From Halapricum desulfuricans (GTDB taxonomy: Archaea; Halobacteriota; Halobacteria; Halobacteriales; Haloarculaceae): 64,000 nucleotides of DNA. Where the stretch lies: NCBI RefSeq assembly GCF_017094525.1, contig NZ_CP064788.1, positions 2,527,030 to 2,591,029 of the forward strand. The letters are read 5' to 3'. The translations under genes were made by a program, and so were the position numbers. Position 1 is the stretch's first letter. Each line of letters starts with the position of its first letter. The notes beneath the pieces are model-generated. The model was given only the letters and a program-made list of their open reading frames with translations. It made no database searches and was not told the DNA's origin. Positions 1 through 64,000 of the stretch are shown here, in pieces.

Positions 1-318
1 GTTTTCGGGATCGACCTGGCTCACCTGATGGACCTCGTCGACGAGCCAGCCGACTGCTCCCTGTTCGTCGTCGGCGATTTCCGGATCGAAGACGATGATG
101 CGGGACGGATCACCGCCGTCGATATCGAAGACCACCTTCGGATTGACGATCGAGGTCGTATGCCCCCGAAGATCCATGACTCCCTCGACGTGCGGTGGGG
201 CGTTCGGAACCGATGTCAACTCCCCGACGTCGACGATTTCCGTCACGTAATCGATGCTCACGCAGTAGGTCTCGTCCCCGAGCTGGAATTCGAGGACCTG
301 ATTCGTTGCGTCTGACAT
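1..318 (-). CDS. cheW: Chemotaxis adaptor CheW (3' end cut by window edge)
   Basis: The reverse strand gives 106 codons starting at the ATG at 318-316 and running off the left edge. The protein opens MSDATNQVLEFQLGDETYCV and contains GVMDLRG, the beta-strand signature of CheW-fold proteins. CheW bridges chemoreceptors (Htr proteins) and the kinase CheA. The gene is divergent from cheB-cheA-cheR, which supports the assignment. Start: this ATG sits directly before the conserved N-terminal strand, and a TATA-like tatctata lies upstream at about 376-383. The C-terminal third of the protein is outside the window. Confidence 0.93.
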   Translation of the reverse strand, partial: MSDATNQVLEFQLGDETYCVSIDYVTEIVDVGELTSVPNAPPHVEGVMDLRGHTTSIVNPKVVFDIDGGDPSRIIVFDPEIADDEQGAVGWLVDEVHQVSQVDPEN

Positions 319-443
319 GGTCTTGCTGGTTGAAACGCGACTGCGATGACTGCCGATAGTGTCGTCGGCCGGTATCTATACGCTCCCAACAGGATCCCTT
401 AAGCGTGTCTCCTGTGCTATCAAGACTGATTACCGGGGCGGTG

Positions 444-453
444 TCTTTATTTT
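444..453 (+). promoter_or_regulatory. TATA box for the cheB-cheA-cheR operon
   Basis: An AT-rich tctttatttt stands out in G+C-rich surroundings 75-84 bases before the cheB ATG. It predicts a transcript start near 475-480 and a leader of about 50 nt. The leader contains an aggtaaggg stretch close to the ATG that could act as a ribosome binding site. This is inferred from archaeal TATA spacing. Confidence 0.45.
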
Positions 454-527
454 GTCGCTCCGGATAGATGAGCCCAACGTGGGTCGGCGGCCCTTTCGGT
501 CGCGTCCACACCACAGGTAAGGGACTC

Positions 528-1583
528 ATGCCACGATCATCGCCGCGGGCTGTCGTCGCCGACGACTCGCATTTCATGCGGAGCGTCATCTCCGACATTC
601 TCTCGGAGGGCGGGATCGAGGTGGTCGCGCAGGCGAAGAACGGTCGCGAGGCCGTCGAAGCCGTCCGCGAGCACGACCCCGATGTCGTCACGATGGACGT
701 CGAGATGCCGGAGATGGATGGGATCGAAGCCGCCGAACGGATCATGGCCCGGCAGCCGACGCCGATCCTGATGTTGAGCGCGCACACAGACGAAGACGCC
801 GACGTCACCTTCGAGGCCCTCCAGAAAGGAGCAGTCGACTTCTTCACCAAACCCGGCGGCGAGGTCTCGATGGAGATGTCCCGGCTGAAAGACCAACTCG
901 TCGACATCGTTCGATCGGTCGCACAGGCAGAGCCGCGAGCGGGCGACACCGCGGAAGCCGAGACCGACGATTCGTCCCAGTCGCACACCCGATACGGCGG
1001 CCGGCCGACGCTCGTCGTCGGCTCCTCGACCGGCGGTCCGACGGTCGTCGAGCAGGTCATGTCGTCGTTGCCGGTCGAGGCGTCGCTGCGCGTGCTGATC
1101 GTCCAGCACATGCCCGGCGGCTTCACCGGCCGGTTCGCGGAGCGGCTGGACGCCCGAAGCGAGTACGACGTCTCCGAAGCGCGCGACGGAGCTCGCATCT
1201 CCGCCGGCGAGGCGCTCGTGGCCGCCGGCGACCGACACATGGAAGTCGCAAACTACAGTCACGGTCGGCTTCGGGTGGCGCTCACTGACGATCCGCCGGT
1301 CAACAGCGTCCGACCGTCCGTCGACGTGACGATGCAGTCCGCCGCCCGGACGGTCGACGACCAGTTGATCGGCGTCATCCTCACCGGCATGGGCCAAGAC
1401 GGTGCCGACGGCATCCGTGCGCTCAAAGAACACGGCGGACGAACGATCGCACAGGACGAGGCCAGTTCGGCGGTGTTCGGGATGCCAAAGCGGGCGATCG
1501 AAACAGGCTGTATCGATACGGTCACCTCGATCGAATCGATTCCGACGGCCGTTCTCGACGCGATACCACAGGAGGTTCACTAA
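528..1583 (+). CDS. cheB: Protein-glutamate methylesterase / response regulator CheB
   Basis: 351-residue two-domain protein that removes methyl groups from chemoreceptor glutamates (adaptation) and is activated when CheA phosphorylates its receiver domain. Receiver domain, residues about 8-125: acidic pocket D12/D13, phospho-acceptor D57 in VTMDVEMPEMDG, K108 in FFTKPGG. A variable acidic linker follows (about 130-155). The esterase domain (about 160-345) carries GSSTGG with nucleophile S167, QHMP with H194, and GMGQDGADG with D291, a complete triad. The ATG at 528 is chosen over an in-frame ATG at 468 because homology begins here. The stop is followed one base later by cheA, so the two are an operon. 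Confidence 0.96.
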   Translation: MPRSSPRAVVADDSHFMRSVISDILSEGGIEVVAQAKNGREAVEAVREHDPDVVTMDVEMPEMDGIEAAERIMARQPTPILMLSAHTDEDADVTFEALQKGAVDFFTKPGGEVSMEMSRLKDQLVDIVRSVAQAEPRAGDTAEAETDDSSQSHTRYGGRPTLVVGSSTGGPTVVEQVMSSLPVEASLRVLIVQHMPGGFTGRFAERLDARSEYDVSEARDGARISAGEALVAAGDRHMEVANYSHGRLRVALTDDPPVNSVRPSVDVTMQSAARTVDDQLIGVILTGMGQDGADGIRALKEHGGRTIAQDEASSAVFGMPKRAIETGCIDTVTSIESIPTAVLDAIPQEVH

Positions 1584-1584
1584 C

Positions 1585-3627
1585 ATGGACGATCAGTATC
1601 TCGATGCGTTCATCCGCGAGAGCGAGGAAGCGATCACCGAGCTGAACAACTCGCTGCTCGAACTCGAATCGGACCCCGAAAACACCGAGGCGATGGACTC
1701 CATCTTTCGGACGGCACACACGCTGAAGGGTAACTTCGGCGCGATGGGTTTCGACGACGCCTCCGAGCTCGCGCACGCGATCGAGGACCTCCTCGACGAG
1801 ATGCGCGACGACCAACTAGAGGTCACCCCGGAGATCATGGACCTGATCTTCGCCGGCGTCGACCGGATCGAGGCGATCGTCCACGAGATCGACGAGACCG
1901 GCCAGTCGACGGCCGATACCGATGCCATCGTCGCCGACATCCGTGGGGTCATGAACGAAGACGCTGTCGGGAGCGAGACGGACGACGAACGAACCGCCGG
2001 GTCGAGTCACGACCCGTCGGAGCTGATCGCCGGGGCCGAACTCCCGGACGTCGACGGTCCGGTCTATCACGCAGCAGTGTCGGTCGGTGACTCACAGATG
2101 CCGGGCGTCGACGCGATGCTGGCGCTGGAGTCGATCGAGGAAGAACTGGACGTTCTCGGGACCGACCCGTCCCGTGAGGCGGTCGAAGACGGTGATTTCG
2201 AAGACACCTTCGGGGTGTTCCTCGCGGGCGCACAGCAGTCCGCGGTCGAAGCGGCCCTGAGTGCCACGGGCAAGATCGAAGATGCGACCGTGACCGACGT
2301 AACCGACGCCGTCGAGGCGCAGGGTTCCAACGGGAAGGGGTCGTCCGTGGCAGATGGTACCTCCGGCGGTAAGGCGTCGTCCGGCGACGGGGCGAAACGG
2401 GCGACTGCGGACAGCCCGGACGCCGATACCGCGACCGCCGGTTCGACACAGTCGGCGGGTGCCGACGACGGCCAGGAGACCGGTTCGGTTGAGGAGATCA
2501 AGTCCGTCCGGGTCGACGTCGACCAGCTCGACGAACTGCACGGACTGGTCGAACAGCTCGTGACGAGCCGGATCAAGCTCCGGCGGGCAGTCGAACACGA
2601 CCATCTCGACTCGGCCTCGGAGAACCTCAACGAACTCGACAAGATCACGGCGAACCTCCAGAACACGGTCATGGACATGCGGCTGATCCCGCTGAGGAAG
2701 GTCGTCGGGAAGTTCCCGCGACTGGTCCGGGACCTCTCACGTGACCTCGGCAAGGAGGTCGACTTCACGATCGAGGGTGAGGACATCGAACTCGATCGGA
2801 CGATCCTCACAGAGATTTCCGATCCCCTGATGCATATCCTGCGCAACTCGGTCGACCACGGGATCGAACCCCCCGAAGAACGGGAGCGACTCGGCAAGCC
2901 CCGGACGGGGGAAGTGACGCTATCGGCCTCCCGGGAGCGCGATCACGTCATCATCGAGGTCGCGGACGACGGGGGCGGACTCGACGTCGACGCGATCAGA
3001 GAGCAGGCCCTCGACCGGGGCGTCCGGTCGCCCGACGAGATCGAAGCGATGACCGACTCGGACCTCTATGACCTGATCTTCCATCCCGGCTTTTCGACGG
3101 CGGAAGAAGTCACTGATACGAGCGGCCGCGGGGTCGGGATGGACGTCGTCCACGACACCGTCACGAAGCTCGACGGCAGCGTCAACGTCGAGTCCACGCC
3201 GGGCGAGGGGACGACAGTCTCGTTGCGCCTGCCGGTGACAATGGCGATCGTGAAGGTGCTGTTCGTCGAGGTCGGCGACGAGCAGTACGGCATTCCGATC
3301 AAGAACGTCGACGAGATCACCCAGGCGACGGAAGCCCAGACGATAAACGGAACCGAAGTCATCAAGCACAACGACGATATCTACCCGGTCGTCGACCTCG
3401 CGGAGACGTTCGACGTGCCCGGCGAGACGAAAAACGGCGACGGGATGCTCGTCAGGATCCGCGAGTCCGAGCGACGGGTCGCGCTGCACTGTGACTCAGT
3501 CGAGAGTCAGGAGGAGGTCGTCGTCAAGCCGCTTGAGGGGCTCCTTTCGGGGACGCCCGGCCTCTCCGGGACGGCGGTGCTGGGCGACGGGAACATCGTC
3601 CACATCCTCGACGTGGTGACGCTGTAG
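1585..3627 (+). CDS. cheA: Chemotaxis histidine kinase CheA
   Basis: 680 residues with standard CheA order. P1 Hpt domain at the N terminus with phospho-histidine H45 in FRTAHTLKGNFG. Then a response-regulator-binding P2 region flanked by long Gly/Ser/Asp-rich linkers. P3 dimerisation starts at VDQLDELHGLVEQL. The P4 ATPase has the N box LRNSVDHGIEP, G1 VADDGGGLD, F box FHPGFST and G2 SGRGVGMDVV. The P5 CheW-like domain ends the protein. The kinase autophosphorylates in the receptor array and passes phosphate to CheY and CheB. The ATG lies one base after the cheB stop with ggaggtt upstream, so the genes are probably co-translated. cheY is not in this window. Confidence 0.96.
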   Translation: MDDQYLDAFIRESEEAITELNNSLLELESDPENTEAMDSIFRTAHTLKGNFGAMGFDDASELAHAIEDLLDEMRDDQLEVTPEIMDLIFAGVDRIEAIVHEIDETGQSTADTDAIVADIRGVMNEDAVGSETDDERTAGSSHDPSELIAGAELPDVDGPVYHAAVSVGDSQMPGVDAMLALESIEEELDVLGTDPSREAVEDGDFEDTFGVFLAGAQQSAVEAALSATGKIEDATVTDVTDAVEAQGSNGKGSSVADGTSGGKASSGDGAKRATADSPDADTATAGSTQSAGADDGQETGSVEEIKSVRVDVDQLDELHGLVEQLVTSRIKLRRAVEHDHLDSASENLNELDKITANLQNTVMDMRLIPLRKVVGKFPRLVRDLSRDLGKEVDFTIEGEDIELDRTILTEISDPLMHILRNSVDHGIEPPEERERLGKPRTGEVTLSASRERDHVIIEVADDGGGLDVDAIREQALDRGVRSPDEIEAMTDSDLYDLIFHPGFSTAEEVTDTSGRGVGMDVVHDTVTKLDGSVNVESTPGEGTTVSLRLPVTMAIVKVLFVEVGDEQYGIPIKNVDEITQATEAQTINGTEVIKHNDDIYPVVDLAETFDVPGETKNGDGMLVRIRESERRVALHCDSVESQEEVVVKPLEGLLSGTPGLSGTAVLGDGNIVHILDVVTL

Positions 3628-3660
3628 CATGGCCCGAACGCAGACTCGGAGGTGGCGACG

Positions 3661-4476
3661 ATGACGCGGCGATCGGGTTCGGAACAGGGCTTCGACCAGT
3701 TGCTCGAATACATCGGCGACGAACTGGACTTCGAGTCCGGGTTCTACAACGACGCCTACATGGATCGCCGGATCACCGCCCGAATGCGCCGGACGGACAC
3801 GGACAGCTACCGGGCGTACCATCGGTTGCTCGAACGCGACGACGGCGAACGCGAGGCGTTGCTGGACTCGCTGTCGATCAACGTCACCGGGTTCTTCCGG
3901 AATCCCGAGGCCTGGGACGGCTTGCGGACGGTCCTTCGGAAACTGACCGACGACCGCCGGCAGGTGAACGTCTGGAGCGCCCCCAGCGCCGACGGGCGCG
4001 AGCCGTACTCAGTCGCGATGCTGGCGCTCGACGACCCGGGGATCGACGCCGACCGGATCGACGTCCTCGGGACCGACATCAATCACGAGATACTCCGAAC
4101 GGCCCGATCGGGCGTCTACGAAACCTCGAAGACGACCGACATCGCCGAGGAACTCGAACCCCTCTCGCAGCTTGACCCGTACATCCAGCGGGACGGGAAC
4201 ACGTTCGAAGTCCGCGATCGCGTCAGCGAACTCGTCAGCTTCGAGCAACACGACCTGATCCGCGGCGAATCGAAGGGCCCGTTCGATCTCGTGCTGTGTC
4301 GGAACCTGCTGATCTACATCGACTCCTCCTACAAGGTGCCGATCTTCGAGACGATCGAAGGGTCGCTGCGCGACGGCGGCTACCTGATGATCGGGATGAC
4401 CGAGACGATCCCCGCAGAGATGCGAGAGACCTTCGAAGCGGCGGACAAGCAACACCGGATCTACCGAAAGTGTTGA
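3661..4476 (+). CDS. cheR: Chemotaxis protein methyltransferase CheR
   Basis: 271-residue S-adenosylmethionine-dependent methyltransferase that methylates receptor glutamates, opposing CheB. The N-terminal helical domain contains the INVTGFFRNPEAWD stretch typical of CheR. The Rossmann domain shows NVWSAPSADGREPYS (SAM-binding loop), VLGTDI and the FDLVLCRNLLIYI motif. The start is the ATG at 3661 because ggaggtg at about 3647-3653 sits 7 bases before it; an in-frame GTG at 3652 would overlap that ribosome binding site. It is the third gene of the operon, 33 bases after cheA and 1 base before the HEAT-repeat gene. The family and context fit well. Confidence 0.95.
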   Translation: MTRRSGSEQGFDQLLEYIGDELDFESGFYNDAYMDRRITARMRRTDTDSYRAYHRLLERDDGEREALLDSLSINVTGFFRNPEAWDGLRTVLRKLTDDRRQVNVWSAPSADGREPYSVAMLALDDPGIDADRIDVLGTDINHEILRTARSGVYETSKTTDIAEELEPLSQLDPYIQRDGNTFEVRDRVSELVSFEQHDLIRGESKGPFDLVLCRNLLIYIDSSYKVPIFETIEGSLRDGGYLMIGMTETIPAEMRETFEAADKQHRIYRKC

Positions 4477-4477
4477 G

Positions 4478-5713
4478 ATGTCACTTTACCAGCTCGAACG
4501 CGACGGCGACGCCCAGGAACTCATTCGCTTGCTCCGGGAAAGCGACAACCCGGAGATACGCACGCGCGCGGCCGATCTACTCGGCAACCTCGATGATCAC
4601 GACGAGCGCAGAGACATCGTGAACGCGCTGGTCGAGGCCGCCGAGACCGACGACACCGACGACGTGACGGCCGCCGCCGTCGACTCTCTCGAGGCGCTCG
4701 GCGGCGACGCGATCGAGCAGTTGATTGCCAGCATGGCCGGCGTCGACTTCGAGGAGGGGGCCGACTGGGTGAAAGCGAAGGCGTTCACCCGAGCGCTTGA
4801 CAGCGACGTCCCGGAACTGCGCATGGCAGCCGCCAACGGACTCGGACAGTTCGGCGAGAGCGATACGCTGCCGCAGTTGATCGAGGCCTTCGACGACGAC
4901 GACCGCCGAGTCCGCGCACGCGCCGCCCGGGCGGCGGGATCGATCGGCGACCCGCGCGCGACCGACGCACTCGAGGGGTTGCTCGACGACCGGAGTCCGG
5001 CCGTCCGGCGCGAGGCGGCCGACGCGCTCGGCAACGTCGCCAACCGGCAGGCGCTGCAGGCGTTGCTTTCGATGTACGACGACCCCGACGAGCGCGTCCG
5101 CCGGATCGCCGTCGGCGCGTTCGGCAACTTCGACAACGGTCGCCCGGTCGAACATCTCGTGGAAGCGCTTTCCGACGAGTCGACGGTCGTCCGCCGGACG
5201 GCGGTCTACTCGCTGATCGAGTTGCTCTCGAACGTCCCCCGCCAGCGCAGCCACGAGATCAGGGAGTCGATCGTCGACGAACTCAGCGCCACCGAGGACG
5301 CGACCGTCGTGGTCCCGCTCGTGGAGATCCTCGAGGAGAGCACCCAGACCGCCCAGCGACGCAACACGGCGTGGCTGCTCGGGCGGGTCACCGACGGCGA
5401 ACACGAGCGGGTCGTCGAGGCGCTGATCGACTGTCTCGACGACGACGATCAGATGACCTCACAGTTCGCGGCCACCAGCCTCGCGCAGTTCGACGGCGAC
5501 GCCGTCGAGGACCGGTTGCTGGACGTCGTCGAGGACGACGCCCGCAGCAGCGACGTGCGCGCACAGGCGATCTTCACGCTGGGGAAGGTCGGGGGCCAGC
5601 GCACTCGCGAAACGCTGGAGTCGATCATCGACGAGACCGAGGACGAACAGATCCGCAAGCGGGCGTTCTCGGCGTTCTCCAAGCTCGGCGGCCAGGCCGG
5701 CGACGTGCTGTGA
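4478..5713 (+). CDS. HEAT/PBS-lyase-repeat protein of the chemotaxis cluster
   Basis: 411 residues made almost entirely of roughly 30-residue HEAT (PBS-lyase-like) helical repeats, for example VRARAARAAGSIGD and VRREAADALGNVA, giving an alpha-solenoid for protein binding. There is no catalytic motif, signal peptide or membrane segment. It starts one base after cheR and is followed by cheF. In Halobacterium salinarum a HEAT-repeat protein (OE2401F) beside cheF was reported to interact with chemotaxis and archaellar proteins; this gene has the same position and fold. I infer that it is the same adaptor. The repeats alone cannot show which partner it binds. Confidence 0.8.
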   Translation: MSLYQLERDGDAQELIRLLRESDNPEIRTRAADLLGNLDDHDERRDIVNALVEAAETDDTDDVTAAAVDSLEALGGDAIEQLIASMAGVDFEEGADWVKAKAFTRALDSDVPELRMAAANGLGQFGESDTLPQLIEAFDDDDRRVRARAARAAGSIGDPRATDALEGLLDDRSPAVRREAADALGNVANRQALQALLSMYDDPDERVRRIAVGAFGNFDNGRPVEHLVEALSDESTVVRRTAVYSLIELLSNVPRQRSHEIRESIVDELSATEDATVVVPLVEILEESTQTAQRRNTAWLLGRVTDGEHERVVEALIDCLDDDDQMTSQFAATSLAQFDGDAVEDRLLDVVEDDARSSDVRAQAIFTLGKVGGQRTRETLESIIDETEDEQIRKRAFSAFSKLGGQAGDVL

Positions 5714-5866
5714 CGGCTCCGGATGGACGCCTGCGACGATCCCGAACGGTCCATTGTAACGCTCTCGGACGGGGACCGTCGTGGGACCATCGGACGGGCA
5801 TGGTCGTCGCGTGCGGAGACCAACGATTAATAGCGCGGCCGGCAAACCTAGCGGTATCGAGAGACG

Positions 5867-6721
5867 ATGGCCGAGGGCGAACAGAAACTCGCGGACGTGC
5901 AAGGCCGGTTCATGCAGGTCGTCTCGGACGGCCGCAAGGCCAGCGACGTCGATTGGCAGTCGTGTCGCCTGCTGTTATCGAACAAGCGGCTGCTCATCCT
6001 GACCAACGAGGGCAAACAGACCATCCCGCTCGGGAAGGTCACCAGCATCAAGAGCCGCGGGGACGTCAACGAGGCCATCGCACAGGTGTCGAGTTACCTC
6101 TCGGTCCAGATCGGCTCGGACGTCTATCTTGTCGCCCCGCAGGACCAGGAGCCGTTCGAGGAGAAGCTGTACGGCGCAATCCTGGACCAGCGCGTCGTCT
6201 ACGTCAAGCATCCCGCAGTCGAGGGCGGCGTCGTCCAGGACACCGGCTGGGAGAAAGCCCGGCTCAAACTCGGCGACGGAACGGTCGATCTGGCGATTGC
6301 CTCGGGCCAGTTCGTCGAGGTCGATCGCGGCGACGTCGGGACAGTCGAGGTGTCTGAACAGACCGTCAACGACAGTCAGCGCCGCGTCGCCGAGATCGAA
6401 CACCTCGTCGAGGACACCGTCGTCCAGACGCACGTCACCGGGCCGGGTCGGGTCGTGGCGATCCTCGCCGGCCTGCTCGGCCAGGAGAACGGCCCCGACG
6501 CGGACATCAGCAAGGCGGAACACGAGGTGCTGATGGCGCTGTATTCCGGCGTTTCACCGTTCAAGATCCCCGATTTCGTCGGAATGGATGTCGACGAAAT
6601 CGAAGAGATCTACGACGAACTCCTCGAAGAGGGACTCCTTCAGGAAGTGCGAACGCGACGCGAGGTGTCGTTGAAGCCACGCGGGCGCAACATCGCCAGC
6701 GAGGTCATCGAGAACCAGTGA
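5867..6721 (+). CDS. cheF: Archaeal taxis adaptor CheF (DUF439)
   Basis: 284-residue protein matching the archaeal CheF/DUF439 family. The N-terminal part has LLLSNKRLLILTNEGKQTIPLGKVTSIKSR-like beta strands in a PH-like arrangement. The C-terminal 65 residues, from EHEVLMALYSGVSPFKI to the end, look like a winged helix and finish KPRGRNIASEVI. CheF proteins connect phospho-CheY to the archaellum motor and are needed for switching (H. salinarum work). A TATA-like gattaatagcg at 5825-5834 gives a short leader, so cheF may have its own promoter as well as read-through from the che operon 153 bases upstream. Confidence 0.9.
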   Translation: MAEGEQKLADVQGRFMQVVSDGRKASDVDWQSCRLLLSNKRLLILTNEGKQTIPLGKVTSIKSRGDVNEAIAQVSSYLSVQIGSDVYLVAPQDQEPFEEKLYGAILDQRVVYVKHPAVEGGVVQDTGWEKARLKLGDGTVDLAIASGQFVEVDRGDVGTVEVSEQTVNDSQRRVAEIEHLVEDTVVQTHVTGPGRVVAILAGLLGQENGPDADISKAEHEVLMALYSGVSPFKIPDFVGMDVDEIEEIYDELLEEGLLQEVRTRREVSLKPRGRNIASEVIENQ

Positions 6722-6790
6722 GTGTCGTGAGCCCGTCTTGAGTCAGCGATCGTTGTCATCTGCGGTCTGGTGTGGACACTCGGATCGGTA

Positions 6791-6800
6791 CATAATTATC
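6791..6800 (+). promoter_or_regulatory. TATA box of the MFS gene at 6823
   Basis: The AT-rich cataattatc lies 23-32 bases before the GTG at 6823. That is the spacing expected for a leaderless haloarchaeal transcript and it supports the GTG start. Confidence 0.5.
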
Positions 6801-6822
6801 GCCGACAGCGTGACTCCCCTAC

Positions 6823-8013
6823 GTGATCGGTGACAGTCGGTTCGTCTCCGGGCTCGGGTCGCTTTTCGACGCGGACAGCTACCGGTATCACGCCGTCTAT
6901 CTCACGTACTTCGCCGCCTCGAACGGGCTCGTCTCGTTCCGGAACGCCTTCTTCGAAGACGTCGGGCTCACGGGGTCGCAGATGGGGCTGCTCGGCGCGT
7001 TGCTCGTCGCCGGCGGGCTGGTCGCCCAGCCGGTGTGGGGCGTGCTCGCTGACCGGTTCAGCGCCACCCGGGCCGTGTTGCTGGTCGGCGTCGCCGTCTC
7101 GGGGCTCGGCGTCCTGCTGTTCCCGCTCGCCGCCCACGTCGCGTGGACGTTCGGCGTGCTCGCCGTCGCGACGCTCGTGGTCTCGGTGTTCCGGGCCCCG
7201 ATCGTGCCGGTCGCCAACTCGATGGTCCTCTCGCAGGGCGTCGAATACGGGCACGTCCGGGCGGTCGGAAGCGTCGCGTTCGGGGTCGGGAGCCTCCTGC
7301 TGGGCTGGATCGTCGCCGGCTTCGGGCTCGACTGGGTGTTCTACGTCTACGCGCTCGGGATGGGCTTTGTCTTCGCCGCGGTCTGGTCGCTCTCGAATCC
7401 CCGGGCGGATCTCTCCCCGGACCTCCGGCGGGACGCGATCCGGCTGGTGACCGACCGCGGGTTCCTGCTGTTGCTGCTGGTCGCGTCGCTGGTCGCCGGT
7501 TCCTATTCGGCCGGCGACGCCTTCCTCTCTGTGTACCTCCGCGATCTCACGGGCGGCGACGCCACGACGGGGCTGGCGTGGCTCGTCAAGACCGTCGCCG
7601 AGGCAGTCGTCTTCCTCGCGCTCGCCGGGGCCGATCTGGACAACCGGGCGGTGCTGGCCGGCGGTGCCGGGGCCACGGCCGCCGGATATCTCGTTCTCGG
7701 CGTGACGACGGCCGTCCCACTCGCGGTCGGTATTCAGGTCCTGTCCGGTGCCGGCGTGGCGCTGTTCCTGTTCGCCGCGGTGCACATGACTCACCGGTAC
7801 GCGCCGACGGCACTGGCCGCGACCGGCCAGGCGCTTTTGACCTCCGTGGGGATGGGGCTGGGCCGGATCGTCGGCCAGCTCGGGTCGGGCTGGGCTGTCA
7901 GCGCGGCGGGCGTCCGGGCGCTGTATCTCGTCCTGGCCGGGACCGCGGCGATCGCGACGCTCGCGAGTCTGGGCTTTCAGCCGCGACTGGCCGCACTCCT
8001 CAACCTGCGGTAG
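6823..8013 (+). CDS. Major facilitator superfamily transporter (MFS_1-like)
   Basis: 396 residues with about 12 hydrophobic segments and no signal peptide, so an integral membrane carrier. The opening YRYHAVYLTYFAASNGLVSFRNAFFEDVGLTGSQMGLL and the following QPVWGVLADRFSATRAVLL (cytoplasmic loop 2-3 signature GxLaDRf) place it in the MFS group that includes sugar/nucleoside proton symporters. The substrate cannot be read. The GTG at 6823 is the chosen start, supported by a correctly spaced TATA box; a downstream ATG would remove the first membrane helix. It stands alone between cheF and nurA. Confidence 0.8.
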   Translation: MIGDSRFVSGLGSLFDADSYRYHAVYLTYFAASNGLVSFRNAFFEDVGLTGSQMGLLGALLVAGGLVAQPVWGVLADRFSATRAVLLVGVAVSGLGVLLFPLAAHVAWTFGVLAVATLVVSVFRAPIVPVANSMVLSQGVEYGHVRAVGSVAFGVGSLLLGWIVAGFGLDWVFYVYALGMGFVFAAVWSLSNPRADLSPDLRRDAIRLVTDRGFLLLLLVASLVAGSYSAGDAFLSVYLRDLTGGDATTGLAWLVKTVAEAVVFLALAGADLDNRAVLAGGAGATAAGYLVLGVTTAVPLAVGIQVLSGAGVALFLFAAVHMTHRYAPTALAATGQALLTSVGMGLGRIVGQLGSGWAVSAAGVRALYLVLAGTAAIATLASLGFQPRLAALLNLR

Positions 8014-8082
8014 ATCGAGCCGCTTTCGACTCCCGGACCGGCGACCGCCGCTGTTTTTGTCCCGTCACTCGAAACGGGGCGC

Positions 8083-9339
8083 ATGACGCTCGACCCGGTG
8101 CACATCGAGGGGATCGCGCGCCTCGCCGGCCAGCTCGGACGGGGCGTGGGCGACACCGACCACCAGGGGCTGGCAGAGACAGTCTGGGCGGAGTTCCTCG
8201 ATCCGCTGTACGCCGACGGCGATCCCGTGCTCGAACCGCTGGGCGAGCAGCGCCGCCGGGTGATCGGACTCGAAGACGCCGCGCTCGCCGAATCACCGTT
8301 CGACACCCAGCACGGGCTGGACTCGGGAACGATCAACCCCACGACGTTCAAGAACGGGCTGGTGCTTGACGTCGCCCAGGCCGCGATGAGCGCCGTCCCC
8401 TCGGATCTGGACCTCCACCGCGCCCGCACCGTGGTCGTCAGTGCCCACACCAACGACACGACGATCGATCTCGGCGGTGAATGGGTGGCCTACGACGAGG
8501 GCTACACCCGCCAGCGAGTCGTGCAGGTGCCACGAGTCGACCGGTACGCCCAGACGGTCGTCCACGCGCTGGCGCTGTATCTCGCCGAAAGCCACCACGC
8601 GCAATTACAGGCCGACGTCGTCGAGGACCTGCTGATCCTCGACGGGCCGATCTATCCCACAGGACTGCTGAAGTGGGCCGATCGCCACCCCGAACTGGCG
8701 ACGCTGTTGCGCGATCACGAGCGCCCGCGGAGCGTGATCCAGAACTACGTCGAACTGGTCGAGACGTTCGTCGACCGGGACGTGCCGCTGATCGGGTTCG
8801 TCAAAAACAGCGCGAGCAACGCCATCACGCGAGCCGTCCGATCGGAGACCAACGCCCCCTGGGCCAACGACGCCGCGCTGTTCGCGCAGGTGCTCGCTCG
8901 TCGAGACGACGACGGCGACCGCCGGACGGACGCGCTGACCTGCACGAACTGGTTCCAGTCGCGGCTCGGCACCGACCGGCCGCTCTCGACGCAAGGTGGC
9001 GGTCTGGGCCTCGAAACGGAACTCGATCGCGAGGCCTACGAGGTGACGTTCTTCGTCGTCTACGACCCCCGTCTCGACGTGACCTACCGGATCGAAGCCC
9101 CCTATGCGGTCACGCGAGACGAGGAGATCCGCGAGGCGTTGACCCGCCACATACTCGGCGAGATCGCCGCCGAGCGCGGTCCGCCACTGGCCGTGGCCAA
9201 GGCCGACGAACTCGCGCGTATCGACCGCGAGGGCAAGGAAACACTCCGGCAGACGATCGAGCGCCAGTTCGACAGCGAGCGCCAGCGCCAGTACAACGAC
9301 CAGCGCTGGGGCGTCGACCTCGACGTCGGCGGCCTGTAG
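8083..9339 (+). CDS. nurA: DNA end-processing nuclease NurA
   Basis: 418 residues. NurA is the nuclease partner of the HerA translocase in archaeal double-strand-break resection with Mre11-Rad50. Visible family features: a first acidic motif around HGLDSGT (D80), the highly characteristic LDGPIYP motif at 186-192, a later FVKNSASNAITRA segment, and a C-terminal block with VYDPRLDVTYRIEAPYAV and ADELARI. The protein is soluble and acidic. herA, its usual neighbour, is not next to it here: the flanking genes are an MFS carrier and an SDR. The ATG at 8083 follows a T-rich tgtttttgtc about 30 bases upstream. Confidence 0.85.
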   Translation: MTLDPVHIEGIARLAGQLGRGVGDTDHQGLAETVWAEFLDPLYADGDPVLEPLGEQRRRVIGLEDAALAESPFDTQHGLDSGTINPTTFKNGLVLDVAQAAMSAVPSDLDLHRARTVVVSAHTNDTTIDLGGEWVAYDEGYTRQRVVQVPRVDRYAQTVVHALALYLAESHHAQLQADVVEDLLILDGPIYPTGLLKWADRHPELATLLRDHERPRSVIQNYVELVETFVDRDVPLIGFVKNSASNAITRAVRSETNAPWANDAALFAQVLARRDDDGDRRTDALTCTNWFQSRLGTDRPLSTQGGGLGLETELDREAYEVTFFVVYDPRLDVTYRIEAPYAVTRDEEIREALTRHILGEIAAERGPPLAVAKADELARIDREGKETLRQTIERQFDSERQRQYNDQRWGVDLDVGGL

Positions 9340-9343
9340 TCGC

Positions 9344-10114
9344 TCAGGTGTTCGTCTGTCCGCCGTCGACGACAAGCGACTCGCCGTTGACGTAGTCGCT
9401 CATGTCGCTAGCGAGATAGACGGCGGCGTCGGCGATGTCCTCGGGCTGGCCGAACCGCCGCTTGGGCACCTGCTGAAGGAACTCCTCTTCGGTCTCGGAG
9501 CCGATGATCGGTACGTCCTCGCTGACCATCTTCGTGTCGATGATCCCGGGGTGGATGGCGTTGGTATTGATCCCCTCGGGGCCGTACTTATCAGCCAGCG
9601 AGTAGGTCATCAGCCGCGCCGCGCCCTTCGAGGTGCAGTAGGTGACGAAGTCGGCCGATCCCTCCAGTCCGGCGACGCTTGAGAGGTTGATGAGGTCACC
9701 CTCGACGCCGGCCTCAAGCATGCGCTCGATGGCGACCTGCGCGCCGAAGAACACGCCCTTGACGTTGATGTCCATCAGCCAGTCGTACTCGTCTTCGGTG
9801 ACCTCGGTGAACTCCTCGCCACGGAAGACGCCGGCGTTGTTCACCCAGACGTCGAGTCCGCCGAACTCCTCCGCGGCGTCGGCCGCGGCCTCGTGATCTT
9901 CCTTGTTCGTGACGTCACACTCGACGTAGGCCGCTTCGACGTCGTATTCGTCTTCGAGCAATTCGTGTGTCGGCGTCCCGCCCTCGCGAGGTTCGGCCTG
10001 GAGGTCAGCGACGACGACGTCGGCCCCCTCCGCCGCGAAGTGCTTGCAGATGCTACGCCCGAGTCCGCTTGCGCCGCCGGTGACGACGGCCACGCGATCG
10101 TCTAACAGTCCCAT
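9344..10114 (-). CDS. Short-chain dehydrogenase/reductase
   Basis: 256-residue classical SDR. Cofactor-binding TGGASGLG at 12-19, NNAG at 92-95, catalytic Ser in NLSSVAG (145-146) and YxxxK with Y159 and K163. The ending YVNGESLVVDGG is typical of glucose/3-oxoacyl-type SDRs. The substrate is unknown; NAD(P)-linked alcohol or ketone interconversion is the family role. The ATG at 10114 directly precedes the Rossmann strand; an upstream in-frame start at 10276 would add 54 residues with no family support and overlap the tgtA start. It is convergent with nurA (4-base gap) and divergent from tgtA, with a TATA-like gcttaatg near 10147. Confidence 0.85.
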   Translation of the reverse strand: MGLLDDRVAVVTGGASGLGRSICKHFAAEGADVVVADLQAEPREGGTPTHELLEDEYDVEAAYVECDVTNKEDHEAAADAAEEFGGLDVWVNNAGVFRGEEFTEVTEDEYDWLMDINVKGVFFGAQVAIERMLEAGVEGDLINLSSVAGLEGSADFVTYCTSKGAARLMTYSLADKYGPEGINTNAIHPGIIDTKMVSEDVPIIGSETEEEFLQQVPKRRFGQPEDIADAAVYLASDMSDYVNGESLVVDGGQTNT

Positions 10115-10275
10115 GGTTGCGCCTGCCGATTCCCCTGCTGGCTGCATTAAGCCTCTCTGGGGCTCCCAGAATGTGACGATCAGGTAGCTGCTTAAGATGT
10201 TACCGGTCCTCAAACGGGAAGCCAAACGCCGACCGAACGCAAGCCTTAGTGACGTACTCTCCCGAGAGACGGACA

Positions 10276-11751
10276 ATGCGCGACGCGTTCGAAGTCCGGA
10301 CCTACGACGGGGCGGCCCGAATCGGCGAGTTACGGGTACCGCGGGCCGACGTGACCGTCGAGACGCCTGCGCTCATGCCGGTGGTCAACCCGCACGTCCA
10401 GACGATCGAGCCCGCCCGGCTCGAATCGGCGTTCGGCGCGGAGATCATGATCACCAACAGCTACATCCTCCACGGGAGCGACGACCTCCGCGAGGACGCC
10501 CTTGAGCAGGGACTGCACGAGTTGCTGGGTTTCTCGGGGGCGATCGTGACCGACTCCGGGTCCTTCCAGCTGGCCGAGTACGGCGAGATCGACGTGACGA
10601 CGACGGAGATCCTCGAGTTCCAGCGCGAGATCGGCAGCGACATTGGGACACCGGTCGACATCCCGACGCCGCCGGACGTCGGGCGGGAGCAGGCCGAGCG
10701 GGAACTGGACACGACCCAAGAACGGTTAGAGACCGCCGAGAGCGTCGAGACCGGCGAGATGCTGGTCAACGCACCCATCCAGGGCTCGACGTATCGCGAT
10801 CTCCGGACCGAGGCCGCCGAGCACGCCTACGGGACGGGACTAGACGTCTTCCCGATCGGCGCGGTCGTGCCCCTGCTGAACAGCTACCGGTACGCCGACA
10901 TCAGCGAGATCGTCGACGCGGTCAAGCGCGGTCTCGGCGGTGACGCGCCGGTCCACCTGTTCGGGGCGGGCCACCCGATGATGTTCGCGCTGGCGGTCGC
11001 GATGGGCTGTGACCTGTTCGATTCGGCCGCCTACGCGCTGTACGCCCGCGACGAGCGCTACCTGACGGTTCGCGGCACCGAACACCTCGAGGAACTGGAG
11101 TATTTCCCGTGTGAGTGTCCGGTCTGTAGCGAACACACGCCCGAAGAATTACGCGAGATGGACGACGACCGGGCCGAGCGACTGCTCGCTGAACACAACC
11201 TGCACGTCTCCTTCGGCGAGATGCGGCGAGTGAAGCAGGCGATTCGACGGGGGGACCTCTTCGAACTCGTCGAGACGCGAGCGCGCAACCACCCGACGAT
11301 GCTCGACGGCTACCGGGCGCTTCTCGACGACGCCGACCGACTGGAGGCGAGCGATCCGGCCACGAAAGACGCCTTTTTCCACGTCTCGACCGAGAGCGCG
11401 CGCCGACCCGAGGTGCGTCGCCACCACCGGCGTCTCGAGCGGTTCGACCTCGACGGCGAGATCCTGCTGGCGAGCGACCGGGACGCCCTCGACCGATCGT
11501 TCGACGAGCGATGGAGCGTCACCCCGCCGTTCGGGCCGTATCCGCCGGCGCTCGCGGAGGCGTATCCGCTGACCGCCGAGGTGCCCGAACGGTTCGAGCG
11601 GCAGGCCTACGCGGCCGCCGGCGAGGGGATCCGACGGCTCGTCGAGGCCAATCCCGGGGCGACGTTCACCGTGGCGCTGTGGGACTGGCCCGAAGACGTA
11701 CTGGCTGCCCTTCCCGACGGTGTCGAGCGAGCCGACGGATTCCGGGCGTAG
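10276..11751 (+). CDS. tgtA: Archaeal tRNA-guanine(15) transglycosylase TgtA
   Basis: 491 residues. Swaps guanine-15 in the tRNA D-loop for preQ0, the first step of archaeosine formation. The TIM-barrel catalytic domain has [12 protein letters not shown] with D93, and [16 protein letters not shown] carrying the second catalytic Asp. The zinc site is CECPVC (C279, C281, C284) plus a downstream His. An extra segment of about 130 residues follows. The start at 10276 begins the conserved [19 protein letters not shown]; an upstream in-frame GTG at 10249 lies in the promoter. The gene is divergent from the SDR gene. Confidence 0.92.
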
Positions 11752-11831
11752 TCGTTCGCCGCTGTCGAAACCATCCGCCGTCTCGCGCGGGAGTCGTCAC
11801 GTTGATGGCGATCACTATCGATACGTAGCGT

Positions 11832-13739
11832 GTGAGCAGCACGGCAGAGATCATCACCGTAGTCGCGACGATCGCCGGACTGGGCGTCGTTTCGACGATC
11901 CTCTCCGACAGACTGGAGATCCCGAGCGTCCTCTTTTTGATTCTCACGGGTGTCCTCGTCGGCCCGGAGGGACTCGGGCTCATCACACCTGCCGTGTTCG
12001 GCGGTGCGGACGGCGCGTTACCGGCTATCGTCGGCCTCAGCGTCGCAATTATCGTCTTCGAGGGGGCGTTCTCGCTGGATGCCGAACGGCTACAAGAAGC
12101 ACCCCGGGTGACGCTCCGACTCGTTACGGTCGGGGCGGTCGTCACGCTTGTCGGAACGACAGTCGTCGTCCATTATTTCCTTGGAACGGCGTGGGACGTC
12201 TCGCTGCTGGTCGGATCGTTGCTGGTCGCGACTGGCCCGACGGTCATTACGCCGATTATGGACGTCGTGATGGTCCGCAAGCGAGTCGCCTCGACGCTGG
12301 AGACGGAGGGCGTCGTCAACGACGTGACGGCGGCGATCCTCGCGGTCGTCACCTTTGAGTTCGTCGTTCTCAGCCGCCGGGGCATCGAGCGAGTGGTCAG
12401 CGGGTTCCTCTTGCAGTTCGGGACTGGCATCGCCGTCGGAGTCGTCGTCGCGCTGCTCGCATGGGTCACCCTCACGCGACTCGGGCGCTCGGACAACGGC
12501 CCACAGAACGCCCGGTTGATCGTGCTCGTCACCGCGTTGATCACCTACGGCGCCGCTGAGTCAACCTACTCGTTGCTCTTCGCTGGAGTCGTCGGAACTG
12601 GACACTCCGAGGCCGGAATCGCCGCGGTTGCGGCCGGCGGGTTCGTCCTCGGGAACCTCGACATTCCGTACCGGGAGACGATCGAGCAATTCAAAGGCGA
12701 CGTGACGCTGCTGGTCAACTCGTTCGTGTTTATTACACTTGCCTCGCTGCTGTCGGTGAGCGACCTCCGGACGCTCGGACTGGCGGGGCTCGCGGCTGCG
12801 GTCCTCATCGCGGCGGTCGTCCGCCCGCTTGCGGTCATACTCTGTACGGCCGGGGATACGTTCTCGTTGCGCGAGCGCGCGTTCATGAGCGCGATGGGGC
12901 CGCGCGGGATCATCCCCGCGTCGGTCGCGACGCTGTTCGCACTGGAGTTGAACGCACAGAACCCGGCAGCGCAGAGCCCCGAAGCGACGACGCTCGTCGG
13001 GATGGTATTTCTCGTCATCGTCCTGACCGTCGTGTTTGAAGGCGGTGGCGCACGACATATCGCACAGGCACTGAACGTGATCCCGAAACGCGTCATCATC
13101 GTCGGCGGCGGTCGGATCGGACGGGAACTGGCGTCTCGACTCGACGACCGCAACGAGGAGGTCGTGATCGTCGAGCAGGACCCGGACGTCGTCGAGCGAC
13201 TCCGCTGTGACGGCTGTACCGTTCAGGAAGGCGACGGAACGGACAGGCAGACGCTCGAGAAGGCGGGCATCGAGAACGCGAAGGTCGTCGCCGCCGCGAC
13301 GGCGGACGACGACGTCAACATGCTGGTCAGCCAACTTGCGAGAAACGAGTTCGACGTCGGAACGGTCATCTCGCGGGTGACCGAGCCGTCCAACACGGCG
13401 GCGTTCGAGGATCTCGACGTACAGACCGTCCCGGGCTGGCGGTCGGTCGCATGGTCGATGGACAACTTCATCGAACGGCCCGCCATCGCCCGCTGGATGA
13501 ACGAGTTCGACCAGAGCGGCGACGTCCAGGAAGTCGAAGTCACCAACGGCGATCGCGCCGGCAAGACGGTCGCACGACTCTCCGAAGACCTCCCGGAAGG
13601 TGTCCATCTCGCGCTCATCAGTCGAAACGGCGACAGTCAGATTCCCCACCCCGACCAGGAAATCGAGATGGGCGATCACCTCACGTTTATCGGTCGGCCC
13701 GAACCCGTCCGAAAGGCCGTCGGGTTCTGCGAGCGTTAG
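11832..13739 (+). CDS. NhaP-type cation/H+ antiporter fused to TrkA (RCK) domains
   Basis: 635 residues. Residues 1-405 form about 12 membrane helices of the CPA1/NhaP antiporter family, with GATGPT-like VATGPTVITPIMDVV and the ion-binding Asn-Asp pair N163-D164 in ETEGVVNDVTAAI. Residues 418-530 form an RCK_N (TrkA-N) domain with GGGRIG at 425-430, and the tail (about 545-635) is RCK_C. Such fusions exchange Na+ or K+ for H+ under nucleotide control, a common salt and pH homeostasis device in haloarchaea. The start is GTG at 11832. Ion specificity cannot be read from sequence. Confidence 0.88.
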   Translation: MSSTAEIITVVATIAGLGVVSTILSDRLEIPSVLFLILTGVLVGPEGLGLITPAVFGGADGALPAIVGLSVAIIVFEGAFSLDAERLQEAPRVTLRLVTVGAVVTLVGTTVVVHYFLGTAWDVSLLVGSLLVATGPTVITPIMDVVMVRKRVASTLETEGVVNDVTAAILAVVTFEFVVLSRRGIERVVSGFLLQFGTGIAVGVVVALLAWVTLTRLGRSDNGPQNARLIVLVTALITYGAAESTYSLLFAGVVGTGHSEAGIAAVAAGGFVLGNLDIPYRETIEQFKGDVTLLVNSFVFITLASLLSVSDLRTLGLAGLAAAVLIAAVVRPLAVILCTAGDTFSLRERAFMSAMGPRGIIPASVATLFALELNAQNPAAQSPEATTLVGMVFLVIVLTVVFEGGGARHIAQALNVIPKRVIIVGGGRIGRELASRLDDRNEEVVIVEQDPDVVERLRCDGCTVQEGDGTDRQTLEKAGIENAKVVAAATADDDVNMLVSQLARNEFDVGTVISRVTEPSNTAAFEDLDVQTVPGWRSVAWSMDNFIERPAIARWMNEFDQSGDVQEVEVTNGDRAGKTVARLSEDLPEGVHLALISRNGDSQIPHPDQEIEMGDHLTFIGRPEPVRKAVGFCER

Positions 13740-13784
13740 ACCACCTCGGCAAGCGACCACGCAGCCACCGGAAACGGCGGGTCG

Positions 13785-16571
13785 TCAGTCTTCCGAGGCG
13801 GTCACTGCTCGCAAGATGTCGGGAGCCGCCGCGAGCGCGTCGTCCAGTTTCTCGGCGTCGGGGCCGCCGCCCTGTGCGAAGTCCGGCGGGCCGCCACCGC
13901 CGCCGCCGACGCGCCTCGCGAGTTCGCCGACGACTTCGCCGGCGTCGACCTCGCCGCCGTCGGGGACGCCCACGACGAACGTCGCGCCGTCGGCCCCCGA
14001 ACCCAGAACGGCGATCTGTCCCTGCTCGACGATGGCGTTGGCCTGCGCCCGGAGTTCGTCCATGTCGGCGTCGATGCGCTGGACCACTGCGGTCGTCCCG
14101 GCGACCTCGATCTCGTCGGCGTCGGCGCCGCCGCCGGCTCGCGCCTCCGCGAGTTGCTCTTTGAGATCCTCGATCTCCTTGCCGCGGGCCTTCCATTCCT
14201 CGAAGAACCGTTCCGCAGTCTCGGGGACATCCTCGGGACTGACGTCCAGCACGTCGGCGGCGTCGTAGAGCGCGTCCTCGGTCCGCTGGGTGGCGTCGAT
14301 GGCGGCGTCGCCCGCGGCGAACGTGATCCGGATGACGCCGTCCTGAATTCGCTCGGTGTTCAGGACCTTGATCGCGCCGATGTCGCCGCTTCGCGCGACG
14401 TGAGTCCCGCCGCAGGCCTGAACGTCATCGCCGACCTGGATGATCCGGATCTGCTCGCCCGGCGGGATCCCGCCCTGATAGAGGTCGAAGCCGTGTTCGT
14501 CCTCGGCCTCGTGGCGGTCGGGCCAGTTCTGGGTGACCGGGACGTTCTCCATGACGAGCTCGTTGGCCCGGTGTTCGATCTCCTTAACCTGCTCGCGGGT
14601 GATCGACTCGTAGTGGCGGACGTCGATCCGCGCGGAGTCGGTCCCCTTCTGGGCTCCGGCCTGGCGGACGTGCTCGCCCAGCACCTGCCGGGCGCTGTGG
14701 ATGACGACGTGCGTCGCCGTGTGGTGGCGCATGAGCCGGCGGCGACGCGTCGCGTCGATCTGTCCGCGGACGAACTCGCCCTTGCCGGGGTCGTCGGTCG
14801 CCGTGTGGACGATCACGCCGTCGTACATCTGCGTGTCGAGGACCTCCGCAGTGGTGTCGTCGGTCGAGAGCGTGCCGTGGTCCGGCGGCTGGCCACCGCC
14901 CTCGGGGTAGAACATCGTCTGATCGAGCACCACGTCGTAGTCGCCGTCCTCGCGGTCGAACACCTCCAGCACCATCGCCTCGAAGTCGGTTCGCTGCTGG
15001 TCCTCGTAGTAGAGGCGATCCGTCTCGGGGAGTTCGGCCAGTCGGTCGGCGTACGGTACGGCTTCCTCGCCGTCGGCCGCCTCGTCGCCCTCCTCGTGGC
15101 GGTCGGCCACCAGCGCGTAGAAGTCGTCGGGCGTCTCGACCGCGACGCCGCGTTCGTCGGCGATCTCCTCGACCATGTCCGGCTGGATCCCGTGGGAGTC
15201 GTACAGCTCGATCAGCTCGTCCTCGGGGATCGGCTCGCCGGAGTCGGCGTACTCCTCGGCCAGCTGGCGGACGCGCCGGCCCCCGCGATCGAGCGTCTCG
15301 CGGTACTTCTCGACCTCCGTGCGGACGATGTCGCGGATCGTGTCCCGGTTGGTGTAGCCCAGTCGCTCGGCCTGCATGTCGACGAGTTCGTCAAGCGGCG
15401 CGTCGACGCCGACCGTATCGACCAGTCGCTTCGTGCGGCGCAGGACCATCCGGGCGAGATAACCCGTCCCGACGTTGCTCGGGACGATCCCGTCGCCAAG
15501 CATGTACGCCAGCGTCCGGGAGTGATCGGCGATGGCGTAGATCGTCTCCAGCGGCTCGACCAGCTCGCGCAGGCGCTCGACCTCGACGCCCAGCCGATCC
15601 GCGATCTCCCCGCGGGCGGCCTCGACGTCGTCGACGTCGTCGATATCCAGGTTCCCCGACAGCCGAGCGGCGTCGTGAACGATCGCCCGCGCTTCGTCGG
15701 TGTACTCGAGCCCGGCATTGTCGGTGAGGAACTCGATCATCTCCGGGTAGATCGCCTCGTAGACGGTCGCCGTCCCCTGGGAGACCCAGGTCCACCGCTC
15801 GAGGCCGTACCCGGTGTCGACGATGTAGGTGTCCATCTCCGAGTAGGTGTTCCCGTCTTTCATCTCGTAGTCGCCGTCGGGGTCCTGCTCGAACTGCATG
15901 AACACCAGCGTCGCCAGCTCCGCGCCCTTGTAGATGACCTCGAAGGCGGGCCCGGCGTTGCCGCCGCCGACCCACGGGTCCTCGATGAGCGTAATCTCCT
16001 CCAGATCGGCACCCAGCTGCTCGAACAGGCCCATGCAGTACTCGACGGTCTCCTCTTTCCAGTAGACTTCGCCCTCGTAGGCGTACTCCTCGACGTCCTC
16101 CTTGGCGTTGAACGCGTGGTGGGCCATCATCTCGAAGGCCATGGTGTGCCGTCCCGTCTTGCCGACGTTGTCGATGTCCTGCATGCGGATGCAGGGCTGA
16201 CTGACGGCGAGGGGGTTCGCCGGCGGCGGCGTCTCGCCCGAGGTCACCAGCGGCTGGAAATCGTAGATCGAGGCCTGGGTCAGCAGGACGTCGTCGCGCC
16301 AGCGATTGGCGGCGACCGGATACGGCTCGATCCGGGTGTGGCCGCGCTCCTCGAAATACGAGAGGAACGCCTCGCGCATCTCGCCCAGCTCGAGTGTCTC
16401 CTCGAACCCGGGATCGTCGATGAAGCTGTACTCGTCACACGGCGGCTCCCCGCAGGTCTCCCGATCGGCGTCGAGCGTCCAGAAGTGGTCCCCACACTCC
16501 GAACACTCCTTGCGATGGAACCCGTGCTCGTCGAAATAGTCGAGCCGGTATTCCTCGGTGAGGTCGCTCAT
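13785..16571 (-). CDS. alaS: Alanyl-tRNA synthetase (archaeal type)
   Basis: 928 residues, the usual archaeal AlaRS length. The N-terminal extension has a Cys-rich [14 protein letters not shown]. The class II catalytic core includes [20 protein letters not shown]-type residues. The editing domain carries HHTATH near residue 617 and CGGTH near residue 719, which form the zinc site that removes mischarged Ser/Gly. A Gly-rich C-terminal domain ends the protein with [19 protein letters not shown]. It charges tRNA-Ala in the cytoplasm. The gene is convergent with the antiporter gene (45-base gap) and stands alone upstream of the reductase gene transcribed in the same direction. Confidence 0.96.
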
Positions 16572-16695
16572 TAGCGTACTCTTGCCCGGTCCGCGCCTAA
16601 ATCAGTTCCGTTGCCGACTGACCGCCCTCGAAAACAGCACGCAGACCCGCGCCGTCGGGCAGTCACGCGAGCGGGATCCGGGACTTGCGAAGGGG

Positions 16696-17340
16696 CTATC
16701 CGAAGTTCTCGACCTTCGCGGCCTCGGCGTCCCCGCCGGCCGATTCGAGCGCGTCCATCGCGACGTCGAGGAAGTCCGCGAACCCGTAGACGAACGCCTG
16801 TGCGTCCCCGCCGACGGCCTCGAGCGCGGCCGCCGTGGGGTCGGTCAGGTCCCGCTCCTCGTCGACGATCCGGACGAACGCGCCCGACTCGGACAGGCGC
16901 TCTAGCCGGTCGCGATGGATCGGATCGTCGTCCCGGTAGACGATCGCCGCGGCGTGATCGGCGGCCACGGCGCGCTCGCCGATGCCGACCGCGGGGCCGA
17001 CGCCGGGCCCGCCGGCCAGCACGACGACGTCCGTCTCGCCCTCGTAGTAGGCGTCGCCGAACGGGCCGGCGACCGGAACCGAATCCCCGGGTTCCAGGTC
17101 GGCAAGCAGCGGCGCGACTGCACCGTCGGGGTCGATCCCGACCGTGACCTCGAAGGTGTCCGCGACGTCGGGCGAGGAGATCGTGTAGAACCGGGACTGT
17201 TCGCCGTCTTCGGTGTCGAGCGTGAGCTTGACGAACTGTCCGGGCCGGGCCGAAAAGGAGGACGGCGTCTCGAAGGCGACGGCGATCGAGTCCGGGCCGA
17301 CCGACTCGACCGACGCGACGGTGAGTGGCGTTCGATCCAT
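16696..17340 (-). CDS. FAD/NAD(P)-binding oxidoreductase (ferredoxin reductase-like)
   Basis: 214 residues in the ferredoxin-NADP reductase fold. An N-terminal FAD-binding barrel with RFYTISSP (flavin-binding RxYS/T motif) and FEVTVGIDPDG is followed by the nucleotide domain beginning LAGGPGVGPAVGIGE. No Cys-rich iron-sulfur motif is present, so it needs a separate electron partner. The ATG at 17340 is chosen because homology starts at MDRTPLTVASVES; an in-frame start at 17421 adds 27 unrelated residues that overlap the divergent promoter region. It sits back-to-back with korA (134-base gap), which may indicate linked redox metabolism, but this is inference. Confidence 0.8.
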   Translation of the reverse strand: MDRTPLTVASVESVGPDSIAVAFETPSSFSARPGQFVKLTLDTEDGEQSRFYTISSPDVADTFEVTVGIDPDGAVAPLLADLEPGDSVPVAGPFGDAYYEGETDVVVLAGGPGVGPAVGIGERAVAADHAAAIVYRDDDPIHRDRLERLSESGAFVRIVDEERDLTDPTAAALEAVGGDAQAFVYGFADFLDVAMDALESAGGDAEAAKVENFG

Positions 17341-17474
17341 ACCGTACTCTCCGCGCGGCCGGTGAATGGTCCTTTCGGAAGGTGCAATCCCGGGGCACAA
17401 AAACGCCCGGTCCGCCGGCATCGGTTCGTGGTTCCCGAAGGCTTTTCCTCGGCCGGTTTGAATTCTTCCTTATC

Positions 17475-19229
17475 ATGCATGAGGATCTCAACTGGGCCAT
17501 CGGTGGCGAAGCCGGCGACGGGATCGACTCGACGGGCAAGATCTTCGCTCGCGCGCTCTCCCGGGCCGGCCGCCACGTCTACACCTCCAAGGATTTCGCC
17601 TCGCGCATCCGCGGAGGCTACACGGCCTACAAGGTCCGCACGGCGGTCGAGCAGGTCGGCAGCGTCGTCGACCGGCTCGACGTGCTGATCGCGCTGACCG
17701 AGCGGACCATCGACGAGAACCTCGACGAACTCCACGAGGGCAGCGTCATCATCTACGACGGCGAGCAGGCGACGATGGGGGACGTGGAAGTCCCCGAAGG
17801 CATGATCGGGCTGGACGTCCCGCTGCAGCGCCTCGCCGAGGACGCCGGCGGGTCGATCATGCGCAACGTCGTCGCGCTCGGGGCGGCCTGCGAGGTGACG
17901 GCGTTCCCGATCGAGAACCTCGACGAAGCGCTGGAGAAACGCTTCGGCGACAAGGGCAGGGCCATCGTCGAGAACAACAGGGAAGCCGCCCGGCTCGGTC
18001 GGGAGTACGTCCGCGAGAACTACGATCACGAGTTCCCCTACGATCTGGAGACGACCGACGAGGATTACGTCCTGCTGAACGGCGATGAGGCCATCGGCAT
18101 GGGTGCGATCGCCGCCGGCTGTCGGTTCTACGCCGGCTACCCGATCACGCCGGCGACGGACATCATGGAGTATCTCACCGGCCGGATCGAACAGTTCGGC
18201 GGGACGGTCGTCCAGGCCGAGGACGAGCTCGCGGCGATCAACCTGGCACTGGGGGCCGCTCGCGCCGGTGCGCGGGCGATGACGGGCACGTCGGGTCCAG
18301 GGATCGACCTGATGAGCGAGACGTTCGGGCTCGTGGCGACCACGGAGACGCCGCTGGTGATCGCCAACGTGATGCGGTCCGGTCCCTCGACCGGGATGCC
18401 GACCAAGCAGGGCCAGGAAGACCTGAACGCGATGCTCTACGGCGGCCACGGCGAGATCCCGCGGTTCGTCCTCGCGCCGACCTCGATTTCGGAGTGTTTC
18501 CACAGGACGATCGAGGCGTTCAACCTCGCCGAGAAGTACCAGCTGCCGGTGTATCTCACGGCGGACCTGTCGCTCGCGGTCACCGAGCGGACCTACGATC
18601 CGGCGGAGTTCGACATGGACGCCGTCGAGATCGAGCGCGGGAAGGTCGTCGACGAATCGGACGTCGAGGAGTGGCTCGACGAGGAGGGGCGGTTCCGGGC
18701 GCACGCGGCGACCGAGGACGGGGTCAGTCCGCGGGCGTTCCCGGGGACGGCCGACGGCGCACACATGACGACCGGGCTCGAACACGACGAACTCGGACGC
18801 CGCACCGAGGACGAAGACGTCCGCGTCGAACAGGTCCAGAAGCGCCAGCGGAAAGTCGAGACCGCACGCGAACGCGAGGACTTCGAGCCCAGAGAGTTCG
18901 GCGACCCGGACGCCGACACACTCGTGCTCACGTGGGGTTCCAACGAGGGGGCGATACGGGAAGCGATGGCACAGCTGGAGAGCGTGTCGGTCAGGTTGCT
19001 CTCGGTGCCGTATCTGTTCCCGCGTCCCGATCTCACGGAGGCGGTCGAGGCCGCCGAGGACGTGCTCGTCGTCGAAGCGAACGCGACCGGACAGTTCGCG
19101 GACCTGATCGAACAGGACACGCTACAGCGCGTCCAGTCCATTACCAAGTACACCGGCGTCCGGTTCAGGGCCGACGAGCTGGCCGAGGCGATCCGCGACG
19201 CCGTCGCGAAGACGGAGGTTCCACAATGA
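17475..19229 (+). CDS. korA: 2-oxoacid:ferredoxin oxidoreductase alpha subunit, probably KorA
   Basis: 584 residues. The N-terminal gamma-like domain DLNWAIGGEAGDGIDSTGK is fused to the alpha domain (GCRFYAGYPITPATDIMEY, then a pyrimidine-binding-type fold). This fused layout and length fit the haloarchaeal 2-oxoglutarate:ferredoxin oxidoreductase; the pyruvate enzyme (PorA) is longer and begins differently. The enzyme oxidatively decarboxylates the 2-oxoacid to an acyl-CoA and reduces ferredoxin, replacing the NAD-linked dehydrogenase complex of the TCA cycle. The start at 17475 follows an AT-rich region (attcttccttatc). korB overlaps its stop by 4 bases (ATGA). Confidence 0.88.
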   Translation: MHEDLNWAIGGEAGDGIDSTGKIFARALSRAGRHVYTSKDFASRIRGGYTAYKVRTAVEQVGSVVDRLDVLIALTERTIDENLDELHEGSVIIYDGEQATMGDVEVPEGMIGLDVPLQRLAEDAGGSIMRNVVALGAACEVTAFPIENLDEALEKRFGDKGRAIVENNREAARLGREYVRENYDHEFPYDLETTDEDYVLLNGDEAIGMGAIAAGCRFYAGYPITPATDIMEYLTGRIEQFGGTVVQAEDELAAINLALGAARAGARAMTGTSGPGIDLMSETFGLVATTETPLVIANVMRSGPSTGMPTKQGQEDLNAMLYGGHGEIPRFVLAPTSISECFHRTIEAFNLAEKYQLPVYLTADLSLAVTERTYDPAEFDMDAVEIERGKVVDESDVEEWLDEEGRFRAHAATEDGVSPRAFPGTADGAHMTTGLEHDELGRRTEDEDVRVEQVQKRQRKVETAREREDFEPREFGDPDADTLVLTWGSNEGAIREAMAQLESVSVRLLSVPYLFPRPDLTEAVEAAEDVLVVEANATGQFADLIEQDTLQRVQSITKYTGVRFRADELAEAIRDAVAKTEVPQ

Positions 19230-20089
19230 GTTCCGACGCCCACTTCACGGACTTCAAATCCGACAAGCAACCCACCTGGTGTCCCGGCTGCGGCGACTTC
19301 GGGACGATGAACGGCATGATGAAAGCGCTGGCCGAGACCGGCAACCACCCCGACGAGACGTTCCTCGTCGCGGGGATCGGCTGCTCGGGCAAGATCGGGA
19401 CTTACATGCACAGCTACGCGCTGCACGGCGTCCACGGTCGCGCGCTACCGGTCGGGACCGGCGTGAAGTTGGCCAACCCCGACCTCGAAGTGATGGTCGC
19501 CGGCGGCGACGGCGACGGCTACTCGATCGGCGTCGGTCACTTCATCCACGCCGTCCGGCGGAACGTCGACATGACCTACGTCGTCATGGACAACCGCATC
19601 TACGGACTGACCAAGGGCCAGGCCTCGCCGACCTCCCAGGAGGGCTTCGAGACCTCGACCTCGCCCGAAGGGACGAACGTTCCGCCCGTCAACCCGAAAG
19701 CGCTGGCGCTGTCGGCGGGCGGTACCTTCATCGCACAGTCCTTTTCGTCGGACTCGCAGCGACACACCGAACTCGTCAAGCGGGCCATTGAACACGACGG
19801 GTTCGGGTTCGTCAACGTCTACAGCCCCTGCGTGACGTTCAACGACGTCGACACCTACGACTACTTCCGGGACTCGATCGTGGACGTAGAAGACATCGAC
19901 CACGATCCGGGGAGCTTCGACCAGGCGAAAGACCGGATCCTCGACAGCGAGAAAGAACACATCGGCATCCTCTATCAGGACGAGGACAGCGTTCCGTACG
20001 TGGAACGCGAGGGAATCGAGGGCAGCATGGCCGAGATTCCCGATGGTGCACCCGACGGCGCGACCGACCTGGTCCGGGAATTTTACTGA
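19226..20089 (+). CDS. korB: 2-oxoacid:ferredoxin oxidoreductase beta subunit, probably KorB
   Basis: 287 residues, the thiamine-diphosphate-binding subunit that works with KorA. Iron-sulfur/TPP signatures: PTWCPGCGDFG with C19 and C22, GIGCSGK with a further Cys, and GGDGDGYSIG (about 93-101) followed by VVMDN, the Mg-TPP motif. The start codon overlaps the korA stop (ATGA at 19226-19229) with ggaggtt 6 bases upstream, indicating coupled translation. Its 3' end overlaps the 3' end of the opposite-strand truA by 7 bases. Confidence 0.9.
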   Translation: MSSDAHFTDFKSDKQPTWCPGCGDFGTMNGMMKALAETGNHPDETFLVAGIGCSGKIGTYMHSYALHGVHGRALPVGTGVKLANPDLEVMVAGGDGDGYSIGVGHFIHAVRRNVDMTYVVMDNRIYGLTKGQASPTSQEGFETSTSPEGTNVPPVNPKALALSAGGTFIAQSFSSDSQRHTELVKRAIEHDGFGFVNVYSPCVTFNDVDTYDYFRDSIVDVEDIDHDPGSFDQAKDRILDSEKEHIGILYQDEDSVPYVEREGIEGSMAEIPDGAPDGATDLVREFY

Positions 20090-20901
20090 TCGGCAATGTC
20101 AGCGGCCACGCCGTCCCGGATCGACCGGGCGACCCGCGCGCGCGAGCGCGACTGTTCGTGGCGTTGCCCGAACACCGTTCGTGCACTTGCTGCCGCCTCG
20201 TCGTCGACCCGGAACGTTACGTCGGGGTAGACGACCTCGGTCAGCACGAGCGGTTCCGGTGGGGACGGAGCGATTCCCTCCGGGCCGTCCAGCGGTTCGG
20301 GACCGAGCACGCGTTCGATCCGGTCGCGGTCGGCCTCGCCGCGGGCGAACGCCTCGAGCAGCGTCACGAGCCGCCGGACCAGTTGCCGGGCGAACCCGTC
20401 CGCCCGGAACGCGATTTCGAGGAACGGTCCGTCGCGTTCGACCCCGACGGCGAGGTCGCGGACGGTGCCGGTCTCGTCCGGCGTGAGATTGTGGAAGTCG
20501 CGCTCGCCAGCGAGCAGTCGCGCTCCGTCGCGGGCCCGTGAGCGATCGACCTCGGGCGCATAGAGGGCGTACGTGTAGCCACGCTCGACGGCGTCGTGGG
20601 TCGCGTGAAACCCGTCGGGAACGTCGGCGCACGCCCAGGCGCGAACGTGTGCGGGAAGCGCGCTGTTGAACGCCGCCGGCGAGAGCCACTCCGGGGCCTC
20701 GAAGGCGACCGTCTGTGCGAGCGCCGAGACGCTGGCGTCAGTCCGGCCCGCGGCGGCGTAGCCCGGCGGCGTGTCGCCCTCGAGCGGGACGTCCAGCTCG
20801 CGAAGCGCGGACAGCAGCGCGTCGGCCACCGTCGCCACGTCGGGCTGGCGCTGGAACCCGTGGAACGGACGGCCGTCGTAGGCGATCCGGAACGCGCGCA
20901 T
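20083..20901 (-). CDS. truA: tRNA pseudouridine synthase A
   Basis: 272 residues. Converts uridines 38-40 of the tRNA anticodon arm to pseudouridine. The catalytic Asp is D55 in AAGRTDASVSA; RAFRIAYDGRPFHGFQRQ at the N terminus and FHATHDAVERGYTYAL are further family blocks. The ATG at 20901 is used because an in-frame start at 21084 adds 61 residues without family similarity and runs through the divergent promoter. Convergent with korB, with a 7-base overlap of coding ends. Confidence 0.92.
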   Translation of the reverse strand: MRAFRIAYDGRPFHGFQRQPDVATVADALLSALRELDVPLEGDTPPGYAAAGRTDASVSALAQTVAFEAPEWLSPAAFNSALPAHVRAWACADVPDGFHATHDAVERGYTYALYAPEVDRSRARDGARLLAGERDFHNLTPDETGTVRDLAVGVERDGPFLEIAFRADGFARQLVRRLVTLLEAFARGEADRDRIERVLGPEPLDGPEGIAPSPPEPLVLTEVVYPDVTFRVDDEAAASARTVFGQRHEQSRSRARVARSIRDGVAADIADQ

Positions 20902-21014
20902 GCCTGCGCTTCGCCGGGGATCGAAAAGACACGTTCGGTTCCGGTCGATCCGGGAGAGATATCTGTTGACACACATCAATACGTCTTCATATCGGGTGCG
21001 TGCGTCTCTCCTGC

Positions 21015-21464
21015 ATGGAAACGACGACACCGTCCGCCGGCGCGCAGGTCCGATCCCCGTGGCGTCGGCTCCTCGGACCGACACTGACCGTCTGGGTCGG
21101 GCTAGCTGTGCTCGCGATCACTAACGGGATCCTCCACGAGGCGCTGCTGGCACCAGCGCTTGGCGACGGCGTGGCGCACGTTCTCAGCACGCTCCTGCTC
21201 GCCGCCGCGGTCGCGACGGTCGCGGCACTGTTCGTCCGTCGCTTCGCCCACGAGGCCGACCGACGGACGCTCCTCTCGATCGGTGGCCTCTGGACGGTCC
21301 TGACGCTCGCGTTCGAGTTCGGCTTCGGGCGCTACGTCGTGGGCAAATCCTGGGCCGTCCTGCTGGCCGACTACGACGTGCTGGCCGGCCGGATCTGGGT
21401 GCTCGTGCCTCTGACGCTGCTCGTCGCTCCGCTGGTCGCCGCGCGATACGTCGAGCGGAGATAG
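21015..21464 (+). CDS. Small four-helix membrane protein, function unknown
   Basis: 149 residues with four hydrophobic segments: about 17-40 (LTVWVGLAVLAITNGILHEALL), 50-70, 85-105 and 125-145. The last loop has FEFGFGRYVVGKSWAVLLADYDVLAGRIWVL, which resembles small uncharacterised membrane proteins seen in haloarchaea and bacteria. No catalytic motif is recognised. The ATG at 21015 is preferred over a GTG at 21000 because a TATA-like cttcatatc at about 20984-20992 lies about 27 bases upstream of it. Monocistronic, between divergent truA and hisA. Confidence 0.7.
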   Translation: METTTPSAGAQVRSPWRRLLGPTLTVWVGLAVLAITNGILHEALLAPALGDGVAHVLSTLLLAAAVATVAALFVRRFAHEADRRTLLSIGGLWTVLTLAFEFGFGRYVVGKSWAVLLADYDVLAGRIWVLVPLTLLVAPLVAARYVERR

Positions 21465-21537
21465 CGACGGGCCTGTCGTAGCGCCGCCGTCAGACGGAAC
21501 CGAACTCGTTTTGCCCCGGGTACTCCCAGGGAGAGGC

Positions 21538-22260
21538 ATGTTCGAACAGTTCGAGGTCGTCCCTGCGGTGGACATGCAGGACGGACAGGTCGTCCAGCTG
21601 GTCGGTGGGGAACGCGGGACCGGAACGACCTACGGCGATCCGGTCGAGGCCGCCCGGCGGTGGGTCGAGGCGGGCGCGCGGACGCTCCATCTCGTCGATC
21701 TCGACGGCGCGTTCGAGGGCGAGCGCGAGAACGCCGAGGCGATCGAGGCGATCCGCGAGGCCGTCGACGTCGAGGTCCAGCTCGGCGGCGGGATCCGGAC
21801 CGTCGAGGACGCCGTCGGGCTCCTCGATGCGGGCGTCGACCGGGTGATCCTCGGGACGGCCGCCGTCGAGAACCCCGAGATCGTCGCCGCGATCAGCGAC
21901 GAACACCCCGAAAGCGTGCTCGTGAGTCTGGACGCGAAAGACGGCGAGGTCGTCGTCTCGGGCTGGACCGAAGGGACCGGCCTGGACCCGGCCGAAGCCG
22001 CCGAACGATACGAGAATCTGGGGGCCGGCGGGATCCTCTTCACCGACGTCGATGTCGAGGGACAGCTCGAGGGCGTCCGGACGGAACCGGTCCGTCGCGT
22101 CGTCGAGGCCGTCGACATCCCGGTGATCGCCAGCGGCGGCGTCGCGACGATCGGGGACGTACAGGCGCTGCAGGAGGCGGGCGCGGCCGCGGTCGTCGTC
22201 GGCAGCGCGCTCTACGAGGGGACGTTCACGCTCGAAGCGGCGATGGACGCCCTCGAGTAG
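21538..22260 (+). CDS. hisA: Phosphoribosylformimino-5-aminoimidazole carboxamide ribotide isomerase HisA
   Basis: 240-residue (beta/alpha)8 barrel that opens the ribose ring of ProFAR in histidine synthesis. Catalytic D12 sits in VVPAVDMQDGQVVQL; VQLGGGIRT and VIASGGVA are the two phosphate-binding loops; LHLVDLDGAFEG is a further HisA block. The ATG at 21538 starts the first barrel strand; an in-frame ATG at 21511 lies in the upstream region. hisB is in the same orientation 4.3 kb downstream, so the histidine genes are dispersed. The macro-domain gene follows 54 bases later and may share the transcript. Confidence 0.95.
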   Translation: MFEQFEVVPAVDMQDGQVVQLVGGERGTGTTYGDPVEAARRWVEAGARTLHLVDLDGAFEGERENAEAIEAIREAVDVEVQLGGGIRTVEDAVGLLDAGVDRVILGTAAVENPEIVAAISDEHPESVLVSLDAKDGEVVVSGWTEGTGLDPAEAAERYENLGAGGILFTDVDVEGQLEGVRTEPVRRVVEAVDIPVIASGGVATIGDVQALQEAGAAAVVVGSALYEGTFTLEAAMDALE

Positions 22261-22314
22261 CGGCTGTCGGGAAACGAAGTGGGATTTTACTGTCGGGCGT
22301 TGCTATCCCCAGGT

Positions 22315-22824
22315 ATGGAGTTCGCCACCGTTCAGGGAGACATCGCCGAACAGAGCGCGGACGCGCTGGTCAACGCCGCCGGGACGAGCCTGCAGATGGG
22401 AAGCGGCGTCGCCGGCGCGCTCCGGCGCGGCGCGAACGGCCCGATTAACGAGGAAGCTACCTCGAAGGGACCGATCGACCTCGGCGAGGTAGCCGTCACC
22501 GACGCCTACGACCTCGACGCCGAGCACGTCATTCACGCGGCCGCGATGCCACATTACGACGACGGCCGAGCGACCAAGCAGAGCATCCGCGATGCGACCA
22601 GCCACAGCCTCGAAACGGCCGACGAACTCGGCTGCGAGTCGCTGGTCGTGCCGATCCTCGGAACGGGAGCAGCCGCCTTCGAGTTCGAGGACGGGGCGCG
22701 ACTGGTGTGCGAAACGATCGCGGCCTACGAGTCCGACACCCTGGAAGACGTGCGCGTGATCGCCTACTCGCCAGCGAAGTACCGACTGCTCGAAGACATC
22801 GCCGGGGAAGTACGCGGCGACTGA
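22315..22824 (+). CDS. Macro-domain ADP-ribose/O-acetyl-ADP-ribose hydrolase
   Basis: 169-residue stand-alone macro domain. Features: the start EFATVQGDIAEQSADALVNAA (VxGDIt...aiVNAA motif binding the adenine and distal ribose), GSGVAGAL (the phosphate/ribose loop) and VPILGTGAAAFEF (second loop). Such proteins hydrolyse O-acetyl-ADP-ribose, ADP-ribose-1''-phosphate or ADP-ribosylated proteins. It probably acts in the cytosol; no signal or membrane segment. It lies in line with hisA. The exact substrate is not readable. Confidence 0.87.
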   Translation: MEFATVQGDIAEQSADALVNAAGTSLQMGSGVAGALRRGANGPINEEATSKGPIDLGEVAVTDAYDLDAEHVIHAAAMPHYDDGRATKQSIRDATSHSLETADELGCESLVVPILGTGAAAFEFEDGARLVCETIAAYESDTLEDVRVIAYSPAKYRLLEDIAGEVRGD

Positions 22825-22895
22825 TCTTTCACTCGCGTGCCGGACGTCGCCGGTGGCCGGTCGTTTGACAATACCTGAGCCGAAACGTCTAGACG

Positions 22896-24155
22896 ATGGT
22901 CGATCCAGTCGCGGACCCGCTGGCGGAAGTCGTTCTCCACTTGCTGGTCGCGTTCGGACTGGGCGCGCTGATCGGGATCGAGCGCGAGCAAAGCGAGTCC
23001 GCGGGCGCGATTGCCGGCAGTCGCACCTTCCCGCTCTTCGCGCTGTACGGCGCGCTCGTCTGGGGTTTCTTTCCCGATGCCTTCCCGTTCGCGCTCGCCA
23101 TGCTCGCGGTCCCACTGACGGTCGCGTACGTCGCCCGGGTCGTCTACGAGGGCGATATCGGGCTCACGACGGTCGCGGCCGCGCTGCTGACCGTATTGCT
23201 CGGCGCGATGACGATGCACTCCCAGCAGGCGGCCACGCTCGCAGTCGTCGTCGGCGGCGCAGTCACCGTCTTGCTCACGGTCAAAGATCCGATCCACGAG
23301 TTCGCCGACCGGATCGAGCGACGCGAACGGCTCGCTTCGGCGAAGTTCGTGCTCGTGGTACTCGTGGTCCTGCCCGCGCTTCCGGATCGAGAGGTCGAGG
23401 CGCTGTACGGTCTCAACCCCCGGTTCGTCTGGCTGATGGTCGTGTTCGTCACCGGGCTCGGGTTCGTCGCGTACGTGCTCGGGCGCGTGCTGGGGACGGA
23501 ACGCGGGATCGCGATCACGGGCGTCGTCGGCGGGTTCGTCTCCTCGACGGCGACGACCGTCTCGATGGCCGAAAAGACCGTCGAGAACGCGACGCTGTAT
23601 CACGTCTGTGGCTTCGCTGTCGTCACCGCCTCGATCGTCATGTTCCCGCGGGCGCTGATCGAAGTCGCGGTCGTCAACCCCGAGCTACTGCCACACGTGG
23701 TTCTCCCGCTGGGCGCGATGACGCTCGTCGGCGCGGTCGCCGCAGTCGTGCTGTACTGGCGGACGACCGCCGAGGAGACCGTCGAGGCCGAGGAACTCGA
23801 GAACCCGTTCCGACTCAGGCCGGCGCTTCTGTTCGGCGCGATCTTCGCCGTCGTCCTGCTGGTCTCGGAGTACGCGAACGAGTGGTTCGGCGCGTCGGGA
23901 ATCTACGCGACGGCGTTCTTCTCGGGACTGGCCGACGTCGACGCCATGACGCTCACGCTGAGCCGACTCGCCGCTGACGGAACCGTCGAGCCGGCGGTCG
24001 CAACGACCGGCATCGTCATCGCGGCCGTCGCCAACACGTTCGTCAAGGCCGCGCTGGCGTGGGCGCTCGGGACGCGAAAGCTCGGCCAGCTCGTGACGCT
24101 CGTGCTGGGAATCGTCGTCGTCAGCGGCGTGGCGTTGCTGGCTGTCGTCGTGTAG
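22896..24155 (+). CDS. MgtC/SapB-DUF4010 family membrane protein
   Basis: 419 residues with about 12 hydrophobic helices. The first third is an MgtC/SapB domain (LLVAFGLGALIGIEREQSE and SRTFPLFALYGALVWG). The remainder fits DUF4010, with GVVGGFVSSTATTVSMAEK and SGLADVDAMTLTLSRLA. These proteins occur widely in bacteria and archaea; a role in Mg2+ or other cation homeostasis has been suggested for MgtC, but function in this long form is unknown. ATG start with an AT-containing stretch upstream (tttgacaatacctgag). Convergent with the TrmB-type regulator (25-base gap). Confidence 0.82.
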   Translation: MVDPVADPLAEVVLHLLVAFGLGALIGIEREQSESAGAIAGSRTFPLFALYGALVWGFFPDAFPFALAMLAVPLTVAYVARVVYEGDIGLTTVAAALLTVLLGAMTMHSQQAATLAVVVGGAVTVLLTVKDPIHEFADRIERRERLASAKFVLVVLVVLPALPDREVEALYGLNPRFVWLMVVFVTGLGFVAYVLGRVLGTERGIAITGVVGGFVSSTATTVSMAEKTVENATLYHVCGFAVVTASIVMFPRALIEVAVVNPELLPHVVLPLGAMTLVGAVAAVVLYWRTTAEETVEAEELENPFRLRPALLFGAIFAVVLLVSEYANEWFGASGIYATAFFSGLADVDAMTLTLSRLAADGTVEPAVATTGIVIAAVANTFVKAALAWALGTRKLGQLVTLVLGIVVVSGVALLAVVV

Positions 24156-24180
24156 GGGTCTCGACTCGATGGGGCGACAG

Positions 24181-25251
24181 CTATCGCTCTCGCAACCGCA
24201 CCTCGCGGGCGGCGTACGGTTCCAGAAACGGATCGATCCCGCCGCCGCCGTTTCCGACCGCGTACCGCTGTCCGTCTACCTCGAAGACGAGACTGTTCTC
24301 CATGGGGAACTCCGCGGTCGGGTCGCCGACGAGGCTCTGACGGACGTCGACGATCGACACGTCCTCGAAGCGCTCTCGCCCGCCGGAGTCGGTCCGTTCG
24401 ACGAGGAGATCGGCCGCCAGTTCGCGGCCGGCCTCGCGGTGGAGGGCGGCGTTCGTCACGGCCGTCCGGAGGTGGTCGTATCTCGACGGGAGCGGGTCCG
24501 GCTCCGAACGGAAGACCGTCTCGCCCATCGGCCAGACGTTGCTGATCAGGTTGCCATAGAAGCCGCTGGCGACCTCAGGCTGGGCGAACGCGAGCGCGTA
24601 CTCCTCGCCGTGGCGGCCGCTGAGCACGTCGTAACTCCCCATCACCCCCGTCCGCTCGTCCGCGATGACGAACACCGGCGGGGTCGCTTCCCAGACCCGA
24701 AGGACGTTCGCGTATCTGTCCGCCTCGGCGAGCCCGTCGGCGGTCTCGGCGGCGTCGGGGCCGAGCAACAGACAGTAAACGAACACCCCTCGATCGACGG
24801 CGTCGGCCAGCGCTCCGGCGAGGTGTTCGAACTCCGAGGCGGGCACGACGACGAACGCCTCGTGGTCCGCCGTCTCGATGGCGCTGCGGGCGCGCCGGCG
24901 GACGGTCGCCCGCGAGTGGACGACCTCGAACTCCGCCCGCCCCGCGCCGCCGGCGTACTCGGCTTCGATCGCGGACTCCAGGTCGTCGATCCGGCCGGTC
25001 AGTCCGTCGATCGCTGCCTCGGGTTCGCGAGCCCGGATGGTCGTCGGCGAGGTGCTCTCGTCGACCGCCACGAAACCCCGGTCGGCCAGCGTCTCGACGA
25101 CCTCGTAGACGTACCCCTGTGAGACGCCCGCGGCGTCGGCGATCTCGCCCGTCGTCGCCGAGCCGGCTCGGAGAATCGCCCGATACACGTCGATCTCGGT
25201 CGGGGAAAGCCCGAACGCAATCAGGTGCTTCCGGAGTGGGTCCCCACTCAT
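24181..25251 (-). CDS. TrmB-type transcriptional regulator
   Basis: 356 residues. The N-terminal winged helix (about 8-75), LSPTEIDVYRAILRAGSATTGEIADAAGVSQGYVYEVVETLADRGFV, matches the TrmB family; a coiled-coil-like stretch follows, then a ligand-binding domain with a C-terminal beta-rich part as in sugar-sensing TrmB. Divergent from the MFS gene at 25313, which it probably controls. Three in-frame ATGs exist at 25266, 25260 and 25251; 25251 is chosen because the TATA-like aaagtatttt lies about 27 bases upstream. The effector is unknown; sugar is only the family precedent. Confidence 0.82.
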   Translation of the reverse strand: MSGDPLRKHLIAFGLSPTEIDVYRAILRAGSATTGEIADAAGVSQGYVYEVVETLADRGFVAVDESTSPTTIRAREPEAAIDGLTGRIDDLESAIEAEYAGGAGRAEFEVVHSRATVRRRARSAIETADHEAFVVVPASEFEHLAGALADAVDRGVFVYCLLLGPDAAETADGLAEADRYANVLRVWEATPPVFVIADERTGVMGSYDVLSGRHGEEYALAFAQPEVASGFYGNLISNVWPMGETVFRSEPDPLPSRYDHLRTAVTNAALHREAGRELAADLLVERTDSGGRERFEDVSIVDVRQSLVGDPTAEFPMENSLVFEVDGQRYAVGNGGGGIDPFLEPYAAREVRLRER

Positions 25252-25278
25252 TGGAAACATATTCATCGACTATTCCAA
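25251..25278. promoter_or_regulatory. Inverted repeat between regulator and MFS gene (candidate TrmB operator)
   Basis: TTGGAA (25251-25256) and TTCCAA (25273-25278) form an inverted repeat with 16 bases between the arms. It covers the regulator start codon and reaches the AT-rich ccaaaatactttt that serves as TATA region for both divergent genes. A protein bound here could block both promoters. The symmetry and position are visible; binding by the neighbouring TrmB protein is inference. Confidence 0.4.
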
Positions 25279-25312
25279 AATACTTTTCTCACTTTCGCCG
25301 GGAGACTGAGAC

Positions 25313-26500
25313 ATGGCACAGGCAAACGACGGGAGCGACCGGGGCGTGCTCACGTCCCGGCGGCTGTGGACGGCCGCGATCGTACTGTTCGTCGCGCTCG
25401 AGGGGCTCGGACTGCAGATGCGCGGTCCGCTGTTGCCGATCTTTGGGGATCAGTGGGGGATCAGCGAGGGGGCGCAGGGGCTGGTCAGTCCGGCCGGGAC
25501 GCTCGGGTTCGCGGTGACGATCCTTATCGCCGGGGCGATCGCGGGCCGGATCGACACCCGCCGGTACTTCCTGGGCGGGATCCTCGTCACGATCGTCGGC
25601 GTGGTCGGGATGGCGCTGGCCCCGTTTTTCGTCGCGTATCTCGGCTTCCTGCTGCTGCGCGGACTCGGGACCGGTGTCTCACGCGGGCTGGATCGGCCGC
25701 TTTTGAGCCACCTCTATCCGAACGCCCGAGGTCGGGTGTTCAATCTCTACGACATGGCGTGGGCGATCGGCGCGGCGGCGGGCCCGGTCGTGTTGAGTAT
25801 CGCCGTCGCAATCGGCGACTGGCGATATGCCTACGGTGCGCTCGCGGTCGCGTTCGGTCTCGTCGCCGCGCTCGTCTGGCACCTCGAAACGCCCGCCGAC
25901 GACGCCGAGGAGGAACTCGATCTCTCCGCCGCGGGTGGTCTCGTGCGGACGCCCGCAGTGGCGGCCACGATCGTCGGGCTGGTCTTTCACACCGGGCTCG
26001 AAGGGGGGATGTTCCTCTGGTTACCGACCTTCGGCCGCGACATCGCCGGGCTCAGTTCGACGCGCGCGAACCTCCTGTTGAGCGCGTTCACCGTCGCGTA
26101 CATCCCCGGCCGGTTCGTCTACACGCTCATCGCCGAGCGCGTTCCCTACGGTCCGCTGGTCGTCGCCCTCGAAATCCTGATCGTCCCCGTCTTCCTCTGG
26201 ACGTTCTTCGTCGCGGAGGGCCCGATCGTCTTCGCCGGGGTCGCGCTCCTCGGCGTGCTCGTCTCGGGGATCTTCCCGACGCTGCTGGCGTTCGGAACCC
26301 AGGCCGCACCCGAATACAGCGCCCCGATCAACGCGATCTCGACCTCGACGGCGTCGGTCAGCATGGCGATCGTCCCGGTCGCGATGGGCGCGCTGGCCGG
26401 TGTCTACAGTATTCGCACCGCGATGTGGGTCCCGCTCGCGCTGACCGTCCTCGTCGCGCCGACCGTCCTGATCGCCAGACGGATCGATCCGAACATCTAG
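25313..26500 (+). CDS. MFS transporter controlled by the divergent TrmB-type regulator
   Basis: 395 residues, about 12 membrane helices. MFS signatures: [16 protein letters not shown] in loop 2-3, [29 protein letters not shown] in the N-terminal half, and [15 protein letters not shown] in the C-terminal half. Proton-coupled symport or efflux is the family role; substrate unknown. Divergent arrangement with a TrmB-type regulator and the shared palindromic promoter suggest ligand-controlled expression, possibly of a sugar or sugar-derived compound. The TATA-like aaaatactttt lies about 30 bases before the ATG. Confidence 0.82.
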
Positions 26501-26546
26501 GGGCGACCAGACACACTCTTTGGGCCGGCCCGCCTTGGGTCACAAT

Positions 26547-27134
26547 ATGACCGACCGGACCGCAGCCGTCACACGCGAGACGGCCGAGACCGAGATCGAA
26601 GTGACGCTCGACGTCGACGGCGACGGCGACGCGACGATCGACACGGGAATCGGCTTTCTCGATCACATGCTCGAATCGTTCGCGACCCACGGGCTGTTCG
26701 ACCTGACCGTCACCTGTGATGGCGATCTGGAGATCGACGATCACCACACCGTCGAGGACGTCGCGATCACGATCGGCGAGGCGCTCGAACAGGCGCTGGG
26801 CGACAAGCGCGGGATCGTCCGGTTCGCCGACCGGCGGGTGCCGCTCGACGAGGCCGTCGCGGGGATCGTGCTGGACATCTCCGGGCGACCCCACTTCGAG
26901 TTCGACGGCGAGTTTTCCCAGGCGTCGGTCGGCGAGTTGACCAGCCACATGGCTCAGCACTTCCTGCGCTCGCTCGCGATGAACGCCGGGCTGACGCTGC
27001 ACGCAGAGGTCACCGGCGAGAACGCCCACCACGAGATCGAGGCGCTGTTCAAGTGCCTCGCTCGCGCGCTCGACGACGCCACCCGGATCGACGAGCGACG
27101 GGCCGACGTCGCCAGCACGAAGGGCACGCTCTAG
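26547..27134 (+). CDS. hisB: Imidazoleglycerol-phosphate dehydratase HisB
   Basis: 195 residues, the usual single-domain IGPD. It dehydrates imidazoleglycerol phosphate to imidazoleacetol phosphate using two Mn ions. His-rich metal motifs are present: [36 protein letters not shown] and [11 protein letters not shown]. The ATG at 26547 starts at the family N terminus ([12 protein letters not shown]); an upstream in-frame GTG/ATG adds nine residues. The protein is monofunctional, not fused to a phosphatase as in enteric bacteria. Confidence 0.96.
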
Positions 27135-27211
27135 GCTGTTAAACTCCGGTGGAGCCATCCCGGGGATCCGAGAGGGCAAGTCGTATGTCCGTCCCGGGCG
27201 ACCGCCCGAGC

Positions 27212-28144
27212 ATGGAACCGCTCAATCGGATGGCGACCGAGCTGGTCGACGAGGCGATAGACTTCGCCGACGAGCTCGCGATCGCTGTCAAGCAGCTCGA
27301 TTCGGAAGCGACGGTGCTCGACTTCGGCGTGGGCGTCCCCGGCGGGATCGAGGCCGGACTGATGCTCGCGGAGATCCAGACGGCCGGGCTGGCGACGCTC
27401 GATTCGACGCTCGGCGAGATCGACGACACGCCGCGGACGCACGTCGAGCTCTCGACGGACTACCCCGGGCTCGCGCTGCTGGGCGCACAGAAGGCGGGCT
27501 GGGAGGTCAGCGTCGAGGGCTTCGAGGGGCTGGGCAGCGGCCCGGCCCGGGCGCTGGTCGCCGAGGAGGAGGAGTACGCGCGACTGGGCTATCAGGACGA
27601 CTTCGAGTTCGCGGTGCTGGCGCTGGAAGCCGACACGCTGCCGGACGACCCGGTCGTCTCGGAGGTCGCCGATCGGGCCGGCGTCCCCGAGAGCGGCGTG
27701 TTCCTGCCGACCTACGCCACCGCGAGCCTGACCGGCAGCGTCGCCGCGGCGGCCAGGGCGGCGGAGCTGGCCCTGTTCCGCCTGCTGGAACTGGGCTACG
27801 ACCCGCTGGACGTGCTCTCGGCGTCGGCGTCGGCCCCGGTCGCGCCCGTCGCCAGCGAGGAGTCCACTGCGATGGCCCGCACGACCGACGCGCTCGCGTA
27901 CGGCGGGCAGGTCCATCTGGTCGTCTCCGAACCGTTCGACCGCTTCGACGAGGTCGTCTCGACCGCGGGCGAGGCATACGACGAACCGTTCGAGGCGATC
28001 TTCGAATCTGTCGAGTGGGCCCACGAGGAGTTGGCGACGGCGCTGTTCGGTCCCGCGCAGGTGACCGTCGACGTCGTCGGGGGCGACACCCATATCTACG
28101 GACAGCGGCGCGAGGACCTGCTCGCGGAAAGCTTCGGTCTGTAG
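27212..28144 (+). CDS. mch: N5,N10-methenyltetrahydromethanopterin cyclohydrolase
   Basis: 310 residues matching archaeal Mch. Interconverts methenyl- and formyl-tetrahydropterin in C1 metabolism; haloarchaea retain this enzyme although they mainly use folate, so the true cofactor here may be H4folate. Family blocks: LNRMATELVDEAIDFADEL at the N terminus, DFGVGVPGGIEAG, STDYPGLALLGAQKAGW, and the C-terminal GGDTHIYGQRREDLLAESFGL. The ATG at 27212 is chosen because it begins the conserved MEPLNRMA block; in-frame ATGs at 27149 and 27185 precede it. It lies 77 bases after hisB. Confidence 0.93.
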   Translation: MEPLNRMATELVDEAIDFADELAIAVKQLDSEATVLDFGVGVPGGIEAGLMLAEIQTAGLATLDSTLGEIDDTPRTHVELSTDYPGLALLGAQKAGWEVSVEGFEGLGSGPARALVAEEEEYARLGYQDDFEFAVLALEADTLPDDPVVSEVADRAGVPESGVFLPTYATASLTGSVAAAARAAELALFRLLELGYDPLDVLSASASAPVAPVASEESTAMARTTDALAYGGQVHLVVSEPFDRFDEVVSTAGEAYDEPFEAIFESVEWAHEELATALFGPAQVTVDVVGGDTHIYGQRREDLLAESFGL

Positions 28145-28252
28145 CCCGACCCGCTGTCGTATCCGACTGTCGACACCGAAATTCGACTGTCGAGACTCTG
28201 ATTCGACCGCCAGTGGCGGGAAGTATTTTGCCGGCCGGGTCGAACGGCGCGT

Positions 28253-28939
28253 ATGGCCGAGCAACTCCGACCGGGCGTGTGGCTGCTGGACGTCGGGCTC
28301 GTTCGGCCGGTGAACACCAACAGCTACCTCGTCGACGACGGGACGGTGACGCTGATCGACACGGGGCTGTGGGTCAACTGCCCGTCGTTACACTCGGAAC
28401 TCGCCGCGGCCGGATACGACCCGTCCGACGTCGACCGCGTCCTGCTCACCCATTACGACCTCGATCACACGACGGGGCTCGGACGTCTCGAACCCCGGTT
28501 CGACGGCCCGGTCTACATCGGCCACCGGGACTACGACCTCGCCACCGGGGGGTTCGATCCGCCGCTCGTCCACCACAAGGGACTGTTCCATCGGCTCGTC
28601 CGGCCGTTCTTTCCGATTCCCGCCGGCGACGTCCGCCCGGTCGCGGACGGCGATCGGATCGGCGAGTTCACAGCGTTCGACACCCCCGGACACAACCCCG
28701 GGCACGTGGCGTACGTCCACGACAGCGGCGCGGCGTTCGTCGGCGACTTGCTGTGGGGGAGCAACGGCGGGCTCGCGATGCCGGTCTGGCTGGACAGCTA
28801 CGACATGGACGAACTCCGGGAGAGCGTCGTCGACTTCTACGCCCGTGCCCCGCCGTTCGAGGTGCTCGCGATGGGGCACGGAACGCCGATCACGACCGAC
28901 GCACGAGCGGTCTACCGCGACCTGATCGACCGTCTGTGA
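28253..28939 (+). CDS. Metallo-beta-lactamase-fold hydrolase with variant metal motif
   Basis: 228 residues in the MBL fold: NTNSYLVDDGTVTLIDTGL, then metal motif THYDLDH (H67, D69, D71, H72), [23 protein letters not shown], and a final GHGTPI. In most family members the motif is HxHxDH; here the second His is Asp (D69). Glyoxalase II-like or lactonase-like hydrolysis is the family role; substrate unknown. It sits between mch and the RqcH gene, 69 bases before the latter. A TATA-like gtattttgcc at about 28222 precedes it. Confidence 0.8.
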   Translation: MAEQLRPGVWLLDVGLVRPVNTNSYLVDDGTVTLIDTGLWVNCPSLHSELAAAGYDPSDVDRVLLTHYDLDHTTGLGRLEPRFDGPVYIGHRDYDLATGGFDPPLVHHKGLFHRLVRPFFPIPAGDVRPVADGDRIGEFTAFDTPGHNPGHVAYVHDSGAAFVGDLLWGSNGGLAMPVWLDSYDMDELRESVVDFYARAPPFEVLAMGHGTPITTDARAVYRDLIDRL

Positions 28940-29007
28940 TCGGTCGGGAACCAGCTGTTCCCGGAGCCGAACGTCACGTCTTTCCGCTCGCCCCGACAGA
29001 TACGGGT

Positions 29008-31122
29008 ATGGACGAAAAGCGGGAACTGACGAGCGTCGACATCGCGGCGCTGGCCGGCGAGCTCGGCCAGTATCGCGGCGCGCACGTCGACAAGGTCTAT
29101 CTCTATCCCGACGAGGACCTGCTGCGGTTTCGCATGAGCGACTACGACCGCGGACGGACCGAGCTGCTGATCGAGGTCGGCGAGAACAAGCGCGCGCACG
29201 TCGCCGACCCCGAGCACGTGCCGGACGCGCCCGAGCGACCGCCGAACTTCGCGATGATGCTTCGCAATCGCCTCTCGGGGGCGACGCTGGAGGCCGTCGA
29301 GCAGTTCGAGTTCGACCGCATCCTCACGCTGCGATTCGAGCGCGAGGCCGACTCAACGACGGTCGTCGCCGAGCTGTTCGGTGACGGCAACGTGGCCGTT
29401 CTCGACGAGAACGACGACGTCGTCGACTGTCTGGAGACGGTCCGACTGAAGTCCAGAACGGTCGTGCCCGGCTCGCACTACGAGTTTCCCTCGGCGCGGT
29501 TCAACCCGCTCACCGTCGACTACGAGCGGTTCCGCGAGCGGATGGCACAGTCCGACAGCGACGTCGTCCGGACGCTGGCGACCCAGCTCAACTTCGGTGG
29601 GCTGTACGGCGAAGAGCTGTGCTCGCGAGCCGGGGTCCCATACAATCAGGACATCGAAGCGACCGGCGACGAGGAATTCGAGGCGCTCTACCGAGAGATC
29701 GAGTCGCTGTCGCGGCGACTCGGCGAGGGGGATCTGGACGCCCGCGTCTACTACGAGAGCGACGGCGACGACCGGGTCCGCGTGGACGTGACGCCGTTCC
29801 CTCTCGCGGAGTACGCCGACCGCGAGAGCGAGCCCTTCGAGTCGTTCAACGAGGCGCTTGACGACTACTTCACGAACGTCGACGCCGACCACAGCGACCG
29901 CGACGGCGGCGAAGAGCGCGGCCGCCCGGACTTCGAGGCCGAGATCGAGAAACAGAAACGCATCATCGACCAGCAACAGCAGGCCATCGAGGACTTCGAG
30001 CGACAGGCCGAGGCCGAACGCGAGAGGGCCGAACTCCTGTACGCCAACTACGACCTGGTCGACGAGGTGCTCTCGACGGTCCGGGCCGCCCGCGAGGAGG
30101 GGCGATCGTGGGAGGCCATCGAGGAGACGCTCGCTGACGGTGCCGAGCGGGGCATCGAGGCCGCGACGGCCGTGGTCGGCGTCGACGCCAGCGAGGGGAC
30201 GGTGACCGTCGACGTGGACGACACCCGGATCGAACTCGAGGTCGCGGACGGCGTCGAGAAGAACGCCGACCGGCTCTACACCGAGGCAAAGCGCATCGAG
30301 GGGAAGAAAGAGGGGGCCAAGGCGGCGATCGAGGACACCCGGGAACGCCTCGAAGAGATCGAGGCCGAACGCGACGCCTGGGAGGCGACGGATGAGGAGG
30401 AAGAAACCGACGCCGAGGAGGCCGAGGACGTCGACTGGCTCGCGCGCTCGTCGATCCCGATCCGCCAGACCGAACAGTGGTACGAGCGGTTCCGGTGGTT
30501 CCACACGAGCGACGACTTCCTGGTGATCGGAGGCCGAAGCGCCGACCAGAACGAGGAACTCGTCAAGAAGTACCTTGATCGCGGGGACCTGTTCTTCCAC
30601 ACGCAGGCCCACGGCGCGCCGGCGACGATCCTGAAGGCGACCGGGCCCAGCGAGAGCCCGGACGACGACATCGAGATCCCCGAGACCAGCCGCGAGGAGG
30701 CCGCCCAGTTCGCGGTCTCGTACTCGACGGTCTGGAAGGAGGGCAAGTACGCCGCCGACGTCTACGAGGTCGATCACGATCAGGTGACCAAGACCCCCGA
30801 GAGCGGCGAGTACCTCGAGAAGGGGAGTTTCGCGATCCGGGGCGACCGAACCTACTACGAGGACACGCCGGTCGGCGTCGCGGTCGGGATCGCCTGCGAA
30901 CCGGAGACGCGCGTGATCGGGGGGCCGCCCAGCGCCATCACCGACCGCGCCGAGACGACCATCGAGGTCGAACCGGGTCAGTACGCTCAAAATGACATCG
31001 CCAAGCGACTCTACCGCGATTTCAAGCAGCGGTTCGTCGACGAGACCTTCGTCCGGAAGGTCGCCAGCCCGGACCTGATCCAGGAGTTCCTGCCGCCGGG
31101 CGGCAGTCGGATGGTCGAGTGA
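29008..31122 (+). CDS. RqcH/NEMF-type ribosome quality-control protein (NFACT)
   Basis: 704 residues with the full NFACT architecture: an N-terminal FbpA-like NFACT-N domain (RELTSVDIAALAGELGQYRGAHVDKVYLY), a long acidic coiled-coil region around 310-350 and 425-470, and the C-terminal NFACT-R/DUF814 domain (WYERFRWFHTSDDFLVIGGRSADQNEELVKKY...). Homologues bind stalled 50S subunits carrying peptidyl-tRNA and recruit Ala-tRNA to add C-terminal tails (bacterial RqcH, eukaryotic Rqc2/NEMF). An archaeal role in the same rescue pathway is inferred. The ATG at 29008 matches the family N terminus; a long upstream in-frame extension is an artefact. Confidence 0.9.
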   Translation: MDEKRELTSVDIAALAGELGQYRGAHVDKVYLYPDEDLLRFRMSDYDRGRTELLIEVGENKRAHVADPEHVPDAPERPPNFAMMLRNRLSGATLEAVEQFEFDRILTLRFEREADSTTVVAELFGDGNVAVLDENDDVVDCLETVRLKSRTVVPGSHYEFPSARFNPLTVDYERFRERMAQSDSDVVRTLATQLNFGGLYGEELCSRAGVPYNQDIEATGDEEFEALYREIESLSRRLGEGDLDARVYYESDGDDRVRVDVTPFPLAEYADRESEPFESFNEALDDYFTNVDADHSDRDGGEERGRPDFEAEIEKQKRIIDQQQQAIEDFERQAEAERERAELLYANYDLVDEVLSTVRAAREEGRSWEAIEETLADGAERGIEAATAVVGVDASEGTVTVDVDDTRIELEVADGVEKNADRLYTEAKRIEGKKEGAKAAIEDTRERLEEIEAERDAWEATDEEEETDAEEAEDVDWLARSSIPIRQTEQWYERFRWFHTSDDFLVIGGRSADQNEELVKKYLDRGDLFFHTQAHGAPATILKATGPSESPDDDIEIPETSREEAAQFAVSYSTVWKEGKYAADVYEVDHDQVTKTPESGEYLEKGSFAIRGDRTYYEDTPVGVAVGIACEPETRVIGGPPSAITDRAETTIEVEPGQYAQNDIAKRLYRDFKQRFVDETFVRKVASPDLIQEFLPPGGSRMVE

Positions 31123-31155
31123 TAGCGGCGAACGGCGTCCGCGCCCTGCCGTCGA

Positions 31156-31920
31156 TCACTCCGGGAACAGCTCGACCTCGCGTTCGATCCCGTCGATCCG
31201 TTCGACATCCGCGGGATCGAGCGACAGGTCGCGCGCGGCGCGGTTCGCCTCGAGGTGCTCGCGGCCGGACGCCTTGGGGATCGTGACGACGTCGTCGTGC
31301 GCCAGCACCCAGGCGATCGAGACGGCCGCGGGCGAGGTGCCGTGTTTCTCCGCGACGGCCCGAATCTCGGGCACGTCGAACACTTCCCCGCCGGCCAGCG
31401 GCGAGTACGCGACGACGGTGTACCCCCGATCGCGAGCCTGTTCGAGCACGCCGGGCTCCTGAAAGAGCGGGTGAAACTCCACCTGATTGGCGACCAGCGG
31501 GACCGAACAGGCCTCGGCGGCGCGGTCGTACTGCTCGGGCGTGAAGTTGCTCACCGCGAGACGGTCGGCCAGTCCCGCATCGTGGACGGCTTCGAGTGCC
31601 GCCATCGTCCCCTCCGGGTCGTAGCCGCCGCGCGGACGGTGGACGTACAGCAACTCGACCCGGTCGACGCCGAGCCGGTCGAGGCTGGCGCGGGTCCCCG
31701 CCTCGACTGCGTCTGGCGCGAGCGAGTCGACCCACAGCTTCGTCGCCAGCGTGACGTCCTCGCGGGGGACGGGACTGTCGGCCAGCCCCTCGCCGACGAC
31801 GCGCTCGTTCTCGTAGATCTGTGCGGTGTCGAGGTGTCGATAGCCGACCTCGAGGGCCGTCTCGATCACGGCCGGGTCGTCGATGCTCATCGTCCCGAGT
31901 CCGACCTGCGGGAAGTCCAT
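31156..31920 (-). CDS. Aldo/keto reductase
   Basis: 254-residue AKR barrel. The catalytic tetrad is complete: D31 and Y36 in RHLDTAQIYENE, K61 in ATKLW, H94 in YVHRPRG. Downstream, NQVEFHPL and VAYSPLAGG, then IPKASGREHLEANRAA, bind NADP(H). Reduces carbonyls of sugars or aldehydes; specific substrate not evident. The start at 31920 begins MDFPQVGLGTMS; an in-frame ATG at 32022 would overlap the divergent gene start. Convergent with the RqcH gene (33-base gap). Confidence 0.87.
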   Translation of the reverse strand: MDFPQVGLGTMSIDDPAVIETALEVGYRHLDTAQIYENERVVGEGLADSPVPREDVTLATKLWVDSLAPDAVEAGTRASLDRLGVDRVELLYVHRPRGGYDPEGTMAALEAVHDAGLADRLAVSNFTPEQYDRAAEACSVPLVANQVEFHPLFQEPGVLEQARDRGYTVVAYSPLAGGEVFDVPEIRAVAEKHGTSPAAVSIAWVLAHDDVVTIPKASGREHLEANRAARDLSLDPADVERIDGIEREVELFPE

Positions 31921-32021
31921 ACCGACGACACGGCAGCGTGCCAGTAAGGCGTGTCGGCGTCGCGTCCCGGGACCGTCACGAAAAGCAACCCTTTTGCGCT
32001 CGCTGGGCGGACTGTCGGCCA

Positions 32022-33830
32022 ATGCTGGGGTTGCGCTCGGCCGCCGGCCGCGCGAAGCGACGGCTCGTCGCCGACCTGCGTTCCGATCCGTATCTCGTGG
32101 CGATACTGGCCGTCACGATCTTTCTGGCGGGGCTGTACGTCTGGCACGAGATCCCGAACTTCGCCACCTGGGACGAGCGCGACCGGGTCCTCGACCCGCT
32201 GGTCGCCTACGGCCGGATCATCGACGAGCCGAGCCTCGGCGCGCTCCGGGAGGGAGTCATCTGGGGGCGCGAACCGTTCGGGGCGACGTTCTACCTCTAC
32301 GGGCTGGCGCTGTTGCCGGTCGTGATCGCGGCCGCCCTCCTCGGCGATCTCGACGCGCTCGCGTCGCTCGGCTTGCCCGGGAAGGGGTCGGAGCTGTTCG
32401 GCTTCTGGGAGGTCTGGCACACCACCCCCGAGTGGATCTGGACGGCGAGCCTGCTTACCGTTCGCCTGCTGAACGTCGCTTTCGCCGCCGGTGTCGTGTA
32501 TCTCACCTACCGGATCGGGACGTACCTGCGCGATCGGACGACCGGCCGACTCGCCGGGGCCTTCCTCGCGGTCACCTGGGGGCTGATCACCCTCGCCCAC
32601 GAGGGCGGGGAGGACATCCCGTCGGTGTTCGCCCTGCTGCTGGCGCTGTACCTGCTGATCCGGTACGTCGAGACGGGCGAGCGCCGGCGGTTTTTCGAGG
32701 CCAGCGCCGTCGGCGCGGCCGCGATGACGCTGAAGCTGACCGTCGCGCCGATCGTGTTCACCATCGCCATCGCGCATCTCCTGCGGATCTACCGCGAGGG
32801 CGACTCCTGGCGGCGGCTGTTCGCGGACCGGGACCTGCTGATCGACGGGGCCGCCGTCGGGGCGGTCGTCATCCTGCTGGGGTTCCCGACGCTGCTGGTC
32901 GGCGGGTTCGTCGAGTTCTTTTCGCGTATCATCGGCCACCCGGCGTATCGAGTCGCCGTCGAGAAGGGGCCGAGCGCGCCGATCTGGTGGTGGTTCCTCC
33001 GCGGGTATGTCAACGCCTTCGGGCTCCCGCTGTTCCTCGCGAGCGTGTTCGGGCTCGGCGCGGCGCTCGTCCGCCTCCGGAATCGCTGGACCGACGGCTC
33101 GACGATCCTGCTCGCGTATCTCGGGTTGCACGTGTTCCTGCTGGCCGGCTTTCACGACTTCCGCCCGCATCACCTCCTGGCGACGCTGCCGCTGCTGGTC
33201 GTCTTCCTCGCCGCGGAACTCTCGCGGCTGGACGCGTCCCGGCCCGGGGTCGCCCGGTCGGTCGTCGCCGTCCTCCTGATCACGTCCGGCGCGTACGCCG
33301 CCGTCGGTTCGGCGGGATACGGCTCGATGGCGCGGGCAGAGGCGGTCGAGTGGATGGACGACAACGTCGAGCGTGACGCGACAATGGAGTTCTACACGCG
33401 CGGGTTCGAGGAGTCCGCGACGCCCCACTGGATCGACGCCCAGTACCCCTACGCCGGAGACGACCGCGCGTCACTCGAGCCCTGCCCGGAGTACGTGCAA
33501 CTGTCCTACCGGGATCTGTTGTATCTCCGATCGGTTCCCGACGACCACCGGAGTTCCTACGTCCGGCACAACACAGCGGCGCGGGCCGCGCACGTCCGGG
33601 CGCTGCTCAACGGCAGTTACGGCTACGAGATCGTCGCCGAGTTCGGGGACCGACCGCCGGCGTTCGTGCCCAAGCGACCGACGCCCGGGTCGATCACCGA
33701 GATCCTCCCGCTGGGGATCTACCCCCAGTCCGATCAGTACGCCGACGAGCAGGAACTGCGGGCAAACCAGTACGTCGCGATTCTCGCGTACAACGGCAGC
33801 TGTGAGGAGCCGCTCCCGCGACCGGAATGA
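32022..33830 (+). CDS. Membrane glycosyltransferase of the ArnT/PMT (GT-C) type
   Basis: 602 residues with about 11-12 membrane helices, followed by a soluble C-terminal part of about 180 residues from ARAEAVEWMDDNVERD. The first extracytoplasmic loop has ATWDERDRV with adjacent D51-E52, the acidic pair that marks GT-C enzymes using lipid-linked sugars (ArnT, PMT, dolichol-linked). It probably transfers a sugar from a polyprenyl carrier to a lipid or surface glycan. The ATG at 32022 is chosen because an upstream in-frame stretch of 67 residues lacks similarity. Divergent from the aldo/keto reductase (101-base gap). Confidence 0.75.
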   Translation: MLGLRSAAGRAKRRLVADLRSDPYLVAILAVTIFLAGLYVWHEIPNFATWDERDRVLDPLVAYGRIIDEPSLGALREGVIWGREPFGATFYLYGLALLPVVIAAALLGDLDALASLGLPGKGSELFGFWEVWHTTPEWIWTASLLTVRLLNVAFAAGVVYLTYRIGTYLRDRTTGRLAGAFLAVTWGLITLAHEGGEDIPSVFALLLALYLLIRYVETGERRRFFEASAVGAAAMTLKLTVAPIVFTIAIAHLLRIYREGDSWRRLFADRDLLIDGAAVGAVVILLGFPTLLVGGFVEFFSRIIGHPAYRVAVEKGPSAPIWWWFLRGYVNAFGLPLFLASVFGLGAALVRLRNRWTDGSTILLAYLGLHVFLLAGFHDFRPHHLLATLPLLVVFLAAELSRLDASRPGVARSVVAVLLITSGAYAAVGSAGYGSMARAEAVEWMDDNVERDATMEFYTRGFEESATPHWIDAQYPYAGDDRASLEPCPEYVQLSYRDLLYLRSVPDDHRSSYVRHNTAARAAHVRALLNGSYGYEIVAEFGDRPPAFVPKRPTPGSITEILPLGIYPQSDQYADEQELRANQYVAILAYNGSCEEPLPRPE

Positions 33831-33969
33831 TCGTGACCGTTGTACGTCTGCTCCGGGTCGACCGCATGACTGCGTGTGGTCACGAACGGACAGCAGGTCG
33901 CGGGCAGCATGCCAGCAATATCCGCCGCCCTGCACAGGGTTTTGTCCGTCCCGACGGTGGGGACGACCG

Positions 33970-34392
33970 ATGGATCCGGTCGAGCTGTTCAACGAGATGC
34001 CGTTCGCGCGACTGCTGGGGATCGAGCTGACGGCGGCCGCGGACGGGCACGCCGAGGGGCGACTGCACGTCACGGACGACCACACCACGAACCCGGAGAC
34101 GGGGGTCGTCCACGGCGGGGCGACGTTCGCGCTGGCAGACAGCGTCGCCGACGCCGCGGTCGTCTCGCTGGCCGGCGAGCTCGTGCCGACGGTCGACATG
34201 CGGATCGATTACCTCGCGCCGGTGACGACCGACGTGTACGCGGTGGCGGACGTCCTCCGGGACGGCGGATCGCTTGCAGTCGCGGAGGTCGAACTGTTCG
34301 ACGAATCGGAGACGCACGTCGCGACTGCACACGGGGCCTACAAGACCGGCGGATCGGAGGCGGACAACGTCTGGCGCGGCTCACAACAGTAG
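33970..34392 (+). CDS. PaaI-type hotdog thioesterase
   Basis: 140 residues in the hotdog fold. PFARLLGIELTAAADGHAEGRL and the helix-leading NPETGVVHGGATFALADSVADAA correspond to the PaaI/YbgC thioesterase core, where the conserved His-Gly-Gly loop binds acyl-CoA. It probably hydrolyses an acyl-CoA or related thioester. The ATG at 33970 starts the family N terminus; the long upstream in-frame region is the shadow of the glycosyltransferase gene. Lies 139 bases after that gene. Confidence 0.83.
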   Translation: MDPVELFNEMPFARLLGIELTAAADGHAEGRLHVTDDHTTNPETGVVHGGATFALADSVADAAVVSLAGELVPTVDMRIDYLAPVTTDVYAVADVLRDGGSLAVAEVELFDESETHVATAHGAYKTGGSEADNVWRGSQQ

Positions 34393-34413
34393 TCCGGAAG
34401 CCACGCCCTCAGC

Positions 34414-34935
34414 TCACTTGGAGGGATCGGACAGCAGGTAACTGACGGCCAACACGAGATAGAGACGGCCGTGTGTGGCGAGATACGAGTCGAGCGCGTC
34501 CGGCGTCTCGAAGGCCTCGCCGTATCGGTCGTACAGCAGGGTCTGCTCGCCGTCCCAGTCGATCGCGTTTCGGAACTGCCCGAGGAGTTCGCTCCCGAGC
34601 GGGGACTCGACTGTCACCGTGTTCGGCAGGTTCGCCCAGTCGGTGACCTCGCTGAGGTCGAACGCGTCGAAGTCCCGAACGAGATCGAACGTGTCTTTCG
34701 GCGTCGTGTGCTCCGGAAGCGAGGGTCGGCCGTCGCGGTGCTGGAGCGCACCGGTCGCCAGCGCCTGGGCGACGGCCGGGTGCTCGGCCGGAACGACCAC
34801 CGCGACGACGTCCTCGAGATACGCCGTGACGCCGGCAGGCGCAGACGGAGACGCACCGTTGACCTGCGGTGTCGGCCGGTCGTCCGACGAAGAGGTCACG
34901 TCAGAGGCGGAATCGCCACGGCGATCTCGGTCCAT
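34414..34935 (-). CDS. Haloarchaeal hypothetical protein
   Basis: 173 residues, no family recognised. The first 35 residues are low-complexity, rich in Ser, Asp and Pro. The remainder is a compact acidic globular-looking domain from VTAYLEDVVAVVVPAEHPAVAQAL to LDSYLATHGRLYLVLAVSYLLSDPSK, whose end is weakly hydrophobic but too short for certain membrane insertion. A TATA-like gttaact about 27 bases upstream of the ATG supports expression. It is convergent with the thioesterase gene (21-base gap) and is the last ordinary gene before the accessory patch. Confidence 0.6.
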   Translation of the reverse strand: MDRDRRGDSASDVTSSSDDRPTPQVNGASPSAPAGVTAYLEDVVAVVVPAEHPAVAQALATGALQHRDGRPSLPEHTTPKDTFDLVRDFDAFDLSEVTDWANLPNTVTVESPLGSELLGQFRNAIDWDGEQTLLYDRYGEAFETPDALDSYLATHGRLYLVLAVSYLLSDPSK

Positions 34936-35083
34936 ATACGTGGCTGACGACTCGCAGACAGTTAACGTTTGCAGTGAACTGCCTCGGGGTCGAGCCCGCG
35001 AGGCACTCGGCCTGTCTTTCTGTGAAGTACCTCGGGGTCGATCGGCGGCTCTCGTCCGAATAGGCGGACCACCTTTGTTCGAT
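34936..35083. other. Non-coding stretch with imperfect 21-bp direct repeats
   Basis: No gene is supported here. Two near-identical 21-base units (18 of 21 positions equal) begin at 34974 and 35022, each containing cctcggggtcga. The first is followed by a partial inverted copy (GCCTCG at 34981-34986, CGAGGC at 34999-35004). Such sequences are often edges of old transposons, but no transposase reading frame survives. Confidence 0.4.
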
Positions 35084-35198
35084 GCCGCCCAACCCCCGGT
35101 CGATGAGGACGATCAAGGACAGCGTCCACGACTACATCGAGGTCGAGGGCGTCGCCCGAAATCTGCTGGATGCTGCGGCGCTCTAGAAACTACCGCCA
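35084..35198 (+). pseudogene. Decayed duplicate of the 5' end of the HD-domain gene
   Basis: The sequence parallels 36554-36667, covering about 19 bases before the start codon and the first 32 codons of the HD-hydrolase gene at 36573. The ATG at 35103 begins MRTIKDSVHDYIEVEGVARN, almost the same as the intact MKTIKDSVHDYIEVEGVARD. At codon 28 the intact CAG (Gln) is TAG, and a further single-base insertion shifts the frame. About nine of the first 81 coding bases differ, so it is not a recent copy. The homology stops abruptly near 35198; the rest of the gene is absent. Confidence 0.85.
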
Positions 35199-35379
35199 GT
35201 TCGCGACGGTGGATTGCTCGCGGCGTTCAGTGGCTCGTAGGACTCTGCACGGGGGCGACGCGCCAGAGCGTGAGCACGGCACGAGTGACCAGCGTTTCGA
35301 GAGGTTTTCGATGCAGTACGCCTCGATGTCGGCTGGGTCAGAGCTAGCCTCCGGAGGCGGATGAAAGTGTTCGAGACCT
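35199..35379. other. Gap between the gene remnant and the antitoxin gene
   Basis: 181 bases with no supported gene. Reverse-strand reading frames here are open but show no family features and run into the antitoxin gene. Nothing further is recognised. Confidence 0.4.
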
Positions 35380-35826
35380 TCACGACGGAGCCGCAGCGGC
35401 GTCACTACCGTCACGTTCGAAGGGCAGATCGATCCGGAGTTCGTCGAACCACACGACTGGTCGCTTTCGTTGTGCCTCATCGACGAAGTAGACGATACCG
35501 AGTCGCGCGAGTCGCGTGAGTTCCTCGTGGACGTTCTTGACGTCTCGATCGACGACGCGGGCCGCCTCGTTGATGCTCGCCGGTCGGTCGCGCCGAACCG
35601 CCTCGATCAGATCGAGCGTCCGCGGCGTGAACGTCGACAGCAAGTCGTCGTAACTCTCGAAGGAGATCGTCGGCGGGGAGTCGACGTCTTCGTCCGCCTG
35701 CAGTCCTCGAATCGCCGCCTGGACGCCGTCATGAAACGCCGACGAGGGGCCGACGGTAACGACGAGCGTCGATTCGTGCTGGAGCTGTTCGCGTTCCATC
35801 GGATGCAACGGTGGCGTGTCAGTCAT
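35380..35826 (-). CDS. HVO_A0114-family winged-helix protein, probable antitoxin (TumA-like)
   Basis: 148 residues. The central block FTPRTLDLIEAVRRDRPASINEAARVVDRDVKNVHEELTRLARLGIVYF is a MarR-like winged helix, followed by RKRPVVWFDELRIDLPF, the ending typical of haloarchaeal HVO_A0114-type proteins. These genes commonly pair with TumE-type proteins and are annotated as DNA-binding antitoxins. The start at 35826 overlaps the upstream TumE-like gene by 8 bases with gaggtg before the ATG, so translation is coupled. It probably represses its own promoter through the palindromes at 36194-36244. Confidence 0.7.
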   Translation of the reverse strand: MTDTPPLHPMEREQLQHESTLVVTVGPSSAFHDGVQAAIRGLQADEDVDSPPTISFESYDDLLSTFTPRTLDLIEAVRRDRPASINEAARVVDRDVKNVHEELTRLARLGIVYFVDEAQRKRPVVWFDELRIDLPFERDGSDAAAAPS

Positions 35827-36187
35827 GGGGGTCACCTCGCTGGGGGTCGGCGGCGATCTCGAACGCTGATTTGGGGATCTCGCGCCAGAACCGATCCCAG
35901 AGATCGACCATTCCGGGAAACTCGATCTGGACCGGTTCGGGATCTGGGGCTGCATGGAGTTCGTGGCCTTTCGTGTCCTCGTGTGCGTTGTCGTACCGCC
36001 GGATCGTCCCGTCTTCGAGCGTCGCCGGCGGGTTCGGTTCGGTCGCCCCGTAGTGGAGGTTGTACGCCCACCCGGAGGAGTATACATCGCGGTCCGTCCG
36101 CATCACGAAGACGCGGACGAGCGTCCCGTCCTCGTACTTCATGGTCCGACTGATCCCGTCCAGCTCGTCCTCCGGCAGGGGACTCAT
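35819..36187 (-). CDS. TumE-family (DUF6516) toxin-like protein
   Basis: 122 residues. The motif string KYEDGTLVRVFVM ... WAYNLHYG ... RYDNAHEDTKGHELH ... IEFPGMVDLWDRFW matches the TumE/DUF6516 layout (YxDG, RYDN, GHxxH, hydrophobic helix). TumE proteins are predicted toxins of type II modules, some proposed to be nucleases; activity here is not shown. The pair with the winged-helix gene and the autoregulatory-looking promoter support a toxin-antitoxin module in which the toxin gene comes first. Confidence 0.65.
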   Translation of the reverse strand: MSPLPEDELDGISRTMKYEDGTLVRVFVMRTDRDVYSSGWAYNLHYGATEPNPPATLEDGTIRRYDNAHEDTKGHELHAAPDPEPVQIEFPGMVDLWDRFWREIPKSAFEIAADPQRGDPHD

Positions 36188-36193
36188 CCTCGT

Positions 36194-36244
36194 CTATTGG
36201 TTGTGCGGCCAATAGCATAGTTCTATTGGTCAGGAGACCAATTG
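36194..36244. promoter_or_regulatory. Two tandem palindromic operators at the toxin/antitoxin promoter
   Basis: First palindrome: CTATTGG at 36194-36200 with CCAATAG at 36209-36215, perfect 7-base arms, 8-base spacer. Second: CTATTGGT at 36223-36230 with ACCAATTG at 36237-36244, one mismatch, 6-base spacer. Their left ends are 29 bases apart. The AT-rich tagcatagtt (36213-36222), about 27 bases before the toxin ATG at 36187, is the likely TATA region and lies between them. Repressor binding to both sites would close the promoter. Confidence 0.7.
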
Positions 36245-36434
36245 TCGGGATCCGGGTAGCGTGTCCAGCGTGGGAAACCAGTGGTTCCACAGCACGAAAA
36301 CCGTCCAGTAGAACTATACGATTGCTCGACAACTCTCGGGTAATGCGAACGCGCCGGGAACTACTTTGCGCTGAATCCGTCGCTCGTATTCGAGAAGCCG
36401 GACTGCGATTTCGTTCCTGCCACTGGCGACACTC
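36245..36434. other. Intergenic spacer of the accessory patch
   Basis: 190 bases with no supported gene. It contains TAGAACTAT (36309-36317), an inverted copy of ATAGTTCTA in the toxin promoter (36217-36225), and a short palindromic ACCAGTGGT. Both could be chance. Nothing else is recognised. Confidence 0.35.
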
Positions 36435-36514
36435 ATACTGCCGGCTGTAACAAACTGAAGGAATTCGCCACCCCGGGGTGGCGAATATCTTTACGAACTT
36501 ACAGCCGGCAGTAT
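36435..36514. repeat. 80-bp double-palindrome element, copy A1
   Basis: Exactly 80 bases with the symmetric layout 16-12-12-12-12-16. The outer 16-base arms ATACTGCCGGCTGTAA / TTACAGCCGGCAGTAT are perfect reverse complements. The inner 12-base arms ATTCGCCACCCC / GGGGTGGCGAAT are also perfect and abut. The two 12-base stretches between the stems are unpaired. Copy A2 at 42261 differs at two positions only. It lies 58 bases upstream of the HD gene. No transposase is encoded, so a MITE-like element or a structured regulatory element are the options. Confidence 0.85.
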
Positions 36515-36572
36515 CAGCCAGAAACTCGAGCAGGCCGACCCTTCATGTCACAGGCCGCCCAATCCCCGTCCA

Positions 36573-37796
36573 ATGAAGACGATCAAGGACAGCGTCCACG
36601 ACTACATCGAGGTCGAGGGCGTCGCCCGCGATCTGCTTGACAGCGCGGCCGTCCAGCGACTCCGCCACGTCAAGCAACTCGGGACCGTGACGCTGGTCTA
36701 TCCCTCCGCGAACCACACCCGATTCGAGCACTCGCTGGGGGTCTACCACCTCGCAAATCGCGCGCTCGATCACCTCGGTATCGAGGGCCAGCAGGCCGAA
36801 CGCGTCCGGGCGGCCGCGCTGTTGCACGACGTCGGCCACGGCCCCTACAGCCACAACATCGAGGAGTTGATCCACCGTCACACCGGCAAGTACCACGACG
36901 AGGTCCACGACCTGCTCGGGTCGGGCCGAGTCGCCCGGATTCTCACCGAGCACGGTCTCAATCCCGACCGGGTCGCGGACATGGTCGCCGGCGATGGGGA
37001 ACTCGGGCAACTGGTCTCGGGGGAACTCGACGTCGACCGGATGGACTACCTCGCGCGGGACGCCCACCACACCGGCGTCCCCTACGGGACGATCGACCAC
37101 GGGCGGCTCGTCCGGGAACTGCGGTTCGTCGACGGCGACCTCGTGCTCGCGGAAGGCAACGTCCAGACCGCCGAGAGCCTGCTGCTCGCCCGGGCGCTGA
37201 TGAACCCCGTCGTCTACGCTCATCACGTCGCCCGGATCGCCAAAGGGATGCTCCGGCGCGGGACCGAGCGCCTGCTCGCGGCGACGGACGTCACGCCCGA
37301 TCGGCTCCGACGGATGGACGACAAGGACCTGCTGGTCGCGCTGCGCTCGAACGACGCGACCGCGACCTACGGCGAGCGGCTGAGCTACCGCGACCTCTAC
37401 AAGCGCGCAGTCTGGGCCGAGATGGACGCCGTCCCCGACGAACTGCTGGACGCGCCCCACGGGACGGTCCGGGACCTGGAAGACGAGATCGCCGCGGACG
37501 CGGCCGTCGATCCCGAACACGTCATTCTGGACGTACCTGATCGACCCGAGATGACCGAAACCTCGAGTCGAGTGATCGTCGGCGGGCAGGTGCGACGGCT
37601 CGAAGACCAGTCGACGCTGGTGCAGGCGTTGCAGGCCGCCCAGCGCGACCAGTGGCGGCTCGGCGTGTACGCACCGGCCGACGTTCGGGAACGCGTCGGC
37701 GACGCCGCCGTGCGGGTGCTCGGACTCGATCTCGAAGAGCCGCTGGTCAGCGACGTTCGGCCGGGGATCCACGCGACCCTCGACGAATTTCAGTAG
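36573..37796 (+). CDS. HD-domain phosphohydrolase (dNTPase-like)
   Basis: 407 residues. Metal-binding HD motif: H53 in TRFEHSLGVYHLA, H85-D86 in ALLHDVGHGPYSH, and a late Asp in LDVDRMDYLARDAHHTG (about 153-169). This order is the SAMHD1/dGTPase-like HD family, which hydrolyses (deoxy)nucleotides or related phosphates. The first helix, MKTIKDSVHDYIEVEGVARD, is the segment duplicated as a remnant at 35103. The C-terminal 130 residues are less conserved. The ATG at 36573 is supported by the duplicated copy, which shares the same start and about 19 bases upstream. Confidence 0.87.
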   Translation: MKTIKDSVHDYIEVEGVARDLLDSAAVQRLRHVKQLGTVTLVYPSANHTRFEHSLGVYHLANRALDHLGIEGQQAERVRAAALLHDVGHGPYSHNIEELIHRHTGKYHDEVHDLLGSGRVARILTEHGLNPDRVADMVAGDGELGQLVSGELDVDRMDYLARDAHHTGVPYGTIDHGRLVRELRFVDGDLVLAEGNVQTAESLLLARALMNPVVYAHHVARIAKGMLRRGTERLLAATDVTPDRLRRMDDKDLLVALRSNDATATYGERLSYRDLYKRAVWAEMDAVPDELLDAPHGTVRDLEDEIAADAAVDPEHVILDVPDRPEMTETSSRVIVGGQVRRLEDQSTLVQALQAAQRDQWRLGVYAPADVRERVGDAAVRVLGLDLEEPLVSDVRPGIHATLDEFQ

Positions 37797-37828
37797 GGTT
37801 CAAACGTCACGACCGTCAACGACCGGGC

Positions 37829-38851
37829 ATGGAAATCGAAGGGACGATGCTCACGGGCCGGGCGTTCGAGCCGATCGAGGGCCGGGTGGTGATCGAGGAC
37901 GGGGAGATCACGACGGTCGAGGAGGCCGCCACCGACAGCGACGCGATCGTGCTGCCGGCCTTTGTCAACGCCCACACGCACATCGGCGATTCGATCGCCA
38001 AGGAGGCCGGTGCGGGGCTGTCGCTGGACGAACTCGTCGCGCCGCCGGACGGGCTGAAACACCGGCTGCTGCGACAGGCCTCCCGGGATGAGAAAGTCGA
38101 CGCGATGGCCCGCTCGCTGCAGTTCATGGAACAGTCGGGAACGGGCGCGTTCATCGAGTTCCGCGAGGGCGGCGTCGAGGGCGTCGAGACGCTCGAGGAC
38201 GCGCTCGAGGGGCTGGCCATCGAGAGTGTCGTCCTCGGCCGGGAGACGGTCGACGCGATGCACGCGAGCGACGGGTTCGGCGCGAGCGGGGCCCGGGACG
38301 GCGACTTCGACGCCGAACGGAACGCCGCCCGTCGAGCGGACAAACTCTTCGGGATCCACGCCGGCGAACGCGACAGCGCAGACATCAACCCCGCGATGGA
38401 CCTCGATCCGGACTTCCTCGTGCACATGGTCCACCCCGAGCCGCTGCACTACCAGCGCCTGGACGACGAGGCGACCCCGGTTGTCGTCTGTCCGCGCTCG
38501 AATCTCGTGACCGGCGTCGGCGTCCCGCCGATCCGCGAGTTGCTCGATCGGACGACCGTCGCGCTGGGGACCGACAACGTCTTTCTCAACAGCCCCTCGA
38601 TGTTCCGCGAGATGGAGTTCGCAAGCAAGCTCGCGGACGTCTCCGCCCGCGAGGTGCTCGGGATGGCGACCTGGGCCGGTGCCGACATCGCCGGGCTGAA
38701 CACCGGCGAAATCGCCGAGGGCAAGGACGCCCGTCTGCTCGTGCTCGACGGCGACTCGGACAACCTCGCCGGCGCACAGGACGTCGTTCGGGCCGTCGTC
38801 CGGCGAGCGGGTGTCGACGACGTGCGCGAGGTCGTCCTCGCTTCGGAATGA
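37829..38851 (+). CDS. Amidohydrolase-superfamily deaminase/hydrolase
   Basis: 340-residue metal-dependent TIM barrel. Metal ligands: H49 and H51 in NAHTHIGD, H177 in GIHAGE, H199/H202 in HMVHPEP, and D249 in LGTDN. The N-terminal GRVVIEDGEITTVE forms the small beta domain typical of the TRZ/cytosine-deaminase branch. It probably removes an amino or amide group from a heterocyclic substrate, which is not identifiable. The ATG at 37829 begins the beta domain; it lies 32 bases after the HD gene and may be cotranscribed. Confidence 0.82.
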   Translation: MEIEGTMLTGRAFEPIEGRVVIEDGEITTVEEAATDSDAIVLPAFVNAHTHIGDSIAKEAGAGLSLDELVAPPDGLKHRLLRQASRDEKVDAMARSLQFMEQSGTGAFIEFREGGVEGVETLEDALEGLAIESVVLGRETVDAMHASDGFGASGARDGDFDAERNAARRADKLFGIHAGERDSADINPAMDLDPDFLVHMVHPEPLHYQRLDDEATPVVVCPRSNLVTGVGVPPIRELLDRTTVALGTDNVFLNSPSMFREMEFASKLADVSAREVLGMATWAGADIAGLNTGEIAEGKDARLLVLDGDSDNLAGAQDVVRAVVRRAGVDDVREVVLASE

Positions 38852-38884
38852 GAGTCACACGCACGCTCGGCGCGTGACGGGCAG

Positions 38885-38893
38885 TTTTTAATC
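38885..38893 (+). promoter_or_regulatory. TATA box of hpt
   Basis: tttttaatc lies 21-29 bases before the ATG at 38914 in otherwise G+C-rich sequence. This spacing indicates a leaderless transcript. Confidence 0.5.
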
Positions 38894-38913
38894 TCCGGGG
38901 GAGTAGCGCCGGC

Positions 38914-39483
38914 ATGGACCGCCTCAGGCAGTCGATGCTCGACGCCCCGATCATCGAAAAGGACGGCTACCAGTACTTCGTCCACCCGATCAGCGACGGC
39001 GTCCCGATGCTCGAACCGGAACTGCTTCGCGAGATCGTCATCAAGATCATCCGTAAGGCGGAACTGGAAGACGTCGACAAGATCGTCACGCCTGCAGCGA
39101 TGGGGATCCACATCTCGACTGCGGTCTCGCTGATGACCGACATCCCCCTGGTCGTGATCCGCAAGCGCCAGTACGGGCTGGAGGGCGAGGTCTCGCTTCA
39201 GCAGGCCACCGGCTACTCCGAGAACGAGATGTACGTCAACGACGTCTACGAGGGCGACAAGGTGCTCGTGCTGGACGACGTGCTCTCGACCGGCGGGACG
39301 CTCGTCGGCATCACCGGTGCCCTCGAGGAGATCGGGGCCGAGATCGTCGACATCGTCGCCGTCATCAAGAAGGTCGGCGGCGAGAACAAGGTCGAGGACA
39401 CCGACTACGACGTCAAGACGCTGATCAACGTCGACGTCGTCGGCGGCGAAGTCGTCATCGAGGACCCGCAGGGCGACGGCTAG
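38914..39483 (+). CDS. hpt: Hypoxanthine/guanine phosphoribosyltransferase (archaeal Hpt)
   Basis: 189 residues. Type I PRTase with the PRPP-binding loop [12 protein letters not shown] (DDVLSTGGT at 121-129) and the PPi-loop region around [14 protein letters not shown]. It salvages purine bases with PRPP to form IMP or GMP. The N terminus [25 protein letters not shown] is typical of the archaeal Hpt group, which is related in sequence to bacterial APRT; adenine specificity cannot be fully excluded. Leaderless promoter upstream. Convergent with gatD (46-base gap). Confidence 0.88.
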
Positions 39484-39529
39484 AAAGTACGGGAACGCCG
39501 GTTTTCGCGGACGTTTCGTCGCGGAACCT

Positions 39530-40774
39530 CTACGTCCAGGGGACGGACCGGTCCTGGATCTCGCCGGCGAGCTCGGTCCCCATCGTCTCCTCAACATCGG
39601 CGGCGTTCACGAGCGCCCACATGAGTTTGACCTTCGCCGTGCCGGGCAGCATGTCTTCGCCCTCGATCACGCCGGCGTCGAGCAGATCGCGGCCCGTGTC
39701 GTAGACCCGATCGCAGACCCGACCTTCCAGACACTGACTTGTCATGACGACGTGTGTCCCGTCGTCGGTGAGGTCGTCGACGTGCTCGATCCAGTCCGTG
39801 TTGACGTGGCCGAGGCCGGTCCCCTCGAGAACGATTCCGGCCTTGTCGTCGTAGGCCTCGAGCACGGCCGGGTCGGTCCCGGGCGTGAACTTCACGAGTT
39901 CGACCTCGGTTTCGAGATCGGCGCGCAACTCGAGGTCGGCCTCGCCGCGCTCGCGGTACTCGCGGCGCAACGACACTTCCCGATCCTCGTAGCCGACCTC
40001 GCCGAGCGGTTCCGCGCCGACGGTCTCGAAGGCGTCCCTGCGAGAGGTGTGGTTCTTGCGGGCACGCGTCCCGCGATGGAGCGCACAGACCTCGTCGGAG
40101 CTGTCGGCGTGCATACAGATCATGACCTCCGCGGCGTCGCTTTTGGCGGCCTCGACCGAGCAGACGGCGTTCATCACGTTGTCCGAAGACGGGCGGTCGG
40201 CCGAGCGCTGGCTACCGGTGAAGACGATCGGGACTGGCGTCTCCAGCATGAACGCCATCGCGCTCGCGGAGAACTGCATCGTGTCGGTGCCGTGCATGAC
40301 GACGACGCCGTCCGCGCCGGCCTCGATCTCCTCGTAGATCGCCTCCGCGAGGTCCTGCCAGACGTCGGGAGTCATGTTCTCTGAGAGGATGTTCGCCACG
40401 ACGCGCCCGCGGTAGTTGGCCAGTCCGGCGAGTTCGGGGACCGCCCGCAGCACGTCCTCGGCGTCGAACTGTGCGGTCACCGCACCCGTCCGGTAATCGA
40501 CCGTCGAGGCGATCGTCCCGCCGGTCGAGATCAGCGCTACCGTCGGCAGGTCCTCCTCGAAGGTGATCTCCGATTCGCCCTCGTCGGCCTGTGCGTCCTC
40601 GATGTCGTAGACGTCCGCCTCGTGAACGTCGACGTCGGCGGCGTCGCGGTCGACGCCGACGTTGTAGCCGCTGTCGAGTTTGATCGCGAGATGCTCGTCA
40701 GTCGAGGACGGCAACAACACCCCGTCGAAGGACTGCTCGCCGCGGTCGACGTGAACCCGGTCGCCTGGTTGCAT
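39530..40774 (-). CDS. gatD: Glutamyl-tRNA(Gln) amidotransferase subunit D
   Basis: 414 residues. The archaeal glutaminase subunit that supplies ammonia to GatE for conversion of Glu-tRNA(Gln) to Gln-tRNA(Gln). An N-terminal beta-barrel domain (1-75) is followed by the asparaginase-like domain with ALISTGGTIAS (T84, T87), VVMHGTDTMQFSA, and FTGSQRSADRPSSDN. All asparaginase catalytic motifs are visible. gatE is not in this window, but gatB of the parallel GatCAB pathway is at 52.0 kb. ATG at 40774; divergent from the membrane protein at 40894. Confidence 0.95.
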   Translation of the reverse strand: MQPGDRVHVDRGEQSFDGVLLPSSTDEHLAIKLDSGYNVGVDRDAADVDVHEADVYDIEDAQADEGESEITFEEDLPTVALISTGGTIASTVDYRTGAVTAQFDAEDVLRAVPELAGLANYRGRVVANILSENMTPDVWQDLAEAIYEEIEAGADGVVVMHGTDTMQFSASAMAFMLETPVPIVFTGSQRSADRPSSDNVMNAVCSVEAAKSDAAEVMICMHADSSDEVCALHRGTRARKNHTSRRDAFETVGAEPLGEVGYEDREVSLRREYRERGEADLELRADLETEVELVKFTPGTDPAVLEAYDDKAGIVLEGTGLGHVNTDWIEHVDDLTDDGTHVVMTSQCLEGRVCDRVYDTGRDLLDAGVIEGEDMLPGTAKVKLMWALVNAADVEETMGTELAGEIQDRSVPWT

Positions 40775-40893
40775 GGATCGGGATACCGCTCGCGCCGACT
40801 TGAAACCATCTCTTGGCGACGGACGCGCCGACCGATGGGTGACGACGCTGCGGAGAGCGAATCCATATCAACCTGGCACACCTATCGAGCGGT

Positions 40894-41391
40894 ATGGCCG
40901 AGCGTACCGACCAGTTGAGCCGCGACGACGAGGTCGGTGACGTCGATCTCGACGCGATCATGAACGAACAGGCGGACACCACGGACGAATCAGACACCAG
41001 TGGCGGGATTCGAGGGCGCATCGGACGTCGCGTCGGGAGTGTCTTCTCGATCAGGACGTTCGGGCTCGCGCTCGTGTTGACGATCGGGCTGGCGTTCGTC
41101 GTCAGTGCGGTCGTCCCGTTCGTTCCCGACAACCTCACCGGGCTGGTCGGGGTTTTCCTCGGCGGTGGTGCGATCGGGCTCGCGTCCGATGCCCGCCGGT
41201 ATCTCGAAGTCGGTGCGGCGGCACTGATGGCCGGCGCACTGACCGTCCTGCTCAGCAACTTCACGATCGCGGTGTTCGGGCCGGGCGTCCCGCTCGTGGC
41301 GCTCGGTGCCGGATCGAGCGGCGTCGCCGGCCTCCTCGGCCACTACGTCGGTCGCGATCTCAGAGCGGGCCTGACCCGCGAGATCGAATAG
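40894..41391 (+). CDS. Haloarchaeal membrane protein, function unknown
   Basis: 165 residues. An acidic cytoplasmic N terminus of about 45 residues (DEVGDVDLDAIMNEQADTTDES) is followed by about four hydrophobic stretches (TFGLALVLTIGLAFVVSAVVPF; GLVGVFLGGGAIGLAS; YLEVGAAALMAGALTVLLSNF; VALGAGSSGVAGLLGHYVG). No family recognised. The start is supported by ccatatcaac about 27 bases upstream. Convergent with the ArsR-type regulator (10-base gap), an arrangement that would allow transcript overlap. Confidence 0.65.
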   Translation: MAERTDQLSRDDEVGDVDLDAIMNEQADTTDESDTSGGIRGRIGRRVGSVFSIRTFGLALVLTIGLAFVVSAVVPFVPDNLTGLVGVFLGGGAIGLASDARRYLEVGAAALMAGALTVLLSNFTIAVFGPGVPLVALGAGSSGVAGLLGHYVGRDLRAGLTREIE

Positions 41392-41401
41392 CGGTCGACG
41401 C

Positions 41402-42055
41402 CTACCGCTCGACGAGTCGCCACCGATCGCCGTCGCGTTCGACGACGGTCTGTGTCTCAAGGACTCTCAGTATCTCGACGACAAGTCCCGGCGGTGCATC
41501 GACCTGACGGCTCAACCGTCGTGGCGTCGCCGCCCCGTCGGTCAGCGCGAGCAATATTTCGACGACCAGCCTGTCGTCGCCGCCGTCGATCCGCTCGCCG
41601 AGTTCCTCCATGACGTCCGTCAGGCGACCCTGAACCCACCGCTGGGCGAGTGACAGCTCGTTTCGCAACCGTTCGAGTTCGCGCAGATCGGTCACGAGTT
41701 CGTCCAGGTCTCCCCCGTCGTTGGGCTCGATATCGACCGACAGGTGCTGACAGGAATCCAGATCGAGCCCCGAGCTCGCCGGGTACGCGCTCTTGGCCCC
41801 GTACTCGTACGGCGAGACGGACACTTCGAGCCGAAATCCCTGTGGGATATAGAAGTACTTGCGGCGCTGCTCGTCGACGCGACTTTCGATGAGTCCGGCC
41901 GATTCGAGCTTTCGGAGGTGATCGATGACTGCTTTCGGACTGACCCCGATGTATTCGCTGATCTCCGTCACGTAGCACGGTTTGCGCGCGAGCAGTCTGA
42001 GGATGCGCCGCCGGTTCGCGTTCCCGAGGAGATCGAGCAGTTCGGCGGAGTCCAT
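41402..42055 (-). CDS. ArsR-like winged-helix transcriptional regulator
   Basis: 217 residues. The N-terminal winged helix (about 1-75), LLDLLGNANRRRILRLLARKPCYVTEISEYIGVSPKAVIDHLRKLESAGLIES, is ArsR-type; the recognition helix is VSPKAVIDHLRKL. After a linker with REQ-like residues, a second helix-turn-helix-like region near the C terminus (LVVEILLALTDGAATPRRLSRQVDAPPGLVVEILRVLE) suggests two DNA-binding modules. No metal-binding Cys motif is visible, so metal sensing is unlikely. It has a clear TATA box. Haloarchaeal proteins of this kind often sit beside small membrane proteins. Confidence 0.8.
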   Translation of the reverse strand: MDSAELLDLLGNANRRRILRLLARKPCYVTEISEYIGVSPKAVIDHLRKLESAGLIESRVDEQRRKYFYIPQGFRLEVSVSPYEYGAKSAYPASSGLDLDSCQHLSVDIEPNDGGDLDELVTDLRELERLRNELSLAQRWVQGRLTDVMEELGERIDGGDDRLVVEILLALTDGAATPRRLSRQVDAPPGLVVEILRVLETQTVVERDGDRWRLVER

Positions 42056-42078
42056 TCACCTGATGTAACTAGTTCTTC

Positions 42079-42088
42079 TATAAAAGCC
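42079..42088 (-). promoter_or_regulatory. TATA box of the ArsR-type regulator
   Basis: On the reverse strand cttttatag lies 24-33 bases before the ATG at 42055, preceded by a purine-rich ggagaaag that resembles a BRE. The spacing indicates a leaderless transcript. Confidence 0.6.
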
Positions 42089-42169
42089 TTTCTCCAAAGT
42101 CCGCCGGCTGGATTCTCTCGCTGTGCAGAGAGAGACCGGCTAGCGGTCGTCGGGTCGGTACCGCTGGAC

Positions 42170-42258
42170 GTGCCGGAGCCGTACTTCGGATGGGCGATTT
42201 CGCTGTACTGCACGGCACTCGGAGTCGCGTTGACAATCATCGTCTCCCTGCGGATGGC
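42170..42258 (+). pseudogene. Possible fragment of a small membrane-protein gene
   Basis: In the + frame from the GTG at 42170 the sequence reads VPEPYFGWAISLYCTALGVA followed by LTIIVSLRM, a plausible membrane helix. The frame then enters the 80-bp element at 42261 and continues as unrelated residues. Small membrane proteins often flank ArsR-like regulators in haloarchaea, so this may be the start of a gene interrupted by the element. The evidence is composition and position only. Confidence 0.3.
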
Positions 42259-42260
42259 TG

Positions 42261-42340
42261 ATACTGCCGGCTGTAACAAACTGAAGGAATTCGCCACCCC
42301 AGGGTGGCGAATATCTTTACGAACGTACAGCCGGCAGTAT
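42261..42340. repeat. 80-bp double-palindrome element, copy A2
   Basis: Same length and layout as copy A1 at 36435, differing at two positions: the first base of the right inner arm (A instead of G) and the first base of the right outer arm (G instead of T). Both changes fall at the inner tips of stems, so the hairpins stay intact. It lies between the divergent ArsR-type regulator and the lipoprotein gene. No target-site duplication longer than one base is visible. Confidence 0.85.
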
Positions 42341-42412
42341 GACGTGGATTGGTCCCAAGCATCTGTCGAGGCGAATATTCATATATCAAACCGGGAAAAG
42401 CGCCGGGTGGAG

Positions 42413-42769
42413 ATGCGACTCCAGACGAAACGAACGATTGGAATCGTCGCAGCACTGGTCGTCCTCTCCGCGTTTGCGGGCTGCTCTGCGCTCGGTGGGG
42501 GCAGTTCGGACACGTGTGGTCCGGGGGACACGAAAATCGAAGACGTCGAAACCGGCGACGGAGAAGTGTCGCTCACGGGCGAAGTCACGAACGCGTCGGA
42601 AGACGGGGCGTTCAACATCGACGATGGGACCGGCACAGCGTTCGTGATGGCCGCTGCAGAGGACATCGAGGAAGGGGACTGTGTCACCGTCGAAGGCTCC
42701 GTCGTGCAGAGTCCGCTGGACGAAGGCGCGGACGTCTTCATCCAGGGCAAAAACATCACTGCAGCGTAG
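42413..42769 (+). CDS. Small haloarchaeal lipoprotein with OB-like domain
   Basis: 118 residues. The N-terminal signal MRLQTKRTIGIVAALVVLSA ends in a lipobox FAGC with C24 as the lipid-anchored residue. The mature protein is very acidic and contains VSLTGEVTNASEDGAFNIDDGTGTAFVMA and CVTVEGSVVQS, which resembles the beta strands of an OB-fold domain. It is probably anchored on the outer face of the membrane; function unknown. A TATA-like ttcatatatcaaa at about 42378-42390 gives a nearly leaderless start at 42413. The 80-bp element ends 72 bases upstream. Confidence 0.75.
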   Translation: MRLQTKRTIGIVAALVVLSAFAGCSALGGGSSDTCGPGDTKIEDVETGDGEVSLTGEVTNASEDGAFNIDDGTGTAFVMAAAEDIEEGDCVTVEGSVVQSPLDEGADVFIQGKNITAA

Positions 42770-42827
42770 GCCTGGCGCGTCACGGCGTTTCCGATGGCTC
42801 GATACAGGCCGATCAGATCCGTTGCGA

Positions 42828-44537
42828 TCACTCGGCTCGCCGTGCGACCGCGAACTTCGAGAGGTCGCCGGCCGTGATCTCTTCGACGCTGTCATAGGGG
42901 CGATCGACGACAATGTTGCCGGCGCGCTGACGACCTAACCCCGGCAGCGCCTGGAGTTCGTCCATCGACGCCGAGTTCACGTCCAGCGGGTGCGGCACGC
43001 CAGTCACCGAGCGGTAGCCGTGGTCGGTCACCGCGACGTCGATTGTCGCGCCGAGCTGGCGCTCGCCGGGAACCGCGACCAGCAGGGGATAGGTGCCCAG
43101 TTGCCGACCGAAGGTCTTGCCGTCCTGGTGGTATTCGAGGTGCACGTCCTCGAGGACCGTCCCCGGCGGCGCGAGACGCTGTAACATCGGGTTGTCGATC
43201 TCCTCGCGGACCTCCCGCTTGTACTGTTTGAACAGCTGCTTGTGATCGGCGGCGATCTCGGCGCCGGTGTCGGCCATCTCCGTCCCCTCGAAGGCCATGA
43301 CCTGTCGGATGTTGACCCGCCGGAGCAACAGCCCCTCGTCGTAGACGCGCCGGAGGAACCGCTTGTTGTGCTCGAAGGTCTCCTCGCGTTCGCCCTTGAG
43401 CCCGTGGACGAGGTTGATGCCCGGCAACAGCTTCGGCAGGCGCGGCGCGGCCTCCGCACCGAAGGTAGGCGCGTCGTCGGCGTCTTCACCAGGTCGCCAC
43501 CCCGCTTCCTCGTTGACGATCCGGACGGCCTCCAGACACTCCTCGGCGGTGACGTTGAGGTTGTTGTCGCTCTGGACCTGCGGGTCCGCGGACTCGAGTC
43601 CGAACGCCGCCGTGTCCCCGGGCGTGTTGTGCTCGGCGATGATCCGGATCCCCTCGCGGGCCTTTTCCGGCCACTTGACGATCGTAATCGGGTTCATGTT
43701 GTCCAGATGCAGCGTCTCCAGATCCGGGGCGACTTCGCGAATGCCCCGATAGAGCGACCGGAGCGCGTCGGGATTCGGTTTCTCGCCGTCGCCGCCGTAG
43801 GCCAGGATGTCGGCCTGCCGGCCGAGCCGGAAGTGTCCGACGCCGTGCTCGGAGAGGGCATCGACCTCATCGACGACGCTCTCGGGCGGCCGGAAGTCGG
43901 GGTCGCCGTACAGCGGCTCGGTACAGAACGAACACCGGTATGGACAGCCACGAGAGGTCTCCAGTTCGGCGAGCAGATAATCGGGGTGGTTGGGATGCTG
44001 TTCGACGATGAAAGCCCCCTGTTGCGCCCATCTGGTCTCCTCGGGGACGCTGCGATAGCGGGGTTCGAACCCCTCCAGTCCGTTCTCGACGAGATCGAAG
44101 ACCGCGGCCTCGACGTCCGCGCCGGCGACGAAATCGAAATCGAGATCCTCGCGGCTGGTCTCGCTCGCGCCGACGTTCTCCTCGCCGACGCCGAACCTGA
44201 TCGGACCGCCCATGATCGACGTGCCCTCGGCCGTCCAGGCGATCTTCCGGACCTCGTCCGGCTCGGCGGGCGTCCCGCCGACGTAGTTGCCGGGGACGGT
44301 CATCCCGCCGACGTAGACGGTCAGGTCGGCGTCGGCGACCGCCCCCCAGCGGCTGTTCTCCTCGCGTAACGCGTCGATGGTGTGGTAGGTGATTCGCTCG
44401 CGAGGGACGCCGGCGTCGACCAGCGCGCCGGCGACGTACCGCGGGTAGGTAGAGATGTATGGCGGCACGCCGAAATGGGCGGGCTCGTCGACGTAGCCGT
44501 CGACGATGGTCACCTCGAGCGCAGCGGGATCAGTCAT
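42828..44537 (-). CDS. Radical SAM enzyme with C-terminal helix-hairpin-helix (COG1031 type)
   Basis: 569 residues. The N-terminal part (1-150) looks like a B12-binding-like Rossmann region. The radical SAM core has GCPYRCSFC with C198, C202 and C205 for the 4Fe-4S cluster, and later NLVHGLKGEREETF and MAFEGTEM. The C terminus has a TRAM-like region followed by a helix-hairpin-helix (LNSASMDELQALPGLGRQRAGNIVVDRPYDSVEEI). The layout matches an uncharacterised archaeal radical SAM family; the HhH suggests nucleic-acid binding. Substrate unknown. Convergent with the lipoprotein gene. Confidence 0.85.
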   Translation of the reverse strand: MTDPAALEVTIVDGYVDEPAHFGVPPYISTYPRYVAGALVDAGVPRERITYHTIDALREENSRWGAVADADLTVYVGGMTVPGNYVGGTPAEPDEVRKIAWTAEGTSIMGGPIRFGVGEENVGASETSREDLDFDFVAGADVEAAVFDLVENGLEGFEPRYRSVPEETRWAQQGAFIVEQHPNHPDYLLAELETSRGCPYRCSFCTEPLYGDPDFRPPESVVDEVDALSEHGVGHFRLGRQADILAYGGDGEKPNPDALRSLYRGIREVAPDLETLHLDNMNPITIVKWPEKAREGIRIIAEHNTPGDTAAFGLESADPQVQSDNNLNVTAEECLEAVRIVNEEAGWRPGEDADDAPTFGAEAAPRLPKLLPGINLVHGLKGEREETFEHNKRFLRRVYDEGLLLRRVNIRQVMAFEGTEMADTGAEIAADHKQLFKQYKREVREEIDNPMLQRLAPPGTVLEDVHLEYHQDGKTFGRQLGTYPLLVAVPGERQLGATIDVAVTDHGYRSVTGVPHPLDVNSASMDELQALPGLGRQRAGNIVVDRPYDSVEEITAGDLSKFAVARRAE

Positions 44538-44689
44538 TACCTGCGGTTCGGGCTCGACGATGAAAACGGTGTCTCATAGTGCCCGTTACAGGTCTGTTCG
44601 GGATCGACTGCACGATGTAGTACGGTCGTGCCGGTGAATCGTCACAACGGTCACTATCGCTCGATCTCTCGCGGATTCACGCTCGTCGA

Positions 44690-46012
44690 TCAGTGCTCGT
44701 GATCGTGGCCCTCGCCGCCGGGCGTGCCGCCCGCGACGAGCGCGTCGTGGTCGCCCTCGATCATATCGAGGTTCTTCAGGTTGTCCCGCTCCTCGAAGTT
44801 GGCGATCGCGTCCTCCAGATCCTGCTGGGTGAGCGTCGTCCGTTCCTCGGTCAGGGCGTCGAGAACGGCCTCGCGCAACACGAGCCGGAGGTCGCTGCCA
44901 GTCAGTCCCTCGGTCATCTCAGCGAGCGTCTCGGGATCGAAATCGACGATCTCCATCTCGCGGGTGACGACCCGGAGGATGTCCGCGCGCATGCCCCGGT
45001 CGGGCTTGGGGAAGTTGACGATCTCGTCGAAGCGTCGCCACGCCGCGGCGTCTAACTGGTCGGGGTGGTTCGTCGCGCCGATCAGCAGGACGTCGTCGTC
45101 GATCAGGCTGACCTCGTCGATCGACTTCAGCAGGGTGTTGACGGCGCGTTTGATCGCGGCGTGTTCGTCGCTGGCACGGGTCTTGGCGACGAAGTCGAAC
45201 TCGTCCATGAAGAGGATACACGGCGACAGGCGCTTGGCGACCTCGAAGACCTTCTCGACGTTTTTGGCTGTCTCGCCCAGGTACTGGCTGGTAATCATCG
45301 AGAGTTTCACTTCGACGAAGGGGAGATCCAGGTCGTGTGCGAGCGCCCGCGCGACGCTGGTCTTGCCGGTTCCCGGCGGGCCGACAAAGAGGAGTTTCCC
45401 GATCTCCCGGAGCCCGATCTGTGCCAGGTAATCGCGGTGCTCGATCGCCTTGACGAGCTTGCTGATCTCGTCTTCCTGATCGGACGTGAGCACCAGATCG
45501 TCCAGTCGCATCTCGACCTCCTCGGGGGCTCGCACGTCGACGAGATCGAGCATCTCCTCCTCGTCTTCCTCGTCGAAGTACTCCTCGAGCATCGAGTCGA
45601 TCCAGACGCGATCGGCCCTGACCGGACGGTTGTGTTCCCGGGCACGCTCGTGGGAGACGTCGAACTCGCCGCCGTACTCGGCGGCGAGGACAGGATTGCC
45701 CAGAACCGCCTCGGCCTCGATCCGGTCGAGGAACCACTCCTCGGCCATCTCCCGCTCGGTGACGGTCAGCGACCCGTCGAAGTCGTCGTGGTCGGTGAAC
45801 ATCAACCCCGAGATCGCGTCCCAGGGGCGCTCGACGCCCGTCGCCTCGCGCGCGGTCTCGACGGTCGCAACGAGCGGGCGCTCGATGGTCCCGTCGCTCC
45901 AGAAGACTGCCCGGTAGGCCGGCGGCAGATCGTCCGGCTCCAGATCGCGGTTGTCGGTGTAGATCGTCGCTGTCAGTATAAACTCGATGACGTCACGTGC
46001 CGCGTTGCTCAT
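44690..46012 (-). CDS. AAA ATPase, Cdc48/proteasome-like class
   Basis: 440 residues. The N-terminal region (1-200) is unlike standard AAA N-domains: acidic, with a DEEDEEEMLDLVDV stretch at about 147-160. The AAA module has Walker A GPPGTGKT at 211-218, Walker B ILFMDEF at 267-272, sensor GATNHPDQLD and an arginine-finger region AAWRRFDEI. The C terminus ends EGHDHEH, a possible metal-binding tail. It probably remodels proteins or complexes using ATP. The start at 46012 is chosen because an in-frame ATG at 46111 reaches into the divergent helicase gene. Divergent from the helicase (92-base gap). Confidence 0.85.
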   Translation of the reverse strand: MSNAARDVIEFILTATIYTDNRDLEPDDLPPAYRAVFWSDGTIERPLVATVETAREATGVERPWDAISGLMFTDHDDFDGSLTVTEREMAEEWFLDRIEAEAVLGNPVLAAEYGGEFDVSHERAREHNRPVRADRVWIDSMLEEYFDEEDEEEMLDLVDVRAPEEVEMRLDDLVLTSDQEDEISKLVKAIEHRDYLAQIGLREIGKLLFVGPPGTGKTSVARALAHDLDLPFVEVKLSMITSQYLGETAKNVEKVFEVAKRLSPCILFMDEFDFVAKTRASDEHAAIKRAVNTLLKSIDEVSLIDDDVLLIGATNHPDQLDAAAWRRFDEIVNFPKPDRGMRADILRVVTREMEIVDFDPETLAEMTEGLTGSDLRLVLREAVLDALTEERTTLTQQDLEDAIANFEERDNLKNLDMIEGDHDALVAGGTPGGEGHDHEH

Positions 46013-46104
46013 TCCTCGATACGTTGCTTCGGGAGAATAATAAGCCGTCCGAAGTGCGATCGGACTCCGAACCGCTGAAATAGCCCACGCTCCTATCGAC
46101 TGTC

Positions 46105-48186
46105 GTGTCACAGCAGGTCGCCCAGGTGGACACGCTGTTCCTCCACGAGCAGGGTGAGAACGTCCGAGTCGCTGTCCAGCGCGACGGTCAGCGCGTGCTC
46201 GATGGGATTCTCGAACTCAAAGAGACCAGCGCCGGTCCGCGTCCGGCACGGCTACGGGTCAAAAAGGGGTCGAGCGAGGAGCCGACCAGTCCCGACCAGT
46301 TCGTCGAACTCGCCCGCCAGGCGACCCGCATCCGGATCTCCGAGCAGACCTCCGAACGCGGCCGCGCCCGTCTCACGGAGATGCTCGACGCCTACCAACT
46401 GGAGGCGAAAGTCGTCCGCACCTGCCGGTACTGCGCCTCCGCCGGCGAGTATTCGCCGATCACGAGCGAGACGGCCATCGAGGCCGACGACGAGTACATC
46501 TGCCCGGACTGCGCGATCGAGGAACTAGAGCGCGAACTGGCCTATCACGGCGACGTGACCGGCAGCGCTCGCGACCGGCTCGAAGAACTGCTGCTGGACG
46601 TGCAGGACCTCGATCGGATCACGAACCTGCTGGCGGGCGATCTCGATCCCGAGCTCACGAAGTTCGACGAGATCTCCGCGACAGTCGACGAGGTCGACCC
46701 CGTTCCGACCGACTCGCTTTCTCTCCACCCGGGGATCCAGAACAAGCTCGAAGACCGATTCGATACCTTGCTGCCGGTCCAGAGTCTCGCTGTGGAAAAC
46801 GGCGCGACGCAAGGGCAGGATCAACTCGTCGTCTCGGCGACTGCGACTGGGAAGACGCTGATCGGCGAGATGGCCGGGATCGACCGCGTCCTCAATGGCA
46901 AGGGAAAGATGCTGTTTCTCGTCCCGCTGGTGGCGCTGGCCAATCAGAAGTACAACGACTTTCAGGAGGAGTACGGCGACATCGTCGACGTGACGTTGCG
47001 GGTCGGCTCGAGCCGGATCGGCGGCGACGACAACCGGTTCGATCCGGGCGCGGACGTGATCGTCGGCACCTACGAGGGGATCGACCACGCGCTGCGGACC
47101 GGCAAGGACCTGGGGACGATCGGAACGGTCGTCATCGACGAGGTCCACACCCTCGGGGAAGGCGAGCGCGGCCACCGGTTGGACGGGCTCATCTCGCGAC
47201 TGAAGTATTACTGTGAGGTCGACCGGACCGTCGCCCAGCGCCACGACGGCCGTCCGGGTGCCCACGACGCCGGGGACACCCAGTGGATCTACCTGTCGGC
47301 GACGGTCGGCAACACCTCCGAACTGGCCGAGAACCTGGGTGCCCAGCTCATCGAGTTCGAGGAACGCCCGGTTCCGATCGAGCGCCACGTCACCTTCGCC
47401 GACGCCTACGAGAAGGTCGACCTGGAGGACAAACTCGTCAGGCGCGCGTTCGACACCAAGTCCTCGAAGGGGTACCGGGGACAGACGATCGTCTTCACGA
47501 ACTCCCGGCGGCGGTGTCACGAGATTTCCCGGAAACTACAGTACTCCTCGGCACCGTATCACGCCGGGCTGGACAACAAGCGGCGCAAGCGCGTCGAACG
47601 GCAGTTCGCCGACCAGGAGCTGGCGGCGGTCGTGACCACGGCCGCGCTCGCAGCCGGGGTCGATTTCCCGGCCTCGCAGGTCATCTTCGATTCGCTGGCG
47701 ATGGGCATCGAGTGGCTGACCGTCCAGGAGTTCCACCAGATGCTCGGCCGCGCCGGCCGGCCGGATTACCACGACAAGGGGACGGTTTACGTGCTCGTCG
47801 AACCAGACGGCAGTTACCACAACAGCCAGGAGATGACCGAGGACGAGGTGGCGTTCAAACTGCTGAAAGGCGAGATGGAATCGGTGATGACGCGCTACGA
47901 CGAGAACGCGGCCGTCGAGGAGACGCTCGCGAACCTCGTCGTGGCGGGGCCGGAGGCAAAGCGACTCAACGCCCGGATGCTCGGCGAGATCCCGACCAAG
48001 CACGCGATCGGCAAACTGCTGGAGTACGAGTTTATCGACGGACTCGAACCCACGGACCTGGGTCGAGCGGTCTGTCGGCACTTCCTCTCGCCGACGGAAG
48101 CGTTCCTGATCCTCGATCAGATCCGCAAGGGGGCTGACCCCTACGGGATCGTCGCGGAATTACAGTTGCGCGAAGAGGAACTGTGA
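46105..48186 (+). CDS. Superfamily 2 DEAD/DEAH-type helicase with zinc-binding N-terminal region
   Basis: 693 residues. The N-terminal region has two CxxC pairs, C107/C110 (CRYC) and C133/C136 (CPDC), likely a zinc site, consistent with the haloarchaeal DUF5814 class. The helicase core has VSATATGKT (Walker A at about 245-251), VVIDEVH (345-348), WIYLSATVGN (motif III), then TIVFTNSRRRC, TTAALAAGVDFP (motif V) and QMLGRAGRPDYHDKG (motif VI), as in Hel308/Ski2-like enzymes. The substrate (DNA or RNA) is not readable. It starts at a GTG and shares a 92-base promoter region with the AAA gene. Confidence 0.85.
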   Translation: MSQQVAQVDTLFLHEQGENVRVAVQRDGQRVLDGILELKETSAGPRPARLRVKKGSSEEPTSPDQFVELARQATRIRISEQTSERGRARLTEMLDAYQLEAKVVRTCRYCASAGEYSPITSETAIEADDEYICPDCAIEELERELAYHGDVTGSARDRLEELLLDVQDLDRITNLLAGDLDPELTKFDEISATVDEVDPVPTDSLSLHPGIQNKLEDRFDTLLPVQSLAVENGATQGQDQLVVSATATGKTLIGEMAGIDRVLNGKGKMLFLVPLVALANQKYNDFQEEYGDIVDVTLRVGSSRIGGDDNRFDPGADVIVGTYEGIDHALRTGKDLGTIGTVVIDEVHTLGEGERGHRLDGLISRLKYYCEVDRTVAQRHDGRPGAHDAGDTQWIYLSATVGNTSELAENLGAQLIEFEERPVPIERHVTFADAYEKVDLEDKLVRRAFDTKSSKGYRGQTIVFTNSRRRCHEISRKLQYSSAPYHAGLDNKRRKRVERQFADQELAAVVTTAALAAGVDFPASQVIFDSLAMGIEWLTVQEFHQMLGRAGRPDYHDKGTVYVLVEPDGSYHNSQEMTEDEVAFKLLKGEMESVMTRYDENAAVEETLANLVVAGPEAKRLNARMLGEIPTKHAIGKLLEYEFIDGLEPTDLGRAVCRHFLSPTEAFLILDQIRKGADPYGIVAELQLREEEL

Positions 48187-48198
48187 ATTCAAGGGCGT

Positions 48199-48465
48199 CT
48201 ACGCGCCTGCTTTTTCGAGCGCGTCTTCGATGTCCTCGGCTTGCGTGACACCGATGAAGCGTTCGACGACGCCGTCGTCGTTTTCGACGATGAGCGTCGG
48301 CAGGGATCGAACCTGGTATTCGTTGGCGACGTCCTGTCGTTCGTCGACGTCGATCCGCTCGAACTCGACATCGGGATAGTCCTCCTCTATATCCTCGAGA
48401 ATCGGCTCCTGAGTCTTGCAGGGCCCACACCAGTCAGCCATGAAATCCATGAGCGTGATCGTCAT
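48199..48465 (-). CDS. Thioredoxin
   Basis: 88 residues, a short thioredoxin fold. Active site WCGPC with C13 and C16; the cis-proline loop is SLPTLIV. Reduces protein disulfides in the cytoplasm, using a thioredoxin reductase. It lacks the first beta strand and helix of longer thioredoxins, as in many haloarchaeal forms. The ATG at 48465 gives MTITLMDFMADWCGPC. Convergent with the helicase gene (12-base gap). Confidence 0.9.
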   Translation of the reverse strand: MTITLMDFMADWCGPCKTQEPILEDIEEDYPDVEFERIDVDERQDVANEYQVRSLPTLIVENDDGVVERFIGVTQAEDIEDALEKAGA

Positions 48466-48570
48466 ATGCCTGCCAGTAGTTGCCGAGGTATTCGGATAAG
48501 CGTTTTCATACTCGGGGTGTCTCGCCTGGATTTCGCGTCGACGAGTTCTCCGTGGTCGAACACTCGCGGA

Positions 48571-49290
48571 TCAAGCCAGCCGGGCGTCCTCGACTCGGAT
48601 CGACCCGCGCGTTCCGTCCCACTCGGTCTCGTAGTCGAGTTCGATCCGCCGATCCATGTGCGGGCCGTCGGTCACGAGCGTCTCGAACTCCCCGCCCTCG
48701 CCGAGGACGTGGACGCCGTACTCGTCGTTGAGCGCGCGCAGCTGGGCCAGCGCGTCGGCGTCGAGCCGGCGACCGAGCCACGACTCGTCGAGGCCGTAGG
48801 CAGCGACCTGAACGATCCGAATCTCGAACCCCGCATCCAGCATGGATTCCGCCAGTTCGACCGGATCTTCCTGCCAGAGCGGCGCGAACAGCTCGGCCCC
48901 AAGCCGGTCGCACATCGCCCGGATCCGGCTGGTCTGGTACTCGCTCTCGACGGCACCAGCGGTGACGCCGGCGATGCCACCGTCGAGGCGTTCGTCCAGC
49001 GCTTCGAGCGCCGCTTCCAGCGGCCGGAGTTCGGCGTCGCCCTGCTGGCCGGCATCGACGGCCCCTTCGGCTGCGAAGTCGTCGGGCTCGACGGCCAGCA
49101 ACTCGATACCGATACTCTCGGCGGCCAGTTCGGCCAGTTCCGTGGCCGGAACGTGGTACATGTACGAATCCCCCGCCGGATGGACGGTCACCAGCCGCTC
49201 GACGGGGTGGCCCGCCTGCAGGGCACGATACAGCGCCCACGCGGAGTCTTTCCCGCCCGAGAAGAGACTCACCCACGCGCCGTCGGACAT
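48571..49290 (-). CDS. dph6: Diphthine-ammonia ligase Dph6
   Basis: 239 residues. Uses ATP and ammonia to amidate diphthine on elongation factor 2, the last step of diphthamide formation. ATP-pyrophosphatase loop SGGKDS at 11-16. Family blocks: GVTAGAVESEYQTSRI, PLWQEDPVELAESML and GEGGEFETLVTDGP. Cytoplasmic. The adjacent genes on the same strand are thioredoxin and the peroxiredoxin-like gene, but no shared role is evident. Confidence 0.9.
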   Translation of the reverse strand: MSDGAWVSLFSGGKDSAWALYRALQAGHPVERLVTVHPAGDSYMYHVPATELAELAAESIGIELLAVEPDDFAAEGAVDAGQQGDAELRPLEAALEALDERLDGGIAGVTAGAVESEYQTSRIRAMCDRLGAELFAPLWQEDPVELAESMLDAGFEIRIVQVAAYGLDESWLGRRLDADALAQLRALNDEYGVHVLGEGGEFETLVTDGPHMDRRIELDYETEWDGTRGSIRVEDARLA

Positions 49291-49350
49291 ACCCCCTGTA
49301 GCGAGCCGTCGCGTATATCTCCCCCGGTCCGGCGACGCGGGCGGATCGAA

Positions 49351-49794
49351 CTATTCAGTCGCCTCGGCGACCGCCGACTGGACCGCCTCGAGCGGCAGCT
49401 CGGCGGCGTCGGCTCCGTCCCACGCGAAACGGATCACACATCGCGAATCCGCGACGACGACCGCCTGGTCGGATCGACTGGTTTGATCGACTCCGTACAG
49501 ATCGGTGACGTAGCCGCCGCGGTCGTAGAGCACCGGGAACGGCACTCCCTCGGCGAGTCGAGCGAGCGCGTCCTCGTCGGTTCCGATCCCGAAGACGCTG
49601 AGCCGATCGACGACCTGCGCCCACTCGACGCCCGCGAGACGCTTCAGGAGCGGCCGAGCCGTCGACTCCACGTCGGAGACGAACGCCACCACGACCGGCC
49701 CGGCGTCGGCGGCGGCCGAGAGCATGTACTCCGCGCCGGGGTCGTCGGCCGCCGGAAGGTAGAAATCCGGGGCCGGATCGCCTGCTTCGAGCAT
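49351..49794 (-). CDS. Peroxiredoxin/redoxin-like protein without catalytic cysteine
   Basis: 147 residues in the thioredoxin/AhpC fold: LEAGDPAPDFYLPAADDPGAEYMLSAA, then VVVAFVSDVESTARPLLKRL, VFGIGTD, and VPFPVLYDRGGYVTDLYGV. The site where peroxiredoxins have the peroxidatic Cys (TPxC motif) reads VESTARP; the only Cys is C119 in DSRCVIRF. It is therefore unlikely to reduce peroxides by the usual mechanism. The start at 49794 matches the family N terminus; upstream in-frame ATGs are shadows of the opposite-strand gene. Confidence 0.78.
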   Translation of the reverse strand: MLEAGDPAPDFYLPAADDPGAEYMLSAAADAGPVVVAFVSDVESTARPLLKRLAGVEWAQVVDRLSVFGIGTDEDALARLAEGVPFPVLYDRGGYVTDLYGVDQTSRSDQAVVVADSRCVIRFAWDGADAAELPLEAVQSAVAEATE

Positions 49795-49900
49795 ACCGTC
49801 CCCTCGGGAGGAAGCCGAAAAAGCGTGTGGGATATCGGTGTCCGGTACCACGGGACAGGGTCGGGAAATCCTGAAGACAGCCCCGTCCGACTGTCGAGAC

Positions 49901-50425
49901 ATGCCCGGTCCCGTGTTCCTCCGCGGCGAGAGCGTGACGCTGCACCCGCAGGGCGAAGACGACGTCCAGTTCCTCCAGCGACTCATCAACCACCCCGATG
50001 TCTGGCCGTCGCTGACGAGCGTCGAGCCGCTGACCGAGGCCGACGAGCGCGAGTGGATCGAAGACACCGACGGCGACAGCGTGGACCTGCTCGTCTGTGC
50101 TGACGGCGAGCGCGTCGGAACGATGGGCCTCAACCGGTTCAACGAGACGTGGGGCGTGGCAGAACTGGGCTACATGATCGACCCCGAGGCCCAGGGCAAC
50201 GGCTACGCCACCGACGCGGCCCGCCGGCTGGTCCGATACGGGTTCGAGGACCGCCGTCTGCACAAGGTCGCGGCGAGAGTCTTCGAGACCAACCCCGCCT
50301 CCCAGCGCGTCCTCGAAAAGATCGGGTTCCGGCGGGAGGGCGTCATGCGCGAGCAGGCGTACGTGCGCGGTGAGCGCCTCGACGTGCTCCGGTACGGGCT
50401 GCTGGCCGAGGAATTCGAGGCGTGA
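49901..50425 (+). CDS. GNAT acetyltransferase, RimJ/RimL-like
   Basis: 174 residues. GNAT fold of the Acetyltransf_3 type: FLRGESVTLHPQGEDDVQFLQRLINHPDVW at the N terminus, then LGYMIDPEAQGNGYATDAARRLVRYGFEDRRLHKVAARVFETNPASQRVLEKIGFRREG, which contains the acetyl-CoA-binding Q/RxxGxG/A loop (QGNGYA). Probably acetylates an amine on a protein N terminus or small molecule. The ATG at 49901 is chosen as the family start. Divergent from the peroxiredoxin-like gene; the kinase gene follows in the same direction 55 bases later. Confidence 0.83.
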   Translation: MPGPVFLRGESVTLHPQGEDDVQFLQRLINHPDVWPSLTSVEPLTEADEREWIEDTDGDSVDLLVCADGERVGTMGLNRFNETWGVAELGYMIDPEAQGNGYATDAARRLVRYGFEDRRLHKVAARVFETNPASQRVLEKIGFRREGVMREQAYVRGERLDVLRYGLLAEEFEA

Positions 50426-50480
50426 TCGCGGCGCGCCGCGCTGACGCAACTGCTAATGGGCTCGAACGCCCAGACCACGT

Positions 50481-51305
50481 ATGGCCTTTCGCCGGCTGTT
50501 GCGTGGACAGATCGACCGCGAGCGACTGGAATCGGTCGCGCGGGCGGTCGCAGAGCGCCACGGACAGTCGGTCGACCGTATCGAAGTGCTGGACGCGGAC
50601 AACTGGCTGTCGATGCCGTTCGTGCTCGACGACCAGTACTTCGTGAAGGTCGTCTCCCGCCAGCACTCGCTGGTGCACGCGCTGTTGACCACTGGCCGGA
50701 ACCTCGGGGCGTTCTCGAGCGGCTCCGAGGGGTTTTTCGAGCACTTCTCGACGCCGGCGGAGATGGCCGATCACGAACTGGTCGCGGCACGGAAGATGCA
50801 CGACCTCGGGATCAACGTCCCCCGGCCGGTCGAGGCGTTCGAACACGACGGACTGGGCGTGGTCGTCATGGAGTATCTCCCCGACTTTACGACGCTGGAC
50901 GCCGCTCCCGTCGAGGACGTTCGCACCCACGCGGCGTCGCTGTTCGAGTGGCTGACGGCGATGCACGAGGCCGGGTTCGCCCACGGCGATCTCCGGGCGG
51001 AGAACGTCCTCCTCTCGCGAGACGAACTGTATTTCATCGACGCGGCGGCCGTCGACGAGCGCCGAATCCACGACGCCCGTGCCTACGACATCGCGTGTGC
51101 GCTGGCGGTGCTGGAACCGCTCATCGGGGCGAGCGACGCCGTCGCCGCGGCGGCGACCGTCTGTGACGAGGAGACGCTGCTGGCCGCCGGTGACTTTCTC
51201 GATTTCGTCAGCATCCGACCCGACCATCGCTTCGACGCTCGCGCCGTGCACGGCGAACTCGAGAAGGCCGTGGCTCAGGACAGCACACGCAGTCGATCGG
51301 AGTAA
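50481..51305 (+). CDS. RIO-like serine kinase/ATPase
   Basis: 274 residues with an atypical protein-kinase fold. Lys in YFVKVVS (K56), catalytic loop HGDLRAENVL with D170 and N175, metal-binding Asp in LYFIDAAAV (D187), and MEYLPDFTTLD as hinge. No glycine-rich loop of standard kinases is seen. RIO kinases function in ribosome maturation; this relative is shorter and lacks the RIO N-terminal winged helix, so the target is unknown. It follows the acetyltransferase gene and precedes the G-rich region at 51346. Confidence 0.78.
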   Translation: MAFRRLLRGQIDRERLESVARAVAERHGQSVDRIEVLDADNWLSMPFVLDDQYFVKVVSRQHSLVHALLTTGRNLGAFSSGSEGFFEHFSTPAEMADHELVAARKMHDLGINVPRPVEAFEHDGLGVVVMEYLPDFTTLDAAPVEDVRTHAASLFEWLTAMHEAGFAHGDLRAENVLLSRDELYFIDAAAVDERRIHDARAYDIACALAVLEPLIGASDAVAAAATVCDEETLLAAGDFLDFVSIRPDHRFDARAVHGELEKAVAQDSTRSRSE

Positions 51306-51345
51306 CACGCGAACGCAGTTCTCGTGTCCACGAGAAGCGGAAAGA

Positions 51346-51385
51346 GGGGGAATAGGGTGGGGGTGGGGGTGGGGGTGTTGGGGTG
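51346..51385 (+). other. G-run cluster with quadruplex potential
   Basis: The + strand has G runs of 5, 3, 5, 5, 5 and 4 bases separated by 1-5 non-G bases, ending with gttggggtgg. Four consecutive runs of five G with single-T loops fit an intramolecular G-quadruplex. It starts 41 bases after the kinase stop codon. The structure is predicted from composition only. Confidence 0.6.
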
Positions 51386-51403
51386 GCACCCAAAACTGGG
51401 TGC
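51386..51403 (+). terminator. Hairpin after the kinase gene (possible terminator)
   Basis: GCACCCA (51386-51392) and TGGGTGC (51397-51403) pair perfectly around an AAAC loop, directly after the G-run cluster. Archaeal termination normally uses T-rich tracts, and only a tttgtgg/tttt stretch follows about 35 bases later, so termination is possible but not certain. A small structured RNA is another reading. Confidence 0.4.
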
Positions 51404-51503
51404 ACGCGACGGTTGGGGGGCGATGTTGAAGAACTTTGTGGCTGAAATTCTCCAGTTTTCACGGTCGTTAGACATAAACACGCGGGAATAGTAATTCCAA
51501 ATC
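51404..51503. promoter_or_regulatory. Promoter region of rimI
   Basis: The stretch becomes AT-rich. gacataaacac at about 51471-51481 lies about 27 bases before the GTG at 51504 and is the likely TATA box for a leaderless rimI transcript. Nothing else is seen. Confidence 0.45.
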
Positions 51504-52016
51504 GTGACGACGACGGCTCCGACCGACGCGGCGAGCCCGACCGTCCGGCGGGCCGTGCGTGCGGACTTGCTCGCGGTCTTCCGGATCGAGCAGGCGTCGT
51601 TTCCACAGCCGTGGCCCTACTCGGCGTTCGAGCAGTTCCTCTCCTCGCCGGCGTTTCTCGTCGCGGAGGTCGGCGGGCCGGACGAACCCGGCCAGTCGGG
51701 GATCGTCGGCTATATCGTCGCCGATACGGTCCCGAATCACGGTCAGCCGCTCGGCCACGTCAAGGATCTGGCGGTCCACCCCGACAGACGCGGAGAGGGG
51801 GTCGGCACGCTGTTGCTCGGACGGGCGCTCGCCGTCCTCGACGGTCTCGACGTCAGTTCGGTAAAGCTCGAGGTCCGGGTCAACAACAAACGCGCCCGGT
51901 CGCTGTACGAGCGCTTTGGATTCCGACACCTGCGGACGGTCCCCAACTACTACGATGACGGCGAGAACGCGCTCGTGCTCGTCCGGAAGGGGCCACCGGA
52001 GCACACCGTTCGTTAG
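51504..52016 (+). CDS. rimI: Ribosomal-protein-alanine N-acetyltransferase RimI-like
   Basis: 170 residues. GNAT fold with VRRAVRADLLAVFRIEQASFPQPWPYSAFEQFL, HVKDLAVHPDRRGEGVGTLLLGRAL (acetyl-CoA loop R-x-x-G-x-G), and LEVRVNNKRARSLYERFGF, then NYYDDGENALVL. These blocks match RimI/Ard1-type enzymes that acetylate protein N termini in archaea. GTG start, supported by the TATA box. It is followed 31 bases later by gatB. Confidence 0.85.
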   Translation: MTTTAPTDAASPTVRRAVRADLLAVFRIEQASFPQPWPYSAFEQFLSSPAFLVAEVGGPDEPGQSGIVGYIVADTVPNHGQPLGHVKDLAVHPDRRGEGVGTLLLGRALAVLDGLDVSSVKLEVRVNNKRARSLYERFGFRHLRTVPNYYDDGENALVLVRKGPPEHTVR

Positions 52017-52047
52017 TCTTTAGCCTGCCGACGCCGAATCAGAGGTA

Positions 52048-53562
52048 ATGACTGCGCAAGCCGCCGAGTCGCGTGACCTCGCCGTCGTCATCGGGCTGGA
52101 GGTCCACGTGCAACTCGAGACGGACACGAAGATCTTCTGTGGCTGTTCGACCGATCCCGCCGAGGAACCAAACACCAACACCTGCCCGGTCTGTCTCGGA
52201 CTGCCCGGCGCGCTCCCGGTGCTCAACGAGGGGGCGGTCGAGGCCGCCGTCAAGGTCGGCAAGGCCATCGACGCCTCGATCCCCGAGGAGACGGCCTTCC
52301 ACCGGAAGAACTACTACTACCCCGACCTGCCGAAGAACTTCCAGATCACCCAGTACGACGCCCCGATCTGTCAGGACGGCGTTCTGGAGTTCGGCCACGA
52401 GGGCCAGCGCCGGTCGGTGGGGATCCGCCGCGCCCACCTCGAAGAGGACCCCGGCTCGATCAAGCACGTCCGCGAGGGGACCGAGAGCCTGGAGGCCCGG
52501 ACCTGTTCGATCGACCGGGCCGACTACACGCTGATCGACTACAACCGCGCGGGGACGCCGCTGATGGAGATCGTCACCGAGCCCGACTTCCGCGAGCCCG
52601 CGGAGGTGCGGGCGTTCCTCGAGAAACTCGAGGAGGTCCTCGAGTATCTGGGCGTGTTCGATCCGGCTCGTGACGGCAGTCTGCGGATCGACGCGAACCT
52701 CTCGGTCGTCGACGCCGACGACGTGGACGAAGACGGCGCGATCGACGAGGACGTGCTGGAGGCGGCAAACCGAACCGAGGTCAAGAACATCTCCAGTCAT
52801 AAGGGGGCCGAGCAGGCGCTGTCGTTCGAGGCCTCGCGCCAGAGGAAACTGATCGAGTCCGGCCGATCGGTCGAACAGGAGACCCGCCACTTCAACGAGA
52901 CCCACGGCAACACCGTGGCGATGCGCTCGAAGGAAGAGGAGAAAGACTACCGATATTTCCGGGAGGCCGATCTGCCGCCGCTACAGGTCAGCGGCTGGAA
53001 AGACGAAATCGAGATCCCCGAACTGCCCGACGCCCGCCGCGAGCGCTTCCGGGGGGAGTACGATCTCAGCGCGGAGGCGGCCTCGAAGCTCACCTCGACG
53101 AAGCAGGTCGCGGACTTCTACGAACGGCTCGCGAGCGAGTACGAGGCCGATCTGGTGGCGACGTGGGTCGCGGACAACCTGCTGGGCGAGCTCAACTACC
53201 GCGACATGGACGTGACCGACATCGAGGACCGCCTCGAGGAGGTCGCGACGCTGGTCGGACTGGTGGCCGACGGGGAGATCACCGCCAAGAACGCCCGCGA
53301 GACGGTCCTCAGGGGAATGCTCGACGACGGCGACGACCCCGAGACGATCGTCGATCGCGAGGGGCTGGGCAAGACCTCCGGAGACGCAGTCCAGGACGCG
53401 GTCGAGGAGGCGATCGAGGAGAACCCCGACGCCGTCGAAGACTACCACAGCGGCGAGGACGGCGCGATCAACTTCCTCGTCGGACAGGTCATGCAAAAGA
53501 CGGGCGGAAGCGCCGATCCCGGCGAGGTCAACGGGCTGTTGCGCGAGCAACTCGAGGGGTAG
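52048..53562 (+). CDS. gatB: Asp/Glu-tRNA amidotransferase subunit B
   Basis: 504 residues. The GatB core has IGLEVHVQLETDTKIFCGC, NTCPVCLGLPGALPVLNEGAVE, FHRKNYYYPDLPKNFQITQYD, RAHLEEDPGS and the YqeY-like C-terminal domain ending FLVGQVMQKTGGSADPGEVNGLLREQL. The Cys pairs CGC and CPVC form the zinc site. As part of GatCAB it amidates misacylated Asp-tRNA(Asn), and can act on Glu-tRNA(Gln). It lacks the AspRS-like insertion of GatE. gatA and gatC are not adjacent. ATG at 52048. Confidence 0.95.
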   Translation: MTAQAAESRDLAVVIGLEVHVQLETDTKIFCGCSTDPAEEPNTNTCPVCLGLPGALPVLNEGAVEAAVKVGKAIDASIPEETAFHRKNYYYPDLPKNFQITQYDAPICQDGVLEFGHEGQRRSVGIRRAHLEEDPGSIKHVREGTESLEARTCSIDRADYTLIDYNRAGTPLMEIVTEPDFREPAEVRAFLEKLEEVLEYLGVFDPARDGSLRIDANLSVVDADDVDEDGAIDEDVLEAANRTEVKNISSHKGAEQALSFEASRQRKLIESGRSVEQETRHFNETHGNTVAMRSKEEEKDYRYFREADLPPLQVSGWKDEIEIPELPDARRERFRGEYDLSAEAASKLTSTKQVADFYERLASEYEADLVATWVADNLLGELNYRDMDVTDIEDRLEEVATLVGLVADGEITAKNARETVLRGMLDDGDDPETIVDREGLGKTSGDAVQDAVEEAIEENPDAVEDYHSGEDGAINFLVGQVMQKTGGSADPGEVNGLLREQLEG

Positions 53563-53690
53563 TCCGCGCGGGCTGACCGCTCATCTCTCGTTGGAGAATC
53601 GTCCAGACGTGTGGTCCCCGCCCCGTCTCCGCTCTCACGGAAATGGCTACTTTTATGGGCCGAATCGACAACTTCCGAATGGTGTCTCCA

Positions 53691-53894
53691 ATGGCAACTG
53701 TTGAAGTCGATCAAGACCTTTGCGTTGGCGATCAGATCTGTGCATCGATGGAGCCGGAAATCTTCGAGATGCGCGACGACGGCCTCGCGTACGTCGTCGA
53801 CGGGATGGGAGAACTCGAGGACGAAGCGATGATCGAGGCGGCGAAGGAGGCGGCCGACGCCTGTCCCGTCGACGCGATCACCGTCAGCGAGTGA
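53691..53894 (+). CDS. Single-cluster ferredoxin with Asp ligand
   Basis: 67 residues. Ligand pattern C11-x2-D14-x2-C17 in DLCVGDQIC and C58 in ACPVDAI: three Cys and one Asp, as in Pyrococcus furiosus ferredoxin, where the Asp makes the 4Fe-4S cluster labile. The extra disulfide pair of the Pyrococcus protein is missing (EPEIF instead of CPDVF). Electron carrier for ferredoxin-linked enzymes such as KorAB. In-frame ATGs exist at 53643, 53655 and 53679; 53679 or 53691 is favoured because the TATA-like cttttatgg (53650-53658) would otherwise be inside the gene. Confidence 0.85.
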   Translation: MATVEVDQDLCVGDQICASMEPEIFEMRDDGLAYVVDGMGELEDEAMIEAAKEAADACPVDAITVSE

Positions 53895-54066
53895 CGTTCA
53901 CTCGGCGTTCACGCGACCTGAACGCCGTTCACAGTGGGACCTCGCACGCGTATCGCACGCGCGCCTTGTCCCGCTCGAGTCCGGCGATTTTTCGGCGAAA
54001 GACTGATTAGCGGATCGTTGCGTAGGGACGCACAATGAGTGTTCGCGTCCGAGACGGTGATCGACG

Positions 54067-56556
54067 ATGGAGTTGATCATCACCGAGAAAGACAACGCCG
54101 CACGGCGAATCGCCGACATCCTCAGCGACGGCGGGGCCGACGCCGAGCGGCGCAACGGCGTCAACGTCTACGGGTGGGGCGGCAAGCGCTGCGTCGGGCT
54201 GTCGGGACACGTCGTCGGCGTCGACTTCCCCGGGGAGTACAGCGACTGGCGGGACGTCCAGCCCGTCGAGTTGATCGACGCCGAGGTCGTCAAATCGCCC
54301 ACCCGGGAGAACATCGTCGCGGCGTTGCGGAGCCTGGCCCGCGAGGCCGACGAGGCCGTCATCGCGACCGACTACGACCGCGAGGGCGAGCTGATCGGCA
54401 AGGAAGCGTACGAGCTCATCCGCGCGGAGACCGACGTCCCCATCAAGCGGGTCCGGTTCTCCTCGATCACCGAAACCGAGGTCAAGCAGGCGTTCGCCGA
54501 GCCCGACGATCTCGATTTCGATCTGGCCGCCGCGGGCGAGGCACGCCAGATCATCGACCTCATCTGGGGAGCGGCGCTGACGCGCTTTCTCTCGCTGTCC
54601 GCCCGGCAGCTGGGCGACGATTTCATCTCCGTCGGTCGCGTGCAGTCCCCGACGCTCAAACTGATCGTCGACCGCGAGCGCGAGATCGAGGCGTTCGATC
54701 CCGACGACTACTGGGAGATCGCCGCCGAACTGGCGAAAAACGGCACGAGTTTCGAGGCCCAGTACTTCTACGACGACGACGGCAGTGAAGCAGAGCGCAT
54801 CTGGGAGGAGAGCGAGGCCGAGTCGGCCTTCGAGCGCCTGCACGAACAGGCGACAGCGACAGTCGAGAGCGTCCGTCGCCGTACCCGGACGGACGCCCCG
54901 CCCGCGCCGTTCAACACCACCGCGTTCATTCAGGCCGCCGGCTCGCTGGGCTATTCCGCCCAGCGAGCGATGTCGATCGCCGAGGAGCTGTACACCGCCG
55001 GGTACGTCACCTACCCGCGGACGGACAACACGGTCTATCCCGACGACCTCGATCCCGAGGACCTGCTCGAATCGTTCACCGAGACCAGCCCCTTCGGCGA
55101 GGACGCGGCGGCGTTGCTGGGCAGCGACGACATCGAGCCGACTCGCGGCGACACCGAGTCGACAGACCACCCGCCGATCCACCCGACGGGGGAGTTCCCC
55201 GACCGAAACACCCTCTCCGAGGACGAGTGGGAGGTCTACGAACTGATCGTCCGGCGGTTCTTCGCGACGGTCGCCGAGCCAGCCACCTGGGAACACCTGC
55301 GCGTGGTCGCCGACGCCGATGGCCTGCGGCTGAAGGCCAACGGCAAGCGTCTGATCGAAGCCGGCTATCACGAGGTCTATCCCTACTCCAGCGCCAGCGA
55401 GACCCACGTCCCCGACGTCCAGGAAGGCGAGCAACTGGCGATCGAGGACGTCGATCTGCAGGCCAAACAGACCCAGCCGCCACGACGGTACGGCCAGTCG
55501 CGGCTCGTCTCGAAGATGGAGGAGATGGGCATCGGGACCAAGGCGACTCGCCACGGGACGATCGAGAAGCTATACGATCGCGGCTACATCGACGGCGACC
55601 CGCCGCGTCCGACGGCGCTGGCGAAGGCGGTCGTCGACGCCGCGGAGGCGTTCGCAGAGCTGATCGTCAGCGAGGAGATGACCGCCCAGCTGGAAGAAGA
55701 CATGACCGCCATCGCCAACGGCGAGGCCACCCTCGAAGACGTGACCGACGAGTCCCGGGAGATGCTCGAGCGCGTCTTCGAGGAACTGCACGACTCCCGC
55801 GAGGCGGTCGGCGAGCACCTTCAGGAATCGTTAAAGGAAGACCGGACGATCGGCTCCTGCCCGGAGTGTGGATCGGACCTGGTGATTCGGAAGTCCCGCC
55901 ACGGGTCGTACTTCGTCGGCTGTGACGGCTACCCCGAGTGTGAGTACACGCTCCCGCTGCCCTCGAAGGGCGAGCCGCTGGTCATGGACGAGACCTGCGA
56001 GGAACACGACACCCATCACGTCAAGATGCTGGCCGGTAGCGACACGTTCGTCCACGGGTGTCCGCGCTGTCAGGCCGAGGCCGCCGACGAGAACGAAGAC
56101 CGGATCATCGGGGACTGTCCCGAGTGTGGTGACGAGCACGGCGGCGAACTGGCGATCAAGCACCTCCGCTCCGGATCACGGCTCGTCGGCTGTACCCGCT
56201 ATCCGGAGTGTGAATACTCGCTGCCGTTGCCCCGCCGCGGCGAGATTGAGGTGCTAGACGAGCGCTGTGAGGAACACGACCTCCCGCATCTGCGTATCCT
56301 CGATGGCGATGACGACGATGATCCCTGGGAGTTGGGCTGTCCGGTCTGCAACTACGAGGCGTATCAGGCCCGCAATGCTGTCGAGGACCTCGAGGATCTC
56401 GACGGTGTCGGCTCGAAGACTGCGGAGAAACTGTCGGCAGCCGGCGTCGAGTCACCCGCTGATCTGGCCGGAGTCGAACCTGACGCAGTCGCTGAACAGG
56501 TCCGAGGCGTGAGCGCCGAGCAGGTTCGCGACTGGCAGGCTGATCTCGAAGCCTGA
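54067..56556 (+). CDS. topA: DNA topoisomerase I (type IA)
   Basis: 829 residues. Toprim domain with E7 (LIITEKDNAARRI) and DYDREGE (102-108); catalytic Tyr in GYVTYPRTDN (Y316); then HPPIHPTG and the barrel domains. The C-terminal third has four-Cys zinc ribbons (CPECGSDLVIRKS...CDGYPEC; CPECGDEHGG...CTRYPEC; and CPVC) and ends with a helix-hairpin-helix (LDGVGSKTAEKLSAAGVESPADLAG). It relaxes negative supercoils. The stop codon TGA at 56554-56556 shares its last base with the start of the 80-bp element copy B. Confidence 0.95.
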   Translation: MELIITEKDNAARRIADILSDGGADAERRNGVNVYGWGGKRCVGLSGHVVGVDFPGEYSDWRDVQPVELIDAEVVKSPTRENIVAALRSLAREADEAVIATDYDREGELIGKEAYELIRAETDVPIKRVRFSSITETEVKQAFAEPDDLDFDLAAAGEARQIIDLIWGAALTRFLSLSARQLGDDFISVGRVQSPTLKLIVDREREIEAFDPDDYWEIAAELAKNGTSFEAQYFYDDDGSEAERIWEESEAESAFERLHEQATATVESVRRRTRTDAPPAPFNTTAFIQAAGSLGYSAQRAMSIAEELYTAGYVTYPRTDNTVYPDDLDPEDLLESFTETSPFGEDAAALLGSDDIEPTRGDTESTDHPPIHPTGEFPDRNTLSEDEWEVYELIVRRFFATVAEPATWEHLRVVADADGLRLKANGKRLIEAGYHEVYPYSSASETHVPDVQEGEQLAIEDVDLQAKQTQPPRRYGQSRLVSKMEEMGIGTKATRHGTIEKLYDRGYIDGDPPRPTALAKAVVDAAEAFAELIVSEEMTAQLEEDMTAIANGEATLEDVTDESREMLERVFEELHDSREAVGEHLQESLKEDRTIGSCPECGSDLVIRKSRHGSYFVGCDGYPECEYTLPLPSKGEPLVMDETCEEHDTHHVKMLAGSDTFVHGCPRCQAEAADENEDRIIGDCPECGDEHGGELAIKHLRSGSRLVGCTRYPECEYSLPLPRRGEIEVLDERCEEHDLPHLRILDGDDDDDPWELGCPVCNYEAYQARNAVEDLEDLDGVGSKTAEKLSAAGVESPADLAGVEPDAVAEQVRGVSAEQVRDWQADLEA

Positions 56557-56635
56557 TACTGGTGGCGGTACCGTTTCGAACTGAGCTGGCACGCCGTCGT
56601 GCCGGATATCGTTCCGAACGTATCGCCACCAGTAT
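56556..56635. repeat. 80-bp double-palindrome element, copy B (diverged)
   Basis: Again exactly 80 bases in the 16-12-12-12-12-16 layout and with ATACTG...CAGTAT ends. The outer arms are ATACTGGTGGCGGTAC / GTATCGCCACCAGTAT, differing from copy A1 at four left and five right positions; four changes are paired (positions 7, 8, 12, 16), and the remaining one makes a G-T pair. The inner stem is different in sequence but keeps GGCACG / CGTGCC. The right inter-stem ATCGTTCCGAAC resembles ATCTTTACGAAC of copies A1 and A2. It lies between topA and the lrp-like gene. Confidence 0.8.
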
Positions 56636-56722
56636 GATAGTGGCTGCTCCCGGTGCCCCTCGACTGGCATGGCGTCTCAGGGATGGGAAATCCTTTTGCT
56701 CTCGGTGGCCTCTGAAGCCGAT

Positions 56723-57211
56723 ATGGACCTCAGCGAGGAACTGCTGGAGTTGCTCCAGGAGAACGCCCGGTACAGCACCGATGATCTCGCCCGCATGACC
56801 GACGCCGATCCCGAAACGGTCGAGGCGGAGATCGAGCGCCTCGAATCGGAAGGGATCATCCGGGGCTATCAGGCCGTCGTCGACTTCGAGGAGACGGAAC
56901 GCGAGCGCGTCCGGGCGATCGTCGAACTCAACGTCACGCTCGACCGGGAGACGAGCTACGGCGACATCGCCGAACGGATCGTCCAGTTCCCCGAAGTGCA
57001 GGAACTGCGGCTGGTCAGCGGCGACTACGACTTCGACATGGAGGTCGAGGGCGACTCGATGCGGGAAGTGAGCCACTTCATCAGCGACAAGATCGCCCCG
57101 ATCCCCGAGATCACCCAGACGGTGACTCACTATCACATGGACACCTACAAGACACGGGGCATCGTCCTCGGTGACCACGACGAGGACGATCGACTGTCGG
57201 TCTCACCATGA
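56723..57211 (+). CDS. Lrp/AsnC-family transcriptional regulator
   Basis: 162 residues. N-terminal winged helix DLSEELLELLQENARYSTDDLARMTDADPETVEAEIERLESEGIIRGYQAV, then a RAM ligand-binding domain (VRAIVELNVTLDRETSYGDIAERI ... LVSGDYDFDMEVEG). It overlaps the aminotransferase gene by 4 bases (ATGA at 57208-57211), so it probably regulates amino-acid metabolism including its partner. The ATG at 56723 is chosen over the in-frame one at 56669: the AT-rich aatccttttgc about 27 bases upstream would give a leaderless transcript. Confidence 0.9.
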   Translation: MDLSEELLELLQENARYSTDDLARMTDADPETVEAEIERLESEGIIRGYQAVVDFEETERERVRAIVELNVTLDRETSYGDIAERIVQFPEVQELRLVSGDYDFDMEVEGDSMREVSHFISDKIAPIPEITQTVTHYHMDTYKTRGIVLGDHDEDDRLSVSP

Positions 57212-58353
57212 CGATCGAACCGTCCCAGCGCGTCGAGACCGTCCCGCCGTCGGGGATCCGTCGGTTCTTCGAACTCGCCGAGGAGATGGACGACATCATC
57301 TCGCTCGGGGTCGGCGAGCCCGACTTCTCCGCGCCGTGGGCCGCCCGAGAAGCGGCGATCACCTCCCTTGAGCTGGGCAAAACCTCCTACACGGCCAACC
57401 GCGGCCGGCGCGAGCTCCGGGAGCTGATCGCCGGGGACGTCGATCGCCGGTACGACCTCGAGTACGACCCCGACGAGGAGGTCCTGGTCACGACTGGCGC
57501 GAGCGAGGGCGTCGATCTGGCGCTGCGTGCGGTGATCGACCCCGGAGACACCGTCGCGGTCGTCCAGCCGAGTTACGTCTCCTACGTCCCGGGGGTGATC
57601 TTCGCCGGCGGCGAGCCGCTGCCCGTGCCGACGACCCAGGAGACCGATTTCAAGCTCACCACCGACGCGCTGTACGACGCCGGTGTTGAGGGGGCCGACG
57701 CGCTGGTGCTCTGCTATCCGAACAACCCGACCGGCGCGACGATGACCGGTTCGGAGCTGGAGCCGATCGCCGAGTTCGCCCGCGAACACGATCTGGTGGT
57801 CCTCTCGGACGAGATCTACTCGGAGCTGTCCTACGAGCACGACCACACCTCGATCGCGACGCTGCCGGGCATGCGTGAGCGAACGATCGTGTTCAACGGC
57901 TTCTCGAAGGCCTACGCGATGACTGGCCTCCGACTGGGGTACGCACTCGGCCCGCCCGAGGCCATCGGCGCGATGAACCGCATCCACCAGTACACGATGC
58001 TGTCGGCCCCGACGACCGCCCAGTATGCCGCGATCGAGGCCTTAGAGAGCTGTGACGACGCCGTCGCCGAGATGCGACGGCAGTACGATCGCCGCCGTCG
58101 GCTGGTGCTTTCGCGGTTCGAGGAGATGGGGATCGAGTGTTTCCCCGCGTCCGGGGCCTTTTACGCGTTCCCGGAATCGCCGTGGGACGACGGCGAGGCG
58201 TTCGCCGAGGCGCTGCTCGAACAAGAGCACGTCGCGGTCGTCCCCGGAACGGCCTTCGGAGAGGGCGGCGAGGGGCACCTCCGGGTCTCGTACGCGACGG
58301 GAATGGACGATCTGAAGGAAGCGCTGGACCGCATCGAGCGCTTTATTTCCTGA
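57208..58353 (+). CDS. Class I aminotransferase (aspartate/aromatic type)
   Basis: 381 residues, PLP-dependent. PLP Lys K234 in FNGFSKAYAMTGLRLG; CYPNNPTGATM (N172/N173) and SDEIYSEL (D201, Y204) are the other PLP contacts; R242-x-G is followed by the substrate Arg region near the C terminus (HLRVSYATGMDDLKEAL). Transaminates aspartate, aromatic amino acids or alanine with 2-oxoglutarate; exact specificity not readable. Translation is coupled to the Lrp-type regulator through the ATGA overlap. Confidence 0.9.
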   Translation: MTIEPSQRVETVPPSGIRRFFELAEEMDDIISLGVGEPDFSAPWAAREAAITSLELGKTSYTANRGRRELRELIAGDVDRRYDLEYDPDEEVLVTTGASEGVDLALRAVIDPGDTVAVVQPSYVSYVPGVIFAGGEPLPVPTTQETDFKLTTDALYDAGVEGADALVLCYPNNPTGATMTGSELEPIAEFAREHDLVVLSDEIYSELSYEHDHTSIATLPGMRERTIVFNGFSKAYAMTGLRLGYALGPPEAIGAMNRIHQYTMLSAPTTAQYAAIEALESCDDAVAEMRRQYDRRRRLVLSRFEEMGIECFPASGAFYAFPESPWDDGEAFAEALLEQEHVAVVPGTAFGEGGEGHLRVSYATGMDDLKEALDRIERFIS

Positions 58354-58380
58354 CACCCGTTGCCATTCAGTGGGGCAATC

Positions 58381-58695
58381 ATGACACTGATCGCGTTTCT
58401 GAGCGTCGCACCGGTGATCGAGGGGAGCATGTCCGGCGAGGTCGCGAAGGCCGTCGCCGCGCTGGAGGACTTTTCGGTCAGCTACGAGACGACGCCGATG
58501 GGGACGATCATCGAGACCGACGACCCGGACGAGCTGTTCGCAGCCGCACAGGCCGCCCATCAGGCCGTCGACGCCGACCGCGTCGAGACGTTCCTGAAGA
58601 TCGACGACAAGCGAACCGTCGAACAAGCGGCGGGCGAGAAAGTCGACGCCGTCGAAGAACACCTGGGCCACGAGGCGCGAAGCGACCGGGAGTGA
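58381..58695 (+). CDS. MTH1187/YkoF-like thiamine-binding protein
   Basis: 104 residues, ferredoxin-like fold. IAFLSVAPVIEGSMSGEVAKAVAALEDFSVSYETTPMGTIIETDD matches the MTH1187/UPF0045 family, whose members bind thiamine or related ligands. No membrane segment; cytoplasmic. Function in vivo is not established. The ATG at 58381 is 27 bases after the aminotransferase stop, so it may belong to the same transcript. Convergent with the DUF3592 gene (14-base gap). Confidence 0.8.
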   Translation: MTLIAFLSVAPVIEGSMSGEVAKAVAALEDFSVSYETTPMGTIIETDDPDELFAAAQAAHQAVDADRVETFLKIDDKRTVEQAAGEKVDAVEEHLGHEARSDRE

Positions 58696-58709
58696 CCGAT
58701 TCGAGGCAG

Positions 58710-59171
58710 TCAGACGATACCGGCGACGACGATGCCGCCGCCCAGCGCGGTAAACGCCACGCCCAACAGCGTCGCAACGACCGCGACGACGTGCGGCCAC
58801 CGATCCGTCGAGCGCTCGAGGACGGCCCGGTCGGGCATACTGGACAGCAGCGTCGCGGTGACGGTCTCGCCCTCCTCGAACTCGGCGAGATACGAGTCGA
58901 CGAGGTCGCGGCTTCCCGACGGCGGCTCGCTTCCCTCGCGGACGATCGTCGAATCGTACGACTCCCCGTCGAAACGGTACCGAAAGCGGACTGTCGGTTC
59001 GAAGACGCCCTCATCAGTCTCGGTCGCGCTGACCTCCCGGATCTCGGCCTCGACGGTTCGGGTCTGGCGGCGGCGTCGATAGAGACCGAGCGAGAGGCGG
59101 CCGCCGTACTGCAGGACGAGCGCGCCGACGAACAGGAAGGGCAGCCCCGCGAGCGCGAGCAGTTCGACCAT
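58710..59171 (-). CDS. DUF3592-domain membrane protein
   Basis: 153 residues. N-terminal membrane helix (VELLALAGLPFLFVGALVLQYGG), a beta-rich exposed domain (TVEAEIREVSATETDEGVFEPTVRFRYRFDGESYDSTIV), and a C-terminal helix (HVVAVVATLLGVAFTALGGGIVVAGIV). This arrangement matches DUF3592. Function unknown. The ATG at 59171 is chosen because the in-frame one at 59210 lies in the TATA-like tttatcatg (59203-59211). Confidence 0.75.
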   Translation of the reverse strand: MVELLALAGLPFLFVGALVLQYGGRLSLGLYRRRRQTRTVEAEIREVSATETDEGVFEPTVRFRYRFDGESYDSTIVREGSEPPSGSRDLVDSYLAEFEEGETVTATLLSSMPDRAVLERSTDRWPHVVAVVATLLGVAFTALGGGIVVAGIV

Positions 59172-59255
59172 ATCGCGTTGCACGTGGTCGACCGGAAAGA
59201 CGTTTATCATGACGGAGGACGTAACACATTAGCCCGCGCCGGCCAACGGAACCGT

Positions 59256-59573
59256 ATGAACGTCATCGTCGCCGGAGCGGACACCGACGAGATCGCCGCC
59301 GCGATCGAATCCCAGGGCCACGAGGTCACGGTTCTCGACATCGCGAACCAGTCGGCGCTGGAAGACGCCGGACTCGAGACGGCCGGCGCGCTCGTGTTGA
59401 CCGAGGTCGCACAGGCGACCGCGATCCCGGTCGCGAAGGAGCTCAACCCCGACCTGCGGACGCTCGTCTACGCGAGCGAGTCGCTGCCGGAGTTCGTCCG
59501 CGGACAGGTCGATCTCGCGATCGATCCCGCACTGCTCGACGCCGATACTGTCGCCGAGGAACTCGACGCGTAG
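59256..59573 (+). CDS. Small TrkA-N-like (DUF7126) protein
   Basis: 105 residues. MNVIVAGADTDEIAAAIESQGHEVTVLDIANQ begins like a Rossmann strand-loop-helix, though the glycine-rich loop is incomplete (AGADTDEI). Resembles the first half of an RCK/TrkA-N domain and the haloarchaeal DUF7126 family. Nucleotide binding is uncertain. Divergent from the DUF3592 gene; followed 87 bases later by the CYTH gene. Confidence 0.65.
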   Translation: MNVIVAGADTDEIAAAIESQGHEVTVLDIANQSALEDAGLETAGALVLTEVAQATAIPVAKELNPDLRTLVYASESLPEFVRGQVDLAIDPALLDADTVAEELDA

Positions 59574-59660
59574 CGCAGCGGAATCCGTCCCTGGTCGACC
59601 GCACGGCTCGCCCGGACCGAGTTGCGCACTGTTATCCCTGCGCCGGTCGTGACCCCAGAT

Positions 59661-60218
59661 ATGTACGAGGTCGAACTGAAGGTCCGAGCGGATCACGGCC
59701 GGGTGCGCGAGCGACTCGACGCGCTCGGTGCCGAACGCGTCGGCGGCGTCACACAGGCCGATACCTACTACGACGCCCCGCACAGGGACTTCGCGGCGAC
59801 CGACGAGGCCTTCCGGCTCCGCGAGGAGACCCGCGACGGTACCGCCGAAACTCGAATCACGTACAAAGGCCCGAAAATCGACGCCGAGTCGAAGACCCGC
59901 GAGGAGCTGGAGACGACGGTCGGCGACGCCGAAGTGGCCCGCGAACTCGTCGAGTCGCTCGGGTTCGAACCGGTCGCGACCGTCCGCAAGAACCGCGAGT
60001 ACTTTTCGCTCTCCGGGTTCACCGTCACGCTCGACGCGGTCGAGGGCGTCGGGGAGTTCGTCGAGGTCGAAACCGACGTCGAGACCGAGCCCGAGATCGA
60101 ATCGGCCCGCGAGTCGGCCGCCGAACTGCTCGACGACCTCGGGCTCGACATCGACGACCAGTTGCGGATCTCGTATCTCGAGCTCCTGCTCGCCGACGCG
60201 ACGGATACCCACGAGTAA
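59661..60218 (+). CDS. CYTH-domain protein, class IV adenylate cyclase-like (CyaB)
   Basis: 185 residues. The CYTH signature EVELK (E3, E5, K7) begins the protein; later TDEAFRLREE, RITYKGPKID, and VEVETDVETEPEI supply the acidic and basic residues lining the tunnel. CYTH proteins act on triphosphates (cyclase, thiamine triphosphatase or polyphosphatase); this subgroup is usually called class IV adenylate cyclase, but cAMP formation in haloarchaea is not established. The ATG at 59661 is the only one giving the N-terminal signature. Confidence 0.85.
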   Translation: MYEVELKVRADHGRVRERLDALGAERVGGVTQADTYYDAPHRDFAATDEAFRLREETRDGTAETRITYKGPKIDAESKTREELETTVGDAEVARELVESLGFEPVATVRKNREYFSLSGFTVTLDAVEGVGEFVEVETDVETEPEIESARESAAELLDDLGLDIDDQLRISYLELLLADATDTHE

Positions 60219-60277
60219 TCACTCCTGCGCGAAAAGTTTCCGTAAGTTATAGAGCCACGGGTTGCCAAGACCGGACA

Positions 60278-61480
60278 ATGAGCCAGCGGAACATCCGCGT
60301 GCAGCCGACGGAAGACAGAGCGGTCGAAGACCAGGACGTGGAGATCGTCGAGCGGAAGGGGATCGGTCATCCCGACTCGATCTGTGACGGCGTCGCCGAG
60401 AGTGTCTCGCGGGCGCTCGCACAGGCGTATCTCGACCGATACGGCACGGTATTGCACTACAACACCGACGAGACACAGCTGGTCGCCGGGACGGCCGCGC
60501 CCGCCTTCGGCGGCGGTGAAGTTCTCGATCCGATCTATCTGCTCGTGGTCGGCCGCGCGACCAAGACCTACGACGGCCGGCGCTTCCCCGCCGAGTCGAT
60601 CGCGCTGGAGGCCGCCCGGACGTATCTCGACGAGACGTTCCCGAGTCTGGACGTCGGGACGGACGTGATCGTCGACGTCAAACTCGGTGAAGGGAGCGGC
60701 GACCTGCAGGAGGTCTTCGGCGAGGACGGCGCGGTCCCGATGGCCAACGACACCTCCTACGGGGTCGGTCACGCGCCGCTGACCGAGACCGAGCGGATCG
60801 TGTTGAACACCGAGCGAAAACTCAACGGACCCTACAGCGACGACAACCCGGCGGTCGGTCAGGACATCAAGGTCATGGGCAAACGCGAGGGCGATCACAT
60901 CGACGTCACGGTCGCCGTCGCGGTCATCGACGACTACGTCGAGAGCATGAGCGAGTACCGCGAGACGATCGAGGGCGTCCGCGAGTACGTCAGTGACCTC
61001 GCGAGCGAGTACACCGACCGGTCGGTCGACGTCTACGTCAACACCGCCGACAACTACGACGAGGGCGCGATCTACCTCACGACGACCGGAACCAGCGCCG
61101 AACAGGGCGACGACGGGTCGGTCGGCAGGGGCAACCGCGCCAACGGCCTCATCACCCCGAACCGCCCGATGAGCATGGAGGCCACCTCCGGGAAGAACCC
61201 CGTCAACCACATCGGGAAGATCTACAACCTCCTCTCGACCGAGATCGCCCAGTCGGTATCCGATCGGGTCGACGGTATCCGGGAAGTACAGATCCGCCTG
61301 CTCAGTCAGATCGGCCAGCCGATCGACAAGCCACACGTCGCCGACGCGCAACTGGTCACCGAAGACGGCGTCTCGGTCGCCGACGTCGAATCCGAGGTCG
61401 AGGCGACCATCGACGACGAACTCTCGGACATCACCGACGTCACCGAGGCCGTTATCGAGGGCGACATATCGACATTCTGA
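60278..61480 (+). CDS. mat: S-adenosylmethionine synthetase (archaeal MAT)
   Basis: 400 residues. Archaeal-type methionine adenosyltransferase, very different from the bacterial form: [43 protein letters not shown], and [35 protein letters not shown]. Makes SAM from ATP and methionine, including for CheR and the radical SAM protein in this window. ATG at 60278; the AT-rich aagttatagag at about 60243-60253 lies about 30 bases upstream. Confidence 0.95.
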
Positions 61481-61576
61481 CGAGCGGGTCGCCTGACGCA
61501 CGTCGTATTCCGTTCTGTGAGCTGTAGTCGAGGCGATGTCGAAGGCTGTTTATCCGCCAGTGGAATAGCCGCGGGT

Positions 61577-62767
61577 ATGCACCCGCCGGATGCCGGGACC
61601 GTCCTCGTCCGCCACGGGGAACTCGGCGTCAAGAGCGATCAGGTCCGCATCAAGATGGAGCGCCAGCTTCAGGGCCATATCGATGCCCTGCTCGAGGACC
61701 GCTCGATTCCCGGGCGGGTCAGGACAGAGCGAAACCGCCTCTACGTCGAGACCGAGCCCGAACACGTCGAAGACGCGACCGCGGCGGCGACCGACGCCTT
61801 CGGCGTCGTCTCGGCGAGCCCGGCGGTCCGGGTCGAGCCCGAACTGGATACGATCCTCGCGGCAATGAAACGGGGGGCCGAGCGAGAGTACGACGGCGGC
61901 GCGTTCGCAGTGCGCGCCCGTCGAGCGGGCCCCGCCGACGCCCACCCGTTTTCCAGTACCGACCTCGAACGCGAGGGCGGCGCGGCCGTCGGCGAGGCTA
62001 TCGAAGCACTGGGCGGGGACGTGGTCGTCGACCTCGACGATCCGGACTTCACCGTCTTCGTCGAGTGTCGCCCCGAGAAGGCGTTCGTCTTCCTCGAGAA
62101 ACGTGACGGGCCGGGCGGGCTCCCGCTGGGGAGTCAACGCCCGCTGGTCGCGCTGGTCAGCGGCGGTCACGACTCGCCGGTGGCGGCCTGGGAGGCGATG
62201 CGCCGCGGCAGCCCGATCGTCCCCCTGTACGTCGATCTCGGGGCGTTCGGCGGTGCGGACCATCGGGCACGGGCCGTCGCGACCGCCGACCGGCTGGCCG
62301 AACTGGCTCCACAGTACGACATGCGGCTCCGGGTAGCTTCGGCGGCGGATCTGGTCGCCGATCTGATGGCGACCGTCGAGGCGACGCGGATGCTCTCGCT
62401 CCGCCGGGCAATGCTCGCGGTCGCCGAGCAGGTGGCCGACGACCGCGACGCCGTCGGGATCGTCACCGGTGAGTCGATCGGCCAGAAGTCCAGCCAGACG
62501 ACCGCGAACCTCGCCGCCACCGACGCCGCGACCGACCTGCCGGTCCACCGGCCGCTGGTGACGACCGACAAGACCGACATCTTAGAGCAGGCGCGGGAAC
62601 TGGGCACCTACGAGGACACCTCGATCCCGGCCGGCTGCAACCGAGTTGCGCCCGAGCATCCCGAGACGAACGCGACTGTCGAGGCCGTCGAGGCGGCCGA
62701 ACCCGACGATCTCTTCGAGCGGGCGCGAGCGATCGCCGACGAGCGGACGATCGTCGATCGGGGATAA
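61577..62767 (+). CDS. thiI: tRNA 4-thiouridine synthase ThiI
   Basis: 396 residues. Ferredoxin-like N-terminal region and THUMP domain (about 60-170), then the ATP-pyrophosphatase with SGGHDSP (195-201) and GESIGQKSSQTTANL. It adenylates U8 of tRNA and transfers sulfur to give 4-thiouridine. No rhodanese domain at the C terminus, so the sulfur carrier is separate, as in many archaea. The ATG at 61577 is chosen; an in-frame ATG at 61517 adds 20 residues without family similarity. Confidence 0.9.
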   Translation: MHPPDAGTVLVRHGELGVKSDQVRIKMERQLQGHIDALLEDRSIPGRVRTERNRLYVETEPEHVEDATAAATDAFGVVSASPAVRVEPELDTILAAMKRGAEREYDGGAFAVRARRAGPADAHPFSSTDLEREGGAAVGEAIEALGGDVVVDLDDPDFTVFVECRPEKAFVFLEKRDGPGGLPLGSQRPLVALVSGGHDSPVAAWEAMRRGSPIVPLYVDLGAFGGADHRARAVATADRLAELAPQYDMRLRVASAADLVADLMATVEATRMLSLRRAMLAVAEQVADDRDAVGIVTGESIGQKSSQTTANLAATDAATDLPVHRPLVTTDKTDILEQARELGTYEDTSIPAGCNRVAPEHPETNATVEAVEAAEPDDLFERARAIADERTIVDRG

Positions 62768-62829
62768 CACGCGCGTCGGCTCCCTGACGAGCGAAATCGC
62801 TTTCCCGCAGGCCGGCCTGGATCGAGACG

Positions 62830-63363
62830 ATGACGCGGGTCTGCCTGCTCGGCGCGGAGGACGTCAATCTCGAGTACGAACTGCTCAGCCACGAGACCTC
62901 CCGCAACGCGCTGGCGACCTACGACCTCCGGGAACCGTACGACAACTCCGTCGCGCTCGAAACCGTCAGCCTCGGTGCGGCGGTCGCGCTGTTGAACGAC
63001 CTCAACTGGTATCTCGTCCGCTTCGTCGAGGACGTCCTCGTGTTCGAGCCCAGCGTCTCCGGGTCGGAGTGGCTCTCCCGTGACGCGGCGACCGCCGTCC
63101 GCGACGACGAACTCGCGCCCGAGGAGACCGACCGCTACCTGAAGATCTACGGCGTCGTCGAGCCCGAGACGGACGCGCTCGACGACCAGTCAGAGTCCGC
63201 CGAGGAACCCGACACGGACGGGAACGCCGGTCAGGACCGTTCGCCACGGCTGGTCGAGCCGATGTTCGTCACGCGAACGGGACCCAACCTGCCCGAGTAC
63301 GACCTCCGGGACGTCGATAAGACGCTCGTCGTCCGCGTCACCGAGTCCGAGTTCGGGGCGTGA
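62830..63363 (+). CDS. Haloarchaeal DUF5804-family protein
   Basis: 177 residues. TRVCLLGAEDVNLEYELLSHETSRNALATYDLREPYDNSVALETVSLGAAVALLNDLNWYLVRFV is the conserved part of this haloarchaea-restricted family; the middle is low-complexity and acidic (ETDALDDQSESAEEPDTDGNAG), and the end VTRTGPNLPEYDLRDVDKTLVVRV is conserved. No catalytic motif is recognised and the function is unknown. It lies 62 bases after thiI in the same direction. Confidence 0.75.
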   Translation: MTRVCLLGAEDVNLEYELLSHETSRNALATYDLREPYDNSVALETVSLGAAVALLNDLNWYLVRFVEDVLVFEPSVSGSEWLSRDAATAVRDDELAPEETDRYLKIYGVVEPETDALDDQSESAEEPDTDGNAGQDRSPRLVEPMFVTRTGPNLPEYDLRDVDKTLVVRVTESEFGA

Positions 63364-63405
63364 CCAGGTTACAGAAATCCCACGACGTCAGTCGCGTGGA
63401 GGACG

Positions 63406-64000
63406 TCAACGGTGCCACTCGTCGATCCGCTCGACGCCCTCGATCGAGAGGATCAGATCCGATCCGAATGCGCTCGCCGGCGTCTGATATCCGTCCGGCG
63501 CGTCGCCCGCGAGGGTGCGCTCGACGGCCTCGAGCGCGGCGAGTGTCGTCGTCCGGTAGACGTTCGGCGTGCGCAGCCGCGACACGCGCGTCGCGTCGCC
63601 GTCACTGACTTCGCCCCACAGCGTCGCCGTCGTCTCGGCACGCGTCTCGGCATCGGGGCCGTCGACGAGCCGATCGACGACGCTCTCGAGCAGCCCCTGG
63701 ACCGGGTCCAGCGCGAGGAGGGGAGCGAGATACCGCTGATAGCGGAGCAAGCGCGCCGCGACCGGCGGGACCGCGAGGTAACAGTCGACGTCCGGGATCC
63801 CCGTCGTGTGATAGGCCGTCGAGACGTCGCCGAGCGGGACTGTCGTCGCCGGGACCGACCCCTCCCCGAAGTCGATCTCGCGGGTCTCGTGGCCGACCGG
63901 AACGGCTTCGAGACGACCGTCCCGGCGGACGAGCCCGGGCTCACCGAGGCCGGCGATCGCCGTCTTCAGCGTCCCCCGGGAGAACCCGCCCGCGGGCTGA
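63406..64000 (-). CDS. Saccharopine dehydrogenase-like / trans-acting enoyl reductase, C-terminal part (cut by window edge)
   Basis: The reverse frame is open from the right edge to the stop at 63406, giving 198 residues of a C-terminal domain. GGFSRGTLKTAI, VRRDGRLEAVPVGHETREIDFG and LGDVSTAYHTTGIPDVDCYL match the second half of saccharopine-dehydrogenase-like oxidoreductases of the trans-acting enoyl reductase type. The N-terminal NAD(P)-binding domain and the start are outside the window. An internal ATG at 63750 is not the real start because the conserved blocks lie upstream of it. Confidence 0.8.
   Translation of the reverse strand, partial: QPAGGFSRGTLKTAIAGLGEPGLVRRDGRLEAVPVGHETREIDFGEGSVPATTVPLGDVSTAYHTTGIPDVDCYLAVPPVAARLLRYQRYLAPLLALDPVQGLLESVVDRLVDGPDAETRAETTATLWGEVSDGDATRVSRLRTPNVYRTTTLAALEAVERTLAGDAPDGYQTPASAFGSDLILSIEGVERIDEWHR

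Follow-up and report, generated by a model that had tools for sequence, protein, structure and literature searches.

A 78-bp haloarchaeal MITE behind topA of Halapricum with a repeatedly compensated inner stem

The topA gene of Halapricum desulfuricans (DNA topoisomerase I; + strand, positions 54067-56556 of the window, by which we mean the whole stretch of 64,000 nucleotides analysed), recognised from its open reading frame and topoisomerase domains, is followed by an 80-bp sequence with palindromic arms at 56556-56635. What is this sequence, and for whose benefit is its pairing kept? The sequence-only reading had described it as the third copy of an element with ATACTG/CAGTAT ends, in which base changes in both stems pointed to selection for folding. 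Re-reading of the sequence confirmed the 80-bp length and the ends, here as well as at 36435-36514 and 42261-42340; three 80-mers with such ends occur in the window, as compared with none expected by chance from dinucleotide shuffles. The outer stem, defined by sequence and pairing (5' arm, 56556-56571, and 3' arm, 56620-56635, both + strand), differs from that of copy A1 at positions 7, 8, 12 and 16 on both strands with pairing kept, and has a G-T pair at position 13, exactly as had been claimed. The inner stem, defined by covariation (5' arm, columns 29-40, at 56584-56595, and 3' arm, columns 41-52, at 56596-56607, both + strand), is indeed rewritten and mostly pairs, but its pairing is not complete: it has G-A at 30/51, C-T at 39/42 and a T-G wobble at 32/49. 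In the common B-type copies, with T30 and A49, 30/51 and 32/49 are both paired, so that the topA copy, which departs from them there, has begun to decay. The stems of the proposed 16-12-12-12-12-16 layout are present, but the inter-stem stretches of 12 nucleotides thought to be unpaired are paired in part (columns 22-26 with 55-59). The element is immediately followed, in tandem with topA, by a gene (56669-57211) whose product we take by eye to be an Lrp/AsnC-like regulator.

The flanks of the 80-mers define what the element is. In nearly all of the 70 copies with exact ends in this genome, the same base is found on either side within T-N-A. When the terminal A and T are counted into this duplication, the element becomes TACTG...CAGTA, 78 bp in length, with a 3-bp TNA target duplication. 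Of 208 non-redundant copies drawn from many genomes, 200 are flanked by identical TNA triplets (TCA in 92, TGA in 87, TTA in 12 and TAA in 9), the insertion target is itself palindromic (C-T-S-A-G), and neighbouring tandem elements have one TGA in common. At topA, the element proper, TACTGG...CCAGTA of the B subfamily (56557-56634, no strand assigned), lies between a left TGA (56554-56556, + strand), which is the stop codon of topA at the end of its reading frame, and a right TGA (56635-56637, + strand). The orthologous topA end of a congeneric genome is an empty site with only one TGA: it reads GAAGCC-TGA-TCGTGG, as compared with GAAGCC-TGA[TACTGG...CCAGTA]TGA-TAGTGG here. The terminal inverted repeats are 15-16 bp long, with TACTG and GGC invariant, and the element, with its 70 exact and about 90 total copies, is too short for a transposase gene. 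Given the terminal repeats, the multicopy spread, the TNA duplication and the empty site, the 80-mer family is a family of MITEs, a nature that had been missed earlier together with the target duplication.

The topA copy holds no special position as a third copy, since the 70 copies with exact ATACTG/CAGTAT ends are spread over the genome and the family extends across haloarchaea. The genome searched is a single 2.89-Mb contig of the genus Halapricum (2,893,909 bases). The genome-wide collection of homologues with a covariance model, which had been proposed as a check, matched at least about 90 places, degenerate copies included; as the model was built from 28 diverse copies and 150 candidates were scored, this number is a lower bound. 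Fourteen A-type copies have an identical top score, which indicates recent amplification of this type. One of them, recognised by its ends, duplication and model score, is the copy at 36436-36513 in the window, and the copy at 42262-42339, also of the A subfamily by its ends and duplication, is two substitutions away from it (no strand is assigned to either). Each of at least three inner palindromes (the A, B and TTCGGCACGACGTCGTGCCGAA types) has multiplied in this one genome. The copy at genome positions 417871-417950 (L017:1072-1151) is a hybrid with an A left end and a B right end. Another A-type copy (L083:1008-2498, genome positions about 2844057-2845547) is interrupted by a 1403-bp insertion sequence, which we take to be ISH8-like, flanked by the 10-bp duplication CTTTACGAAC; five copies of this insertion sequence are present. 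Additionally, a different repeated sequence (ATACGGTCGGTTGTA ... AAGTCTGTTCCGGATCGATCGCATCCGTTA) adjoins or encloses five MITE copies (L005, L006, L023, L034 and L056) and may be a second family of mobile repeats that serves as a target.

The central claim of the sequence-only reading, covariation of the inner stem, held in the wider alignments. When 158 gapless copies, 128 of them unique, were oriented with a profile, several base-pair types were seen at the inner pairs 31-50, 32-49, 34-47, 35-46, 36-45 and 38-43. In an alignment of 28 sequences, 9 of 10 inner pairs show two-sided changes, and the inner stem scores 0.452 for covariation, a value that falls to 0.199 on shuffling and to no more than 0.138 when the partners are slid. 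When changes were counted on the branches of a tree made with FastTree, with states assigned by parsimony, the true partners in the inner stem changed together 14 times on internal branches; shifted partners did so 1-2 times and shuffled ones 2.8 times on average, none of 500 shuffles reaching 14. These and the other branch counts are approximate, as the tree was drawn from 80 columns and includes some hybrid copies. The 14 compensated changes are spread over 12 internal branches, on several of which that pair alone is altered, including CG to GC swaps, so that they do not stem from block exchange between subfamilies. These results support the conservation of inner-stem pairing across genera through real compensatory changes.

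Covariation in a repeat is by itself no proof of a functional RNA, and the free decay of resident copies naturally separates selection on the element from selection on the host. On short terminal branches, the inner stem shows 3 compensated and 57 uncompensated changes, as compared with 14 and 30 on internal branches (Fisher p 0.0003), and on terminal branches the inner stem changes no more slowly than the loops do (7.5 vs 7.0 changes per site). Thus, decay is unchecked in resident copies, and the pairing of the inner stem persists in the lineages that are still spreading, the only ones in which selection for it is seen. This combination points to the inner stem as a contributor to mobility or persistence of the MITE. 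The usual view is that MITEs require no more than their ends; the repeated compensation of the inner stem, mainly in spreading lineages, suggests that the middle of this element matters for mobility as well. The selection for folding proposed earlier thus stands as a constraint at the level of the mobile element, but not as a locus-level or RNA function, with which the uncompensated losses, the lack of a preference for G-U over A-C and the random orientation do not agree.

Taken as a whole, the data are, with high probability, best explained by a MITE that has spread with TNA duplication and whose inner palindrome is apparently kept for the element and not for the host. A DDE transposase, which may resemble the IS1031-type branch of the IS5 family, a maker of TNA duplications, would mobilise it. 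A paired inner stem would improve transposition or persistence, for example by being extruded as a hairpin or cruciform, or by offering a dyad-symmetric site to a transposition factor. After insertion the copy would be free to decay, and copies on stop codons would survive well, as the duplication would restore the stop. The more specific proposal, that of a haloarchaeal DDE-type system that needs a folded inner stem, with structure and not sequence selected at each move, and that favours stop codons rebuilt by the duplication, we put forward only tentatively.

The alternative that survives best, and that we regard as a possible though not a favoured one, is that the inner palindrome is a dyad-symmetric site in double-stranded DNA for a homodimeric protein, either the transposase or a host factor, so that the half-sites shift together without any folding. 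The palindrome is symmetric with zero gap, G-U is not favoured over A-C, and the inner-stem sequence is partly lineage-specific (CGCGACC..GGTCGCG, CGACACC..GGTGTCG and CGGACC..GGTCCG in different genomes), all of which would fit such a site. However, positions 34-36 accept several base-pair types, and the A, B and TTCGGCACGACGTCGTGCCGAA palindromes, all distinct, have each multiplied in one genome; a single specificity would not permit as much. The coexistence of these three or more palindromes leans towards structure over a binding site. Templated mutation of the quasi-palindrome, by which one arm is copied from the other at replication and compensation arises from mutation bias without selection, is a weaker rival and an improbable one. 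Palindromes are known substrates for templated arm copying, and the double changes that are common here, CG to GC and AT to CG, cannot pass through G-U; yet such a process should act in resident copies too, and compensated changes make up 3 of 60 on short terminal branches vs 14 of 44 on internal ones.

It is very unlikely that the element is a transcribed RNA element or an mRNA 3'-end structure kept through host gene expression, even though its + strand, which folds far better than shuffled sequences as DNA (z -6.7), would form a very stable fold as RNA (-48 kcal/mol, z -7.8), and even though many copies lie directly behind stop codons. The orientation relative to the upstream gene is random (26 same, 30 opposite), and many copies are inside predicted ORFs or in divergent regions. 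Wobble is symmetric among the unique sequences (G-U 54, A-C 49), with no strand-specific bias, and the decay of resident copies looks neutral. A search of Rfam found no family at the gathering threshold, the best match reaching 17 bits as compared with a threshold of 69. The RNA-element and terminator readings were rejected on random orientation, wobble symmetry and the decay of resident copies. Finally, the suggestion that A and B are the ends of two different active transposons, alike through shared transposase recognition, which alone could explain the outer repeats, can be dismissed with hardly any doubt, because each 80-mer, bearing a TNA duplication of its own, is an element complete in itself, the sole long element with these ends is the interrupted MITE copy, and A/B hybrids exist, so that A and B are subfamilies of one short element.

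We searched for the transposase of this MITE. This genome, the genus and about 1.3 Mb of related loci yielded no autonomous element with matching ends, and searches with the end pattern in the genus, the family and viral contigs gave only degenerate MITEs, related elements and chance matches. The DDE_Tnp_1 (PF01609) and DDE_3 (PF13358) loci of this genome have other ends, with no insertion sequence bearing TACTG ends among them, and DDE_Tnp_1_2 (PF13586) had no match in this genome. A 1491-bp candidate with matching ends was rejected as the autonomous partner: it is the MITE copy at L083, split by the 1403-bp ISH8-like insertion sequence with its 10-bp duplication. The likely type of transposase is thus read from the TNA duplication, no partner element having been found. 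TNA duplications of 3 bp, with a preference for TNA targets, characterise the IS1031 subgroup of the IS5 family (PMC12016507). The element resembles that subgroup in the 3-bp TNA duplication; unlike it, members of the subgroup encode a transposase and have other ends (e.g. GAACCTGTCTAGTATCT for ISLrh).

The insertion at the topA stop codon is not an isolated case. In 64 of 164 testable copies, the duplication is the stop codon of a predicted gene. Among non-coding insertion sites, 56% coincide with a stop codon, as compared with 16% of the other TSA sites in the same flanks, and when only TSA targets were compared with sites 1-60 bp downstream, weighted by motif, the values were 71% vs 47% (p about 1e-5); the sizes of these enrichments are approximate, the gene calls being crude. 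There is a strong enrichment of insertions that sit precisely on stop codons. Most simply, stop codons would fit the target and the duplication would rebuild the stop, making the insertion harmless, although a bias in targeting towards stop codons is possible. By taking a gene's stop codon as its 3-bp target, as it often does, the element has a simple way of inserting without harm.

Small, multicopy, folding and non-autonomous palindromic repeats are familiar from bacteria as REPINs, Correia, RUP and BOX elements. REPINs rely on Y1 (RAYT) enzymes and produce no TNA-type duplication, and Correia and RUP elements duplicate TA. The element described here is like all of these in being a small multicopy folding repeat and differs from REPINs, Correia and RUP elements in its duplication. 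The MITEs of Haloquadratum walsbyi and Halobacterium have ends in common with a named transposon and, where lengths are stated, measure about 400-520 bp (PMC3119063, PMC10264941), and some of those in Haloquadratum lack a working partner transposase in the genome (PMC3119063). Like them, the present element is short and coding-free, with terminal inverted repeats, target duplications and, presumably, mobilisation in trans; unlike them, it is 78 bp long, has no partner found and carries a covarying inner stem. PATEs have neither terminal inverted repeats nor target duplications (PMC3119063). Thus, the element shares with PATEs and IS200-IS605 relatives a palindromic, haloarchaeal and non-autonomous nature, but differs in having both of these features. 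Similar in size is the small mobile repeat (SMR-B) HqIRS41 of Haloquadratum walsbyi C23, an 80-bp sequence reported without target duplications from one strain (PMC3119063). The two are alike in the 80 bp, in terminal inverted repeats unrelated to known transposons and in the lack of a transposase, and unlike in that our element has a TNA duplication and occurs in many genera, a comparison made by description. A duplication at HqIRS41 could have been overlooked, as it would appear as a 1-base repeat beside a palindromic end. Our literature searches found no named 80-bp haloarchaeal family with TNA duplication. As far as the literature shows, with HqIRS41 compared by description only, this is a new MITE family with an unusual, repeatedly compensated inner stem.

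A strict pattern detected copies in 51 of the 146 genomes searched in the family and in 50 of the 392 in the order; the named hosts include Haloarcula, Halomicrobium, Halapricum, Halorhabdus, Halobellus, Haloplanus, Natronomonas, Natrinema, Halostagnicola, Halostella and Halovenus. Of 296 genomes sampled across the phylum, 9 had matches, every one of them within the order, and the 224 sampled genomes outside the order had none. Viral contigs yielded no full copy; similar stretches occur in plasmids of Haloarcula, Halomicrobium, Natribaculum and Haloplanus (12 records). Several copies have a shortened inner stem (about 70-76 bp in total), so that the full 12-bp stem is not required. Shortened forms whose inner palindrome lacks 8 bp at its centre (e.g. 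ATTCGCCACCGCGAAT) are recurrent, and were seen in Haloarcula rara (L148, L187) and in genomes G013, G017, G022 and G027. In another haloarchaeal genome, related elements with TACTGTCGGAC ends, about 93-97 bp long, lie on stop codons (L294:661-757 and 1481-1573), the host genes there being, as we judge by eye, DnaJ-like and HAD-phosphatase-like. Collapsed remnants, such as TGA-TACTGCCGGCAGTA-TGA, have lost the inside and have their ends fused with the duplication kept (L285:1507-1526; G096, C5:93086 and C27:21719), and look like scars of palindrome deletion or excision.
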